A stretch of 64,000 nt of DNA from Diplosphaera chodatii (Eukaryota > Chlorophyta > Trebouxiophyceae > Prasiolales > Stichococcaceae), in contig JAALGY010000062.1 in assembly GCA_032358165.1 (NCBI GenBank), forward strand, positions 248,001 to 312,000. The letters run 5' to 3'. Positions within the stretch are counted from its first letter, which is position 1. Each line of letters starts with the position of its first letter. The translations under genes and the position numbers were made by a program. Positions 1 to 64,000 of this stretch are shown one piece after another. The notes below the pieces were generated by a model. The model saw nothing but the letters and a program-made list of their open reading frames with translations, made no database searches and was not told the DNA's origin.

Positions 1-3000
1 AGCCCGCCGCCGTCACCGCCACCAAAGCCTCCTCCCAGCCCGCCGCCAAAGCCCCCTCCAAGCCCGCCGCCATCCCCACCACCCAAGCCTCCTCCATCCC
101 CGCCGCCCAAGCCGCCCCCAAGCCCGCCACCGTCACCGCCACCCAAGCCGCCTCCTTCACCACCACCCAAGCCACCTCCCAGGTACAGCGCACCTGGATG
201 ACCATGATTGATTGCGTCTGCACATCTGCTGCGACTCCCCTGCAGTGCGCTGCAGTGCAGCCCCACCTTCGCATGCAGCAGAAACGACCCTCCCAACACT
301 CGTATGTACATGATGTCTGTCGTGCACCCTTGACATCTCCTGAGCGTGACCGTGTCGCATTTGCAGCCCACCGCCCTCACCTCCGCCCAAGCCGCCCCCA
401 AGCCCGCCCCCCAAGCCACCCCCCAGGTGCAGCGTACATTCATGTTCAGCACCAGAGCCATTTTGCGTCGCAGGTGCCATCACGTCATACTTCCTTCCAT
501 CCCTTTCGTGATACTTGCCCTGCTGAGTCATCTCGGGTGATTGCATGCAGCCCACCACCCTCGCCGCCTCTGACGCCCCCTGACCTGAGGATGACGTCGC
601 CGCCGCCGAAGGCTGGCACGCCGCCGCCTCTGGCCGTGTCGCCGCCGCCAAAGGCTGGCACGCCGCCGCCTCTGACGCCGCCTGACTTCCGGGGCACCTC
701 ACCACCGCCAAAGGCTGGCACACCGCCGCCGCCGAAGACCAGCCCGCCGCCGCCAGTCAAGAAGTGCTACCCCAAGAAGCAGTGCAAGTGGTACGGCAAG
801 CACAAGAAGTGCACCTACCAGACGCCGTGAGTCCCCTACTCCCCTGCTTTTGCACTACACATGCGCTGCTGTGCTCAGTGGCAGCGTGTCATCAATTGCT
901 GGCCTGTTTGACTCGCATGTGCTCACCACACTGCAGTCCACCATGCTTGACGCAGCTTTCGGCGGTGTGCAGGTGCCCGTACTGCTACAAGACCCTGGAC
1001 CAGTGCTTCAGCTGCAGCGCGTGCGACAAGAAGAAGCCAGGCTACGGCAAGGTGTGCTGTCAAGTTCGCAGTTCAGCGCTGTCTGACCTGCACAAGCATG
1101 TGGAGCGTTGCTGCAGTGTATGGTACACATCCAGCACTTAGTGTTCGTTATCCAGTTCGTAATGCACATGCTGCCAGCACACCATTCGAAGCGAGTTCTG
1201 CTTATGACACGGGCCGGCTGCTGCGTGCTGCAGGTGGTTCTGAAGGCGAAGAAGTGCTTCAAGAAGTCCGTGACGTTTGCCGCTGTCAGCTACGTTGACG
1301 GTTCTGGCACACCCGTCTGCGCTGACAACTCGTGCGTGACCCTGGCTCCCTGAACTGCGTTGCCATGGCGCATCACCTCATATGCTGTCCAGTGTTCCGA
1401 TGATGCTAGCGTGGGTCACACCTCAAGCAGGCATGACAGTAACACCACTCTGTGGTTCATGGTGCAGGAAGCACAGCTACGACCGGCTGGCACGCGAGGA
1501 GAGCACCTTCAAGTTCAGCGCCCCGTGCGGCTCTGTTGTCACGCTGTACCTGGTTGACGACTCGTTCTACAACCAGAACGGCCCGCTGTACCTGCGCAAG
1601 AACCCGTGCAGCAGCAAGTGCGACAAGTCGAAGCCGTGCAGCACGTGCGGCCCGTACACCTTCACAGTCAAGTGCCCGCCTGGGTGCAAGAAGGCGCCGC
1701 CGCCCGCCCTGAAGGCGCCGCCGCCCAAGTCATCGCCGCCGCCCCTGACACCGCCTGACTTCCGGGGCACCTCGCCGCCGCCCAAGGCTGGCACGCCGCC
1801 GCCGAAGGCCGGCACGCCGCCGCCTCTGACACCCCCTGACTTCCGGGGCACCTCACCGCCGCCCAGCAGCCCGCCGCCGTCGCCGCCGCCCAAGCCCCCT
1901 CCAAGCCCGCCGCCCAAGCCTCCCCCAAGCCCACCCCCCAGCCCGCCGCCGAAGCCGCCCCCCAGCCCGCCACCCAAGCCTCCTCCAAGCCCACCGCCGA
2001 GCCCGCCACCAAAGCCACCCCCAAGCCCGCCGCCTAAGCCACCTCCGAGCCCGCCGCCGTCACCGCCACCCAAGCCACCTCCCAGGTACACGCAAAACCG
2101 AATCACACGCCACTGTCTTGCTGGGCTCATATAGTGCCCCTGGAGTTACTTCATTCCCTGGAGTTACGCTCTGGACCTGGTGAGCTCTTGTATGGTGCCT
2201 GTGCACATGTCCTCTTGCCTGAGTCCAGATTGCTGCAACTGCAGCCCACCGCCGTCGCCGCCACCCAAGCCGCCCCCAAGCCCGCCCCCCAAGCCACCTC
2301 CCAGGTGCAGTATGATGTTGAAGTCAGCACCTGTATGCATTCGTTGGGTGTCTCACCTGCCCTGGAAGTCCCAATCCTCACAAGCCTGCTGCACTACTTG
2401 ATTCACCGTCATTGCTTGCATGCAGCCCACCACCCTCGCCGCCTCTAACGCCCCCTGACCTGAGGATGACGTCGCCGCCGCCGAAGGCTGGCACGCCGCC
2501 GCCTCTGGCCGTGTCGCCGCCGCCAAAGGCTGGCACGCCGCCGCCTCTGACGCCGCCTGACTTCCGGGGCACCTCACCACCGCCAAAGGCTGGCACACCG
2601 CCGCCGCCGAAGACCAGCCCGCCGCCGCCAGTCAAGAAGTGCTACCCCAAGAAGCAGTGCAAGTGGTACGGCAAGCACAAGAAGTGCACCTACCAGACGC
2701 CGTGAGTCCCCTACTCCCCTGCTTTTGCACTACACATGCGCTGCTGTGCTCAGTGGCAGCGTGTCATCAATTGCTGGCCTGTTTGACTCGCATGTGCTCA
2801 CCACACTGCAGTCCACCATGCTTGACGCAGCTTTCGGCGGTGTGCAGGTGCCCGTACTGCTACAAGACCCTGGACCAGTGCTTCAGCTGCAGCGCGTGCG
2901 ACAAGAAGAAGCCAGGCTACGGCAAGGTGTGCTGTCAAGTTCGCAGTTCAGCGCTGTCTGACCTGCACAAGCATGTGGAGCGTTGCTGCAGTGTATGGTA

Positions 3001-6000
3001 CACATCCAGCACTTAGTGTTCGTTATCCAGTTCGTAATGCACATGCTGCCAGCACACCATTCGAAGCGAGTTCTGCTCATGACACGGGCCGGCTGCTGCG
3101 TGCTGCAGGTGGTTCTGAAGGCGAAGAAGTGCTTCAAGAAGTCCGTGACGTTTGCTGCTGTCAGCTACGTTGACGGTTCTGGCACACCCGTCTGCGCTGA
3201 CAACTCGTGCGTGACCCTGGCTCCCTGAACTGCGTTGCCATGGTGCATCACCTCATATGCTGTCCAGTGTTCCGATGATGCTAGCGTGGGTCACACCTCA
3301 AGCAGGCATGACAGTAACACCACTCTGTGGTTCATGGTGCAGGAAGCACAGCTACGACCGGCTGGCACGCGAGGAGAGCACCTTCAAGTTCAGCGCCCCG
3401 TGCGGCTCTGTTGTCACGCTGTACCTGGTTGACGACTCGTTCTACAACCAGAACGGCCCGCTGTACCTGCGCAAGAACCCGTGCAGCAGCAAGTGCGACA
3501 AGTCGAAGCCGTGCAGCACGTGCGGCCCGTACACCTTCACAGTCAAGTGCCCGCCTGGGTGCAAGAAGGCGCCGCCGCCCGCCCTGAAGGCGCCGCCGCC
3601 CAAGTCATCGCCGCCGCCCCTGACACCGCCTGACTTCCGGGGCACCTCGCCGCCGCCCAAGGCTGGCACGCCGCCGCCAAAGGCTGGCACACCCCCGCCC
3701 CTGACACCCCCTGACTTCCGGGGCACCTCACCGCCGCCCAGCAGCCCGCCGCCGTCGCCGCCGCCCAAGCCCCCTCCAAGCCCGCCGCCCAAGCCTCCCC
3801 CAAGCCCACCCCCCAGCCCGCCGCCGAAGCCGCCCCCCAGCCCGCCACCCAAGCCTCCTCCAAGCCCACCGCCGAGCCCGCCGCCTAAGCCACCCCCAAG
3901 CCCGCCGCCTAAGCCACCTCCGAGCCCGCCGCCGTCACCGCCACCCAAGCCACCTCCCAGGTACACGCAAAACCGAATCACACGCCGAACGCCACTGTCA
4001 TGCTGGGCTCATATAGTGCCCCTGGCGTTATTTCATTCTCTGGAGTTACGCTCTGGACCTGGTGAGCTCTTGTACGGTGCCTGTGTACATGTCCTCTTGC
4101 CTGAGTCCAGATTGCTGCAACTGCAGCCCACCGCCGTCGCCGCCACCCAAGCCGCCCCCAAGCCCGCCCCCCAAGCCACCTCCCAGGTGCAGTATGATGT
4201 TGAAGTCAGCACCTGTATGCATTCGTTGGGTGTCTCACCTGCCCTGGAAGTCCCAATCCTCACACGCCTGCTGCACTACTTGATTCACCGTCATTGCTTG
4301 CATGCAGCCCACCACCCTCGCCGCCTCTGACGCCCCCTGACCTGAGGATGACGTCGCCGCCGCCAAAGGCTGGCACGCCGCCGCCTCTGGCCGTGTCGCC
4401 GCCGCCAAAGGCTGGCACGCCGCCGCCTCTGACGCCGCCTGACTTCCGGAGCACCTCACCACCGCCAAAGGCTGGCACACCGCCGCCGCCCAAGACCAGC
4501 CCGCCGCCGCCAGTCAAGAAGTGCTACCCCAAGAAGCAGTGCAAGTGGTACGGCAAGCACAAGAAGTGCACCTACCAGACGCCGTGAGTCCCCTACTCCC
4601 CTACTTTCTTGCTACACACATGCTGCCAGTGCTTACTGCGCCTGCTGCAACATGTCATCAGCCGATGGGCAGTTCCATTTCTGCATGTGGTCACGCAGCT
4701 TTCGGCGGTGTGCAGGTGCCCGTACTGCTACAAGACCCTGGACCAGTGCTTCAGCTGCAGCGCATGCGACAGGAAGATGCCAGGCTATGGCAAGGTGTGC
4801 TGGCAAGGTTGCAATTCAGCGCTGTCTGACCTGCACAAGCATGCGGAGCGTTGCTGCAGTGTGTGGTAGCTGGCACACCTAGCAGTCTTTTCGCAATCAG
4901 GTGGTGATCCACATGCTGCCAGCGTACTCTCCGGAGCGAGTGCTGTTCTTGACACTGGCCCACTGCTGCATGCTGCAGGTGGTTCTGAAGGCGAAGAAGT
5001 GCTTCAAGAAGTCCGTGACGTTTGCCGCTGTCAGCTACGTTGACGGCTCTGGCACACCCGTCTGCGCTGACAACTCGTGCGTGACCCTGGCTCCCTGAAC
5101 TGCGATGCCACAGCGCATCACCTCGTATGCTGCCCAGTGTTCGTATGCTGATGATGCTAGCATGGGTCACACCTCAAGCAGGCATGACAGTAACACCACT
5201 CTGTGGTTCATGGTGCAGGAAGCACAGCTACGACCGGCTGGCACGCGAGGAGAGCACCTTCAAGTTCAGCGCCCCGTGCGGCTCTGTTGTCACGCTGTAC
5301 CTGGTTGACGACTCGTTCTACAACCAGAACGGCCCGCTGTACCTGCGCAAGAACCCGTGCAGCAGCAAGTGCGACAAATCGAAGCCGTGCAGCACGTGCG
5401 GCCCGTACACCTTCACAGTCAAGTGCCCGCCTGGGTGCAAGAAGGCGCCGCCGCCCAAGTCATTGCCGCCGCCCCTGACACCGCCTGACTTCCGGGGCAC
5501 CTCGCCGCCGCCGAAGGCTGGCACGCCGCCGCCGAAGGCCGGCACGCCGCCGCCTCTGACACCCCCTGACTTCCGGGGCACCTCACCGCCGCCCAGCAGC
5601 CCGCCGCCGTCGCCGCCGCCCAAGCCCCCTCCAAGCCCGCCGCCATCACCACCACCCAAGCCGCCCCCAAGCCCGCCACCCAAGCCTCCTCCAAGCCCGC
5701 CACCGTCGCCGCCACCCAAGCCCCCTCCCAGCCCGCCACCCAAGCCACCCCCAAGCCCGCCGCCGTCACCGCCACCCAAGCCACCTCCCAGCCCGCCGCC
5801 ATCCCCGCCTCCCAAGCCACCCCCCAGCCCACCGCCATCGCCACCACCCAAGCCTCCTCCTTCACCACCACCAAAGCCACCTCCCAGGTACATGCAAACT
5901 GATTAACACTGAAGGGTGCCAGGGCTTGTCAGTGCTCTGCTCACATGCTAGTTTCTCCCGCTGTGCTCGTCAGGCCCTCAGTGTATATCAGACGTGCATG

Positions 6001-7506
6001 TCTCGTGTCGCCTCACTCATGCTGTGCTGCAAACGCAGCCCACCGCCGTCGCCGCCACCCAGCCCGCCCCCAAGCCCGCCTCCCAGGTGCAGCATGAGCT
6101 ATGCACAACAGCTGACCCCGGGAAATCCAGCGCAACACCAAATGCCCCGAATGTACGATGCTGACTTACCATGGCTTTCTCTTGCAGCCCACCACCTTCG
6201 CCGCCTCTGACACCGCCTGAACTTCGGATGACCTCACCGCCGCCAAAGGCTGTGACCACTCCGCCGCCAAAGGCTGCATCGCCGCCACCACCGCCAGTTT
6301 GCCCGTACTCGCCACACAGCAAGAAGTGGGTCGAAAGACGTCTGTTAGTTGCTGCCTACTCTTGCAATGGGTATGCTCATCATCAAGGTGTGCCGTGCTG
6401 ACAGCAACCTAGCACTATGAGCACATGGAGACATGTGGCAGCGAGCTGATCCGAGGGTATAACTGCTGCTGCAGGTGCCCTTACTGCATCCCGACAAACC
6501 CTGGATGCATCAAGTACACTTGCTCCAAGTGGGACGGCTATGCCAAGGTGTGCAGAATCCGCACTGAGATGGTCGCTGACACCCCAATGGCGCTCTGGCA
6601 GTGGCAGTCTGGGTGCAAAGCGCAGAGCGGCCATCTGGAGTCAATGTGATGCACCCACTCAGGCTTTTCTTTTCGATGTGCAGGTGGCACTGAAGGGCAA
6701 GAAGTGCTTCGACAAGCCGATCAGCTTCCTGGCAGTCGCATTCAGCGACGAGAAGGACAAGGCTGTGTGCGCTCACAACAAGTGCGAGTCTTACAAACGC
6801 CAACCCCATGTCACCACCGGCCCTACCTCTACTGCTCGTGCTCCATGTTACTCAAGCACTGCCATGGGGTGTACTGTCTGAGTACAAATCCACAGCATTC
6901 GGCATGCACTACCCTGTGCCTGGAGCTCCTTGGCGCACTACAGTGTCCAACTGAGCTGGCCGTCATGTCTTGACCGTGCTCAATGTCATCACACAGGAAG
7001 AAGATGTCTAACGACTACTTCGAGTTCAGCGCCAAGTGCGGCACATACGTGACGCTGTACCTCAGCGACCCCAAGTTCAGCAACCAGAAGGGGCCACTGG
7101 TGAGCAGGGCACCATGCGGCCCGAGCTATATCGACTAACTCATGCTCGCATTGCTGTGAAGCAACTCGCGTGCACGCTTGCACATGTGCTGTGTCACTTC
7201 GGCCCTCTCATGACTAAGGTGTTGTGCGCGCAGATGATCCCTGGCGGCAACCCGTGCAAGTCGCCCTGCAAGGAGGCCGGCACGCCCTGCCAGACATGCG
7301 GTCCATTCAAGGTGGGGCCCTGCTGCCAGGCTGCTTCGCTGTGAAGTGCGATTGCAGGGGTATCCATCAGGTCAGGCTTGCAGCAGCGTGTGTTCAGCAA
7401 AGCAAAGGGTTCTGTTTGCTGAGAGCGGTCGTCTGGCATGCAGATCTACATCGACTGCAAGTGCAAGTCCGGGCACTCCCACGAAGACAAGAAGAAGTCG
7501 GGTTGA
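1..7506 (+). CDS. Pherophorin-like hydroxyproline-rich ECM protein, 5' partial (gene 1 of cluster)
   Basis: This is a secreted extracellular-matrix glycoprotein of the pherophorin family, in which Cys-rich globular domains alternate with Hyp-rich rods. Exons: <1-182, 367-426, 551-826, 973-1051, 1234-1331, 1468-2085, 2245-2304, 2426-2701, 2848-2926, 3109-3206, 3343-3960, 4127-4186, 4308-4583, 4716-4794, 4979-5076, 5219-5887, 6039-6086, 6188-6325, 6475-6547, 6684-6781, 6997-7099, 7234-7311, 7444-7506. They join in one frame for 1408 codons plus stop. Four Cys-rich domains are visible. Three have the form CYPKKQCKWYG, CPYCYKTLDQCFSC, KAKKCFKKSVTFAAVSY, TFKFSAPCG, CSTCGPYTFTVKC. The fourth is a C-terminal variant with CPYCIPTNPGC and KWDGYAK. 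Rods are SPPPKPPP repeats broken by TPPDLRMTSPPPK. The N-terminus and signal peptide lie outside the window. The three internal domains are near-identical tandem copies. Family assignment is firm; exact function is not. Confidence 0.88.
551..2425 (+). repeat. Tandem unit copy 1 (domain + rod cassette, 1875 bp)
   Basis: First of three consecutive units, measured from the start of the rod/CYPKKQC exon to the start of the same exon in the next copy. It holds the 276-bp, 79-bp, 98-bp and 618-bp exons plus a 60-bp rod exon. Introns as well as exons match copy 2 almost base for base from about 540 to 2085, with only scattered single substitutions (for example cttatgacac against ctcatgacac). That points to a recent duplication. 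Confidence 0.9.
2426..4307 (+). repeat. Tandem unit copy 2 (1882 bp)
   Basis: Second copy of the domain and rod cassette. Exon lengths 276, 79, 98, 618 and 60 are the same as in copy 1. Its 5' two thirds match copy 1. Its last introns (2086-2244 and 2305-2425) match those before copy 3 (3961-4126 and 4187-4307). This is the pattern expected from more than one unequal crossover. Confidence 0.9.
4308..6187 (+). repeat. Tandem unit copy 3 (1880 bp), diverging after its first exon
   Basis: Third copy. The first exon (4308-4583) matches the other copies closely, but the following intron (from 4584) is clearly different. The domain exons carry a few replacements (CDRKMPGYGK instead of CDKKKPGYGK). 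The rod exon is longer (5219-5887, 669 bp) and lacks the ALKAPPP insert. This copy is therefore older than, or has exchanged less with, copies 1 and 2. Confidence 0.85.
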
Positions 7507-7790
7507 AGCCCAAACCGCTACCTAGACCTTCCCGACTGGCAGCCAAAGCACCCAGCAGCACAGTGAGGCGGCTGGCGTGCGGCTGACTGCAGCCATGGCT
7601 CCGCTGGACAGGAGGACCAGGTACACGTTTTCGACCCCTGCCGGCCGGACACCGCAGGGCGCCGCCAGACCCCCCTCAGCGTCCCCAGCCCCCAGCAGCC
7701 CCAGGCGCGCCCCCTGCCAGGCGCGCGCCCCGGGCGTGCCCAGCCAACGACTATCGACGGTGCCGCACGCACGCCCGAGTCGCCGTGGCA

Positions 7791-7850
7791 CCCAGCACCC
7801 CCCGCAGCGGTGTAGCGCTCAGGAGGCCACGCAGCCGCTGTGCTGGGTCC
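7791..7850 (+). repeat. Conserved 3'-flank block, gene 1 copy
   Basis: A stretch containing CCCGCAGCGGTGTAGCGC followed by AGGAGGCCACGCAGCCGC. Closely related sequence lies after the stop codons of pherophorin genes 2 (19913-19962) and 3 (28393-28434), about 0.3 kb downstream in each case. It is probably part of the transcribed 3' UTR and reflects shared ancestry, possibly with conserved function. Confidence 0.6.
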
Positions 7851-8872
7851 CAGTATTCTTTTGGTTTTGTTTCAGCAGCAGCGGGAGCGGCAGCAGCACA
7901 TGGCCTGCGGTGCTGACACGCGCGGCCTGACAGCTCCACGCAGCATGGTACAACGGCAGCCTGCAGCAGCGGAGCGCCGGTTGCCCCACGGCCGGGCTAT
8001 TTTACGTGTGCAGAGTGTCTCTGAGGGGCCCAGCCGCCTGCAGTCGACCAGAACCCCGCGAACATTCATCCGCCTCCCATGATGGCACGCAAGAGCGGGC
8101 GGCAGCCCTAGGAACTGTTAGCATTTCACTGGTTTGGTCGCATTTACTTGCTCGGAGCACTGGGGATTGCGCACTGTTTGAATGACGCCGCTGCAGGGGA
8201 TTAGGTTTACTATATTGCTAGGGCGGGGCACCGCATGATTGCGGCAGGTGTCCGAATGTGCAGCTGGCAGAAGTGCAGCTGTGTTGTGTGATTGCTTGAG
8301 GCGAGCCAGCGTGGTGTATTCGCTGTATGTGAATCTGCACCTGGCTGTCACGATATCATATATCCTGCAAGATCGGGCAATGCTACATCATGCAACCCAC
8401 TCATTGCTGCTTTCCGGCCATGCATTTGTTGGTACCTTGTACGGTATCCTGCCAGCGACCCTAGCACCCTAAAAAAGTGCCATGTTGCCCAGCGAGCATG
8501 GTGTGGTATCCAACCACCACCGGCACCGCACCGTCTCTCGTCCTGGGCACTTGCAGATGTGACACCAAACTACATTGCACTCCCGCCCTGGATGCACATG
8601 TTATATGCTGTAGTGCTGCTTGCTTGGAGCAACCCCTTGGTGTGCTTCAGTGCAACCCTGTCGTTGCTGTCGACAGACCGTGCAGGTGGCTAGCTGTACA
8701 CATGGCACCAGTCTCCTACTCTTCAACTACTGCTGGCGTTGGTTGAGAAGTTTTTTACTGCCCGTACCGCATTCGCTGGGGCACAGACACTGCGCGCATG
8801 ACTCGCATGTATCGGCAGCAGTGTCGAGTCATCGTGCTTGTCTTCTGCAGACGCTGAGAACGAACAAGCCTT

Positions 8873-8877
8873 TGTAA
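8873..8877 (+). terminator. Candidate TGTAA polyadenylation signal, gene 1
   Basis: TGTAA is the usual chlorophyte poly(A) signal. This one lies about 1.37 kb past the stop at 7506, so its assignment is tentative. Confidence 0.25.
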
Positions 8878-9488
8878 CTGGCATATAGAAACAGGCTGCA
8901 GACCTACTCTGATTAGCTTGGATGTCGTCTCTTCGCGTGATGCCACACACAGGACCCTAGGTCATGAAGCTGGCCTGAAGTCCTGGCAGGGTTGATGCAC
9001 AGGAAGATGCAGGCCCTGAAATGCTGCTAGCACAGCCGCCCGCGCAGCAGGCCGACAGCTGCCGCGGCTTGCCCAGCAGGGGCGACAAGCTGTACTCGGA
9101 TGAAAAGCCGGTGAAACGTGGCAGTCCCGCATCGGCAAGGTGTGCGCCGCCCGAGTTTTCGGCGCAAACACGGCGACGAAGTCACCCGGACATCGTCAGT
9201 GTGTACCACGCTGGCCAGGAGCAGGTGCACTCGATTGGCGCGCGCCTCCTGCTGCACACGCCTGACCATGTCTCTTCAGCTTGCTGAGGCCGTTGCGGCC
9301 ACTCTATCCAGCGCAAGACTGGATAGATGTTTGCTTGGAGCATGCATGAACGCCGGTGTGAACCGCCGTCGCACCGTACAAGCAGTGCGCCCGCTGCGCA
9401 CACGGCCTGCGCAACCCTTGAGAGCTGCTACAAGCGATGCCTAGCGACTCGGAAGGCGCGCTAGCAGACATATTCTGTTGTGCCGGTC

Positions 9489-9506
9489 GGTGCACTTGAC
9501 GGCTAG
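9489..9506. promoter_or_regulatory. Shared upstream motif 1, gene 2 copy
   Basis: GGTGCACTTGACGGCTAG lies about 0.8 kb upstream of the gene 2 start. It matches 21487-21504 (same except one base), at nearly the same distance upstream of gene 3. It could be a promoter element or a remnant of the gene duplication. Confidence 0.35.
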
Positions 9507-9926
9507 TTGGGCAGCTAGCGTCGCGCAGGCTGGCGCGTCATGCGGAATCAGCCACTGGCTGCTCCGATCCACTGTCCATGCGCGCCCTGAATCGTATCCT
9601 GAGGCCCTTGTTGCAGTTGTGCTCGAACGCAGTGCCGTGCCAGTGGCGCAGTGTGGCCATAGGAGGAAGAAGGGCGTTCGGCGATTTGTCACCGCGGGCA
9701 GCGCTTCACAAATGCTCTAGCCAGGCTTGCCATTCTGGCGACTGACACAATTGGAGGCGCACTGCGCAGCGTGTGCTGCTGCGTCTGCTGCATCGGGAGC
9801 TGCGCTGTCAGTTTTCGTTCGCAAACCGCGTTGCACCTACAGCGGGCAGCCCGCTGTCAGTTGCACCGCGGGGCGCGCCTGATGCAGTGGGCTTGTACAT
9901 CAGGCGAACGTTCGCAACATGAGCGC

Positions 9927-9939
9927 TTTGCGCCGTGGC
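9927..9939. promoter_or_regulatory. Shared upstream motif 2, gene 2 copy
   Basis: TTTGCGCCGTGGC lies 361 bp upstream of the gene 2 ATG. The same 13 bases occur 467 bp upstream of the gene 3 ATG (21808-21820). A candidate shared regulatory site; no function is shown by sequence alone. Confidence 0.35.
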
Positions 9940-10287
9940 ATCGCGTGCGCTGCGACAGCCGCGGCTGTTTAGGCCGTGCCGGCGAAATCGTGGACCCCTA
10001 GCTCGGCTGCTGCATGCCCTATCTCCGCCAGGTCGATGCTTGAAGAGCCATTTTCGCCCACGCCGTGTCGCGCTATGATCTGGCTTGCTGCATGAAATGA
10101 ACAGATGGCAAGGCCACACGCAGTGCCAGTACTCGTCGCGGTGACCCGCACAACGCATTTATTTGTCACCGCTCAGCCTTGCACCTTCAGCCACTGAAGG
10201 GGGGCCGCTGATGCACATGCAGGCGTGCTCTGACGGTGCACCTGCGGCAGCGCCGCTCACGCCTCAGCCGCCGCCCACCGCAGCAGC

Positions 10288-13200
10288 ATGCCGGGGGCTG
10301 TCATTCCATCAGCCACAGCGCCCGCGCTGCTGGCGCTGCTCCTGCTGCTGGGCGCCGCGCTTCCAGGTGCAGCCATGCTGCATGTCTGGTTGTAGTGCAG
10401 TAGCAGCCTGCCAAGCGGCAGCTGGCTCTGGAGGCCACGGGCACATGCGTGCTGGGAGCGTCACCCAGCTAGCGCGCGCCCTGGCTGCTGTGCATAGAGT
10501 GCTCGTGCATTGAGACGCACCTGCTGCCCGCGTTTGCGCAGGTGCTGACGCGGGAACCATCGCCACAACGAATTGCGATGCCCTGCGCCCCATGGACGGC
10601 GGCACGCTGCGGTCCACCTGCACATGCGACGGCCAGCCCCAGAACGGCAAGAGCGCCTGCCCCACCACCCCCGCTCAGAACGCGACGTGCGTCTGCAGCA
10701 CCGGCGCTGGCGCAGTCAGCATGACGTCGTCGGTCGTCACCGTCACGAACTGCTTTGGCAAGAAGATCAGCTTCTTGAACGCGGAGTACGTGAGCGCGAG
10801 CAACACTAAGATGTGCACCCCCAAAGCGTGAGCGCCATTGTGCCCTTGCTCCCACCCGTTTGAGCTCCCAATAACAGCAGGCAGAGCGTGCACTGTGGAC
10901 ATGTGCCTGTGCACTTGTGCGCTGGCACTGCGCAGCGGCTCGACTACTGCTGGTGGTCCATGGGCTTCTGTGTGCCTTGCATGCAGGGAAAACAAGAACG
11001 CTGGTGATACAGTGTTCACGTTTCCGGCCAAGTGCGGCACCACGGTGACGATCTACCTGCACGACGGCAACTACATCACGCCTGCTGGGGGACCCGCAGT
11101 CCTGGGCAGCACCTGCCAAAGCAGCTACACGAACAGCCAGCTGTGCAACAGCTGCGGGGGATACTCGTTCACCGTGAAGTGCGATGGCAGTGGTGACTCC
11201 TGCTACCCAGCTCAGAAGAGGTGAGCAGCATGCCAGCTGACAATCAGCCCTGACGCCTCGTTCGCTACAGGGCTGCTCTGCAACACGTCAGCTTTGATCA
11301 TGCCTTGCCTTGAGCGACCGCCCAATGTGTTGCACATGTACAGACTTGCTTTGACGTGTGTCGATGCAGCCCGCCGCCCCCTCCCAGTCCGCCTCCATCG
11401 CCGCCGCCCTCTCCTCCACCGTCGCCTCCGCCGCCGTGTCCCCCACCCAAGCCTCCGCCAAGCCCGCCACCCAGCCCGCCTCCCTCGCCGCCGCCGCCAT
11501 CGCCTCCACCCAGCCCACCGCCCAGCCCGCCACCAAGCCCGCCTCCCTCGCCGCCGCCGCCATCGCCTCCACCCAGCCCACCGCCCAGCCCGCCACCAAG
11601 CCCGCCTCCCTCGCCACCACCCTATCCGCCGCCTTCACCACCACCCAACCCGCCTCCGTCACCGCCGCCCCAGCCTCCTCCCAGCCCCCCGCCAAGCCCG
11701 CCGCCAAGCCCGCCACCAAACCCACCTCCATCACCGCCGCCCAATCCGCCCCCATCACCACCACCTCAGCCTCCTCCCAGCCCACCGCCCAGTCCGCCGC
11801 CACAGCCGCCCCCCAGCCCGCCTCCTTCGCCGCCGCCTGCACCACCGCCCAGCCCACCGCCCAGTCCGCCACCACAGCCTCCGCCAAGCCCACCGCCACA
11901 GCCGCCCCCCAGCCCGCCTCCTTCGCCGCCGCCTGCACCACCGCCCAGCCCACCGCCCAGTCCGCCACCACAGCCTCCGCCAAGCCCACCCCCACAGCCA
12001 CCCCCCAGCCCCCCGCCATCACCACCCCCGCAGCCGCCGCCCAGCCCACCTCCCATGCCGCCCCCGAGTCCGCCACCCCAGCCGCCTCCCAGCCCGCCAC
12101 CTTCACCGCCCCCTCAGTCGCCACCCGACCTCAGGTTTGCTGTGCCACCGCCAAGCAGCCCACCACCGCAGCCGCCACCCAGCCCGCCTCCATCACCACC
12201 GCCCAGCCCACCTCCGTCACCGCCGCCTGCGCCACCGCCCAGCGCACCTCCCATGCCGCCACCTAGTCCGCCACCCAGCCCACCCCCGAGCCCACCACCC
12301 CAGCCGCCGCCAAGCCCGCCACCGCAACCGCCACCAAGTCCGCCCCCACAGCCACCTCCCAGCCCCCCGCCATCACCACCCCCATCGCCGCCACCCAGCC
12401 CGCCTCCCGTGCCACCCCCCAGCCCGCCACCGCAGCCACCACCCAGCCCGCCGCCCTCACCACCACCCAGCCCACCCCCCAGCCCGCCACCTTCGCCACC
12501 ACCCGGCACGCCAGACTTCCGGATGGCAATGCCGCCCCCCAGCAGCCCACCACCTTTGCCACCGCCAAGCCCTCCGCCATCGCCACCCCCAAGCCCTCCG
12601 CCTTCGCCACCCCCAAGCCCTCCACCTTCGCCACCCCCCAGCCCGCCTCCTTCACCGCCGCCTGCCCTACCACCCTCACCACCTCCGAGGTGCAGATCCT
12701 CAACGCATGGTGCTCAGAATGTGGCGTATGCCCAAGATGTGTGCGTCCTCCAATGCTCCGGCCAACTATGCCCCTTATCATCATCTCAGTTCTCTGGGAT
12801 GCAGCAAGGCATGCACTTGAGGCACTCAGTCCGCAGGCGGGATCCTGGACCACAGTTGCAATGTGGTTCTGTCCTTTGCAGTCCACTTCCTTCGCCGCCG
12901 CCTCTCACGCCGCCAGACCTCCGGGTGACCTCACCGCCGCCGCTGGCTGTGTCACCGCCGCCGCAGAGTGTGCCGCCGCCGCCGCCGAAAGTGTGCAAGC
13001 CGAAGAAGCACTGCAAGTGGTACGGCGACAAGCAGAAGTGTACCCAGCAGACGCCGTGAGTCCTCTGGCGTGTCGCTGCTGATGTCAATCTGTTGCAATG
13101 CTCAAAAAACCCTACTGCATCTCAGTGCCTTTTCCTGCACACGGCTGAACATTCTCACGAGCCGAGTGATGGGCTGCACTGCAAAGAGGCACTGCTGCAG

Positions 13201-16200
13201 ATCATAATGCGCACCAGAACGCACATGCTGCGCAGGTGCCCATACTGCTACCAGACTCTGGATCAGTGCTTCAGCTGCAGCGAGTGCAGTAAGAAGCAGC
13301 CTGGCTATGGCAAGGTGCGCTCCCAGCCATGCAAACAGTGCCTGCAGATGTACACGTGCTGCTGGACCCAGCTGATAGTTGTGGCCAACTTGACGGACCT
13401 GGTGTTAGCAGGGCTGCCGCTGTGCTGTGCGTTATGTTGTCAGGACGAGGCTGACAGGATTGCTCGGTCAACTGCTGTCCCAGGTTGTCCTGAACGCCAA
13501 GCGGTGCTTCAAGACATCGGTCACATTCGCCGCCGTCAGCTACATCAATGAGTCTGGCTCCTCCGTCTGTGCTGACAACCGGTGCGTGCCGTCAGCTGTC
13601 TATCCTGCTGCTTCGTTCTGCGACTGTGCAAAGTGACCACCAGAAGCCTTAACAATCCATTGGCGCTATGCTGACCGTGTGTTGATACCCATGCCCGATT
13701 GCACAGGAACTTCGGCTACAACGATCGCGAGGCAGCCAAAGAGAGCACCTTCAAGTTCAGTGCCCCCTGCGGGTCCACCATCACGCTGTTCCTGGTCGAC
13801 GACTCGTTCTACAACCAGAACGGCCCGCTGTACCTGCGCAAGAACCCGTGCAGCAGCAAGTGCGACAAGTCGAAGCCGTGCAGCACGTGCGGCCCGTACA
13901 CCTTCACAGTCAAGTGCCCGCCGGGGTGCAAGAAGGCGCCGCCGCCCGCCCTGAAGGCGCCGCCGCCCAAGTCATTGCCGCCGCCCCTGACACCGCCTGA
14001 CTTCCGGGGCACCTCGCCGCCGCCCAGCAGCCCGCCGCCGTCGCCGCCGCCCAAGCCCCCTCCAAGCCCGCCGCCATCACCACCACCCAAGCCGCCCCCA
14101 AGCCCGCCACCCAAGCCTCCTCCAAGCCCGCCGCCGTCGCCGCCACCCAAGCCCCCTCCGAGCCCGCCACCATCCCCACCACCCAAGCCCCCTCCGAGCC
14201 CGCCACCATCGCCGCCGCCCAGCCCGCCACCATCGCCGCCACCCACCCCGCCACCATCGCCGCCCCCCAAGCCTCCTCCCAGGTATGTGTGCATGGCCTG
14301 CAAGCATTCTTGCCCATGAGCTGCAGGGTGGACGTGACAGTGTCGACTGCTGTGCATGCATGTTGACACGGCTGCACCTCAGCGTTGTTGCAAGTAGCTG
14401 TGCAGATCTGACCAACATGAGATCGGATGCAACATGCAGCCCGCCGCCATCACCTCCGCCCAAGCCGCCCCCAAGCCCACCACCCTCCCCACCACCCAGG
14501 TGCAGCTACAATCAAGGGTTCATTGAGCCTGTCAGCTGCTTAAGAGCTTCTTGCTACAGCTGTAACCTCTTCAGAGGCCTGAGGCATCTGCCAGCAGCTT
14601 CATGAAACGCTGGATCACCTGCGCATGTGCTACTTTGCTGAGCGCTGCCGCATCCTTCACTTCATGCAGCCCACCGCCCTCGCCGCCAGCCCTGACGCCG
14701 CCAGACCTCAGAGTCACATCACCACCGCCAAAAGCTGTTTCGCCGCCGCCAATGGCTGTGTCACCACCGCCTCTAACGCCACCTGACCTCAGAATGACCT
14801 CGCCGCCGCCAAAGGCTGGCACGCCGCCGCCGCCTGCGAAGAAGTGCTACCCCAAGAAGCAGTGCAAGTGGTACGGCAAGCACAAGAAGTGCACCACCCA
14901 GACGCCGTAAGTCCTCCACTCCTCTCAACCTCGGTGTTGATGCTGCACTCTGACTGCGCCTTTCTATGCGGTGTGGCTTCTCTTCCTGTGCTTGATACAC
15001 GGACCCTCGCAGGTCGTTCCCTGTAGGAAGAGTGCGTGCTGCATCAAACTGTCGGAGGCCATCAATCTTTATGCATTGCAGGTGCCCGTACTGCTACAAG
15101 ACCCTGGACCAGTGCTTCAGTTGCACCGAGTGCAACAGGAGGAAGCCGGGCTATGGCAAGGTGCGCTTATCTTCATTGCAGTCTGTGTTTCGGGATGTCT
15201 TGTCGGATGGGCACTGTTTGTATGGTTCAGGGGAACCCTGCCAATGTGTGTTGCTGAACCCATCGTGTAGGTCGTCCTGAAGGCGAAGCGGTGCTTCAGG
15301 AAGTCGGTCACGTTTGCCGCTGTCAGCTACATTGACGAGTCTGGCTCGTCGGTCTGTGCTGACAACCGGTGTGTGCTGTCAGCTGTCTGTCCTGCTGCTT
15401 CTGCGACTGTGCAAACTGACCACCAGAAGCCTTAACAATCCAACGGCGTGATGCTGACCGTGTGCTGATACCCCTGCCCGGTTGACAGGAACTTCGGGTA
15501 CAACAACCGTGAGGCAGCCAAGGAGAGCACCTTCAAGTTCAGCGCCCCCTGCGGGTCCACCGTCACGCTGTTCCTGGTCGACGACTCCTTCTACAACCCA
15601 AATGGCCCCCTGTACCTGCGCAAGAACCCGTGCAGCAGCACGTGCGACAAGACCAAGCCATGCAGCACATGCGGCCCGTACACCTTCACAGTCAAGTGCC
15701 CGCCGGGGTGCAAGAAGGCGCCGCCGCCCGCCCTGAAGGCGCCGCCTCCCAAGTCATCGCCGCCGCCTCTGACACCGCCTGACTTCCGGGGCACCTCGCC
15801 GCCGCCCAGCAGTCCGCCGCCCAGCCCGCCATTGTCACCACCGCCATCGCCACCCCCCAGGTGAGCCCCCGGCTACAAGACTGCCTTCAACCCTACGGCC
15901 ATACATATCGCCTGCATTTGAGGTGCCTGATAGGCGGCCGTGCCTTCAGTCACTGACTGACTGCGGAGACCTTCTGCTGTGTGCCCTCTCATGCTATTCT
16001 CTGCTGCACTGACGGCGCGGCTTGTGCAAATCATGCAGCCCAGCACCATCCCCGCCTCCCAAGCCCCCTCTTTCACCTCCCCCAACCCCACCTCCGAGGT
16101 CCGACTTGCTGACTTCTTCACTACCTTTCTGTGACATTGCACAGTACATGTCACCTGTAGCCCCCTGCGATGCTGCGTTGATGAAAGTTGCCGACAGCCC

Positions 16201-19200
16201 TGTGCATCGTCCATACAGTCCGCCACCGTCGCCACCCCCGAAGCCCCCTCGGAGCCCACCCCCATCTCCACCTCCCAGCCCTCCGCCCTCACCGCCCCCC
16301 AAGCCCCCTCCCAGCCCGCCGCCGAAGCCCCCTCCAAGCCCGCCCCCATCGCCGCCGCCCAAGCCGCCTTCTAGGTGTGGCACTTACAACCATGGGGACA
16401 ACCTACCTATGATTTCTGCCCTCGCAGTTGTTCATGCAGGTTGCCGATCCTCTCGACCTCCCTGTAGGAACGGGGGCAAGTGCCAGTTGATAGAAATCCC
16501 TGCATTTAGCTATCAAGGTGATAAAAATTTATGTTGCAACTGCAGCCCACCGCCATCGCCTCCACCAAGCCCGCCACCGAGCCCGCCGCCCAGGTGCGGA
16601 TGCAGAAAGCGAGTGTATACGGCCTCTTGATGCTCGATCGCACTGACGCCAGCAATCAGCTCGGGATCCGAGCACCTGACCGCGTATGCCACTTCATGCA
16701 CTCTGGTGGGTTCAGTGCATGGGCTTCTGATGCACCTCAACTGCTGAGCAGGCACCTTTTTGTGTGCAGCCCACCACCTTCGCCGCCAGCCCTGACGCCG
16801 CCAGACCTCAGGGTGACATCACCACCGCCAAAGGCCGTGTCGCCGCCGCCTCTGACGCCACCTGACCTGAGGATGACCTCGCCGCCGCCAAACGCTGGCA
16901 CGCCGCCACCGCCTGCGAAGAAGTGCCACCCCAAGAAGCAGTGCAAGTGGTATGGCGACCGCAAGAAGTGCACCACCCAGTCGCCGTGAGCCTCCTGTCT
17001 CTCCTCGGGTCTACTTGACTTCACACTTACCATGCTCCATCTGTTCTGAAAAGCAAAGCATGTGCAACAGCTGACTTGAGCATGTGTATGCTTCAAACAA
17101 CCTCAAAAGCTCCTTGTAACACGATGTGCAGGTGCCCATATTGCTACAAGACACTGGACCAGTGCTTCAGCTGCTCAGAGTGCAACAGAAAGAAGCCTGG
17201 CTATGGCAAGGTGAGCTTGTGGGCATCAGTATTGGCTCCATTGGATGGTTTGTGAGTGCACCGCTGGGACGGGCAGAAGCTTTGCTCTCATGTTATGGTG
17301 TGATTGTTGGCGCAAAGCGCCAGGTCGTCAGTGTCGAACCATGCTGCAGTGCATGTGCTGACTGCCTGCCTGACCTCGCTTTGCTACACACCCCTCTTGT
17401 AGGTCGTCTTGAAGGCCAAGCGGTGCTTCAGGAAGTCGGTCACGTTTGCCGCGGTCAGCTACGTTGACGAGTCTGGCTCGCCCGTCTGCGCTGACAACCG
17501 GTGCGGGGCGTCAGCTTGCTGTTCCGCTGCTGTCACACCTGTGCAGCGTTTCGTGGAAGCAGCATGAGCAGGCTGCAGTGCATACATACACATGTGCTTT
17601 GGCAGTTGCGCAACACCCTGCCTGTATGCTCATTTCCTGCTCGACTGCACAGGAACTTCGGCTACAACGATCGTGAGGCAGCCAAGGAGAGCACCTTCAA
17701 GTTCAGTGCCCCCTGCGGGTCCATCGTCACGCTGTTCCTGGTCGACGACTCCTTCTACAACCCAGATGGCCCCCTGTACCTGCACAAGAACCCCTGCAGC
17801 AACAAGTGCGACAAGACCAAGCCGTGCAGCACGTGCGGGCCGTACACCTTCACGGTAAAGTGCCCGCCTGGGTGCAAGCAGTCGCCGCCGCCGCCGCTGC
17901 CATCGCCGCCAGCCCTGACGCCACCCGACCTCAGGATCACCTCGCCGCCGCCCAGCAGCCCCCCGCCCAGCCCGCCGCCGTTGCCACCACCATCCCCGCC
18001 GCCAAGCCCGCCGCCGAGCCCGCCTCCACCGAGCCCCCCGCCAAGCCCGCCACCCAAGCCACCTCCCAGGTGTGCACCAGGTCGCCGGCATGGGGTGCCA
18101 GCTTGCGCGTGAGACAGGCCACGTCATCTTTCCTGGCGAAACATGCGTGCATGTCTACTTCAAGGTGCATAATGTGCACCATTACACTAGCGTATCTGTC
18201 ACTCACCTCAGTTGCCTCAACCTGCAGCCCGCCGCCGTCTCCACCGCCCAAGCCTCCGGCTTCACCGCCTCCCAAAGCTGCCAGGTCATGCGCACTGTTG
18301 ATAAAGGACTGACTATCGCAGGCACTCGTGTGCTAGCAGAGTCTGCGAGCAGCAACGCAGGAGCCTCTGAGCTGATCAACAGCTGTGGATCCTCCATCTC
18401 AGGAAGTCTGGCTGACATGGCGTGACCCTCCATGTGCAGCCCACCGCCTTCATCGCCGCCTGACTTCAGGGTCAGCTCGCCGCCGCCGCCGAGCTGCCCC
18501 TACAAGCCGAACTCCAAGCAGTGCGCTCCAGTGCCATGACCCTGTGTTGTCATGCCCATGTCTGCACGCATCAGCTACTGCTGGCAAACCTGCGGCCAGC
18601 AGTGATCCAGGGTGACACAAGGCGCACTTCAGTACATGGCACGCTGCCTGCCATTGCAGGTGCCCGTATTGCATCCCGACAAGCCCTGGGTGCTTCAAGT
18701 ACAGCTGCGCAAAGTGGGATGGCTATGCCAAGGTGCGGAAAACAGCCAGAGGTTCTGAAACCGGGGCATCATGTGCATGGCACTCATCAGAGCAGCGCAG
18801 GGCTTGAAGATGTTCAGGTCGTGGGGGCAAGCAAGCGACGTCTTCCTTCTGCTGTTGCAGGTGTCACTGAAGGGCAAGAAGTGCTTCGACAGGCCCATCA
18901 GCTTCATGGCAGTTGCCTTCAACGATGAGAAGCACGACGCCGTGTGCGCACATAACAAGTGCGCCATCTGAAACCCTGTCTTCACTCTGGGTCGTACCTT
19001 GCAGTGGTATACATGGTGCTACCGCGTCCAAATCCTGACGGATCCACAGGCGAATTGATAAGACGTACCTTGCCGATAGCAGCCTGGCGCTCTGGTGTTC
19101 AGACCGCCACGATGTCGGCTGCAGGAAGCAGAAGTCCACCGACTCCTTTGAGTTCACCGCCCAGTGCGGCACTTTTGTGACGGTGTACCTCAGCGACGAC

Positions 19201-19635
19201 AAGTTTAACAACAACAACGGCCCGCTGGTACAGACATGAACAGATTATGCTCGGTTCAGCTGCTGCGCTGCATGCTGCCGTCCCTTGTGCATGGGGCCAC
19301 CAGTCTGCACCAATCAGGCGCCCAAGCCAAAGACGCTCTTTTGGCATTATTCAGATGATCCCGGGCGGCAACCCCTGCAAGTCGCCCTGCAAGGAGGCTG
19401 GCTCGCCCTGCCAGACGTGCGGCCCATACAAGGTGAGGCGCTGCTGGCAGCCGAATGTGACTTGCAGTCGGGCAGGTTGTCATGAGTGACATGTGCATGT
19501 GAATACACTGTGCGGATACGTGATGGTGCACCGTCAGCGGACATGGTGTCTGGTGTGCAGATCTACATCGACTGCAAGTGCAAGGGCCAGACATACGAAT
19601 CCAAGCGCAAGCACATCGACAAGAGCCACGGCTGA
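10288..19635 (+). CDS. Pherophorin-like protein, complete (gene 2), five Cys-rich domains
   Basis: Exons: 10288-10366, 10542-10827, 10987-11220, 11370-12689, 12882-13055, 13236-13314, 13484-13581, 13707-14282, 14440-14499, 14670-14906, 15082-15160, 15271-15368, 15489-15860, 16039-16098, 16219-16374, 16546-16593, 16770-16985, 17132-17210, 17403-17500, 17653-18069, 18228-18284, 18440-18520, 18660-18732, 18861-18958, 19125-19227, 19355-19432, 19561-19635. Total 5331 bp, 1776 aa. The ATG opens a signal peptide with core ALLALLLLLGAALPG. Domain 1 (about residues 28-200: CTCDGQ, CVCSTGAG, VTVTNCFGKKISF, CNSCGGYSFTVKC) precedes a 440-residue SPPPxPPP rod. Domains 2-4 have the CPYCY(K/Q)TLDQCFSC type, and domain 5 is the C-terminal CPYCIPTSPGC type. 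The product should be exported to the extracellular matrix. Exon count was set by phase; a few small rod exons could be alternatively spliced. Confidence 0.88.
11370..12689 (+). repeat. Low-complexity poly(SPPP) rod exon of gene 2
   Basis: A 1320-bp exon of Ser-Pro3 type repeats (SPPPSPPPQPPP). It is interrupted twice by near-identical spacers containing SPPDLRFAVPPPSSPPP (near 12118) and TPDFRMAMPPPSSPPP (near 12508). Pro in such contexts is normally hydroxylated and O-glycosylated, giving a stiff rod. The opposite strand reads as poly-Gly and is a shadow. Confidence 0.9.
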
Positions 19636-19912
19636 GCCCAGCCACCATGCTGGACAGGCCAGCCCGCAGCCAGCGCAGCCGATGTTTGCTGCCCCATTCA
19701 CGGCAGCCATGATGGCGTGAAGCCGCTGTCACAGCAGGGCATAGCTGAATCACAACATGCCTCGCCTCGACCCCTGCCGGCCAGGAGTCGCCAGAACCCC
19801 TTTCAGTGACCTATCAGCAGCTCAAGAGTTGCCATCGACTAGCGGATGCCCTGAATGTGCCGGGCAACGCTCATTAGTCAGCAATGCCCGGCTTGGCTGG
19901 CCGCGGCATGCA

Positions 19913-19962
19913 GCCCACGCAGCGGTGCAGCGCACAGGAGGACACGCAGCCGCCTGCCTCTG
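19913..19962 (+). repeat. Conserved 3'-flank block, gene 2 copy
   Basis: Contains CACGCAGCGGTGCAGCGCAC and AGGACACGCAGCCGCCTGCC, closely matching 28393-28434 after gene 3 and, more loosely, 7791-7850 after gene 1. Confidence 0.65.
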
Positions 19963-20304
19963 GTTTCAGCTCAGTGCAACTGTTTTCATCTTTCTGTCCC
20001 CCGGCGGCGTGGAAGCAGCAGTGGCGGCAGCAACAGGCAATGAGGGCATGCAAGGGGGCTGATTCAACAGTACGTATTGGGAGGCCCACAGCTTGGTCCT
20101 GGCAGCCCTCGGAATCCTTTGGCAGCATTTTTGGTTTGTATGCAGGTGTTGGCTTGCAGCATTACTACTGGGTACTGCACACTGAGGCCCTGCTGGATGG
20201 GACAGATGCCCTCCTTGATTTGGAATTGCTGCCAGATCCGAGCGTGGCCACCACTTCGGCTGCAGCTGACAGGTCCGCAAGTGCGCAGTATAAATTCACT
20301 GGTA

Positions 20305-20309
20305 TGTAA
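20305..20309 (+). terminator. Candidate TGTAA polyadenylation signal, gene 2
   Basis: TGTAA about 670 bp after the gene 2 stop codon, downstream of the conserved 3'-flank block. Plausible mRNA end. Confidence 0.4.
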
Positions 20310-21486
20310 TACCTGCTAACTTGAGGCTGCGCACATACAGTGATATATTAGTGCAAACGTGCTGTACGTAGCGGACAGCTGGCCTGCAGCGCATCTCTTC
20401 CTGCCCAGGCCCACCAGTATGTCGTCACCATTGCAGCTATGCAGTCCCGCACCGGAATGCCCCAGCCAGTGCTGCACCCTCAGCTAACACCAGCGTCCGA
20501 CCACTCAACAGTGAAGGTCAAAACTCATCATATCTGCGCTACACACCCTGAGGTGGGAGTTGGACATTTGAGGGACTACCATTGAGGAGCCCACTGCACT
20601 CTTGACAGGAAGCTTTCAACCGTGCCCGTACATGGGTCAGCCGATAACCAGACACCGGCCCTGCAGCGCCCGCCTGCCAAGTGCGTCATCTGATGCGGGC
20701 AACGGACAGGTCTGTGCAAGAGGGCGGCCGCAGAATCGCAGCTGGGTCACGCGTGCGCTGTGTCTGACTGTGCTGGTACTTTGGACAGTCGCTTTCGGCT
20801 GGTCATGATCAGTGACAGGCACTCGCGGGCCACCTCATTCAGGGCTTTTGCACCCCTTTTCTGACGTAATCCCGCGTCCGCTCTGCGCTGTCGGTGCCGC
20901 GAACGGCGCATGGCGCCAGAAACCCACGCCTGCACCTTCTGATCTGCCATCAGTGGGACGCGCAGAGCATAACTGCCTTCGCAGCCCCGACCTTGGCTGC
21001 CGTGACGCGCAAGACGAGGCCCTGAAATTTTCTGGCCTGACGGCCTGCAACACTGGGCCCTAGCTGCGGCGGCGGGCGTCTTTGCAGAGCCAGCCGCGTG
21101 TACACTAGACAGCTGAAGGCTTTGTAGCATTTACAGATCGCCTGGAAGCTCAGCGCGGGCCGGGCGTGAGAGTACCTACGGGTTGTGCCACGCCGACGCC
21201 AACAGCTCGCCCCACAGCAGCCAGCAGGCGAGTTGTCCAATAGCGGATGACCTGCACACGATCTCAGGGCAGTTTCATGTGCTGTGGGCGGAAGGCCTCC
21301 GCTGTGCCCTCTCTATCCGAACGGTGTCAAGATAGGTCCATGCATGAGCGCACGCTCGTGTGCCGGTGCTTCAACACTGCCGGGCCATCAAGAGCGCCGC
21401 CGTGCCGTGTTTTGGCGCTGCTGACACTGCAGCTGTCCGGACCACCCCTGAGGTCCAGGCATTGCGTTCGCCGTCCGTTACGTCCT

Positions 21487-21504
21487 GGTGCACTTGACTG
21501 CTAG
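21487..21504. promoter_or_regulatory. Shared upstream motif 1, gene 3 copy
   Basis: GGTGCACTTGACTGCTAG, one base different from 9489-9506, about 0.79 kb upstream of the gene 3 start. Confidence 0.35.
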
Positions 21505-21807
21505 CTGACACGCACGCGGGTGCCGGCGCATCTTCTGCCTCAACGTGTTGAATGACAGCCGTCAGCTTTTGGATATGACAGAGCATATCGCGAGCTGATC
21601 GCGCGTCTGCAGATGTTACAGTGTCCTGCTTCATGGTGGCATGAGGTAGCTGCAAAAGGTCCGGCTGGTTTATGCCTTGCGGCAGTGATGTGCAGGCAGA
21701 GCTGGTTGCTCCCTGGGCTGTCTAGTGGTAGAAGATCATGCGTCGGAAACAAACAGCGCAATAGCGCGCCGTCCTGAGATCACTGCACAACGCAACGCGC
21801 TGTGGCC

Positions 21808-21820
21808 TTTGCGCCGTGGC
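21808..21820. promoter_or_regulatory. Shared upstream motif 2, gene 3 copy
   Basis: TTTGCGCCGTGGC, identical to 9927-9939, 467 bp upstream of the gene 3 start. Confidence 0.35.
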
Positions 21821-22274
21821 TACTTGCCTTGCCTCTCAGTACGGGCAGCTCGTGGCTCGCACAGCGCTGCACATGGCCGCCTACATAGAGCGCAGTGTCC
21901 TCAGGCGCCTGGAATCACGTGTGACCAGCTCTCCACGCAGCGTCGCAACGCGCTGTGCCTGCTGCAGCTGTCTCGATGACGCCCCAGGTGGGCCCGAGCT
22001 GGCCCAGATGGCTGCCTGCCCTGTCGGATCCACGCTGATCAAGACAGCAAGCATGAAAGCTGCTCGAAACCAGCCTCACGGTGTACAGGTGGCAGTCTGA
22101 CCCGGTGAGGGGCAGGGACGGGGAGTTGGGACAGTCTGCATGGTGCCCTGCGCGCAGCCTTGGCAGCCAGCCTGACCTTTCACCAACCAAGGTTGCTCCT
22201 GCAGCCGGTTCATTGCGCAGCAGCGTTTGTGACCGCCGCCGGCCGGTCCGCGGGATCTGCGGCGCCGCTGCGGC

Positions 22275-25200
22275 ATGGCGGGTGCGGCGGCGCGCCCAGC
22301 CACGGCAGTGGTGCTGGTGGCGTTGCTCGTGGTGCTCAATGCGGCGCTTCCAGGCACGCTGCTGGGCACAGCCCCTGTGAAGTGCGCACGCATCATTGTG
22401 CATCAGTCCGCGCCACTGCTACAGAGCGCAGCGCCATGTCCGACAGGCCTGGGCTGTTTTCGAGACGAGGCAGCCTGCAGTGATGGCCACGCACGCACTT
22501 GATGCACCGGCTACTCGTGTGCAGGTGCTCATGCCGCGAACTGCAACATGGTCAACCCGCCCGGCGGAACGGGTGGTGGCAACAACAGGGCCACCTGCAC
22601 GTGCGATGGCATGGTTGGCAGAATGGAGAAGGCCTGCCCCATCACACCCTCGCAGAATTCGACATGCGTGTGCAGCAGCGGCGCGGGCACAGCCTCCACA
22701 ACCACGGCCACCGTCACCGTCAAGAACTGCTTCGGCACGCCGGTCGACTTCATGACCGTACAATATGTGAATACGGCCGGCAGCGCTATGTGCACCAGAT
22801 CGACAGGGTGAGTGGCGTCCCTTCCACCGAACACTTGAATCGAGTCGATGTGCAAGTGCTCTCATTATGCTCCGTGCCACCAGCAGCTTCGATTGCATCC
22901 CACACCTCCATCGATGGCACAAGGCGGCGTTCTACTCACTGAGGTTGTGCTCATGTCTCCCATTTGCAGGAACAGTGTGGCTTCTGGAGCCACGCCTTTC
23001 AGTTTCACGGCCAGATGCAACTCTACCGTGACGATCTTCTTCAAGGACGACAGCTACAATGCACCCAGTGGAGGACCCGACGTCCTGGCCAGCCAGTGCG
23101 CCAACCAGTACAACAATAACGAGCTGTGCAAGAGCTGCGGGGGCTATGACTACAAAGTTCAGTGTGACGGCGGCGGGGACAGCTGCTTTGCGGCACAGAG
23201 GTCCCCACCGCCACCGCCGCCATCGCCGCCGCCACACCCGCCTCCCTCCCCGCCACCCAAACCCCCTCCTCCTTCACCACCACTGAGCCCGCCACCCTCG
23301 CCACCACCCAAGCCGCCCAGCCCGCCGCCCAGCCCGCCGCCAAGCCCGCCACCCTCGCCGCCGCCGCCATCGCCACCACCCAGCCCGCCGCCCAGCCCGC
23401 CACCAAGCCCGCCACCCTCGCCGCCGCCGCCGCCACCACCCAGCCCACCGCCCAACCCGCCACCAAACCCGCCTCCCTCCCCGCCACCCTATCCGCCGCC
23501 TTCACCACCTCCCAACCCACCGCCCTCGCCACCACCTCAGCCTCCACCCTCACCGCCGCCGCAACCTCCTCCCAGCCCTCCGCCAAGCCCGCCACCGAAC
23601 CCGCCTCCATCACCACCACCCCAGCCTCCTCCCAGCCCTCCACCAAGCCCTCCACCAAGCCCGCCACCAAACCCTCCACCCTCACCGCCGCCGCAGCCTC
23701 CTCCCAGCCCTCCGCCAAGCCCGCCACCGAACCCTCCACCCTCACCGCCGCCCCAGCCTCCTCCCAGCCCGCCGCCAAGCCCGCCACCGAACCCGCCTCC
23801 ATCACCACCACCCCAGCCTCCTCCCAGCCCTCCGCCAAGCCCTCCACCGAACCCTCCACCCTCACCGCCGCCACAGCCTCCTCCCAGCCCTCCGCCAAGC
23901 CCGCCACCGAACCCACCACCCTCGCCACCACCTCAGCCTCCCCCGTCACCGCCGCCGCAGCCTCCTCCCAGCCCTCCGCCAAGCCCGCCGCCAAGCCCGC
24001 CACCAAATCCACCTCCATCACCGCCACCCAATCCGCCCCCATCACCACCACCTCAGCCTCCTCCCAGTCCACCGCCCAGTCCGCCGCCGCAGCCGCCGCC
24101 CAGCCCGCCGCCCCAGCCGCCACCCAGTCCGCCCCCACAGCCGCCTCCCAGCCCCCCGCCATCACCACCCCCATCGCCGCCACCCAGCCCACCTCCCATG
24201 CCGCCCCCGAGTCCGCCACCCCAGCCGCCGCCCAGCCCGCCGACCCAGCCGCCGCCAACCCCACCACCACAGCCGCCACCCAGTCCGCCCCCACAGCCGC
24301 CTCCCAGCCCACCTCCATCACCGCCGCCTGCGCCACCGCCCAGCCCGCCACCCCAGCCGCCGCCCAGCCCGCCTCCCCAGCCGCCGCCCAGCCCCCCGCC
24401 TTCGCCACCCCCTCAGTCGCCACCGGACCTCAGATTTGCCATGCCGCCGCCCAGCAGCCCGCCACCGCAGCCACCGCCCAGCCCGCCACCACAACCGCCT
24501 CCCAGCCCGCCACCACAGCCGCCGCCAAGTCCGCCACCGCAGCCGCCACCGAGCCCGCCTCCGTCACCACCACCTGCCCCACCACCAAGCCCGCCGCCCC
24601 AGCCGCCGTCAAGCCCGCCACCACAGCCACCTCCCAACCCGCCACCTCAGCCTCCGCCCAGCCCACCGCCCAGTCCGCCGCCACAGCCGCCCCCCAGCCC
24701 GCCTCCTTCGCCGCCGCCTGCACCGCCGCCAAGCCCACCTCCCAGTCCGCCACCACAGCCTCCGCCGTCACCTCCGCCCAAGCCGCCGCCAAGCCCACCG
24801 CCATCTCCGCCACTCAGTCCGCCACCCCAGCCGCCGCCAAGCCCACCGCCACTGCCACCCCCCAGCCCCCCACCATCTCCACCCCCAAGCCCTCCGCCGT
24901 CGCCACCCTCCAGCCCTCCACCATCGCCACCCCCCAGCCCCCCGCCATCTCCACCCCCAAGCCCTCCGCCTTCGCCACCCTTCAGCCCTCCGCCATTGCG
25001 ACCTTCCAGCCCACCACCTTCACCACCGCCTGAATCGCCACCCGACCTCAGATTTGCTATACCGCCGCCAAGCAGCCCACCACCACAGCCACCGCCCAGC
25101 CCGCCGCCTGCACCATCCCTCAACCCGCCACCGCAGCTGCCGCCTAGTCCGCCACCACAGCCACCGCCTAGCCCGCCTCCTTCGCCTCCACCGCTGCCTC

Positions 25201-28106
25201 CCCCCGACGAGTTGAGGAGGAGTTCACCGCCGCCAAAGGCTGTGGCACCACCGCCACCGGCAAATGTGTGCATCCCCAAGAAGCAGTGCAAGGGGTACGG
25301 CAACCAGAAGAAGTGCACCCGCCAAACCCCGTGAGCCTTCTGACTCCGATGACCGTGGCACATGTCCCGCCGCTCCGCCTTGCGTGTGCCATGCTCCTGT
25401 GGCTCGCCGACGTTCAGTGTACCGCATGTCTATGCTGCAACTACCTGCATGTCGTACCATCTGTTGCTGCAGACCACCATGGCAATCGGTTGAACGTCCT
25501 GTATGGTGCAGGTGCCCATTCTGCTACAAGACCCTGGACCAGTGCTTCAGCTGCACCGAGTGCATCAAGAAGGAGCCAGGGTTTGGCAAGGTGCGTGCAC
25601 CTGTGTTCCAGGGCAAGCCGCGGCCGGCAGACATCTCTTGAGCTGTTGCCTGAGACCACACGATTCGAGGGTCGTGGCTCGAGTCGGGACGGCATGGCTG
25701 CTAAATGCATTTGCTGCAGTGCCTCTTGCTTCTGTCGACATTCAAGTGACTGAGCGGCGGGCACATGCTGCCTGCAGGTCATTCTGAAGGCCAAGCGGTG
25801 CTTCAAGCAGTCGGTCACATTTGCCGCCGTCAGCTTCACCGACGAGTCCGGCTCCCCAGTCTGCGCTGACAACTCGTGGGTGGCCTGGCTCCGTCCTCTG
25901 TCGATCAAGTGCATGTATGCATGTCGTGCGGTAGCCAAGTCGACGGTAACCCCCATCTTCAACACCTGCATGAGCAACGCAACAGCTACATGAGGCCACT
26001 CTTCGTGTGCACATCAACTGAAAACGGACGTGCTGTGGCTCGGCTGCAGGAAGCTGGACTCCGGCGATCGTGAAAGCACCTTCAAGTTCAGCGCCCCCTG
26101 CGGCTCGACCGTCACGCTGTTCCTGGTCGACGACTCCTTCTACAACCAGGATGGCCCGCTGTACCTGCGCAAGAACCCGTGCAGCAGCAAGTGCGACAGG
26201 ACCAAGCCGTGCAGCACGTGCGGGCCGTACACCTTCACAGTCAAGTGCCCGCCTGGGTGCAAGCAGTCGCCGCCGCCGACGCTGGCGCCACCCGAGCTCA
26301 GGGTCACATCGCCGCCGCCCAGCAGCCCCCCGCCCAGCCCCCCGCCCAACTCCCCGCCTAGCCCGCCGCCGTCACCACCTCCATCTCCACCCCCCAGCCC
26401 CCCGCCCAGCCCCCCGCCCAACTCCCCGCCCAGCCCGCCGCCAAAGCCGCCTCCCAGGTGAGCTGACAGGGGACGCTAGCATGGCGTGCAGTGGAACCCA
26501 GTGCGGGGTGCAAGTAGAGCTGAGCCGCACCATCTGTCAAATGGTGATGTGGTTGAGTCACGTATACCATTGCAAGTACCTTCTCGTAGTACCATGCCTG
26601 CAACGGTGTCTGACGCTTTCTGCCATGTGGCATGCAGCCCACCGCCGTCACCGCCGCCCAAGCAACCTGTGTCGCCGCCGCCAAAGCCACCTGCCAGGTG
26701 CTGTGCACTTCCTCATGCATGCCTGCCCACGACCCATACCGAACGTTCAACATCGTCGCACTCTGGTCAGTGCGCATTGGATTCCAGATCACCTGTGGGA
26801 GGTGACTGCAACACAGCATCTGGCAGAAACAGATTAGCTTGGATCTGCAGACCACCACCCTCCCCGCCGCCACATCTGCCGCCACCTGACCTCAGGATCG
26901 GCTCACCGCCACCACCATCTTGTCCCAACAAGCCTCGCACCAAGAAGTGAGTTCCAGCGGTCTTTGATGACCAGGCATACTGCTGGCAACCGCGCTGCTG
27001 CTAAGGGGCATGCTGCTGCCTGGCAACGCACTGCAGACAACCATACCCATTGATGGGCTGAACTGCGTGTGGGATGGGTGCTCAAATGCACCATTTGCTG
27101 CCGCAGGTGCCCATACTGCATCCCGAGGAACCCTGGCTGCATCAAGTACAGCTGTGCGAAGTGGGACGGCTATGCAAAGGTGCGCAATATCTGCGCCGGC
27201 ACTCTTGCATTCAGATGGGGATATGTTTCGAGCAGCGCTACACCCAGGCAGCGTTGTCAAGCTCAAGGAATCAAGTTCAAGGAATCAATGCAGTGTTGGA
27301 TCACTTGGCAGGTGTCACTGCGAGGAAGAAAGTGCTTCGACAAGCCCATCAGCTTCATGGCAGTCGCTTTCAACAACGAGAAGCAACACGCTGTGTGCGC
27401 GCACAACAAGTGCGCACTGCTCAGCCATGCAGCCCTTCTAGCACACATCTCACACCGTCATCCATTGCAGTTGCTGGTGGCCAAATCAACACCTAGTCCA
27501 GCGCGCACAACCACAGTGGCTGTTGTATAGCCAGCATGTGCAAGGGTCGCTGTGCTGACTTGTTTCCGCCATGCTGCAGGAAGCGCAGGTCCAATGACGC
27601 CTTCGAGTTCACCGCCAAGTGCGGCACATATGTGGCTGTATACCTCAGTGACGGCAGCTTCAACAACCAGCAGGGGCCACTTGTGAGGCCCCGTTTGCAC
27701 CTGATGGGCACACCGACGCATCGCATTCTGGCTGGCGCCCAGCGACACCTACCTTTACCACTATGTTCTGTGTCTCCACTACGCCAGCACAGTTCACCAA
27801 GGGCTTGCTGCCGTGCCTGCAGATGATTCCAGGTGGCAACCCATGCAAGACGCCCTGCAAGGAGGTCGGCACGCCCTGCCAGACATGCGGTCCCTATAAA
27901 GTGAGACTTTGTTCCGGACATATGCGTTGCGTATGAACGTGCGTGGGGATGTGCTGCCAGCCAGAGTGCGAGCAATGGTCGATCAAAGTGCAATGACTTT
28001 GGTGTGATCAAAGTTTCTGTTCTGCGTGCAGATCAAGGTCGACTGCAAGTGCAAGGTGGACAAACACAAGCGCAAGCACATCGAGCAGGCCAAGAAGCAT
28101 GGTTGA
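22275..28106 (+). CDS. Pherophorin-like protein, complete (gene 3), three Cys-rich domains
   Basis: Exons: 22275-22353, 22525-22807, 22970-25330, 25512-25590, 25778-25875, 26050-26457, 26638-26697, 26851-26946, 27107-27179, 27312-27409, 27580-27682, 27823-27900, 28032-28106. Total 3891 bp, 1296 aa. The start opens a signal peptide (core VVLVALLVVLNAALPG). The first exon is 79 bp, exactly as in gene 2, and requires a GC donor (CCAG|GCACGC) at the position where gene 2 has GT. Domain 1 (CTCDGM, TVKNCFGTPVDF, CKSCGGYDYKVQC) is fused without intron to a rod of nearly 690 residues and then to CIPKKQCKGYGNQKKC. Domain 2 is the CPFCYKTLDQCFSC type and domain 3 is the C-terminal CPYCIPRNPGC type. The tail ends in the basic segment KHKRKHIEQAKKHG. 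Predicted ECM protein. Confidence 0.88.
23211..25260 (+). repeat. Giant poly(SPPP) rod within a 2361-bp exon of gene 3
   Basis: About 2 kb of SPPP(N/Q/S)PPP repeats with phased blocks such as NPPPSPPPQPPPSPPP repeated many times. Two SPPDLRFA(M/I)PPPSSPPP spacers occur, near 24418 and 25036. The sequence is prone to slippage, so repeat number may vary between strains or be misassembled. Confidence 0.88.
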
Positions 28107-28392
28107 TGTCCCAGCTGCCCTCAACCCGTGCACCCGAGCTTGCAACGAACATGCATGCCTCCGACGGCACAAATCGTTGCACAGCCAGGACGGCGCATGC
28201 CCACTGCAGCTGCAGCGCTCGATGCCAGCACTCTCCTGCCTGGAATCCTGCTGGTCCAGGTGCCGGCAGAACCCCTTCCAGCATCTACAGCCCACACCAA
28301 GCCCAAGGGGCATTTGCTGCCAGGCGCACGCCTTGGACATGCCAGGCAACAAGTACGCGCGGCGCCATGGGCCGCCGTGGCACACAGCAGCT

Positions 28393-28434
28393 GTTCACGC
28401 AGCGGTGCAGCGCACAGAGACACGCAGCCGCCTG
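28393..28434 (+). repeat. Conserved 3'-flank block, gene 3 copy
   Basis: CACGCAGCGGTGCAGCGCAC followed by ACACGCAGCCGCCTGCC; matches 19913-19962 with a small deletion and 7791-7850 more loosely. Confidence 0.65.
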
Positions 28435-28940
28435 CCTGGTTTAACTTACGAAGTGTCAGCAACAACAGCCGCAGCATTCACAGCAGCAGCGGCAGGCCCC
28501 GAGTCCACATGAGGGGCTGCACGCTGATGCAGCGGCATGGTATGGCCAAGGTGTGGCTGCATGCAGAGTGTTTCTGGGAGTAGCAGCCGCCGTCGCCTGC
28601 CCCCCGTCGACCACACACAGATGGAGATCCCGTTTGCCCATGTGGTTCACAGGCGGCCTTCTAAGAATCGATCAACAGGCAATAAGTTTGACAATTTTGT
28701 TTTGGTCCTGAGCTTTGATATCGTGGTATTTGTGACCCAAGTTCATAATAGGGATGTCAGAATCATTTGAGCAACATGCCGAGTGATGTGTTCAGCAGCT
28801 AAAGGGCTGTGAAGTCAAGATACTCTGAGGTCGTGTATGGTGTTTGCTCGGGGGAGGCACGCCACTTGCACTGTCAAGCATGCCGCAGCGGACGGCCATC
28901 TTGTTTTTGGTGGCATGGGCCGGGGTGCGGTATCTGGTAT

Positions 28941-28945
28941 TGTAA
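28941..28945 (+). terminator. Candidate TGTAA polyadenylation signal, gene 3
   Basis: TGTAA 835 bp after the stop at 28106 and past the conserved 3'-flank block. Confidence 0.35.
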
Positions 28946-29176
28946 TTCACTTCCGGTCTTGCCCAGTGCCGATGGCGCACACAAATCAGGCAACCCCACG
29001 AACAACACATACAGTTCTAGGTCAAAACCAGAACGTACTCAAGCTGACTCCTCTCCGCTCGCTCACGTCAGGTGCAGTTCCGAAGAACAGCCGCCATGCA
29101 GGTTGGCTGCATATCTGTGTGCAGTGCTGCATGTTGCACCGTCGCCATCCCCCTCGACTCGTGGATGCCCTGCGCA

Positions 29177-30446
29177 TCACTTCTGTTGTGCGCGTGCCTT
29201 GCTGGTGATGAAGATGGAACCCTTGTCACCGTGCCCAATGCGAAGATGCTGACGACATTATGCATATGCCCGGTGGGTTATGCTCTGCCATCGTGCTGTC
29301 ACCTTGGGGTCTGCCCAGCCCAGCGGCAGCGAGAACGCGACCCACCCCAGCTGCAGCCGGAATGCAGTGAACCTGACATCCACCCTGGTGACGGCGGCCC
29401 CTGCCTCCTTCGCCTGCAACGTATCTCGTCCAGGGGTCGAGAAGGATTCAGCTCTGCTTGCCGCCTGCAGCTTGTACACATCTGAGCGAGGATACACCTG
29501 CTTGGCATCGCACATGCAAAGCATCACGGCTTTGCACTTTGCAAATCATATATTTGGTAGGACACACGCCTCACCTCGGCTGGGCTGACGGTGCCGGCCA
29601 CATTCAGCGAGCCACGCACCGCCGAGGCGAACCTGAACTCCACCAGGTTGTCGATCGCGCCGCTGCTGGCATCGATGACCTGGTACACCCCCTGCACCGG
29701 CCCAAGGGGTTGTCACCATGTGCTGGCCGGTATTCCTGACGCTCACTCAGACTCTGGGTATGAGGTTTGCCAGCCTGCCCTCGAGCCAAACTGACTCTTG
29801 TGTGTCCCATCTGATTGGCTGCACACATGGCTTGTCTGATACAGAGGATGCAAGATGGGAAGCCCAGGGTTGGGTCTGCTGTCGGTGCGCACCAGGGTGC
29901 GGAACAGGAAGCCGAGGATGGGGCGGAAGAAGTCGATGACGGGGCCCTCCAGCGGCTCCCGCTTCTTGGTCACCTCCTCCGGGCCTGCAGCAGCCAGTTG
30001 GCACTGGGGACTGTTCTGTGCGAAGCCCTGCCGCCATGCCACCCGCTCACTCAGCTGCTCCATGCGCCTCTGATGAGGTTCAGCGCTGTTTTCGGAGCTG
30101 ACCACCATGACAGCCCCACCTTGGTACAGCAGGCTCCAGCGGCCATTGATCAGCGGGCTGGTCGCTGGGCTGTCTGTTGGGTTCAGCGCCTCCAGCGACT
30201 TTGCTGCCTCCAGGATCGCCTCCTGCTGCATCTGCGTCGCCTTCCGGCCACGCTGCGTGTTGGCAGTCGCCCTGCAGTCACAATGGCCAAGCCCATCAGC
30301 ATGCTGTGCAATGCACACAGGACTGCTGCAACACTGCGCGCAACACCCCGATGTACCTGATAAGCTGGGTCTTCAGGCTGTCGCGCTCGCTGAGCTCGCT
30401 GTTTGCGAACGCGGCGGGGGCATCGCTGGCAGCTTGTGTCGTCATG
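29177..30446 (-). CDS. Plastid-lipid-associated protein (PAP/fibrillin family), left gene; 5' end unresolved
   Basis: A PAP/fibrillin lipocalin-like domain. Fibrillins are plastid proteins linked to thylakoid or plastoglobule lipids and stress tolerance. Exons in transcript order: about 30446-30357, 30271-30120, 29984-29827, 29691-29575, 29413-29303, 29248-29177 (stop). Family signatures in order: ANSELSERDSLKTQLIR, SLEALNPTDSP, LINGRWSLLYQGPEEV, FFRPILGFLFRTLVRTD, YQVIDASSGAIDNLVEFRF, VDVRFTAFRLQLGW, LPLGWADPK, LRIGHGDKGSIFI. Phases agree across the listed exons. Odd points: the donor after VRTDS is not obvious, so the exon is drawn to 29827, adding 17 non-family residues. The last intron is only 54 bp, and the usual segment between ADPK and the LR(I/V)xRG motif (DTTYLDED in relatives) is missing. 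The start codon and transit peptide lie upstream of 30446 and were not resolved. Confidence 0.75.
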
Positions 30447-31357
30447 CTACACCGGCGTTGTCGAGGTGGTTGGCGTGGCAATGGCTGCCTGCTGGTGCCA
30501 GTTGCTGATACATTGTCATGTTGTTGTACAGCCGGTTGCGTCGCATAGCGTTGGCGGCCCTTCAGGGTCTCGGCGGCAGCGGCGGGTGGATGTGCGCAGG
30601 TGCACTGGCGGATCGATGCTGTGTACATGCTGCGTCCTTGTCGAGGCAGATGCCTACAGCTGCACCTGCATCCTACTTCTCACAAGCGGTCGACGCCAGG
30701 GCGATGGGTCATAGTTGTATTGTCGATGTGCGCACTACAGCATGATGCATGATGCCTGCTGCGCCCGCACATTCGGTCCCTGATGAAGCCGCACAACACT
30801 GCAGGTTCCGTCACTCAGCTCACACGTGTCTCAGAAGACGCAGTGGTGTAAGTGCACGCTGTGATTGCGCATCATGCACCTGCAAAAGCAGATGCATCCA
30901 AAATGTCCATGATTTGTGCTGTTGCCTCGGCTGTGGCACGTCCTGCAGTCCCCCTGCATGACATTTCCCGCGGAATTCCACCGACCGGCTGCAAGCGCGC
31001 CACAGCGTCGAAGCCGCTTTCAGCACTTGCATCCCTTTCTGTGCGCGACACATAGCATCCTTGCAGAGCACAGGCTGCTGCAGCGTGACACCGTGGCGTG
31101 TCGGCGTCTCCCTCCGCCACCAGAGCCGTCAGATCGCCCGCAGACATCTGGGCGATTACTCTGATCAACAGCGACTGTAGCTGTGAATCTTACGATGCAG
31201 CTGTACACAAAGAGGTACATATGTGTTCACATTGTGCAATCTTTGTTGTACCCTGAAGTGCACATGGAAGAAATATGCACACCGTCCACAGGCATGCTAC
31301 AGAACTTCTGCACAGCCTTCACGTTGCTGGCTGCAGGGTGGCTGCGGTGCCGCAGCC
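30447..31357. other. Head-to-head interval between two fibrillin genes
   Basis: Contains the unresolved first exon(s) of the minus-strand fibrillin (an open frame on minus reaches about 30628) and the shared upstream region of both genes. An ATG at 31358 on plus opens a Gln/Ala/Ser-rich frame that could be a transit peptide for the right gene. No regulatory site can be proven. Confidence 0.4.
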
Positions 31358-31632
31358 ATGCAGCCTCAGTGCAGCTCAGCTCAGGCAGCACGCCTGCCCA
31401 CAGACAGCCAGAGCAGGGCGGTGGCTGCCACTGCAGCAGATGTCCACACGGCAGCGTCGGCGCACTCTGACAACAGCGGCAGCGGCAGACGTGCGTCTCA
31501 TGAGGACAGCACACACACTGGATGAGCACAACACACACGTTGCAAGATGCTGAGCCGTGGGCCACAGTTTCTCACATGGAGCACTTCCCTGCCGTCAACT
31601 CCCTGATGCCCGACACCATTGTGGCTCTGCAG

Positions 31633-32074
31633 GATGCCGCGCGGCTGCGGCGAGAGCGTGCGAACCGCGAGGCAGAGGAGGCTGTTCGCGCGTTCAAGAG
31701 AGGGTCCGACGCACGCAGCAAGGCAGACTCTGCTGCACCAAAGACTCCCCCCCAGCAGCAGGTGCAAGTGCTTCTGCAATCCGCCTGCATGTTGTGGCAG
31801 TGGATGGAACGCTTCAGTTGCCGTGTGCGTGCAGCACCATCCTGAAACGTGTCGTCTCTTCATCGGCTTACCCTTGACAGCACACGAGGGTAGTCAGAGG
31901 TGCAACACCAGCGCGCTGTTGGCTCTGCAGGGGAATGCTGCGGCTGCTGACGAGCGGCTGCGGCGCGAGCGTGCGAATCGGGAGGCAGAGGAGGCTATTC
32001 GCGCGTTCAAGAAAGCGTCCGAGGCGCGGTACAAGGCAGACTCGGCTGCACCAGAGACACGCCCCCAGCAGCAG
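31633..32074 (+). repeat. Tandem exon duplication in the right fibrillin gene
   Basis: Exon 31633-31761 and exon 31931-32074 encode the same Arg/Glu/Ala-rich helix followed by KADSAAP(K/E)T and PQQQ. The introns after them also match (both contain CACCATCCTGAAACGTG, near 31833 and 32146), as does the GGCTCTGCAG acceptor before each. The offset is about 0.3 kb. This is a recent duplication of one exon with its flanking intron. Confidence 0.88.
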
Positions 32075-34553
32075 GTGCAGTGCTTCTGCAACCTGTCTGC
32101 ATGTTGTTGCAGTGAATGGTATGCTTTTGTTGCCATGCCTGTGCAGCACCATCCTGAAACGTGCCATATCTCCATTTCCCTGCATCATTCCCTCGCAGGC
32201 TTCCGGTAGCAAGACACCACCGAGGAAGCAGGCAGCGCCGTCATCCCAGCGAGAGGGCGCTTCCGCCGAGGAGACAAAGGCAAGGATCCAGTGGCGCCGC
32301 TGTTGTTGCCCCTGTGCTGAGCCATGCACCGAGCTGTTCCTGAGCACGGCACGCTACAGCACGTTGCCAAGTCAGACGCACACTTGGGAACGTGCTGGCC
32401 AGGTCACCCACCTCACACGTGTGTTGAGTGCGCGAGGCCGACAGCGTGGTACTCGCACAAGGGCGGTTGACACGTGAGGTCAGTGGTCGTCCTGCAGATG
32501 GTGCTGCTGGACTCGCTGTACGGGACGCAGCGGGGGCTGCGGGTGTCCTCCGAGCTGCGCGGCGAGATCAGCGAGCTCATCGCGCAGCTGGAGGCGGCCA
32601 ACCCCTCGGACGCGCCCAACGACGTGCGCAGCTGCCCCTGGCACCCCGCATCGCAACCGACCGCTTGGCATCCGCATGAAAGCCCATCATCAGCGTGGCC
32701 AGGCCAGGAGTATACGACTGTAACAGCAAGTGGTTGGTGCAGCAAGATGGTTCAGTTGCTCGACAACAGCTGCTGGCTGCTCTTGCGCCGAGCAGATTTT
32801 CGTAAACCGTGACCCTTACCGGCGACTCTTACGCTCCATGCAGCCGGACCAGCTGTCGGGGGAGTGGAAGCTGGTGTACACCAGCAACAGCGAGCTGTCC
32901 GCGCTGCTGGCGCTGTCCAAGCTGCCCTTCGTGACCGTCGGCGACATCACGCAGACGATCGATGGCGCCGCTGGCACCGTCGTCAACAAGGTGCTTCGCT
33001 GCTTCCTGATGTCAATGCGCTGACATGTTTCCCTCAGTCACTGTGCGTCCCTGGAACTTTAACTTTGCTGTCGCTAACCAACTTATTTGTTGAGCAGGTC
33101 ATACTGATGGACAGCGTCACGAGGACAGCGTTTTCCTCCACTGCGAACTTCGAAACCCGCAGCTCCAAGCTGCTGAATGTGAGCGATGCCCTGCATGCGC
33201 TGCAGTCTCGTTGCTCTTCCTGATGTCGCCGTGCTGCTGCTGTTGCCTGCAACCCAAGGCTGTCAGCCCAGCAGTCATAAAAGCCGCTGCACCCAACCCA
33301 CCTGCAGGTCAAGTTCGTGCGGGGCGCGCTGGCGACGCCGCAGCTGCTGACGGACATCGATATCCCGGAGTCCGTCTCGCTGCTGGGCCAGACGGTGGAC
33401 CTGCGCAGCCTGCGTGACGCGCTGGCGCCAGCTCGTCGCAGCCTGCAAAGCGCTGTTTCCCAGGTACACCAGACACCTGTGGAGCTCCGCCGCCCTGCCA
33501 TACTTAGGCTGCTGGATGCTGTCGGAGATTTTGGCGCTGTTTTGGTTGGTGCAGCTGCCCAAGTGCGGCTGACAGTGTCCCCAGCTGGCGGGAATGACTC
33601 ACGCTGCGGCTGCGCTGCAGGCGGCGTCGTTCCTGTCGCAGCAGCCGGACCTGTCGTTCGACATCCCGGAGAAGGCGCGCCAGGAGTCGTGGCTGCTGAC
33701 CACCTACCTCGACGAGGTCAGCCTGCAAGCTGGTCCCGGGACCTGTAAATGCCATCAAGCTGTCCGTAATGTTCCTGCACGACATCTCATCGCCCGCATC
33801 TCAAGCCCCCGCTGCGGCTGCTGCGACGTCCGTCGAGTGAGACGCCTCCCGATCCTGCGCTGCTGCTGAGATGCAGGACATGCGGGTGGCGCGGGGCGAT
33901 GGCGGCAGCGTGTTCGTGCTTGTCAAGGAGCCGGGGGCGGCTTCGGCCTCCAACGGGTCCTCCAACGCCGCGGCAAAGGGCAACGGCAGCGGGGGCGCGT
34001 GGAAGGTGCGAGGCCCCGCCCGCCTTGCTTGTGCCCCGTCATGCGGTGCCCCATCATGCGGTGCCCAAACGTCCAGGGCGAGCTGCCCGGCGACATGTGT
34101 CCTGAGAGCTTGCAGCAGAGCCCTGTGCCTCCACAGGCCACTCTAGAGTCCTGCCTGCTGACATGTACAGGGGCTAACAGCCTGCTTCACGATGTGCATC
34201 TGCAGGACGACCCGCTAGGCCGGCCTGGCGGCTACTCAGGTGCTCAGTGATGCAGCTTCAGGTGACTCACCTGTCTTCCGCCGCTGGCGGCACCAATGAC
34301 ACCACACCTTGCATGTGGTATGTACTGCACAAGTTTCACCAGCTGACAAGCTGTGAACGCTCAGGAAAGGCTGCTGGCTGTGTTCTCGCGCCCAAGCGGA
34401 CACTGCAATTGCAAGACCAGTATGCAACATGCAGTCGACCGACGGAGATGCTCTGGTGCTGTGACAGATGCCGTGCCGCCATTGCCAGTTACGCCGCCGG
34501 CAATGAACGTCGAGGCGCAGCTCAAGGGCGAGGGCGACATCAATTCGTACTGA
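31633..34553 (+). CDS. Plastid-lipid-associated protein (PAP/fibrillin family), right gene; start unresolved
   Basis: Exons: 31633-31761, 31931-32074, 32199-32279, 32498-32623, 32796-32990, 33098-33178, 33308-33463, 33621-33716, 33877-34005, 34206-34239, 34468-34553. They give 418 codons in one frame. The PAP core starts with LLDSLYGTQRGLRVSSE and LIAQLEAANPSDAP. It continues with LSGEWKLVYTSNSELSALLA, TVGDITQTIDGAAG, ANFETRSSK, VKFVRGALATP, SWLLTTYLDE and MRVARGDGGSVFVLVK. N-terminal to it are two tandem copies of a basic helical exon (RERANREAEEA(V/I)RAFK). The intron at 32280 uses a GC donor (AAAG|GCAAGG), the only choice that keeps phase. The last two exons add a Pro-rich tail ending in QLKGEGDINSY. 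The first coding exon lies upstream; ATG 31358 is a candidate, but its splice phase was not reconciled. The product is expected in the plastid. Confidence 0.8.
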
Positions 34554-35277
34554 GCCCCGGGGACAGGGTGATTTTGGCTTGGGGCCCAGCAGCAGCTGGC
34601 AGCGCACTGCTGATGGAAATGGCAAATGGCAGAACGGCCAGGCAGCCAGCATGTGGCGCGTATTCTGCCTGCTGGAACGGAGACCCATGGGGTGGAAGCT
34701 GACGGGATCAAAACACCACCATTCACCACCTCCATATTGGGAGGACATCCGCTCTCAGAGTACTGCTTGCGTTGTCAGCATTGAACATTCATATTGAATC
34801 AAGGATGAGCTCATGTCCTGCTGCAACGGCCTCCAATCGGGTAAACCTTATTGTTTGGGAAGCAGTCACCATCGGGCGGGATGAGCTCGCCACAGGGCGG
34901 CCTTCGACTTCCCCGAGACATGGACAGGATGCTCGACGGTGACACCAACACCACGCGAGTCTGCCTCACAATCCCGATTCCAAGGCAGAAACTTTCCTCA
35001 CGCATTGACTGCTGCGTGACATAGCATCGTGATCCGCTCCGAACGCAACCAATTTGGCCACAAGCATCGGGTACACATAGGAGACGTGCAACCAATCCGT
35101 GTGAACGCTCCACAGCAGGTGCGCTGCTTGTGTGTCAGCATGCGATGAATCAACAGTTCAGACTGTGGTGCGAAGGTCTGCCATTGCCGGAGTCCAGACT
35201 GCTGTTGCACGCATGCCTGCCTTTGGGTGGCGGTGCAAGGTGTGTAAACTGCATTTGTGCTGCAGGCGCTCACAATC
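34554..35277. other. Intergenic: after fibrillin, upstream of Csl gene
   Basis: No coding exon supported. An acceptor at 35265 just before the chosen Csl start suggests a 5' UTR intron or an upstream exon lies here. Confidence 0.5.
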
Positions 35278-38200
35278 ATGGAGGCGTACGCAACGTTTGT
35301 GACGATTCTGGACGCGCTGCTCAGCATCTTCATTGCTCTGAGCGTCATCGTGGCCATCGACCGTGCGCTGTTCACAGCCCGCTACGCCTATATGCAGGTG
35401 CAACGCAGTGCCCCTTCGCCCACTCTATGTGAAGCTGCGCAATGCGTCCATGAGATGCTGCTGCGAGCGTTTTCGTGCGTTGAAGATGCGAAATGTTGGG
35501 AAGCCGATGCTGTCTGCAGCTCACCACACAGGCAACGACCTGCAACTGCGCTCATTCGAATGGCTGATGTACCCACTTCGCAGATGAGGATCTGGAGCAC
35601 AGGAAAGAAGCCAGAGGAGCACTATCCCTTTGCCACGCTGCCGGACGCCAAAGTCTGCGGCATGTTGTACCCCATGTGCGCGGCCTCTTGCATCCATTGA
35701 CATTTATACGTGCCAGCTGCACGATGTAACACATCGCAAGCAGTGCTGTCGTTGATGCGAACGGTCTGACGTGCCTGCAGGGTGGTAGTCCAGATCCCCT
35801 GCTGCAATGAGCGCGGCGTGTGCCAGGTGCTGCCCGAGTCACCGCATGCTGTGTGCCCTCATTGCAGCTGCACTGACGTCGCGCTCCAGTGCAGCTGCCC
35901 AGCATGCTGGTACTCCGTTGCACGCTGTACGCGCACCTCCAGCTGAGACAGCAGTGCTGAGGTGTAGATCAACATGCGCGCAGGTCGCCATCGACCATGT
36001 CGCGGCATTTGACTGGCCACGGGACCGCCTCATCATCCAAATCTGCGACGACTCCGAAGACCAGGTGTGGCTATCGGTGTGTTCCTGCACTTGTGAGTGC
36101 CTTCAGCTGCACGGAATCTTGACCGCGCCAAGCGTGAGTGGTGTGCCGCGTGCGGTTGACGCGGCCTCCGACCTGACCGTGCATGTTGACCTACACGGCC
36201 CAGGTGACCAAGGACATGATCGACGACAAGGTGGCCGAGTGGCTGGAGGCCGGGACCCGCATCGAGTGCATGCGCCGTGGCAACCGCGTCGGGTACGCCT
36301 GCTGTCCATGCACGATGCGATGGCAGGGACATGCACATGTCACCGGCCAGACGTCCCTTGTGTGGCAGCCTCTTGTTGCTTGGGTTTCATGCACAGACCT
36401 GAGATCCTTGCCCACTGCTCCCCTGCTGGGAAGTGCGTGGTAACGATGCAGCAGGGCATCAAGCGATGGAGATGTGAGTGAATGTCTGAGTGCAGGTACA
36501 AGGCGGGTGCCCTGTCGTATGGCATGAAGCTCTTCGGCGACACCATCGACTACGTGGCGGTGTTCGACTCCGACTTCCAGCCCAGCCCCTCCTTCCTGCG
36601 CGACCTCATACCCTACCTGGTCGCCAACCCAACAGTCGGCTGGGTTCAGGTGAGCCACCACTGCTGTGTGGACTCGACCAGATCACCATGCATACAGGAT
36701 AGCATGGTTTGGCAGATCAGTTGGCTTTGTCAACTGTGTACATAGCTGCTGAGGTGGCATTGCCGGCTGCTGCAGAGCCGCTGGATATTCACAAACCCGG
36801 ACGAATCATACCTGACGAAGGTGAGCGCGCCCTGCAGCAGGCTGCCGGCACCCCGTAAGGAGTGTAGTTCTCAGAAGTGCCATGACTTCTGTCCGTTCAG
36901 CTGACAGTCCGACTGCGGCATGTCAACAGATTCAAGTTGCCGTGATCTGACACCGTGCAGGCCCAGCAGCTCAGCCTGAACTACCACTTCAACTGCGAGC
37001 AGCGCGTCTGCTTTGCGACGGGGACATACTTCGGCTTCAATGGTGACCAATCCTGAATGTGTTCCTCTCCTCATCCAGCTTCTGCAATGCCTTTATGGGC
37101 TGTGTCCTGTCGTGATGCAGTGTCACAATGGCACACCGTGTGTGGGGAGGCTGCATGTGACGACTTCTGCCTTCATGCGCCAGGCACGGGCGGCATCTGG
37201 CGGCGCACCTGCATCGAGAACATCGGCGGCTGGAACCACCGGACTACAGTCGAGGACATGGATCTGTCACTGCGCTGCCACCTCGCGGGCTGGAAGTGCA
37301 TCTACGTCAATGATGTCACGTCCTGGAACGAGGTGAGGCCAGAGCCGTTCGAGCACAGTGTACCTTGGTGCTCAACAGCCAGGGCACCAGGCTGTGAGGA
37401 CTCCCATCCCCACGCCATGATAGCACAGCAGCCTCCAGCGCTGAAGTCGGTAACTGATGCCCTGCAGCTGCCTGCTAGCCTGTTCGCCTACCGCAAGCAG
37501 CAGCACCGCTGGAGCGCCGGCCCCACGCAGCTCATCAAGCTGGCGATGCGTGAGGTGTGCAGCGTAGCGCAGTGTCAGCACTGGCGCAAATGCCATCCCA
37601 ATCCAAACCAGGATAACGGTTGATGGGCGTGCGAGGCTTCAGACATGTCTGGTCGTGACTGACATGCAGTGCATGGTTGGCCAGGCGCACAGAAGCATTG
37701 CCAGGAGCCATCATAACATATGTCTGGACATCGCAGGTGCTGGACGCCAAGATCGGCGTCATGCAGAAGCTGGACATCCTGGTCTGCTGCTTCGGTCTCA
37801 GAAAGGTGCTCAAACAACGCAAAGGGCGGGCCGCGTACTTGTTTGCTGTGTGTCGTGTGAAGCAGCACAACTCGATAGTGCACATGGCATGGTTTGTCAG
37901 GCTCATGCTGTCGTGATACACCTGCAGATGGCGACGCACTTTGTCACACTTGGCTTCTTCTGCCTGCTGCTCCCATTGGCCATCGTCACTCCTGAGGTAC
38001 TGAAGCAGTGCGACCCAGTCCAAGCACGCGTGACAAAGTGCCTTCAGAATCATGGACATGGCTCTGGTCACTGCAAGTGTGTGCTGGTGTCATGGCCTAT
38101 CAACCCTGCATTTCATGGCCTTGCAGATTACGGTGCCGATCTTTGCAATCGTGCACCTGCCGTCCATTATCACCCTGTCCACCGCCTGGTTTACACCCGG

Positions 38201-39547
38201 TGGCTGGATGTACATCATCATGTGAGCAGCTCCTATGGCAATGCGCATGCTGTCCTGCCGTTACCTGCTGAGCTTCTGGCCTTGGCTTGACAACAGCCGC
38301 ACCCGTTGACTCCACCATGCATGTTGCTTGCTGCCTCGTGCTAATTTGTTTGCCCATGCCACCTACCTACAGGTATGTGCTATTCGAGAACGCGATGTCC
38401 ATCGTGAAGCTCAACGCCGTCATCGCCGGCGCCTTCAACCTCAAGGGCGTCAACGAGTGGGTGAGTCAGCACCTCTGTAACTGACCCTGATGCAATCTGT
38501 GTTGCAGGACCTGACACGCAGATGTATGACCCGCGTGGCAGCTGCACACTGCTTCTGACTTTCAAAGTATTGCTGAAGCCAGCAAAACCAATGGGCAGGT
38601 GGTGACCACCAAGACAGGCAGCGGTTCAGCCGCAGCCAAGAAGGCGAATGCGCAGGTCGACGCCGACGCCCCTGCTGCCGATGATGCCGCCGTAGTGCCG
38701 GTGAGCCTGCCTGGGGTGGTGTGAAAGCAAACTCCCCGATGTTCATTTCTGCTGCTTGCCAACCAAGCAGCACAGTGACCTCTGCGGCAGCCAGCAAAGG
38801 CGGGCAGACAGAGGTGCTGCTCATCTGTGCACATAACTCGTGAGTGCCTTGTAGGTGCGCACGTTGTACGTACGCGAGATGATTTTCGGCACCTACATGA
38901 TCGCCTGCGCCCTGCTCGGCCTGCGCCACAACTCCCACTGGGGCTTCTCCGTGTACCTTTCGCTGCAGGTCAGTACCGCTGAGTCCACCGTTGCAATGCT
39001 GTGCAGCAGCAAACTTCGCTGGCTGTGGTTTGAGTCCAGCATACATGTGGACCAGCAAACGCCACACAGCCGTATCTGATTGCAGCACACAGCAGCGTTG
39101 CTGGGGCCCACATCACCACGGCAGTACCCTGCTTTTCGCTACAGGGCATGGCATTCCTCGCGTTCGCCTTCAACCTCGTGGACCAGGGCCAGCTGCTGGG
39201 CCGGCCGCTGAACACGCACAAGCGCCAGCTGCCAGCAATGGCAGCCCCGGCGGCACGCCTGCAGGCGTGCAACCTGACGAACTTCGCTGGTGCAGCTCCG
39301 CGACCGCCGAAGGCTGCCAGAGCATGCGTATTCTGCATCAAGCGTCGCTCGTTGCTATCCTGCACCTGTTGCATGCACCGGCGTCTATGGGCGCGCTGCA
39401 GGAGAGAGACAGGTCGGGCACATGGTATTACCCTGATGTCTGATGGGCAGTGTGGTTCTTGTGCTGCAGGGCCTGATTGCAGACAGCTGCTCCCATCTGC
39501 GCGGCATCAACACCCTCATCAAGGAGGCCAACTCGTGGCAGCACTGA
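35278..39547 (+). CDS. Cellulose synthase-like GT2 glycosyltransferase, CslA/CslC type
   Basis: A processive family-2 glycosyltransferase likely making a beta-1,4-linked mannan or glucan backbone from a nucleotide sugar, at Golgi membranes. Exons: 35278-35397, 35584-35666, 35781-35826, 35984-36064, 36204-36292, 36496-36649, 36776-36820, 36961-37042, 37184-37332, 37468-37554, 37737-37805, 37928-37996, 38127-38221, 38373-38460, 38599-38700, 38855-38968, 39145-39327, 39470-39547; 577 aa. There is an N-terminal membrane helix, then VVVQIPCCNE, IQICDDSED (Asp 105-106), AVFDSDFQP (164-168), FNGTGGIWRR, TTVEDMDLSLR (Glu-Asp near 257), QQHRWSAGP (294-302). Several C-terminal membrane helices follow, including FENAMSIVKLNAVIAG. 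These signatures are those of CslA and CslC, not of CesA: no RING finger or plant-conserved region is present. The start is the first Met of a 5' exon; upstream exons cannot be excluded. The GTATTC donor of the penultimate exon is weak. Confidence 0.87.
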
Positions 39548-40768
39548 TGCGGGGTGACCATGTCGGGGAGGCTGGGGTCTGTGAGGAGCGGTGGTACTAC
39601 GCCACGTTGCAAGCGAACATAAGCCCCCACGACTTGCAACAGTACCAATGTGGACGCATGGTCCAGATGGATGGACGGCAACGTAAAGGCAATGGCCGAG
39701 TGACGGCAAGAACGGCCTGTCCTGCTTGGAGCAACCATGTATCATGTCACTAGGCTACGGCCCATACTATCTATACGCACGGATATTCGTCGAGGGTGGG
39801 AGGTACTCGGTGCTACCCAAGTACTACATGTACGGATGTGGATGTGGACATGTGGTGTACTTGTCACCTTGTGAGCTCACATGCAAACAGACAATGTCAG
39901 AGTGCGTCCGGCCGTCGCCGATAGCCAGCACTTACGTTCTCATAGTACGCCCCAATCGGTGTGACGTACTTGTAGCTTGATCTCGTAACGTCTCATCAAG
40001 AGGGCCCTCATCATCCTGTGGGATCAACATCATACACAGGTCCGCAAGCTGCACGCTGAGGTGCCGCGTGGCCCCCTGCACCCCTGTAGTTTACATGCAC
40101 TGTTGGCGTTTGGTGTGCCCGATGACCCCAGCATGGCGCCAGGAGTGTGCATTCTAACCCATGCACATGTGTTGGCGCGCATGTCAGGGTGCTCGCAGCA
40201 GCAGCATTTGGCGGCAGCACGGCGAGACCTTGGTTCCGAGGGATCGCATTGCAGTGCTTCCTGAGCAGGTGCTCACCTGCTTCCAGTCTGGACCCTGACA
40301 TTTGACCGCTGTGTCTGCAACACAGTTCATTAGCACCAGGTGCACCCGTGACGTGTCCCGCTCCTGGTGCTGCCTCAGCTCACCCAAGGACCCTCCTGCC
40401 TCTGTACAGGCAGTGGAGCAGCCGCTGCAGTTGGTGGCAAGCCGTGCGCCGGCTCCCAGTACCCGGCTCTGTCCTTGTTGCGCCAGCAGAGGCGGGAGCC
40501 AGCTTTTAATGTCAGTGTCAGCGGCGGCCGAAGCAGCAGCGCCTGGCCCCAAGCCCACACAAAACCGGGCACGCCGGGGTCAGTGCCGTTATATGGCTTC
40601 AGCATCTGCGGCAGCGGCACCATCCGCATCAGTCCAACCAACAGACCAGTGACCCAGAGTCCGCAGGTGATCAACGCAGGAACAGCTCAGGTCATGGCCT
40701 GGCAACGCTGTTAAAATTGAAACAAAAAAGACCACATCTCCTGTAGGCTGCAGGCTGAGCCATACAGC
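39548..40768. other. Intergenic between Csl gene and TNL gene
   Basis: About 1.2 kb with only short uninformative frames. I see no gene, RNA or repeat in it. It should hold the Csl 3' UTR and the TNL promoter. Confidence 0.5.
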
Positions 40769-43700
40769 ATGGCGGCCAGCGGGCGCAGCTTCCGCACGTT
40801 CATCAGCCACGCTGGGCCGCAGAAGGACGGCGTCGCGATGCTGCTGCAGCGCGAGCTGCAGCGCAACGGCGTAAGCGCCTTTCTGGATGAGACCAGCCTG
40901 CGGCTCGGCGACGCGGCGCCCGCCGAGATGGAGGCCACGCTGCGAAGCGCACGCATCGTGGTCGCCATCCTGACACCAGACTTCCTGGACAGCGAGTTCT
41001 GCATGGAGGAGCTGCACTGGGCGCTGCACCCAGCAGAAGATGTGGCGCAGCCGCCGAATCTATTGCCAGTGTTCTACAGCAGCAACAATGTGCGAGAGCT
41101 GGTTCAGCTGATCGATGCGAAGATCAGCACGGCCGAGCAACAGCACAAGCGTGCAGAAGCTGTGTATGCCGCATCTGTGGGACAGACATTTCAACGCGAT
41201 AAAGATGCCGAGCTAACCCCTCATCAAAAGGAGTTGTCGGCGGAGGCAGACAGATGGGCGGAACAGCTGCGACGGCTTGGCCAGAAGAGGGTCAACCTTG
41301 ACGCAGCCACCAAGCGCACGGGCACCCGCCCTGACTCCTTTGGCAGGTGACCGCCACCCCTGGGAACTGCAGGCATGCTGTCGTTAGGCACTGTGGGGAC
41401 ATCATCAGATCAGCACCTCAATAGCTAACTTCTGCTGTTGCTTGCCAAGCAGGGGCGACCCGACGCTGGTGAATGCCATTGTGACAGAGGTGCTGCGGCG
41501 GCTGGGCCAGACTCAGCTCAGGGTGCCGGAGGCGGCGGTGGACCTCGAGGAGCGTGCGGCTAAGCTGCTGCCATGGTTCGAACGTGGCGATGTGCGCGTG
41601 CTCAGCCTCTGGGGCATGGGTGGTGTTGGCAAGACAACACTGGCGATCAAGCTGTTCAACGCTGTCAGCAGCAGCAGCACAATGCACTTTGACAGGCGTG
41701 TGTTCCTGACAGTCGGGCAGACGGCTCTGAAGCAGTCAGCGCTGGCAAACCAGCAGCGAACGCTGATTGTGCTGCTGGCGCCCGAAGCGCAAAACCTCGG
41801 CGGCGGGCCGCAGCAAGACGCGCAGCTGGCGGACTGCATCAGGGAGAGCGGGCCATTGCTATTGGTGCTTGACGACCTGTGGTCAGATGCGCAGCGGCGA
41901 TTGCTGCTGCCTTTGTCAGTGGACCAGCTGCCGCGCGGCAGCCGCGTGGTCCTGACCAGCCGACACCAGCGGCTGCTGCTGAGTGATACCATCGCCAATT
42001 GCTGCCTGGCGCCCGTGCGCTGCCTCCAGCCGACCGCGGCAAGCGAGCTGCTGTGCAAGCGTGCGGCCATATCGCAAGCAGAGCTGCCCAGGCTTGCGGA
42101 GGTGGTGCGTGCAGCGCTGGAGGTGTGCTGTGGCCTGCCGCTAGCGCTGGAGGTCGTTGGCTCTGCTCTGCGTGGCTCGTCCCCGCAGGCCAAGCTGGTA
42201 CGTTTGCTCATGCAGGTCTTAATCACTGCTACATGCCCAAGTTGATGTATCAAACCACCCTGTGACTTGTAACCCAGTGCTTCATAGAGGCAAGGCACGT
42301 TCCAAACATCGCTTCGTCAGTGAGCAACAGTTCGGTTGACAGCTTGGGCTCACTGTTTCGTATAGGATGATATGAGGGACTTGCTCAGAGGCACATATGC
42401 CAGCCGCGGTGAAGTTGATGGCAAGGAGCCCAACCTGCTGGGTGGGCTGCAGTGGAGCTACGACCGCCTGCCAACACACCAGCACAGGTGCAGCACTGAC
42501 CATTGTGGAGCTTACTCTGTACTCAAATGTTTGAGCATTGCAGGTTGCTGTGTGTTACATGCCTTTAGTGGTGAGACCATTATGGCGTCCGTGATCTCGG
42601 TCTCGAACAGGTCAGCATTCTAGGGAAACTGGCTGATGCGACCCTACCTGTGCTTGATTCGCAGACAGATGTTCCTGGACGCTGCCCTGATGCTGCGCAA
42701 CCACCAGTATGGTCACCTGGTTCACACCTGGGCATGCCTACTGGAACAGCCCCGCCTGAAGTTTCGCGCGCTGCCCATGTCGCTTTGCAAGCGGCTGGAC
42801 GCAGCTGGGCAACTCTTCAACGACCTGACATGTGCCTCACTCATTGAGTGCGGCAAAGATGGCAGGTGGGCCTGTCTACAGTTTACTGCATACCTTGTCT
42901 GCAGAGAGCTCGTAAGGCTGCGATAACCTGCGATTTGTGGTTCTGGCCACAGGGTAACCGCATGTTATTGCAGAGGCAACATATTCGATGACATGATGAC
43001 TGTAGCTTTCAACACTTGTGTAGGACCGAAGTGCACGACTGCCTTGTAGAGATGGCAGTGGAGGTCGTGCAAAGCAGCAATCTGCCAGCTGGCTGGTCTA
43101 TCAGCGATGTGGCCGCAGTTGATGCAGTGCTGCCAGAGGTAAGCGGTTGCAAGCACATGCCGTGTAGCATGCTTGCTGGCTTGTTGTCAGAGCTGTGATT
43201 CACCACAATGCTGATCCACAACGATCACCGACCTCGCAGGTTGAAACATGCGCATCAGCCACTCGTCTATGCTGCCCGCCACATGAAGCTGGCACCTGCG
43301 GGCCGCCAGCCTGGGCTGTTCAGGATTGCCTCAGCCGCCATCAAGGTGCACAGCTTGCGGCAATAGATGTCCAGCAGACAGCTGTGGCTCCGATAGCCGG
43401 CGGTGCGCACTGCCACGCGCCCCCGCACCTGGTCTACCTGCGCCTTGCGACGGCACATGCGGCCTGCATGGTCGGCATGGGAGGCAAGCTGGCGGTGCTG
43501 GAACTGACATCGCCTAGCGGCAACCTGCTGGAGGTGCCTGCCAGCATCAGCAGCATCCAGAGCCTGGCCTGGCTGTCATTCGATGGATGTGGCGGCTTGC
43601 AGGCTCTGCCGCCCAGCATCAGCAGCTTGCCAGCCCTTGCCCAGCTGGGCATTGCCAGCTGCCATGGGCTGCAAGAGCTAAGCCTGCGTGGCTTCATGTG

Positions 43701-44466
43701 CCTGCGCAAGCTCTGCTTCGCCAGCTGCCATGGCCTGCAAGCACTGCTGCTGCACGGCTGCCAGAGCTTGCAGCAGCTGCAGCTCGACGGCCTGCCCAGC
43801 CTGCGGCAGCTGACATTGCGGGAATGCGCAGCGGTGCAGCAGCTGCCGTCCGGATTCGACGCACTGACAGCCCTGCGCTGCCTGGAGGTCGTGGGCTGCC
43901 ATGCGCTGGAGCAGTTGCCAAATGACATGGGCGCTGCGCTGACGCGTCTCCACCTCAGCGGGTGCAGCCGCCTGGCATCGCTGCCCCCCGGCCTGAGTCT
44001 TCATGAACGTCTCCAGCAGCTCGAGCTGCATGGCTTGGATGCTCTCCAGAAGATGCACATCGACGGCGCTGCCAGCCTGCGCCACTGCAGCGTAACATCA
44101 TGCGCCCGCCTGGTGGTGCTCAGCATGCACAGGTGCCACTGCTTGCGTCGGCTCGACCTGCAGCAGCTGGACCAGCTGCAAGAGCTCGAGCTGTACCATT
44201 GCGGCGCCTTCGTACAGCTGCTGCCTGGAGTCGGCGGCTTGACAGAGCTGCGACGGTTGAGCGTCACCTTCTGCGGGGCGCTGCAGCGGCTGCCAGACAG
44301 TGTCTTCCGGTTGCCCCGGCTGCGGGAGCTCAACATTGGCGAGTGCCCGGCGCTGCAGCTGGATGACAGCCAGCTGCGACGCTCGCAGGCCCTTCACAGC
44401 TTCTGCAGATTATCGAGAGGGATGAGCCTTGCAGACGCAATGGCATCGCTCCGGGCACCAATATAA
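40769..44466 (+). CDS. TIR-NB-ARC-LRR (TNL) NLR immune-receptor-like protein
   Basis: Six exons: 40769-41346, 41453-42197, 42366-42487, 42665-42865, 43024-43138, 43240-44466; 2988 bp, 995 aa, all phases agree. The TIR domain is exon 1: FRTFISHAGPQ (8-18), AFLDETSLRLGD (37-48, BB-loop), FCMEELHWAL with Glu81 at the place of the catalytic glutamate of NAD-cleaving TIRs, then LPVFY. NB-ARC is exons 2-5: P-loop GMGGVGKTT (247-255), kinase-2 LLLVLDDLW (328-336), GSRVVLTSR (355-363), CGLPLALEVVG (419-429), MFLDAAL (484-490), VHD (552-554, MHD position). The C-terminal 400 residues are Cys/Leu-rich LRRs of the LxxLxLxxCxxLxxLP kind. In plants such proteins sense pathogen effectors and the TIR makes NAD-derived signals. 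Here function is inferred only. No membrane segment or signal peptide. It is convergent with the LRR gene at 45617. Confidence 0.9.
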
Positions 44467-45616
44467 GCTGGCAGGTGAGCTTGATATGGATGAGCATTTC
44501 AAGCAGCTCCGACTCCATTAGGCGTGCTACCCAGTGGACTGCAGCTGCTGTGCATCAGTGCAGCAGCAGCAAAGTGTGCTGTGCACACACATGCCCTGTG
44601 CTTCTTGCCAGGTCCTCTTGCACAAGCCAGATGATTGACCTGCTGCTCATGCCCTCCTCATTGTTGATACCCGAGTAGGTACCCCGACACTCATCACGGC
44701 TGCCCCACGGACAGCCAATGGTTAGTTGCAGCGGCCTGGAGGGCGGGGCGCACATGTCTCCCGTTCGCTATAACAGGTCAGGTTACAGCAGCACAGCGTG
44801 GTGGCTGGATCAGACTGCCTACAAGATCTGCGAGAACCCTGCATCATCCTCCGTCATACCACGCTCTTGCCCGACTGCTGTCAGCTCTTACAGGGCACTG
44901 TTTGCACGCTGCCTGATGCGGGTCGTTGGTATTTGCAGGCAGACACAATTGCCAGGCCATTGACATCGCCCCAGCGCCCAGGGCTGCCCGTCAACGCCTC
45001 TGCAGCAGGTGCAAGCCTGAAAATTCCTTGTGTTGTCAAGTGGTCACCATCGCTGACCTCAGCATCACTGTGAAGCTTCTACATCGCTCATTCCTCTGCA
45101 TGCAGATGTTCGGCAGGAGTCTGCTATGGCTCTCTAGCCGCTAGGCACCAAACGCACAGTTTTGGAGATGGTGGTCTGCACAATGCCATCATTCGATAAA
45201 TTCATGCTAGTTTGTAGTGAGCTGACAGAAATCAGCAACCTCATCAGTAGTTCCAGCCTCAAAGGGACTGCAATACCTAGTGCAACTCGGGTTGCTGTCC
45301 ATGTCCGAAGGATGCATATGCCGGTTGCATGTAGGGTGGGCCTAGCAACAAACTTATTGGCGTCAGCTGGCTATTGCCGTGTAGAACAAGTACTGTTTCA
45401 GCAAGCAATGCAGTAGTAATCATGGCATCGCGTGTTGAGTTCGCCTAATATGCGGCTTGCACCTCGGACATGTTGCTAAACAAGGCTTCCGCAACACGTG
45501 TTAATACCATCGCAGCAGCGCCAAAGCTTGCAAACAGTCAACTCCTGGCAAAGCTGCTGTATGGCTCTTTGCCAGTCCGCCCCTTCACTTTGTATAGTAG
45601 GGTTGGAGGCATCGCA
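44467..45616. other. Convergent intergenic space between TNL and F-box-like LRR gene
   Basis: Only short unremarkable frames. It should contain both 3' UTRs. No repeat or RNA gene recognised. Confidence 0.5.
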
Positions 45617-47789
45617 TCAGGTGTGCACAACAAATGTCTGTAATCGCGGTAGGACCTCCCGCAGCTCATCCCGCCCCCGCCGCTGGATGCCGGTGCAGCC
45701 ATTGATGTCCAGGGTGTCCAGCGTCTGGGCGCAGCACTCTGACAGCGCTTTGACGGCCCTGCAGCGCAGGGAACACAAGATGCAAATGGGGCGGATGCAC
45801 GTGATCTGCACATCAATGACTGCAATAGGGGTAGTTAAGTTCTTTAGCTACCCCTAACTGCAATCAAGGAGGTGCATTGCACATCCACTTGTCATGGAGG
45901 TTGGCGACACCTTGGTGCTGCACTGACGACAAGGCAGCTTTGAGATGACTACCTGAACATTCATCGACAAACAGAAGTGCTCACCTGTCTGTCAGGGTGC
46001 GCAGGCCATGCAGGCTCAGCAGCTCCAGCTTCCTGCATCCTGCCGCCAGTGCCACCACAGCTTTGTCACCAACGCGCACACACCTGCAAGCAGATGTGCT
46101 CAATCAGACTGAAGTGTGGTGACAGCATGCACAGGCAACGGCGTGAAACTCGTGGCTGTATAGATCTCGTTTCAGACCGCAGATCACTGTAGGCTTGCAA
46201 TGTATCACTCGAGCACTGGCTGGGCGCCCTTGCTTCTGAGCTTGCCCTTGACTGACCATTCGAGAGTGCGCAACATGTACAGCAGTCGTGCAACTCTGCA
46301 ACATTCCCAGGCCGCAGCCCACCAGCTGAGTGTCAGCTGGCGCAGCTGGCTGCAGGCGGCCAGCGCCCCTACGCCCACGTCCGTCACAAGCGCCGCCCCT
46401 GTCATGTCCAGCACCTAAACGCAGAGAGGAGTGTCCATCATCTCGGCGCAAGGCCGCTCCCGCAAAGATGCTGCAGGAGCGCAGACTGCAAGTGCGACCT
46501 GTTGGCATCAGGGTGTATTAGGCCTGGTCTCAGCATGAACTTGTTTACAGATAATGGAACTCCCCCTGACGGGGAGATTGGTGGCCCACCTCGAGGTGGG
46601 GCAGGCTGGCGATTGCCTTGACGCCCACATCCGTGATGCCAGAGTTGGCGTACAGCCGCAGCACCCGCAGCTGCCGGCAGTGCAGCCCGACTGCCTCGAG
46701 GCCCTCGTCTGTCACCGCCACACACCTGCCAGGGGACCACATGAGCCTGCCAATCGTGTGAAGGTCCGTAGTCGTGGCAGGTGGCTGCTCCGAAAGCAGC
46801 TAGCAGTCTGAGTCCAGTGCCTGGGTTCTGTTTCAGTGTGTGAGGACATTCACCAGAGCGACGCAACCTCGTGTCTGCACCTGGTGAGGTCGAGCTCTGT
46901 CAGCTGTGGGCACGCCGCTGCGACTGCTGCAACGCCCGCGTCGCCGATCCTCTTGCAGCCTGACACGTTCAGCGAGCGCAGTGCACGGCAGCCGGCGGCC
47001 GCTGCCTGCAGCACGGCGTCGCTGACATTCAGGTTCCAGTACAGCGACAGCGCCGCAAGCTGCGGGCTGCCCTGCAGGAGCGGCACCACGCCTGCGTCCG
47101 TCACTCTGCGCAGCAACGCAATGCAAGTATGTCACTTTGCCGATGTAGTCGGACATAGCACTACTTTTGTATGCCCGGCACGAGATCGCCACCGCTGCCG
47201 CGGCAGAACCGCCATTACATGCAGTTGGCAGGCTGCTTTCTGGCAGCGCAACGGGCACTGGAACAGAGCAGCTACTCACTGCTGGCAGGCGTTGAGGTTG
47301 AGCGACTCCAGCGGGATGCCGCTCATTGCTGCCAGGACGCCATCATCGACCCCGACCGCGAACTCCAGCACCACGTGGCGCAGGTGCTGGCGCGCAGCTG
47401 GGTTGCGCAGGAGCTGCGGCAGCAGGGCGCCCGCCTGCTGGTTGCCCGACAGATCGATGGTCTCCCACAGGCTGGGGTGCTCCGCTGCATGCGCCCACTC
47501 CTACAGCAGCAATTCGGTACGGTCATCAAACCGCTCACCTCGTATGCGGTTGCAGATGCTTTACTCGCTGTATTGTGGCACGATGTACGCGTTGAGGGTG
47601 TTGATTGGATGCGCGGTAGTGGCGGATGTAGGTCGCACAGGCAGTGACCGATGTCACATCCATCACCTTGCTGACAAGGGCGGCGCGCGCCCTGTCGCGC
47701 GGGCACAGCCGGCTCAGGATGTGCGTGATCGCTGACATGTTGCCAATGGCGCAAATGCCGAAGTGTGTCTGGCTGGCAACATGCAACAT
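45617..47789 (-). CDS. F-box/LRR protein of the At3g58530 (AMN1-like) type
   Basis: Exons in transcript order: 47789-47667, 47500-47280, 47105-46881, 46725-46590, 46414-46323, 46083-45985, 45758-45617; 312 aa, phases agree. The N-terminus (ITHILSRLCPRDRARAALVS, then HPSLWETIDLS) fits a short F-box. It is followed by Cys-containing LRRs: NLEFA-like LEFAVGVDDGVL, LNLNACQQVTDAGV, LSLYWNLNVSD, LNVSGCKRIGDAGV, LDLTRCVAVTDEGL, LRLYANSGITDVGV, LDMTGAALVTDVGV. The end, LDINGCTGIQRRGRDEL then VLPRLQTFVVH, matches the C-terminal signature of that plant family. F-box/LRR proteins are substrate receptors of SCF ubiquitin ligases; the substrate is unknown. The start was taken at the most upstream Met; Met at 47738 is an alternative. 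Confidence 0.85.
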
Positions 47790-48125
47790 GTTGCAGGCAG
47801 TCGTTCAGGTGGCCGCCGATTTGCTGATGGCGGTCGCTGGAGTCTGAGCTGATGTGCAGGTGCAGCACGGCCCTGGGTGGTGTTGCATGTAGGAGATGCT
47901 CAACATGCGTTACTGTAAGCTTGCAGAAGGTTCGTTTGCGCGCTGTGTGGATGCACGGTGCACAGTGGGTACACTGCTGGCTGTATGTAGTGACTGTCAG
48001 CGCATGCATTGCTGCAACTGGTGGTGTATCATCCGAGTTGCGCACTATCTAGCTTCGCAATGCATTGCCAGAAGAGGTCAACACAGAGCTGCTGAGCCTT
48101 CTGGGTCTGCGACTAGGAGACATGT
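47790..48125. other. Intergenic between cyclophilin and F-box/LRR gene
   Basis: About 340 bp between two minus-strand genes. No feature recognised. Confidence 0.5.
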
Positions 48126-49477
<1,352 letters not shown>

Positions 49478-50160
49478 GGCCAGGCCTCAGGACCGCACCG
49501 CTGCCGGCAAGTGTTTGGAGCTGCAGCCTGCTGCTCTTTTCGTCTGGAAGGGTGTCGAGAGGCGTTTCTGTTTTGGAGTATCACCTCCTCTAACAACGTA
49601 GGCACATCCAGACTACAAACTAGTACGTGCGCAGCAGATCAACCCAGTAGATGCATGTGCGCTTCAAAGTAGCGTCAACTTGCTGGGAGCGACTAGCGCT
49701 TGGCAGTGTATTGTACTTGTGTCATGTCACGCAAACACCTGCAATAGCGCACACTGCATCTCGGTCAGCTCAAGAGCTTGTCCAGCGCCTCGATGTGGGC
49801 ACCCTGCAGTGACGGCTCATGCAGGTTTGCAGCCGGTGTCAGGCAAACGCACAATCACTCTCTATAATTGCGTCTTGTAGCTGATGCTCAACAGTGAAGT
49901 TCAGGGCAAACCGTCACAGCACCGCCAAGTCGCCGTTCGGGGAAGTTTTGTTGGGCAAATCTGCTGGCCGACACCCTGGTGTAGGGTGACCTCTGGTTGA
50001 TTTGCAGACAGTGCATCGATTACAGCAGGGTGTGCTTCGAAGACAACGCCTCTGATTCGGTTCCCAGCTCTCCAGTCAACGGAGTGCAGTTGCTGTTGCA
50101 CAGCATAAGCAGACGCCCAGCCGCCCTGCCTCAGCCGCAGGAGCAAGTGCCCAGCGCAGC
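49478..50160. promoter_or_regulatory. Divergent promoter region of cyclophilin and bystin genes
   Basis: 683 bp between the two start codons, so both promoters must lie here or overlap. No specific element identified. Confidence 0.45.
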
Positions 50161-53100
50161 ATGACATCCCGCGCCCCGTCAGCAGATGGCGGCGCCGCCA
50201 AGCCGCCGCGGCAGCGGCCCAAGGCCAAGGACGTAAAGGACCGGGCGAAGGGGAAGCGGCCCCGGCGGCCGCCGCCGGTGGGCCACCGCCAGGCGCTGCC
50301 CGAGCAGCTGGAGGATCCCAACGAGTACGGCGTGCGGGTGAGCACATGCATGCTATGAGTGTCACCGTGGTGCGTACTCAGCACTTGCCGCCTGCATGTT
50401 GGGGGCACGCTGCCAACCGCCCTGTGGGCATGGCCGCTGCTGGGGTGCATGCCATCTGTGACGGCTCCTGGTGGGCGTCCCAGTGATGAGCTTGCGTACG
50501 GCTATCTTGATTGATTGTTCAAGGAATGACCCTGCGATGGCTCTGTGCAGACATACGGGCGGTCTAAGCGCATTCGCTCAGAGGAGGACCCGGAAGGAGA
50601 TGAGGTACGCGCTGTGAAGCTTGTAGTTCCTTGTATGGGCGTTCGCAGTTTGCAACATCTTGTGCATCGCTGCACATGCACACAGACAGCAATCACAGCA
50701 CTGCTGCCACGGCAGGGTGCTCCGCTTTGAACACCCCTCATGGTGGATCTGCAAACACGTGTTACAGCGTCGCTTCTGCACGCAGGCGCTGCCGGAGGCG
50801 ATGTCGGCGCGCATCATGCAGGAGGCGCGCCGGCAGCAGGAAGAGGTGGAAGCGGAGGGCGACCCGCTGCGCCAGGCCGCCGCGGCCGCCGGCGGAAGGT
50901 GACACACCGGCCTCCCTGCCAGAGGGGCCTGATCATGTATCATCCCGACCCTGCTTGTGTGCAAGCGTCAGACTGCGTGCGTGTGTGAACGTGTGACAGC
51001 GCCGAATCTGGGGTGCAGGGAACAGGATCACCTGGTGTGGCGAAATGCAGGGTGACGCACTGTGCTGTTCATGAGCGACCACGGCCTGGGTGTGCTGCAG
51101 GTCGATGGTGCCATCGATCCGGGACAGCGACTCCGATGAGGAGCTTGGCGGCGGCTACGGCTCAGACGGCGGTGCGAGCGCCGCCTGGGACGACGCCGAG
51201 GTGGAGGTGTCGCCGGAGGACGAGCGGGCGATGGCGACCTTCATGGTGGGCAGCCACGGCGGCCAGGCGGCCTGCCACTGCAATGCCTCAGCACCGCCAC
51301 ATGGACGCGGTCAATACAACGTCATGCTGCAATGCGATCTGGCGTGGCAGAGATGTGCCTGATCGTTTTTCGACGGCTCAGTTCCGAACCTTGCAGGCGC
51401 CAGAGGCGGGCAGGCAGGCGCAGCGCACGCTGGCGGACATCATCATGGACAAGATCCGCGCGCAGCAGGCGGCGTCCGGCGACGCGCCGCCCCCCGAGTG
51501 AGTCCCCTCTGCCGCAGGCGTCCCGAGGTCGGTGCTGCTCGAGACCTTTGCTCTGCAACACCTGACAAGCGGCAACATCGAAGAAGCCTCAACGGCATGC
51601 CCAGAGTCAGCTCGTTCGTGACCAGCATTCAGCATTGCTGAAAGAGTTCCAAGGCCCTTGCTCTACACATTGGCTTTTACACATTTTGTGGTGCGGGGGG
51701 CACGCCCCGCTATGCTCTGCTCCACCGAAGCTCAGGGCGCTGAGAGTGCATGAAATATAAGACGCTATAAGAGGTTTAGTCGTGGCAGTCTATGTGTACG
51801 GCGCGGCGGGCACGTCTGCGTGCGATGCGCCTCCGCCGAATGGCAGACTGCCAGATGCACACTGTGGCCGGGGAGGCGGCGCGTGTGATGCGCAGTGCAC
51901 GCTGCGGCCCGTCTCGGGCCTCCTGTGCAGCCTGCATGCGCCACCCGGTCAGACAGAGCAATGTGCGCCGCGCACTCTGCAGTGCAGTGCAGCACAGCGC
52001 AGCGGTTCAGACCCAGTGGGGTGCTGCTGCACCGGAAGGGTTGTATTGAGCGGTCCAGCAAGGGAGGTCGGCATCTAAGCAAGCAAGCACGCCGCAGCAC
52101 ATTGCCGCTATGCATCCTGGCAAGGTCTGCTGGTCAGTCACCTTCACCCAGGGCCTCCGCAGCGAGGACAGCATCAGTGAAAGTGCAGAGCAGCTGCCTC
52201 CTTGCGGATGTTGCAGCGGTTCGAAACCCAACGGCACGCACCGCAGGGCGGACCCCGGCCAGCTGGTGCCGGCGGGGCTGGACCCCAAGGTGGTGGCGGT
52301 GTACCACGGGGTGGGGCAGCTGCTCAGCCGCTTCACCACCGGCAAAATACCCAAGGCCTTCAAGGTACAACTCGCTGCCTGCCACGAGTTTGCTTGTCAC
52401 ATGGTGCCCTCAGCGGCAACGGGCAAGCTGGGTGAGCGTTGACTCTCAGCTTCGTCGGTGGCTGCAAACGTACCCAGCAGCAGTGTGCTGTTCTTGCTGC
52501 AGATCATCCCCAGCCTGCGCAACTGGGAGGAGGTGCTGTTCCTGACGGATGTGCCCAGCTGGACGCCGCACGCCGTCTTCCAGGCGACCCGCCTCTTCGT
52601 GTCCAGCCTGAATGCAAAGCTGGTGCGCTCCCTCCATCGACATCGTGCTCCCTTCAGACTTTGCTCAAACCGCGAGCTCAGCAGGCCCCCAAGGTCCTCC
52701 TGTCCTTGCGTGTTAGGTGTGCAGACAACATGCTGGCAAGGTCATGTAGGCTTTATCTGACAACGAACATACAAGCATATGATGTTGGTAGTTGACAGGT
52801 TAGAGTGTGCTGTGCAGGCGCAGCGGTTCGTCAACATCGTGCTGCTGCCGCACGTGCGGAGGAACATCCGTGACAACCGCCGCCTCCACTTTGCGCTGTT
52901 CCAGTCCCTGAAGAAGGCCTGCTACAAGCCCGACGCCTTTTATAAGGTGACGCCCGCTTCACACTGCCCGCTGGATCTCGTGCAGGCAGTATGAGGCATC
53001 GCTGCTGGGACGTGTCAGCACAGAGACAGGAGGGTACCTCCTCCTCGTGACCACACAGCACATCTCCCAGTCAACTAGGGCAGTCGTCCGTCATGAGGCT

Positions 53101-54557
53101 GAGCAGGAGGACGTCACCTCACTGACCTGTACCCCGTGATGACTGCAGGGCTTCCTGCTGCCGCTGTGTGCGGCTGGTGACTGCAGCCTGCGCGAGGCCG
53201 TCATCGTGGCTGCTGTCCTCCGACGCGTCTCGCTGCCGGTGGGGTCCCGGCCCCCATCCTTGTTAGGGAGCTCACTTTAGGGTGTGAACTGTGAAGGCAC
53301 CTTTGACTTGTGCATGCCAGCAACCAGGCCATGCTGCATTGAACCGGCTCTTTTTGTGCCGGCTGCTGACCTGGGGCCGGACGCCGGGCTCACACCCAGG
53401 GAGCAGGGCTGGGCAGCGGCTTGCACCTTCCCAAGCAATCATACTCAGTTGCAATCGACTGTGTCCGCAGATGTGACACAATCATACCCAAATGCATCAA
53501 CTATGTCCGCCCCCCTCAGGTGCTGCACTCCTCGGCAGCGCTGCTGCGCATCGCGGACATGGAGTACAGCGGCACCAACTCCTTCTTCATCCAGGTCCTG
53601 CTCAACAAGAAGTACGCGCTGCCCTACCGCGTGGTGAGCCAAGACGCCCTCTGCAGTCCTTGAACTCCCTCTTCTATACCCCCGAAGAGGGGGTGTACGA
53701 TGGCCATGGGGTGGCATCCATGGCAGCAGTCGGCTGTGCTTTCCTGAAACCTTGCATCGCACTGCTGCGGGCCAGTGAAGAGGATCTGCTAACAGTGGAT
53801 ACTTGCTGATCACAGGTGGATGCTCTGGTGGACCACTTCACGCGCTTCACCAACGACCCGCGGCAGATGCCCGTCGTGTGGCACCAGTCCCTGCTCGCCT
53901 TCCTGCAGGTGCAGCACCTCGTGACTCCGCGCCGCGAGCAACAGCGCCTGTTGTGAAGCACCTGTACTGGAGCACGCTACCAAGCACAGGGTTAGGCTAG
54001 CACGGTGTGGGCTTTCCCCTTGCCACTGACAGCGAGCATGTCAAGCTCAGCGCAAGCAGCGGTTTGGTCCTGATGCTGGGTGCTCCTGTGTTGCAGCGGT
54101 ACAAGCACGAGATCCGCACGGAGGACCGGCAGCCGCTCAAGGAGCTGCTGCGGCGACAGTACCACCACCAGGTGGGCTGTGCCTGTCAACTGCGTCTGCC
54201 GGCCAACCTCTGCGTCTCTGCGCCCGGTGCTGTGGTCCACGTCCCCTCAGCGGGAGGAGCTCACGCATCGCAGCAGGCGCTGCTTGGCTATCGTGTGGCC
54301 TGCACGTGGCTGAGTGCAGAAGACTGCACCTACCCGTAGTTTTCCATTCTTGTCCAGCTCGACGATGTGCTCAGCCTTGGTGGTGCTGCCCCCAGGTCAC
54401 CCCAGAAGCGCACCGCGAGCTGAACAACGCGCTCGAGCGGGGGGCGCAGCCGCCAACTGGGAGCGTGCCTGTCGGCATGGCCGCCGGGCCAGGGGGTGCA
54501 GGCAAAGGCGAGGACCCGCGCAATCTGGCGCCCGTGGTACTCATGGACGAGGGTTGA
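50161..54557 (+). CDS. BYSL: Bystin (BYSL/ENP1), 40S ribosome biogenesis factor
   Basis: Exons: 50161-50337, 50551-50604, 50786-50898, 51101-51245, 51397-51497, 52217-52364, 52503-52622, 52818-52946, 53149-53238, 53520-53633, 53816-53908, 54097-54171, 54396-54557; 1521 bp, 506 aa, phases agree. The N-terminus is basic and acidic low complexity ([18 protein letters not shown]), then [10 protein letters not shown]. The helical bystin core follows: [137 protein letters not shown]. It acts in the nucleolus in 18S rRNA processing and pre-40S export. The C-terminal tail is Gly/Ala-rich and species-specific. One intron (51498-52216) is unusually long at 719 bp. Confidence 0.93.
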
Positions 54558-54943
54558 TAGATGCGCCGGGCGTACGAGCTTACCCGCAAACAGTAGTGTG
54601 GACCCATTGGCATGAACCCATGTAGCGAAGTTCGGAACTATGCAAATAGCGTTGCGGCTCGGCGCTCAGGCCGTGGAGCCCCCGTCACAGATGATAGGCA
54701 GATGGTGTGTGAAGAAGTGCTGGCTGTGAACCACCAACCTGTCCTAGATCACCTCAGGGGGATGGTCCTGTTCTGCTGTAGTTGTAGTGTTAGAGACCGT
54801 TCAACTTGAAAGGGCTCCTATCCCCAGCCCAACCTTCGATCCGGGACGCCCTTCCCAGCTAAACCCGTAGCCACCGGCCTTCAAAGGCCCTGCTGCTGCA
54901 AACTTTGCGTGCTAGACGCAGCGCGGTCAGGCACAGAGACACC
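54558..54943. other. Intergenic between bystin and Cys-rich gene
   Basis: About 390 bp, no feature recognised; should hold the bystin 3' UTR and the promoter of the next gene. Confidence 0.45.
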
Positions 54944-57219
54944 ATGGCGGCGCGGCTGGTGGCGCTGGTAGCCCTAGCGGTGGTGCTGCCTGCGGCGCGG
55001 GCGCAGACGGGGCTGGGGCTCGGCGGATTGGCACCAGAAGCGGCGCCCGGGCCAGAGGCAGCGGTGGCCAACATCGCGGTGCCCACGGACCTGTGCCAGC
55101 GGGAGTTCTGCCTGCAGGCGGCACCGGCGGCTTGCGGCGGCGACTGCATCCTGACAGCGCTTGGCAACACCACTTCGGTGGGTCCCCAAGCTCCCAACCT
55201 ATCCCGGATGCAATCATGTTCCCGGGCCGAAGTGCAGGCCTGCACGCGGTCGTTGGGTCAGCCGACCGCCGGGGCATGTGCTGAACGACTCCAAAGCGTC
55301 ACAGCGTTGCTCGGGTACTTGCTGAGCTCACCAAAGCAGCAGCTGTCGATACAACGTCGGGTGCAAACTGCGGGATCTGTTGCATGCACCGCCAGCTTGA
55401 ACCGCCGGTGCAGCTATCGATGCGAAGCTGATGTTGTCCAGATAGCTTGGATGCCGTGCCAAGGTAGATCCAGTGCTCGCCGCGGCCCATGACGCTGCTG
55501 TGCATGCTGCACTGTTGCTCGGTCGTCTGCCGAGCTGTTTATGGCGGCAGCAACTGCACGGCCCACGTTTACCGCTCGAACCTCATCTGCTGCTTTCAAG
55601 CAATGCATGCACGTGCTCTCATCAAGCATGCCGCGTATTTGGTCAGAACCACCACTCTGACTCAATTGATGTGTTGTTGCTGTGCAGTATTGCGCGACGG
55701 CTTGCATTGCCGTCTGGGACAGCGCCGCAGTGCAGAGTGAGCGCCAGATGACAGCGATGCCGCAAGCCCTGTCGTCCTTCGTCTTGATGGCGCCACTCTG
55801 CTGAGCATCCAGCACTGCCCAACATGAGCACCAGCTTACTGTCCTTTGTGCTCATTCTCACTGACATCCGTCGCGGTGAACATCTTCGCAGGCTGCCTCA
55901 CGGGCAAGGCCTCTGGCGTCTACATCCAGCAGGTGGGCTGGTCCTCAACCGCTGCCCTTAGTCTCAGCCCACATTGGCCTGCTGTTCTGTCGCATGCGCA
56001 CAACTTGCAGCCTTGCTCGGCGCACTGCTCATGAGAGTTTCGCCACTGCCGCGGGACAGCGCTCACACGCACCGCACTGCTGTCGTGCAGCAACTTTCGG
56101 CCATATCCACAAAGTGCAATGCCGGCAAAATCGCGGCGGCGCGGCGGGCAGCGGCCGTGAAGAAGTACAACACCCTGTTCCCGTGCACTAAGACGGCCGC
56201 CACCAACGCCACCACCCTGCTGGGCCTGGACACCTGCGCCACAGGTGGGGCTTTGGAACCAGCTTGTCATAAGGCTTTGTGGCTGGCAGCGGTCATGCCA
56301 ACATAGCAATCCCTTACTGTTGAGCTTCCCGGGTATGGCGTTGTTTCTGCTTCTGAGTGTCCAGCTGCTCTGAGCAGCTCAGCGTGTATGTCCGCTTGCG
56401 CAGGCACCAACGCCACGGCGACCAACTGCGGGGCGACGTGCCTCGCATCGCTGACGGCCATCCCGGCGACCTGCCGCAACACCTTCCCCACGCTCGCCCC
56501 CGCATGGTGCGCTGCCGTTGCTGTTCCAAAACAAAACCTGATCTGCTTCGTCAGGTGCGGCAACCAGATGTCGCAGGCGACACCAGACGGGCAGGAGGAG
56601 CTGCAGCCCGGAGGGACGGCGCCGCCCCATGCCGGCATGCCCACACCCGCCCCGGCCGGGGTTCTGAATGCTGCCATCGCGCAACTGCAGGAACTCCACT
56701 CTGGAGTCGTGCATCCCCTCTGCGGAGGCGCCCGCGGACTCAGCCGGCATTGGCAGCGCTCCGGGCGGAAGCCTGGCACTCGCGCCCGCCGCAGCCCCCA
56801 GCTCCAGCTCGACCCCGCCGCCAGACCAGGGCGCCCCCCACCTGGTGCGTCCCGCGCGCTTGCCGCGATTAGGGTTTAGGGTCATGGTCCGCACCGCGTG
56901 CCGCTTACGATGACCTACTCTGGCGGTGTCGTTGTGCATCAGTGTCCCATGGGGGCTGCTCGCTCGGGGCACTCTGCGTCGGCTCAGTGGACGGAGCATT
57001 CTGCCATCGTGGTGCCGAATCGCCCAGCAGCTGCTTGGCGATGCCGGCCGCATGCTTCCTCACCAGCAGAAGTGCTTGAACACGAGGTGCTTGGCTGTGT
57101 ACCTCCCATGCACACCGCTGCACTCACTCACTCAAACATTGTTGATATGCTTGCAGGCGTCGCCATCAGCCATTGCCACAGCGCTGCTGGCGGTCTTCGC
57201 AGCTGCGCTGCTGGCATGA
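54944..57219 (+). CDS. Secreted Cys-rich protein with GPI-anchor-like tail, function unknown
   Basis: Exons: 54944-55177, 55688-55736, 55892-55932, 56091-56244, 56404-56506, 56555-56660, 56691-56844, 57157-57219. The first exon starts with a clear signal peptide (MAARLVALVALAVVLPAARA). Paired cysteines follow: LCQREFCL, CGGDC, YCATAC, CLTGK, STKCNAG, FPCTK, LDTCATG, TNCGATCLAS, PATCRN, WCGNQ. A Pro/Ala/Ser-rich stretch and a final hydrophobic exon (SPSAIATALLAVFAAALLA, stop) look like a GPI-attachment signal. Phases agree up to 56660. The junction to 56691 breaks the frame: a phase-2 donor is needed and only a phase-0 GT is seen, so there is an error or an unusual splice there. Likely cell-surface protein; no family recognised. 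Confidence 0.65.
56869..56881 (+). repeat. Interstitial telomere-like motif TTAGGGTTTAGGG
   Basis: Nearly two units of the TTTAGGG type on the plus strand, inside the last intron of the Cys-rich gene. A second pair in the opposite orientation is at 58826-58839. Confidence 0.6.
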
Positions 57220-57683
57220 GGCGTGCAGCCAGCGCGTCCTGCATCCGTCCAGCGCCGCGGGGCGAACAGCTGCAGCGGCTGCCACTTGCTGCAGTGGTCG
57301 ACCTGCGCAGCCGGCAACCACCTGTGCGACTCAGCGTCCAGCGTCAAGCGCCTGCGAAACGGTCGCTACAGGCTTCCGCAGCCGTGCGTGCTGGCAGCAC
57401 TAAATTGCCGGCAGCTGTGAGTGCAGCGCTGGTCGTCAGGTGGCAACCGTGTCAAGCTTGCCCCAATGCGGACGGTCTGCAGGCAGGACGGCGTCATCAG
57501 TCTCCCGACTGCTCAGCATCGTAGCGACGGTTCGGGTTGGTGTTGAGAGACACCGTGTTCCCCCAGATTGTTAGTGTATCCCCGGCTGCGTGAACCGGAT
57601 TCTGAACTCTGCACACCGTGACACGGAGTGCTGCATGATTTGGGGCTTTCAGTATCGGGGAGTGGCACCACTGAGCGCTTGCA

Positions 57684-57688
57684 TTACA
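57684..57688 (-). terminator. Candidate TGTAA polyadenylation signal (minus) for the gene at 58096
   Basis: TTACA on plus, read as TGTAA on minus, about 410 bp past the stop at 58096. Confidence 0.4.
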
Positions 57689-57738
57689 ATACTGTATGGC
57701 ATCGGGGCCACGTCCTGTTGAGCCTGACCTCGAAACAC

Positions 57739-57743
57739 TGTAA
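57739..57743 (+). terminator. Candidate TGTAA polyadenylation signal for the Cys-rich gene
   Basis: TGTAA about 520 bp past the stop at 57219. Confidence 0.4.
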
Positions 57744-58095
57744 ATTGAGCACCATGTGAGCTGAGCTTGGCGAGCGGCACATCCTACGGTACACATGGCT
57801 TCGCTTCCACTCGGTGCCTCCATGTGTCACCAAAATAAATGCGCTCGGAGTTGCACTGCCTGTCCACATTGTGACAATGCCTGAAGAAGCAGGAGGGGCC
57901 CTGCTGGCTGCTTTCCTTGTTCCGCCGAGCAGCTGCACGCTGCCGACTACACATGCTGCCCAATTCCAGCTAGCAAGACACTGTTGATCTTGCTGCATGC
58001 TCCGACGCTATCCAACTGGAGTTGCAAAGCTTGCCAGGATGCCCCTGATCCTGGGATGACCTCACTTTGTCTGTCAGTGGCAGCCCCACTGCTGA

Positions 58096-61000
58096 CTACT
58101 GCCAGCGCGGCAGGTTGGAGCAGTGGCTCGCCGCCGGGGAGGCGGCGCCGCTGGCCGGCACGCCGCTGCGACCATTCCCGGCGTCACCACACACGCTGCC
58201 GTCCCCGCCGCGCCGTCGGCGGCTGTGCACGGACGACGCCTCTGGCACCATCACAGATGCGGTGCCGCCCTGCTGTGGCGCCGCCGTCAGCAGAGCATCC
58301 TGGCTGCCTGCTGCCGCCGTGCTGCGCTGTGACCGGACCGACCCTGCGGTGTACATGATGGCGGCTGTCTAGCAGCAGCTGTGGTCCATCGTCGATGATG
58401 GATGCCACCGATGCAACCAGTCACAACAGCATCGAATTCGAGGCGTCCCTCCCCAGGACGCCAGCAAGGCGTGCAGCACCTGCGTATCGGTAGCCCTGCT
58501 CGAAGGCGGCGTCGAACTCGCTGCCGGCGGCGGACGGCGCCCCCCTGGAGTGGTTGGCGTGTGGCCCTGCAGCGGTGCTGTAGGCCGAGAAGCCCGACAC
58601 CTCGGAGCCGTACCTGCATGTAGATGATTTGCAGCACCGTCAGCCGAGAAATTGTGCCTTCATAGCATTCATGCCCCTCAGCCACTGCTGCCTCAGGGCA
58701 GCCTCACGCAACACACGCTCCTTTACAATAGCACATTACATCCGGTGCACACTGTCTCGTGTGTGTGGTGTAAGCCGATCCTGGCCATCAGCTCAACAAC
58801 TGCATCATGCAGCCACACCACAAAACCCTAAACCCTAAAACCACTGCGCACCCGTCGTACAGGGAGCGGTACGAGCCGCGGGATGCCGAGCGGCGCATTC
58901 CGAAGGCGGAGCCGGCCGCACCCTGCAGCGCCCGGCCCAGCCGCCGCGCAGCGCCGTCGTACCTGCAGCAGCCAGGCGGCCGTCCGTTCTGCTGACTCGA
59001 CCACAGTGGTGCGGCAGCGCACACCCAGCTACAGGCATCTGCCCCTCACATAGCCGCTGCTGTGAGCTGGCCCCATGAAGGCCCGGCGTCGGGAATACGA
59101 ATGCCGAGCTCCGCGGCACAGCAGTGGCACCAGCCCAGTCCATCGGCAGCATGGACACGATGCAACACGCCGCACCCGATCTCGGAGGGGGCGCCATGGT
59201 GCCCGTGCCGCCGCCGCCGGTGCTGGCGCCCCGCCGGCGTGCTGAGCCGTGAGGCGTCGCCCGACACCAGGAACCCCGCGATCGCCTCGTTCTGCTGCTC
59301 CAGGGTGCGCATCTGCACCGCGGAGGCCCCTAGATGAGGTCATGGCACCGGAAAGCTGTCCCCTTGCGCGCTCTGGACAAGGGCCTCTGGTGACATGCAT
59401 ACCCCACATCCCATTGAGTTTGCATGCTGTGTAGCCTGACACATCTCTCAGTGACTCTGCGGTATGGGACATGAAGCAGGGCATAACACACACCCTGTCC
59501 CGCAGCTCGGCGGTGGTGGCCAGGAACGCGTGCAGCAGCGCCGCCTGGGGGTCCGCGGGGTTTAAAGCCGCTGCGGGGCGAAACGCCGCGGCTCCAGGGT
59601 TCAGCGCCGCCGCCACGGGGCTGGGCGAGCCCGCCGGCAGCTCCACATCTGCGCCCGCCCACTCTGACGCGCACGTGCCGGCGACGCTCGGCGGACACCT
59701 GATGACGTGCCACCAGCATCTCACAGCCGGTTGGACACCCCGCCTCCAGTGCCCGCTGACAGGAGGGCAGTGGTCGACGCCGTGTGGCTTCTGACCATCG
59801 ACAGCTTCTGAAGCAGCAGGCACAATGTGTGTACTCTGGTCACAATGCTGTGCTACAATGCTGTTGTTTGTGACCGCAGATTGCAGCCTTGTCTGCAGTA
59901 TCAGTAAAACACATGCAGCGGCAGCACCCCGCAGCACAGCAGTGGTGAGCGCGCCTGGGGCTGACGGGGTTGCTGCACGCCGCCGCCTCCGCAGCCCAGC
60001 CCGCAGCGGCCGCCATCGCGGCGTCCTCCGCATCCGCACCACCCGCGCCTGCAACACAAGATTCTTGCTTGAGCCATTCAGCGTCTGCACAGCACGAGGG
60101 CACGGCCGCCTCTGCAACAGCACGCAAGGCACTGGCAACATGTCCTTGCACAGCCAGCATGCAGGCTGCCCACTTGTGAGCCCACAGCATATAAGCAGGT
60201 GCCTGAACAGCTGCAATGCAGGTTCAGGTGGCGCGCCTGCCCCATGGCGCAGCAGCACGCTGCTCAGCAGGCGAGGACCCGCCCCTGCTATGCCACCCTG
60301 CAGCGGCTCTGGAGCGCCGCCGTCGAACAGCGGGTTGGCGTGCACCGACGACGCGGTCGGGCTGCCAGGTGCCTGCACAGCACCGAGACTATTTGATTTA
60401 TCAGGCACGCTGTGGACCCTGTTTCATCATGTTGGACTACGGCAGCCATGAGGCACACTTCAAACCACTGGTAAGGACACAAGGTGCCAGACGCTGCGTA
60501 CATTGGTGTAGGGTTCAGCTGACAGAGGCGCGCCGCCGCTCGCGGGCTGCCCGCCGGCTTGCGAGGGCGGCGCCCCAAAACCCTGCTGGTTGGTCGATGC
60601 CGGCTTGGCCGCCGCCAGCTCCCGGCGGGCGGTCAGCAGCAGGCGGCCCTCTGGCACCGGCGCCATCGGCGGTCGAGCGCCTGCAGTGTTCGGGTTTAGC
60701 ATTCTCACAGCGCAAAGACGCAAAATTCTCCCAGCGGGGTCCAGAGGCCTGCCGAGTTCAGAATGGGCTGTCACTTCTGCTGCAAGACAAGCTGTGGTGC
60801 TGCGACGTTGTTGTATGGTCCCAGCACAGCATACACATTGTGAGAGTGGACTGGGCACACGGAGACCCTTCGATGTGCAGACAGGCGGGTCACCTGCGGC
60901 GCTGCGGCGGCGGCGGCGCAGCTCCAGCTGCCGCTGCTGGAACGCCTTGAAGGCCTCGATGCCCGCCGCCCTCGCGCGCACCTCGGCAGCCGACACCGGC

Positions 61001-62082
61001 GCCGCCCCGCCGCTGCCTCCGGCTTCCACTGTGACTCCACTGCTGTCGCCGCCGCTCTTGCCAGGGGTGGTGCTGCCGTTCTCCTTACCGCCGCCGCCGC
61101 TGCCCTGCAGCGGCTGCTTCCTGCCGCCGCCGCCGAGCGGCGGCCGCTCCGGGGCTGCCGTCCTGCTGCCGCCAGCCGCACCACCCGCCTGCTGCGGTGG
61201 TCCCTGAAGTCTAAACATTCGCGGCTGACCATGCAATTGCTGCTGCTGCGTGACTGGCCGTGCTGCAGCAGCAATGCCGTTGCCCACACCAGCCTGGGCC
61301 GTTGCCGGCGCCTGCTGCGGCTGCCTGCCGCCGGCGGGCGCCTGGCGGCGGGCCGGGACCCTGGCGTCGTCCCCGGCATACCTGCGCACCAGCGCGCTCA
61401 CCTGCACCCAGACGGAGGACGGTAGCTTTGGCGTCGGGCCCAGCACGGCCTGCCCCAGGAGTGCTGAGCAGTGGCTTTTGCCACAGTGAAGCGAAGGGGA
61501 GCTATCCCACAATGGCGCGGTTTTGCAGGTTGGTGGGAATGCCAGATGCCAGCCGATTAACATTCGGGCACGCAGATATCAAGCGCTTACCGTTGGAGGG
61601 GCCTTGGTATCGACCGCGGGGCTCTGGGCGCCGGGGGTCTTGGGACGTTGCCGCCTGCCGCCGCTGCGGTGTGGGGTGCCCATGGTCTGCACAGCCGTGG
61701 GAGCCTTCTCAAGCTTCTGCTTGAGGCACTCACTGACCTTAGTCTCAGCAGTGCAGCTGCTGATGCACGGACCCTGATTATCAGCGTCATCAGAACCTCA
61801 GAGGTTAATTGTATAAGCTGCCGATGCACGCCAGCGTCACACAGACCTGGCGGTTCACTGCTGGCGTTGCTGAAGCAGTCGCTTCTGGCGCCATTTGCTG
61901 CTGCGTCTGAGCGGCCGCAGCTGGCCGCGGCCCCCGCTTCCGCCTTGTTGCAGTTGGTCGCTTCTGGGACGTCGGCTGCTGAGGCGTCGGACTCCTGACC
62001 GTTGCCTTGCCACCCTTGGCGGCCTTGCTGGGACTGCCGTTTGGCAGCACGGCCAGCGGAGCGCGGCCGCTGATGCAGTGCC
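58096..62082 (-). CDS. Hypothetical low-complexity protein, unrecognised; 5' end unresolved
   Basis: Exons in transcript order: 62082-61847, 61737-61591, 61401-60894, 60680-60502, 60372-60186, 60048-59928, 59686-59490, 59329-59176, 58962-58852, 58613-58480, 58364-58096 (stop). Phases agree throughout for about 746 residues, which is the main support. The N-terminal third is basic and Pro/Gln/Ala-rich (SPTPQQPTSQKRP, RRKRGPRP, KTPGAQSP). The middle is Gly/Ala/Gln-rich with KENGSTTPGKSGG and AFQQRQLELRRRRRS. A helical stretch (LLHAFLATTAELRDRVWASA, MRTLEQQNEAIAGFLVSGD) is the best candidate for a conserved domain. The C-terminus is Ser/Arg/Gly-rich. Composition suggests a nuclear or cytoskeletal adaptor, but no family is recognised. 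The start codon is upstream of 62082. The donors at 59928, 59490 and 60186 were chosen by phase. Confidence 0.5.
58826..58839 (-). repeat. Interstitial telomere-like motif (CCCTAAA)2
   Basis: CCCTAAACCCTAAA on plus, inside an intron of the hypothetical minus-strand gene. This is the plant-type repeat, common in many green algae. Confidence 0.65.
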
Positions 62083-62998
62083 CTGCAGTCAACGATCGGA
62101 GGCATGACTGAGGACGCTATCCGCGGTGGCGCCTGGTCAGGAGGCTTGGTGAAAGTCCGGCACGCTCCAAGGCTGATGCTCTCAGTATGCTGCGGAGGTG
62201 AATCGAAGGAGTGTACACGGAGCAGGTCGGCTACCTGCAAGCGCCTTCCCCGTCGGCTTGTTGCCTGCTCCTGCTGCGGTATCTCCGCCGTCCTGCAGCG
62301 CACCGACCCACTCTTATGCGATACGCGGTGCTGATATGTTGTGATCCTTGCACGTCACGACGCAGGCACACTGTGTAGCACCGCAGCAGTGTCTGCTAGG
62401 TTCAGGGTCGGTGGCGTTCTTCAGTCCATCACATCTGCCTTTGACAGCTGCACAGTCATCTGTCGACGTAGCAGCCAATTGTAATAGAAGAGTTAGGAGG
62501 CGACGGGCAGCAGTGCGCTGATCGTTGATCACCTTGCGAGCCATGATGGACCTGCCATCATCGCCGGTGATCCTGGCCGTTCCGGCACTGGGTGCGATCC
62601 GGTCAGGACCGCATGCCGGCGTTGGCGGGGCCAGCACAGCCATCGCTGCGCTGGGCGCCGATTCTAACGCTCTGATGAACGACCGCAGGGGTCGACGCGA
62701 TGCGGATCGTTTAATTTGTCACATTGTCAGCTCTGCGCGTCAGTGCTGGCAGGAGCTGTCGAGCGGGGGCTTGAAACTGATGGGAGGCCCTTTCGTGTCA
62801 GAGGCTTTCAAATGTGCCTTTCCTCAACCTTTCTTCATGCAAGTTGCCAGTCCTGCGTCCTCTGCCTTCTTCACGGCCTATCGTTACGGTCTTGAAACGG
62901 CCTGTTTCAAAGCATTGTCGCAAACCACAGTCTCAATCACGCATCATCAGTCCTGCATCACCACGGCCTCCTCACTTCCAGGCAAAAAGCTCGGCACA
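62083..62998. other. Unresolved 5' region of hypothetical gene and 3' flank of OGG1
   Basis: Both flanking genes are on minus, so this interval holds the upstream exon(s) of the gene at 58096-62082 and the OGG1 3' UTR. No exon could be fixed. Confidence 0.4.
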
Positions 62999-64000
62999 TC
63001 ACCGCTTGGTCCGCCTTCGCCGCTGCGCTGTTGGCTGCGCTGGCGTCACTGGCGCTACACTATCGGGATATCCCTCAGGCTGCTGCTGCCGCCTCTTCGC
63101 TGTGGGTGTGGAAGCTTTCTGTACTGCAGTTGCTGCAGTGCTGCCTGCGACCTCAGTGCCTACCGCCACCGTCGTCCCAGCCTGTACCGAGCCTGAGACT
63201 GGACCGCTGTCCTGCTGCGCATTTGTGAGTGTATGCTCGAGCTGCACCGCCAGCGACTCACGAGCGGAGTTTGATCCCGGCAGGCCGTTGCTTGCATCTC
63301 TGGCAGGTGTGCTGGGCGGAAGCGCGGCATCATCCCCAGGAGAGGTTGCTGCGGTTGACTCTGTCCGGGCGCCTGCGGCGGCCTCCTCCAGCAAGACAGC
63401 AGCCGCGACGCCCTCTGCTGCTGCTGGCGTGGCTGCTCCTGCCTCTGCTGCTGCCGCTGCGGCCGTCTGCTTCCGCTTCTTGGCAGGCTTCCTGCTGCCG
63501 CCGGCCCGCAGGTGCTCCGGCAAGTGCTCCTGTGCGTGTCAGAGCAGACCATTGATGCCGGGATCCTGCACAGCTGACCGTCCTCTGACAGCAGAAAGCG
63601 ACACCAAACAGCTCGACGACCAGCCGGCCGCACGATTGATGCACGTTTGGCCAATGGTGAAGGCGGAGGCGCTGCATTAGGGTGCACCTGCTGCGAGGCG
63701 AGCTCCGCGATGAACAGGGTGTTGTGCGCCCAGCCGGCGTACGGCCCAAAGCGCTCCACGAACGCAGTCTCCACCGCCTCCATCACCTGCAGTAGGAGCT
63801 GCCGCTGCTTGGCGCACTGTCATCTTCTGTGACGGCAAGCGGCACGGACCTCTACAGCAACGCGGATGCCTACAGCAATGCGGACGCTGGCATGCACAGC
63901 CTGTACGCAGCATGCGCAGCAGAGTGCTGTGTTCTTCCACGTGTGCAGGCATCCGAGGGCATAGTGCCACGCACCTGCTTGTTGAGCGTCTTGTTGCGCA
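62999..64000 (-). CDS. OGG1: 8-oxoguanine DNA glycosylase/lyase, C-terminal part (5' cut by window edge)
   Basis: A base-excision repair enzyme that removes 8-oxoG from DNA, with AP-lyase activity. Exons seen in transcript order: >64000-63975, 63786-63688, 63529-62999 (stop); phases agree. The visible C-terminal helix (RNKTLNKQ, VMEAVETAFVERFGPYAGWA, HNTLFIAELASQQ) matches the OGG1 end that carries GxYAGWAQxxLFxAEL in plants and animals. The catalytic helix-hairpin-helix and Lys/Asp lie beyond the window. The last exon adds a long tail (about 175 residues) of Ala/Thr/Gln low complexity, with basic clusters at its start (RKPAKKRKQ) and end (AQRRRRTKR) that may be nuclear localisation signals. 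Such a tail is much longer than in Arabidopsis OGG1. Confidence 0.8.

What the first reader, a model, noticed from the sequence alone, without database searches (positions are those of the whole stretch)
40769..44466. Complete TIR-NB-ARC-LRR gene in a green alga
The gene model is intact over six exons with every diagnostic motif: TIR BB-loop and candidate catalytic Glu81, P-loop, kinase-2, GLPL, VHD and a 400-residue LRR. TNLs are textbook land-plant immune receptors; only a minority of chlorophytes are thought to have NLRs. Exon layout (TIR alone in exon 1, most of NB-ARC in exon 2, LRR in the last exon) resembles land-plant TNLs. This suggests either an ancestral TNL or a conserved fusion route. 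The sequence next to a large extracellular-matrix gene cluster makes a surveillance role in an alga worth testing.
Basis: partly seen in the sequence, partly recalled or inferred. Interest (0 to 1): 0.9.

Follow-up and report, generated by a model that had tools for sequence, protein, structure and literature searches.

The report
Algal TIR-NB-LRR genes beside EDS1-type genes
The gene is a complete plant-style immune receptor of the TIR-NB-LRR type in a green alga, one of about 25 in its genome, and several of its sisters sit back to back with small, apparently membrane-anchored proteins that carry the core of the EDS1 signalling domain usually said to occur only in seed plants.

Summary
Window 40769-44466 encodes an intact six-exon, 995-aa TIR-NB-ARC-LRR protein with the named motifs. 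It is one of 25 NB-ARC matches in this 85.6-Mb genome, and 25 of 25 have a TIR match just upstream. One paralogue has TIR, NB-ARC and LRR in one uninterrupted frame, so the TIR-NB join is real in the family. TNLs in a chlorophyte are already published (PMC7145615), so this part is a new member of a known kind. Of the nine that are stand-alone EP genes, six lie head-to-head with a TNL, one with a TIR-STAND gene, one with a TIR-EP gene; one partner was not read. Eight of eight scanned EP frames show no lipase and 7 of 8 have an N-terminal hydrophobic helix. The match is to the EP core, best to PAD4 (4.5e-12). One 2019 sentence mentions 'EDS1 genes' in the C. zofingiensis cluster; later papers call EP seed-plant-only. 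The window TNL has no EP neighbour and sits on a long branch. Function is untested.

The parts
40769..44466 (+). TIR-NB-ARC-LRR gene, coding part, six exons, 995 aa
   Evidence: in-frame joining with GT-AG introns; Pfam; exon 6 frame supported by paralogue L026
40769..41346 (+). exon 1: TIR domain with Glu80/81 in CMEEL
   Evidence: TIR_2 1.7e-18 on the exon; the xxEL Glu is present in 25 of 25 TIR exons
41453..42197 (+). exon 2: linker and most of NB-ARC (P-loop, kinase-2, GLPL)
   Evidence: NB-ARC 1.6e-25 on 41454-42194; motifs
42366..42487 (+). exon 3: end of the NB-ARC match
   Evidence: NB-ARC match runs to aa 474
42665..42865 (+). exon 4: region between the NB-ARC match and the VHD motif
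   Evidence: tblastn matches to aa 482-544 or so in paralogues such as L027, L028, L031
43024..43138 (+). exon 5: VHD (MHD-like) motif
   Evidence: L026 has VHD at the same place
43240..44466 (+). exon 6: linker and leucine-rich repeats
   Evidence: LRR_14, LRR_RPS2 and other LRR families; matches in 24 of 24 paralogue loci
37057..37620 (+). upstream neighbour, same strand: glycosyltransferase family 2 exon
   Evidence: PF13632 5.7e-10; no match in the window to the algal EP profile at E 0.1

Best explanation
The window gene is an intact member of a 25-gene TNL family of a chlorophyte alga. Like plant TNLs it most likely senses a non-self or damage cue through its LRR, exchanges nucleotide in its NB-ARC, assembles its TIRs into an NAD-cleaving enzyme and so makes a nucleotide messenger (inferred). 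In this alga the messenger is most likely read by small EP-domain proteins, without a lipase half and mostly with an N-terminal membrane helix, whose genes are paired head-to-head with several TNL sisters and with other TIR genes; binding would make the EP protein act at the membrane without an RPW8-type helper (inferred). The window gene has no EP neighbour of its own and would have to use EP proteins encoded elsewhere. Shown here: gene structure, family, EP-core homology, gene pairing, no RPW8 match. Inferred: enzyme activity, messenger, binding, output.
For: TNL identity; TIR match upstream of 25 of 25 NB-ARC matches; a single 838-aa open frame with TIR_2 2.2e-15, NB-ARC 1.4e-20 and LRR_14 1e-13 in L044; Glu in 25 of 25 TIRs; ROQ1 the best solved relative, TIR and NB both matched. 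EP: Pfam EDS1_EP up to 1.5e-11, over the cut-off in 8 of 8 own stand-alone EP frames scanned; a profile of six algal EPs finds PAD4 4.5e-12, EDS1 6.6e-11 and SAG101 2.9e-4, EDS1-family chains being the top 13 of 14 PDB sequences at E up to 1; 10 loci over Pfam's cut-off. Pairing: of nine stand-alone EP genes 6 face a TNL, 1 a TIR-STAND gene, 1 the TIR-EP gene, 1 was not read; 0.85-2.6 kb from the nearest TIR match. Six or more of nine facing one of 25 TNLs within 3 kb by chance: about 6e-19 if copies were independent, which they are not wholly. One locus carries TIR and EP in one exon series (L054, by eye). Hydrophobic N-terminal helix in 7 of 8 own EP frames. No RPW8 match and none of the 25 NB-ARC matches without TIR.
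Against: 18 of 25 TNLs, the window's included, have no EP gene facing them in these searches. The Pfam matches cover only about positions 34-140 of the 211 of the EP model. The cavity arginine EDS1 R493 / PAD4 R420, needed in Arabidopsis EDS1 but not in PAD4 (PMC6377607), is not kept: 0 of 16 stand-alone EP sequences have Arg there by eye, though the TIR-EP gene does. The TIR-EP gene has a one-base frame break in its TIR exon and the C1:1954 EP gene is also broken, so some pairs may be dead. The window TNL has a long end branch in the NB-ARC tree (1.06 against a median of 0.23), which may mean relaxed constraint. One of 8 EP frames tested (L058) has no clear membrane helix. The EDS1_EP and RPW8 searches had no plant among their control genomes. 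No expression or activity data exist here, and two EP fold predictions were too poor to use.
Confidence: 0.5

Rival explanations
1. A TNL family as described, but signalling without EP: the TIRs deplete NAD or make a messenger read by something else, and the EP proteins are regulated neighbours, decoys or guardees with another role.
For: 18 of 25 TNLs have no EP gene facing them; the Arg that matters in EDS1 is not kept in the stand-alone EPs; TIR outputs that do not need EDS1 are reported (PMC9806590 and PMC11218826, passages seen).
Against: Head-to-head pairing recurs with TNLs, with a TIR-STAND gene and with a TIR-EP gene, and TIR and EP occur in one gene series. That is more than shared regulation would need.
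Confidence: 0.3
2. The pairing is only the by-product of tandem and segmental duplication of one ancestral TNL-EP neighbourhood, with no continuing joint function.
For: The two EP genes of C1 are close copies (end branches 0.016 and 0.042); TNLs are clustered on C51, C14, C24, C1.
Against: Paired EPs are deeply diverged (C24:693 40% identical to C51:111) yet keep order and orientation. A second receptor class, TIR-STAND, is paired too (the 1.4 kb next to that EP gene was not read). Relatives of the EP types occur in metagenome records (P0001-P0007), though their gene neighbours are unknown.
Confidence: 0.15
3. The window gene itself is a drifting or dying TNL copy, although the family is real.
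For: Long end branch 1.06; the only NB-ARC match on its contig, with no EP neighbour.
Against: 995 codons without a stop, GT-AG at all five introns, motifs kept.
Confidence: 0.15

Closest known systems
TNL genes of the chlorophyte Chromochloris zofingiensis (Andolfo 2019, PMC7145615, passages seen)
   Same: TIR-NB-LRR genes in clusters in a green alga; [quoted passage not shown]
   Different: There six CzNLR genes are tabulated, with an operon-like, polycistronic layout; here 25 genes on eight contigs, head-to-head EP partners, EP proteins without a lipase match and mostly with a membrane helix, and a TIR-EP gene. In the passages I saw that paper gives no domain account of its EDS1 genes.
Land-plant TNLs such as ROQ1 and RPP1
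   Same: Domain order, motifs and TIR Glu; ROQ1 is the best solved relative over TIR and NB-ARC
   Different: Intron layout varies within the algal family; NB-ARC no closer to TNL than to CNL structures in this comparison
EDS1 / PAD4 / SAG101 family (EP domain, PF18117)
   Same: EP core with L.EP.DIAN.Y and, in C51:111, GHYLEGNRP exactly as in PAD4 (E 4.5e-12)
   Different: No lipase match in 8 of 8 frames scanned; N-terminal hydrophobic helix in 7 of 8; EDS1-R493-type Arg absent from the stand-alone EPs; rest of the EP model outside the core not matched by Pfam
Bacterial TIR + nucleotide-sensor effectors with membrane helices (Thoeris and CBASS types; recalled, not tested)
   Same: A nucleotide-making enzyme encoded next to a membrane protein with a sensor domain
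   Different: Different sensor folds (recalled); no EP relative found in the bacterial and archaeal genome scan, which used two short patterns

Membership tests
TNL (TIR-NB-ARC-LRR) | TIR, NB-ARC and LRR in one polypeptide in that order | tested here: met
   on the joined window protein; on the uninterrupted 838-aa frame of paralogue L044; no RNA
TNL (TIR-NB-ARC-LRR) | P-loop, kinase-2, GLPL and MHD-like motifs | tested here: met
   (VHD in place of MHD)
TNL (TIR-NB-ARC-LRR) | catalytic Glu of TIR NADases | tested here: met
   CMEEL in the window; xxEL Glu in 25 of 25 TIRs (22 distinct by pattern, L036 and L038, C9:775)
TNL (TIR-NB-ARC-LRR) | NAD cleavage after ligand-driven tetramerisation | not testable with these tools
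   needs protein assays
TNL (TIR-NB-ARC-LRR) | NB-ARC groups with land-plant TNLs | tested here: inconclusive
EDS1 family (sister-locus EP proteins) | EP domain | tested here: met
   Pfam cut-off passed at 10 loci and in 8 of 8 own stand-alone frames scanned, but over the core only; PDB profile search finds EDS1-family chains first
EDS1 family (sister-locus EP proteins) | N-terminal lipase-like alpha/beta hydrolase | tested here: not met
   8 of 8 EP frames scanned gave no lipase match; five further upstream or first-exon frames of L049, L051, L055, L056 gave none either
EDS1 family (sister-locus EP proteins) | cavity Arg EDS1 R493 (PAD4 R420) | tested here: not met
   0 of 16 stand-alone EP sequences by eye; present in the TIR-EP gene
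EDS1 family (sister-locus EP proteins) | heterodimer that binds TIR products and recruits RNL helpers | not testable with these tools
   RPW8 gave 0 matches in the genome (no plant control), so an RNL helper is unlikely

The most novel reading that the evidence does not exclude
Chlorophyte algae carry the stripped-down ancestor, or an independently kept form, of the TIR-EP circuit: a TIR receptor makes the messenger and a lipase-less membrane EP protein, paired with it head-to-head and once encoded in the same gene, is both sensor and executor, so the EP domain as reader of TIR products predates seed plants (or moved between green lineages) and EDS1's lipase half and RNL helpers were added later.
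Probability: 0.35. Interest if true: 0.88.

Novelty: new variant of a known kind. Interest (0 to 1): 0.62.

Why it matters
Papers of 2022-2024 state that EDS1-type EP proteins occur only in seed plants and that TIR receptors arose in lineages without them (PMC10834447, PMC9153377, PMC11218826; passages seen). An alga in which EP genes face TIR receptor genes contradicts that, and a search that keeps only relatives of known EDS1, PAD4 and SAG101 would miss such proteins. It makes testable where the TIR-to-EP signal came from and what the smallest working circuit is, in a protein of about 255 aa.

Tried and rejected
Exon edges: my first set was off by one and gave stops. A seventh exon in the LRR part, with a 29-base intron, was dropped after comparison with L026.

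Pherophorin (PF12499) as a marker of the algal order: 0 matches, and no control rang, so no conclusion. PsbO was used instead. The species was not identified.

Fold of EP: P0002 with seven sequences gave pLDDT 57.6, pTM 0.30, with only the N-terminal helix confident; P0003 with six gave 49.0. Too poor for a fold search, none run.

EP in prokaryotes or viruses: no relative in genome contigs (305 pattern matches, 0 confirmed) or viral contigs (98, 0); short patterns only, so weak evidence.

More TIR-EP genes: only one found. The C10 TIR matches looked like a second candidate series, but the two places that I read (L060, L061 of seven C10 TIR places) show a TIR part plus a STAND-type P-loop; L060's TIR match is below the cut-off.

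C9:786636 as an EP gene: membrane helix and start of EP present, but no EP core in the 1.3 kb read, and 1.6 kb towards its TNL was not read; kept as weak and left out of the six.

The search of the protein database with the EP alignment scored only the 7998 candidates sharing most words, so seven relatives is a lower bound. The gene neighbours of those relatives were not seen.

Paper searches and paper reads 80, 81, 87 failed. That the pairing is little noticed rests on searches and on the passages read; Feng 2024 (Plant J 119:2316) and Shao 2019 were not read.
Full report
What is at the place. Window 40769-44466 (+) holds a gene whose six exons join in frame into 995 aa with GT-AG introns and no internal stop. 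The joined protein matches TIR_2 (3.4e-17, aa 11-118), TIR (9.8e-10), NB-ARC (5.3e-25, aa 235-474) and several LRR families, best LRR_14 1.6e-13. Motifs: FISHAG at 11, FLDE at 38, CMEEL at 78 (so Glu80 or Glu81), P-loop at 247, LLLVLDDLW at 328, GLPLAL at 420, VHD at 552.

A family, not a single gene. The genome (85.6 Mb, 55 contigs) gives 25 NB-ARC matches, all over the cut-off. Each of the 25 has a TIR match just upstream on the same strand, 24 of them by PF01582 and 25 by PF13676; PF01582 gives six further places and PF13676 one, all on C10. tblastn of the window protein (my seven-exon version) finds TIR, NB-ARC and LRR parts in order in 24 of 24 other loci. The TIR Glu is present in 25 of 25: 22 distinct TIRs by pattern (the hit listed there for L042 is the neighbouring TIR of L045), L036 and L038 by eye, C9:775 by eye. 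The NB-ARC tree has two strongly supported groups of 18 (with the window gene) and 7 (C9, C28, C30); the window gene has the one long end branch, 1.06.

Organism. The PsbO of contig C45 scores 432 bits against 6kac, 423 against 8bd3 and 337-349 against 8c29, 5xnl, 9i4t, 3jcu and 5mdx; that the first two are Chlamydomonas and Chlorella and the last five land plants is recalled. GC of the sampled loci on nine contigs is 58-62%, window 62%. A chlorophyte is the fair reading; the species was not identified.

A genome search with Pfam's EDS1_EP domain gave 10 matches over the cut-off, E 1.9e-8 to 8.8e-5; none of the 14 control genomes rang, and none is a plant. A search with one algal EP protein gave 23 exon matches that I group into 11 loci: those 10 and a weak one at C9:786636. 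Gene models for five of them have three exons with in-phase GT-AG introns, four of 254-273 aa and one of 285 aa; another (L050) is a single frame, as are the frames read in L058 and L059. Pfam finds EDS1_EP over its cut-off in 8 of 8 of these frames and no lipase in any; the matches cover about positions 34-140 of the 211 of the model, so it is the EP core that is shown. A profile of six algal EPs against the PDB returns PAD4 (4.5e-12), EDS1 (6.6e-11, chain of 8zf0, a rice complex by PMC12856790) and SAG101 (2.9e-4) as the first 13 of 14 sequences; the fourteenth is a protein named Gp29.2 at 0.017. The core is close to PAD4: 23 of 51 aligned positions identical for C51:111, including GHYLEGNRP; the least similar own copy scores 9 of 23 (C10:3043).

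Arrangement. Leaving out the TIR-EP gene, nine EP genes pass Pfam's cut-off. Six stand head-to-head with a TNL (C51:111, C1:1945, C1:1954, C14:491, C24:638, C24:693), one with the TIR-STAND gene of L060 (C10:3063; 1.4 kb between was not read), one with the TIR-EP gene (C51:126); for C10:3043 the flank was not read. The distance from EP start to the nearest TIR match is 0.85-2.6 kb (C14). The weak C9:786636 place also faces a TNL. So 7 of 25 TNLs, one of them weakly, face an EP-type gene, and 18 of 25, the window's among them, do not. If EP genes fell at random, six or more of nine within 3 kb head-to-head of 25 TNLs has probability about 6e-19; duplication of whole pairs makes this too small. 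The window itself has no match to the algal EP profile at E 0.1; upstream lies a glycosyltransferase-2 gene on the same strand.

A TIR-EP gene. On C51:123264-125083 (-) TIR, linker and EP exons follow each other with splice sites that, read by eye, are in phase, and no stop from the second TIR exon to the end of EP. The TIR part is weak for Pfam (0.0093, below the cut-off) but 40-53% identical over its first 71-122 residues to the C10 TIRs. The first TIR exon has a one-base frame break, so it may be a dead copy or an assembly error. It keeps an Arg where EDS1 has R493. Only one such gene was found.

Membrane helix. 7 of 8 own EP frames have a 19-residue stretch of mean hydropathy 2.35-2.87 within the first 30 residues; L058 does not (1.19 at best). 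The metagenome relative P0002 has one too (2.12) and aligns with C51:111 over residues 1-219 at 33% identity. In the otherwise poor P0002 model residues 6-65 form a helix, with pLDDT block means of 72-94 over the first 60 residues.

How it most likely works. Inferred from plant TNL biology as summarised in PMC10442000 (part 1 of 2 of the text read): sensing by LRR, TIR assembly, NAD cleavage to pRib-AMP/ADP or ADPr-ATP type messengers, which EDS1 dimers bind, by their EP domains according to PMC12856790 (passages). Here no RPW8 match and no NB-ARC match without TIR suggest no RNL helper, and the EP protein is itself mostly membrane-anchored by prediction, so it is the natural candidate for both reader and executor. 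Against: the Arg needed in EDS1 is missing from stand-alone EPs (0 of 16 by eye, numbering; the equivalent PAD4 Arg was dispensable, PMC6377607), and most TNLs lack an EP neighbour.

What is known. TNLs in C. [quoted passage not shown] PMC10834447 searched with lipase and EP models and then kept only clusters holding known EDS1, PAD4 or SAG101, which would drop EP-only proteins. So the co-location is not wholly new, but its form appears to be: lipase-less, mostly membrane-anchored by prediction, head-to-head and once in one gene.

Verdict. The window gene is a member of the family but not itself one of the pairs.

Noticed in passing
window 1-5900, 11422-12305, 14029-14282, 23286-25027: Arrays of proline-rich (Ser-Pro-Pro-Pro type) coding repeats in large open frames, cell-wall-like; no Pfam match in the five frames tried there.
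   Followed up: partly
window 37057-37620: Glycosyltransferase family 2 exon upstream of the TNL on the same strand.
   Followed up: partly
L061 (C10:3080600-3082400) and L060 (C10:3059200-3060700): TIR joined to a STAND-type P-loop (GGPGEGKS; nSTAND3 and AAA_16 below cut-off), a second TIR receptor class; six PF01582 matches 12-18 kb apart on C10 and one more, weak place by PF13676; two of the seven were read.
   Followed up: partly
L054 (C51:121815-125084), - strand: TIR and EP exons in one series, with a one-base frame break in the first TIR exon.
   Followed up: yes
L052 (C1:1952975-1956139): EP gene with frame breaks or a stop, facing the TNL at C1:1956792.
   Followed up: partly
L032 1189-1329 (C51:105788-105928): Weak match (E 0.0015) to the EP membrane helix facing the TNL at C51:104449, perhaps an EP remnant.
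   Followed up: no
L063 (C9:786600-787900): EP-like N-terminus with a hydrophobic helix facing the intronless TNL of L044, but no EP core in the stretch read.
   Followed up: partly
P0001-P0007: EP relatives from public sequence records (sources jgi, ena, lgn), four of them on contigs of 21-219 kb that could show whether other algae keep the TNL-EP pair.
   Followed up: partly
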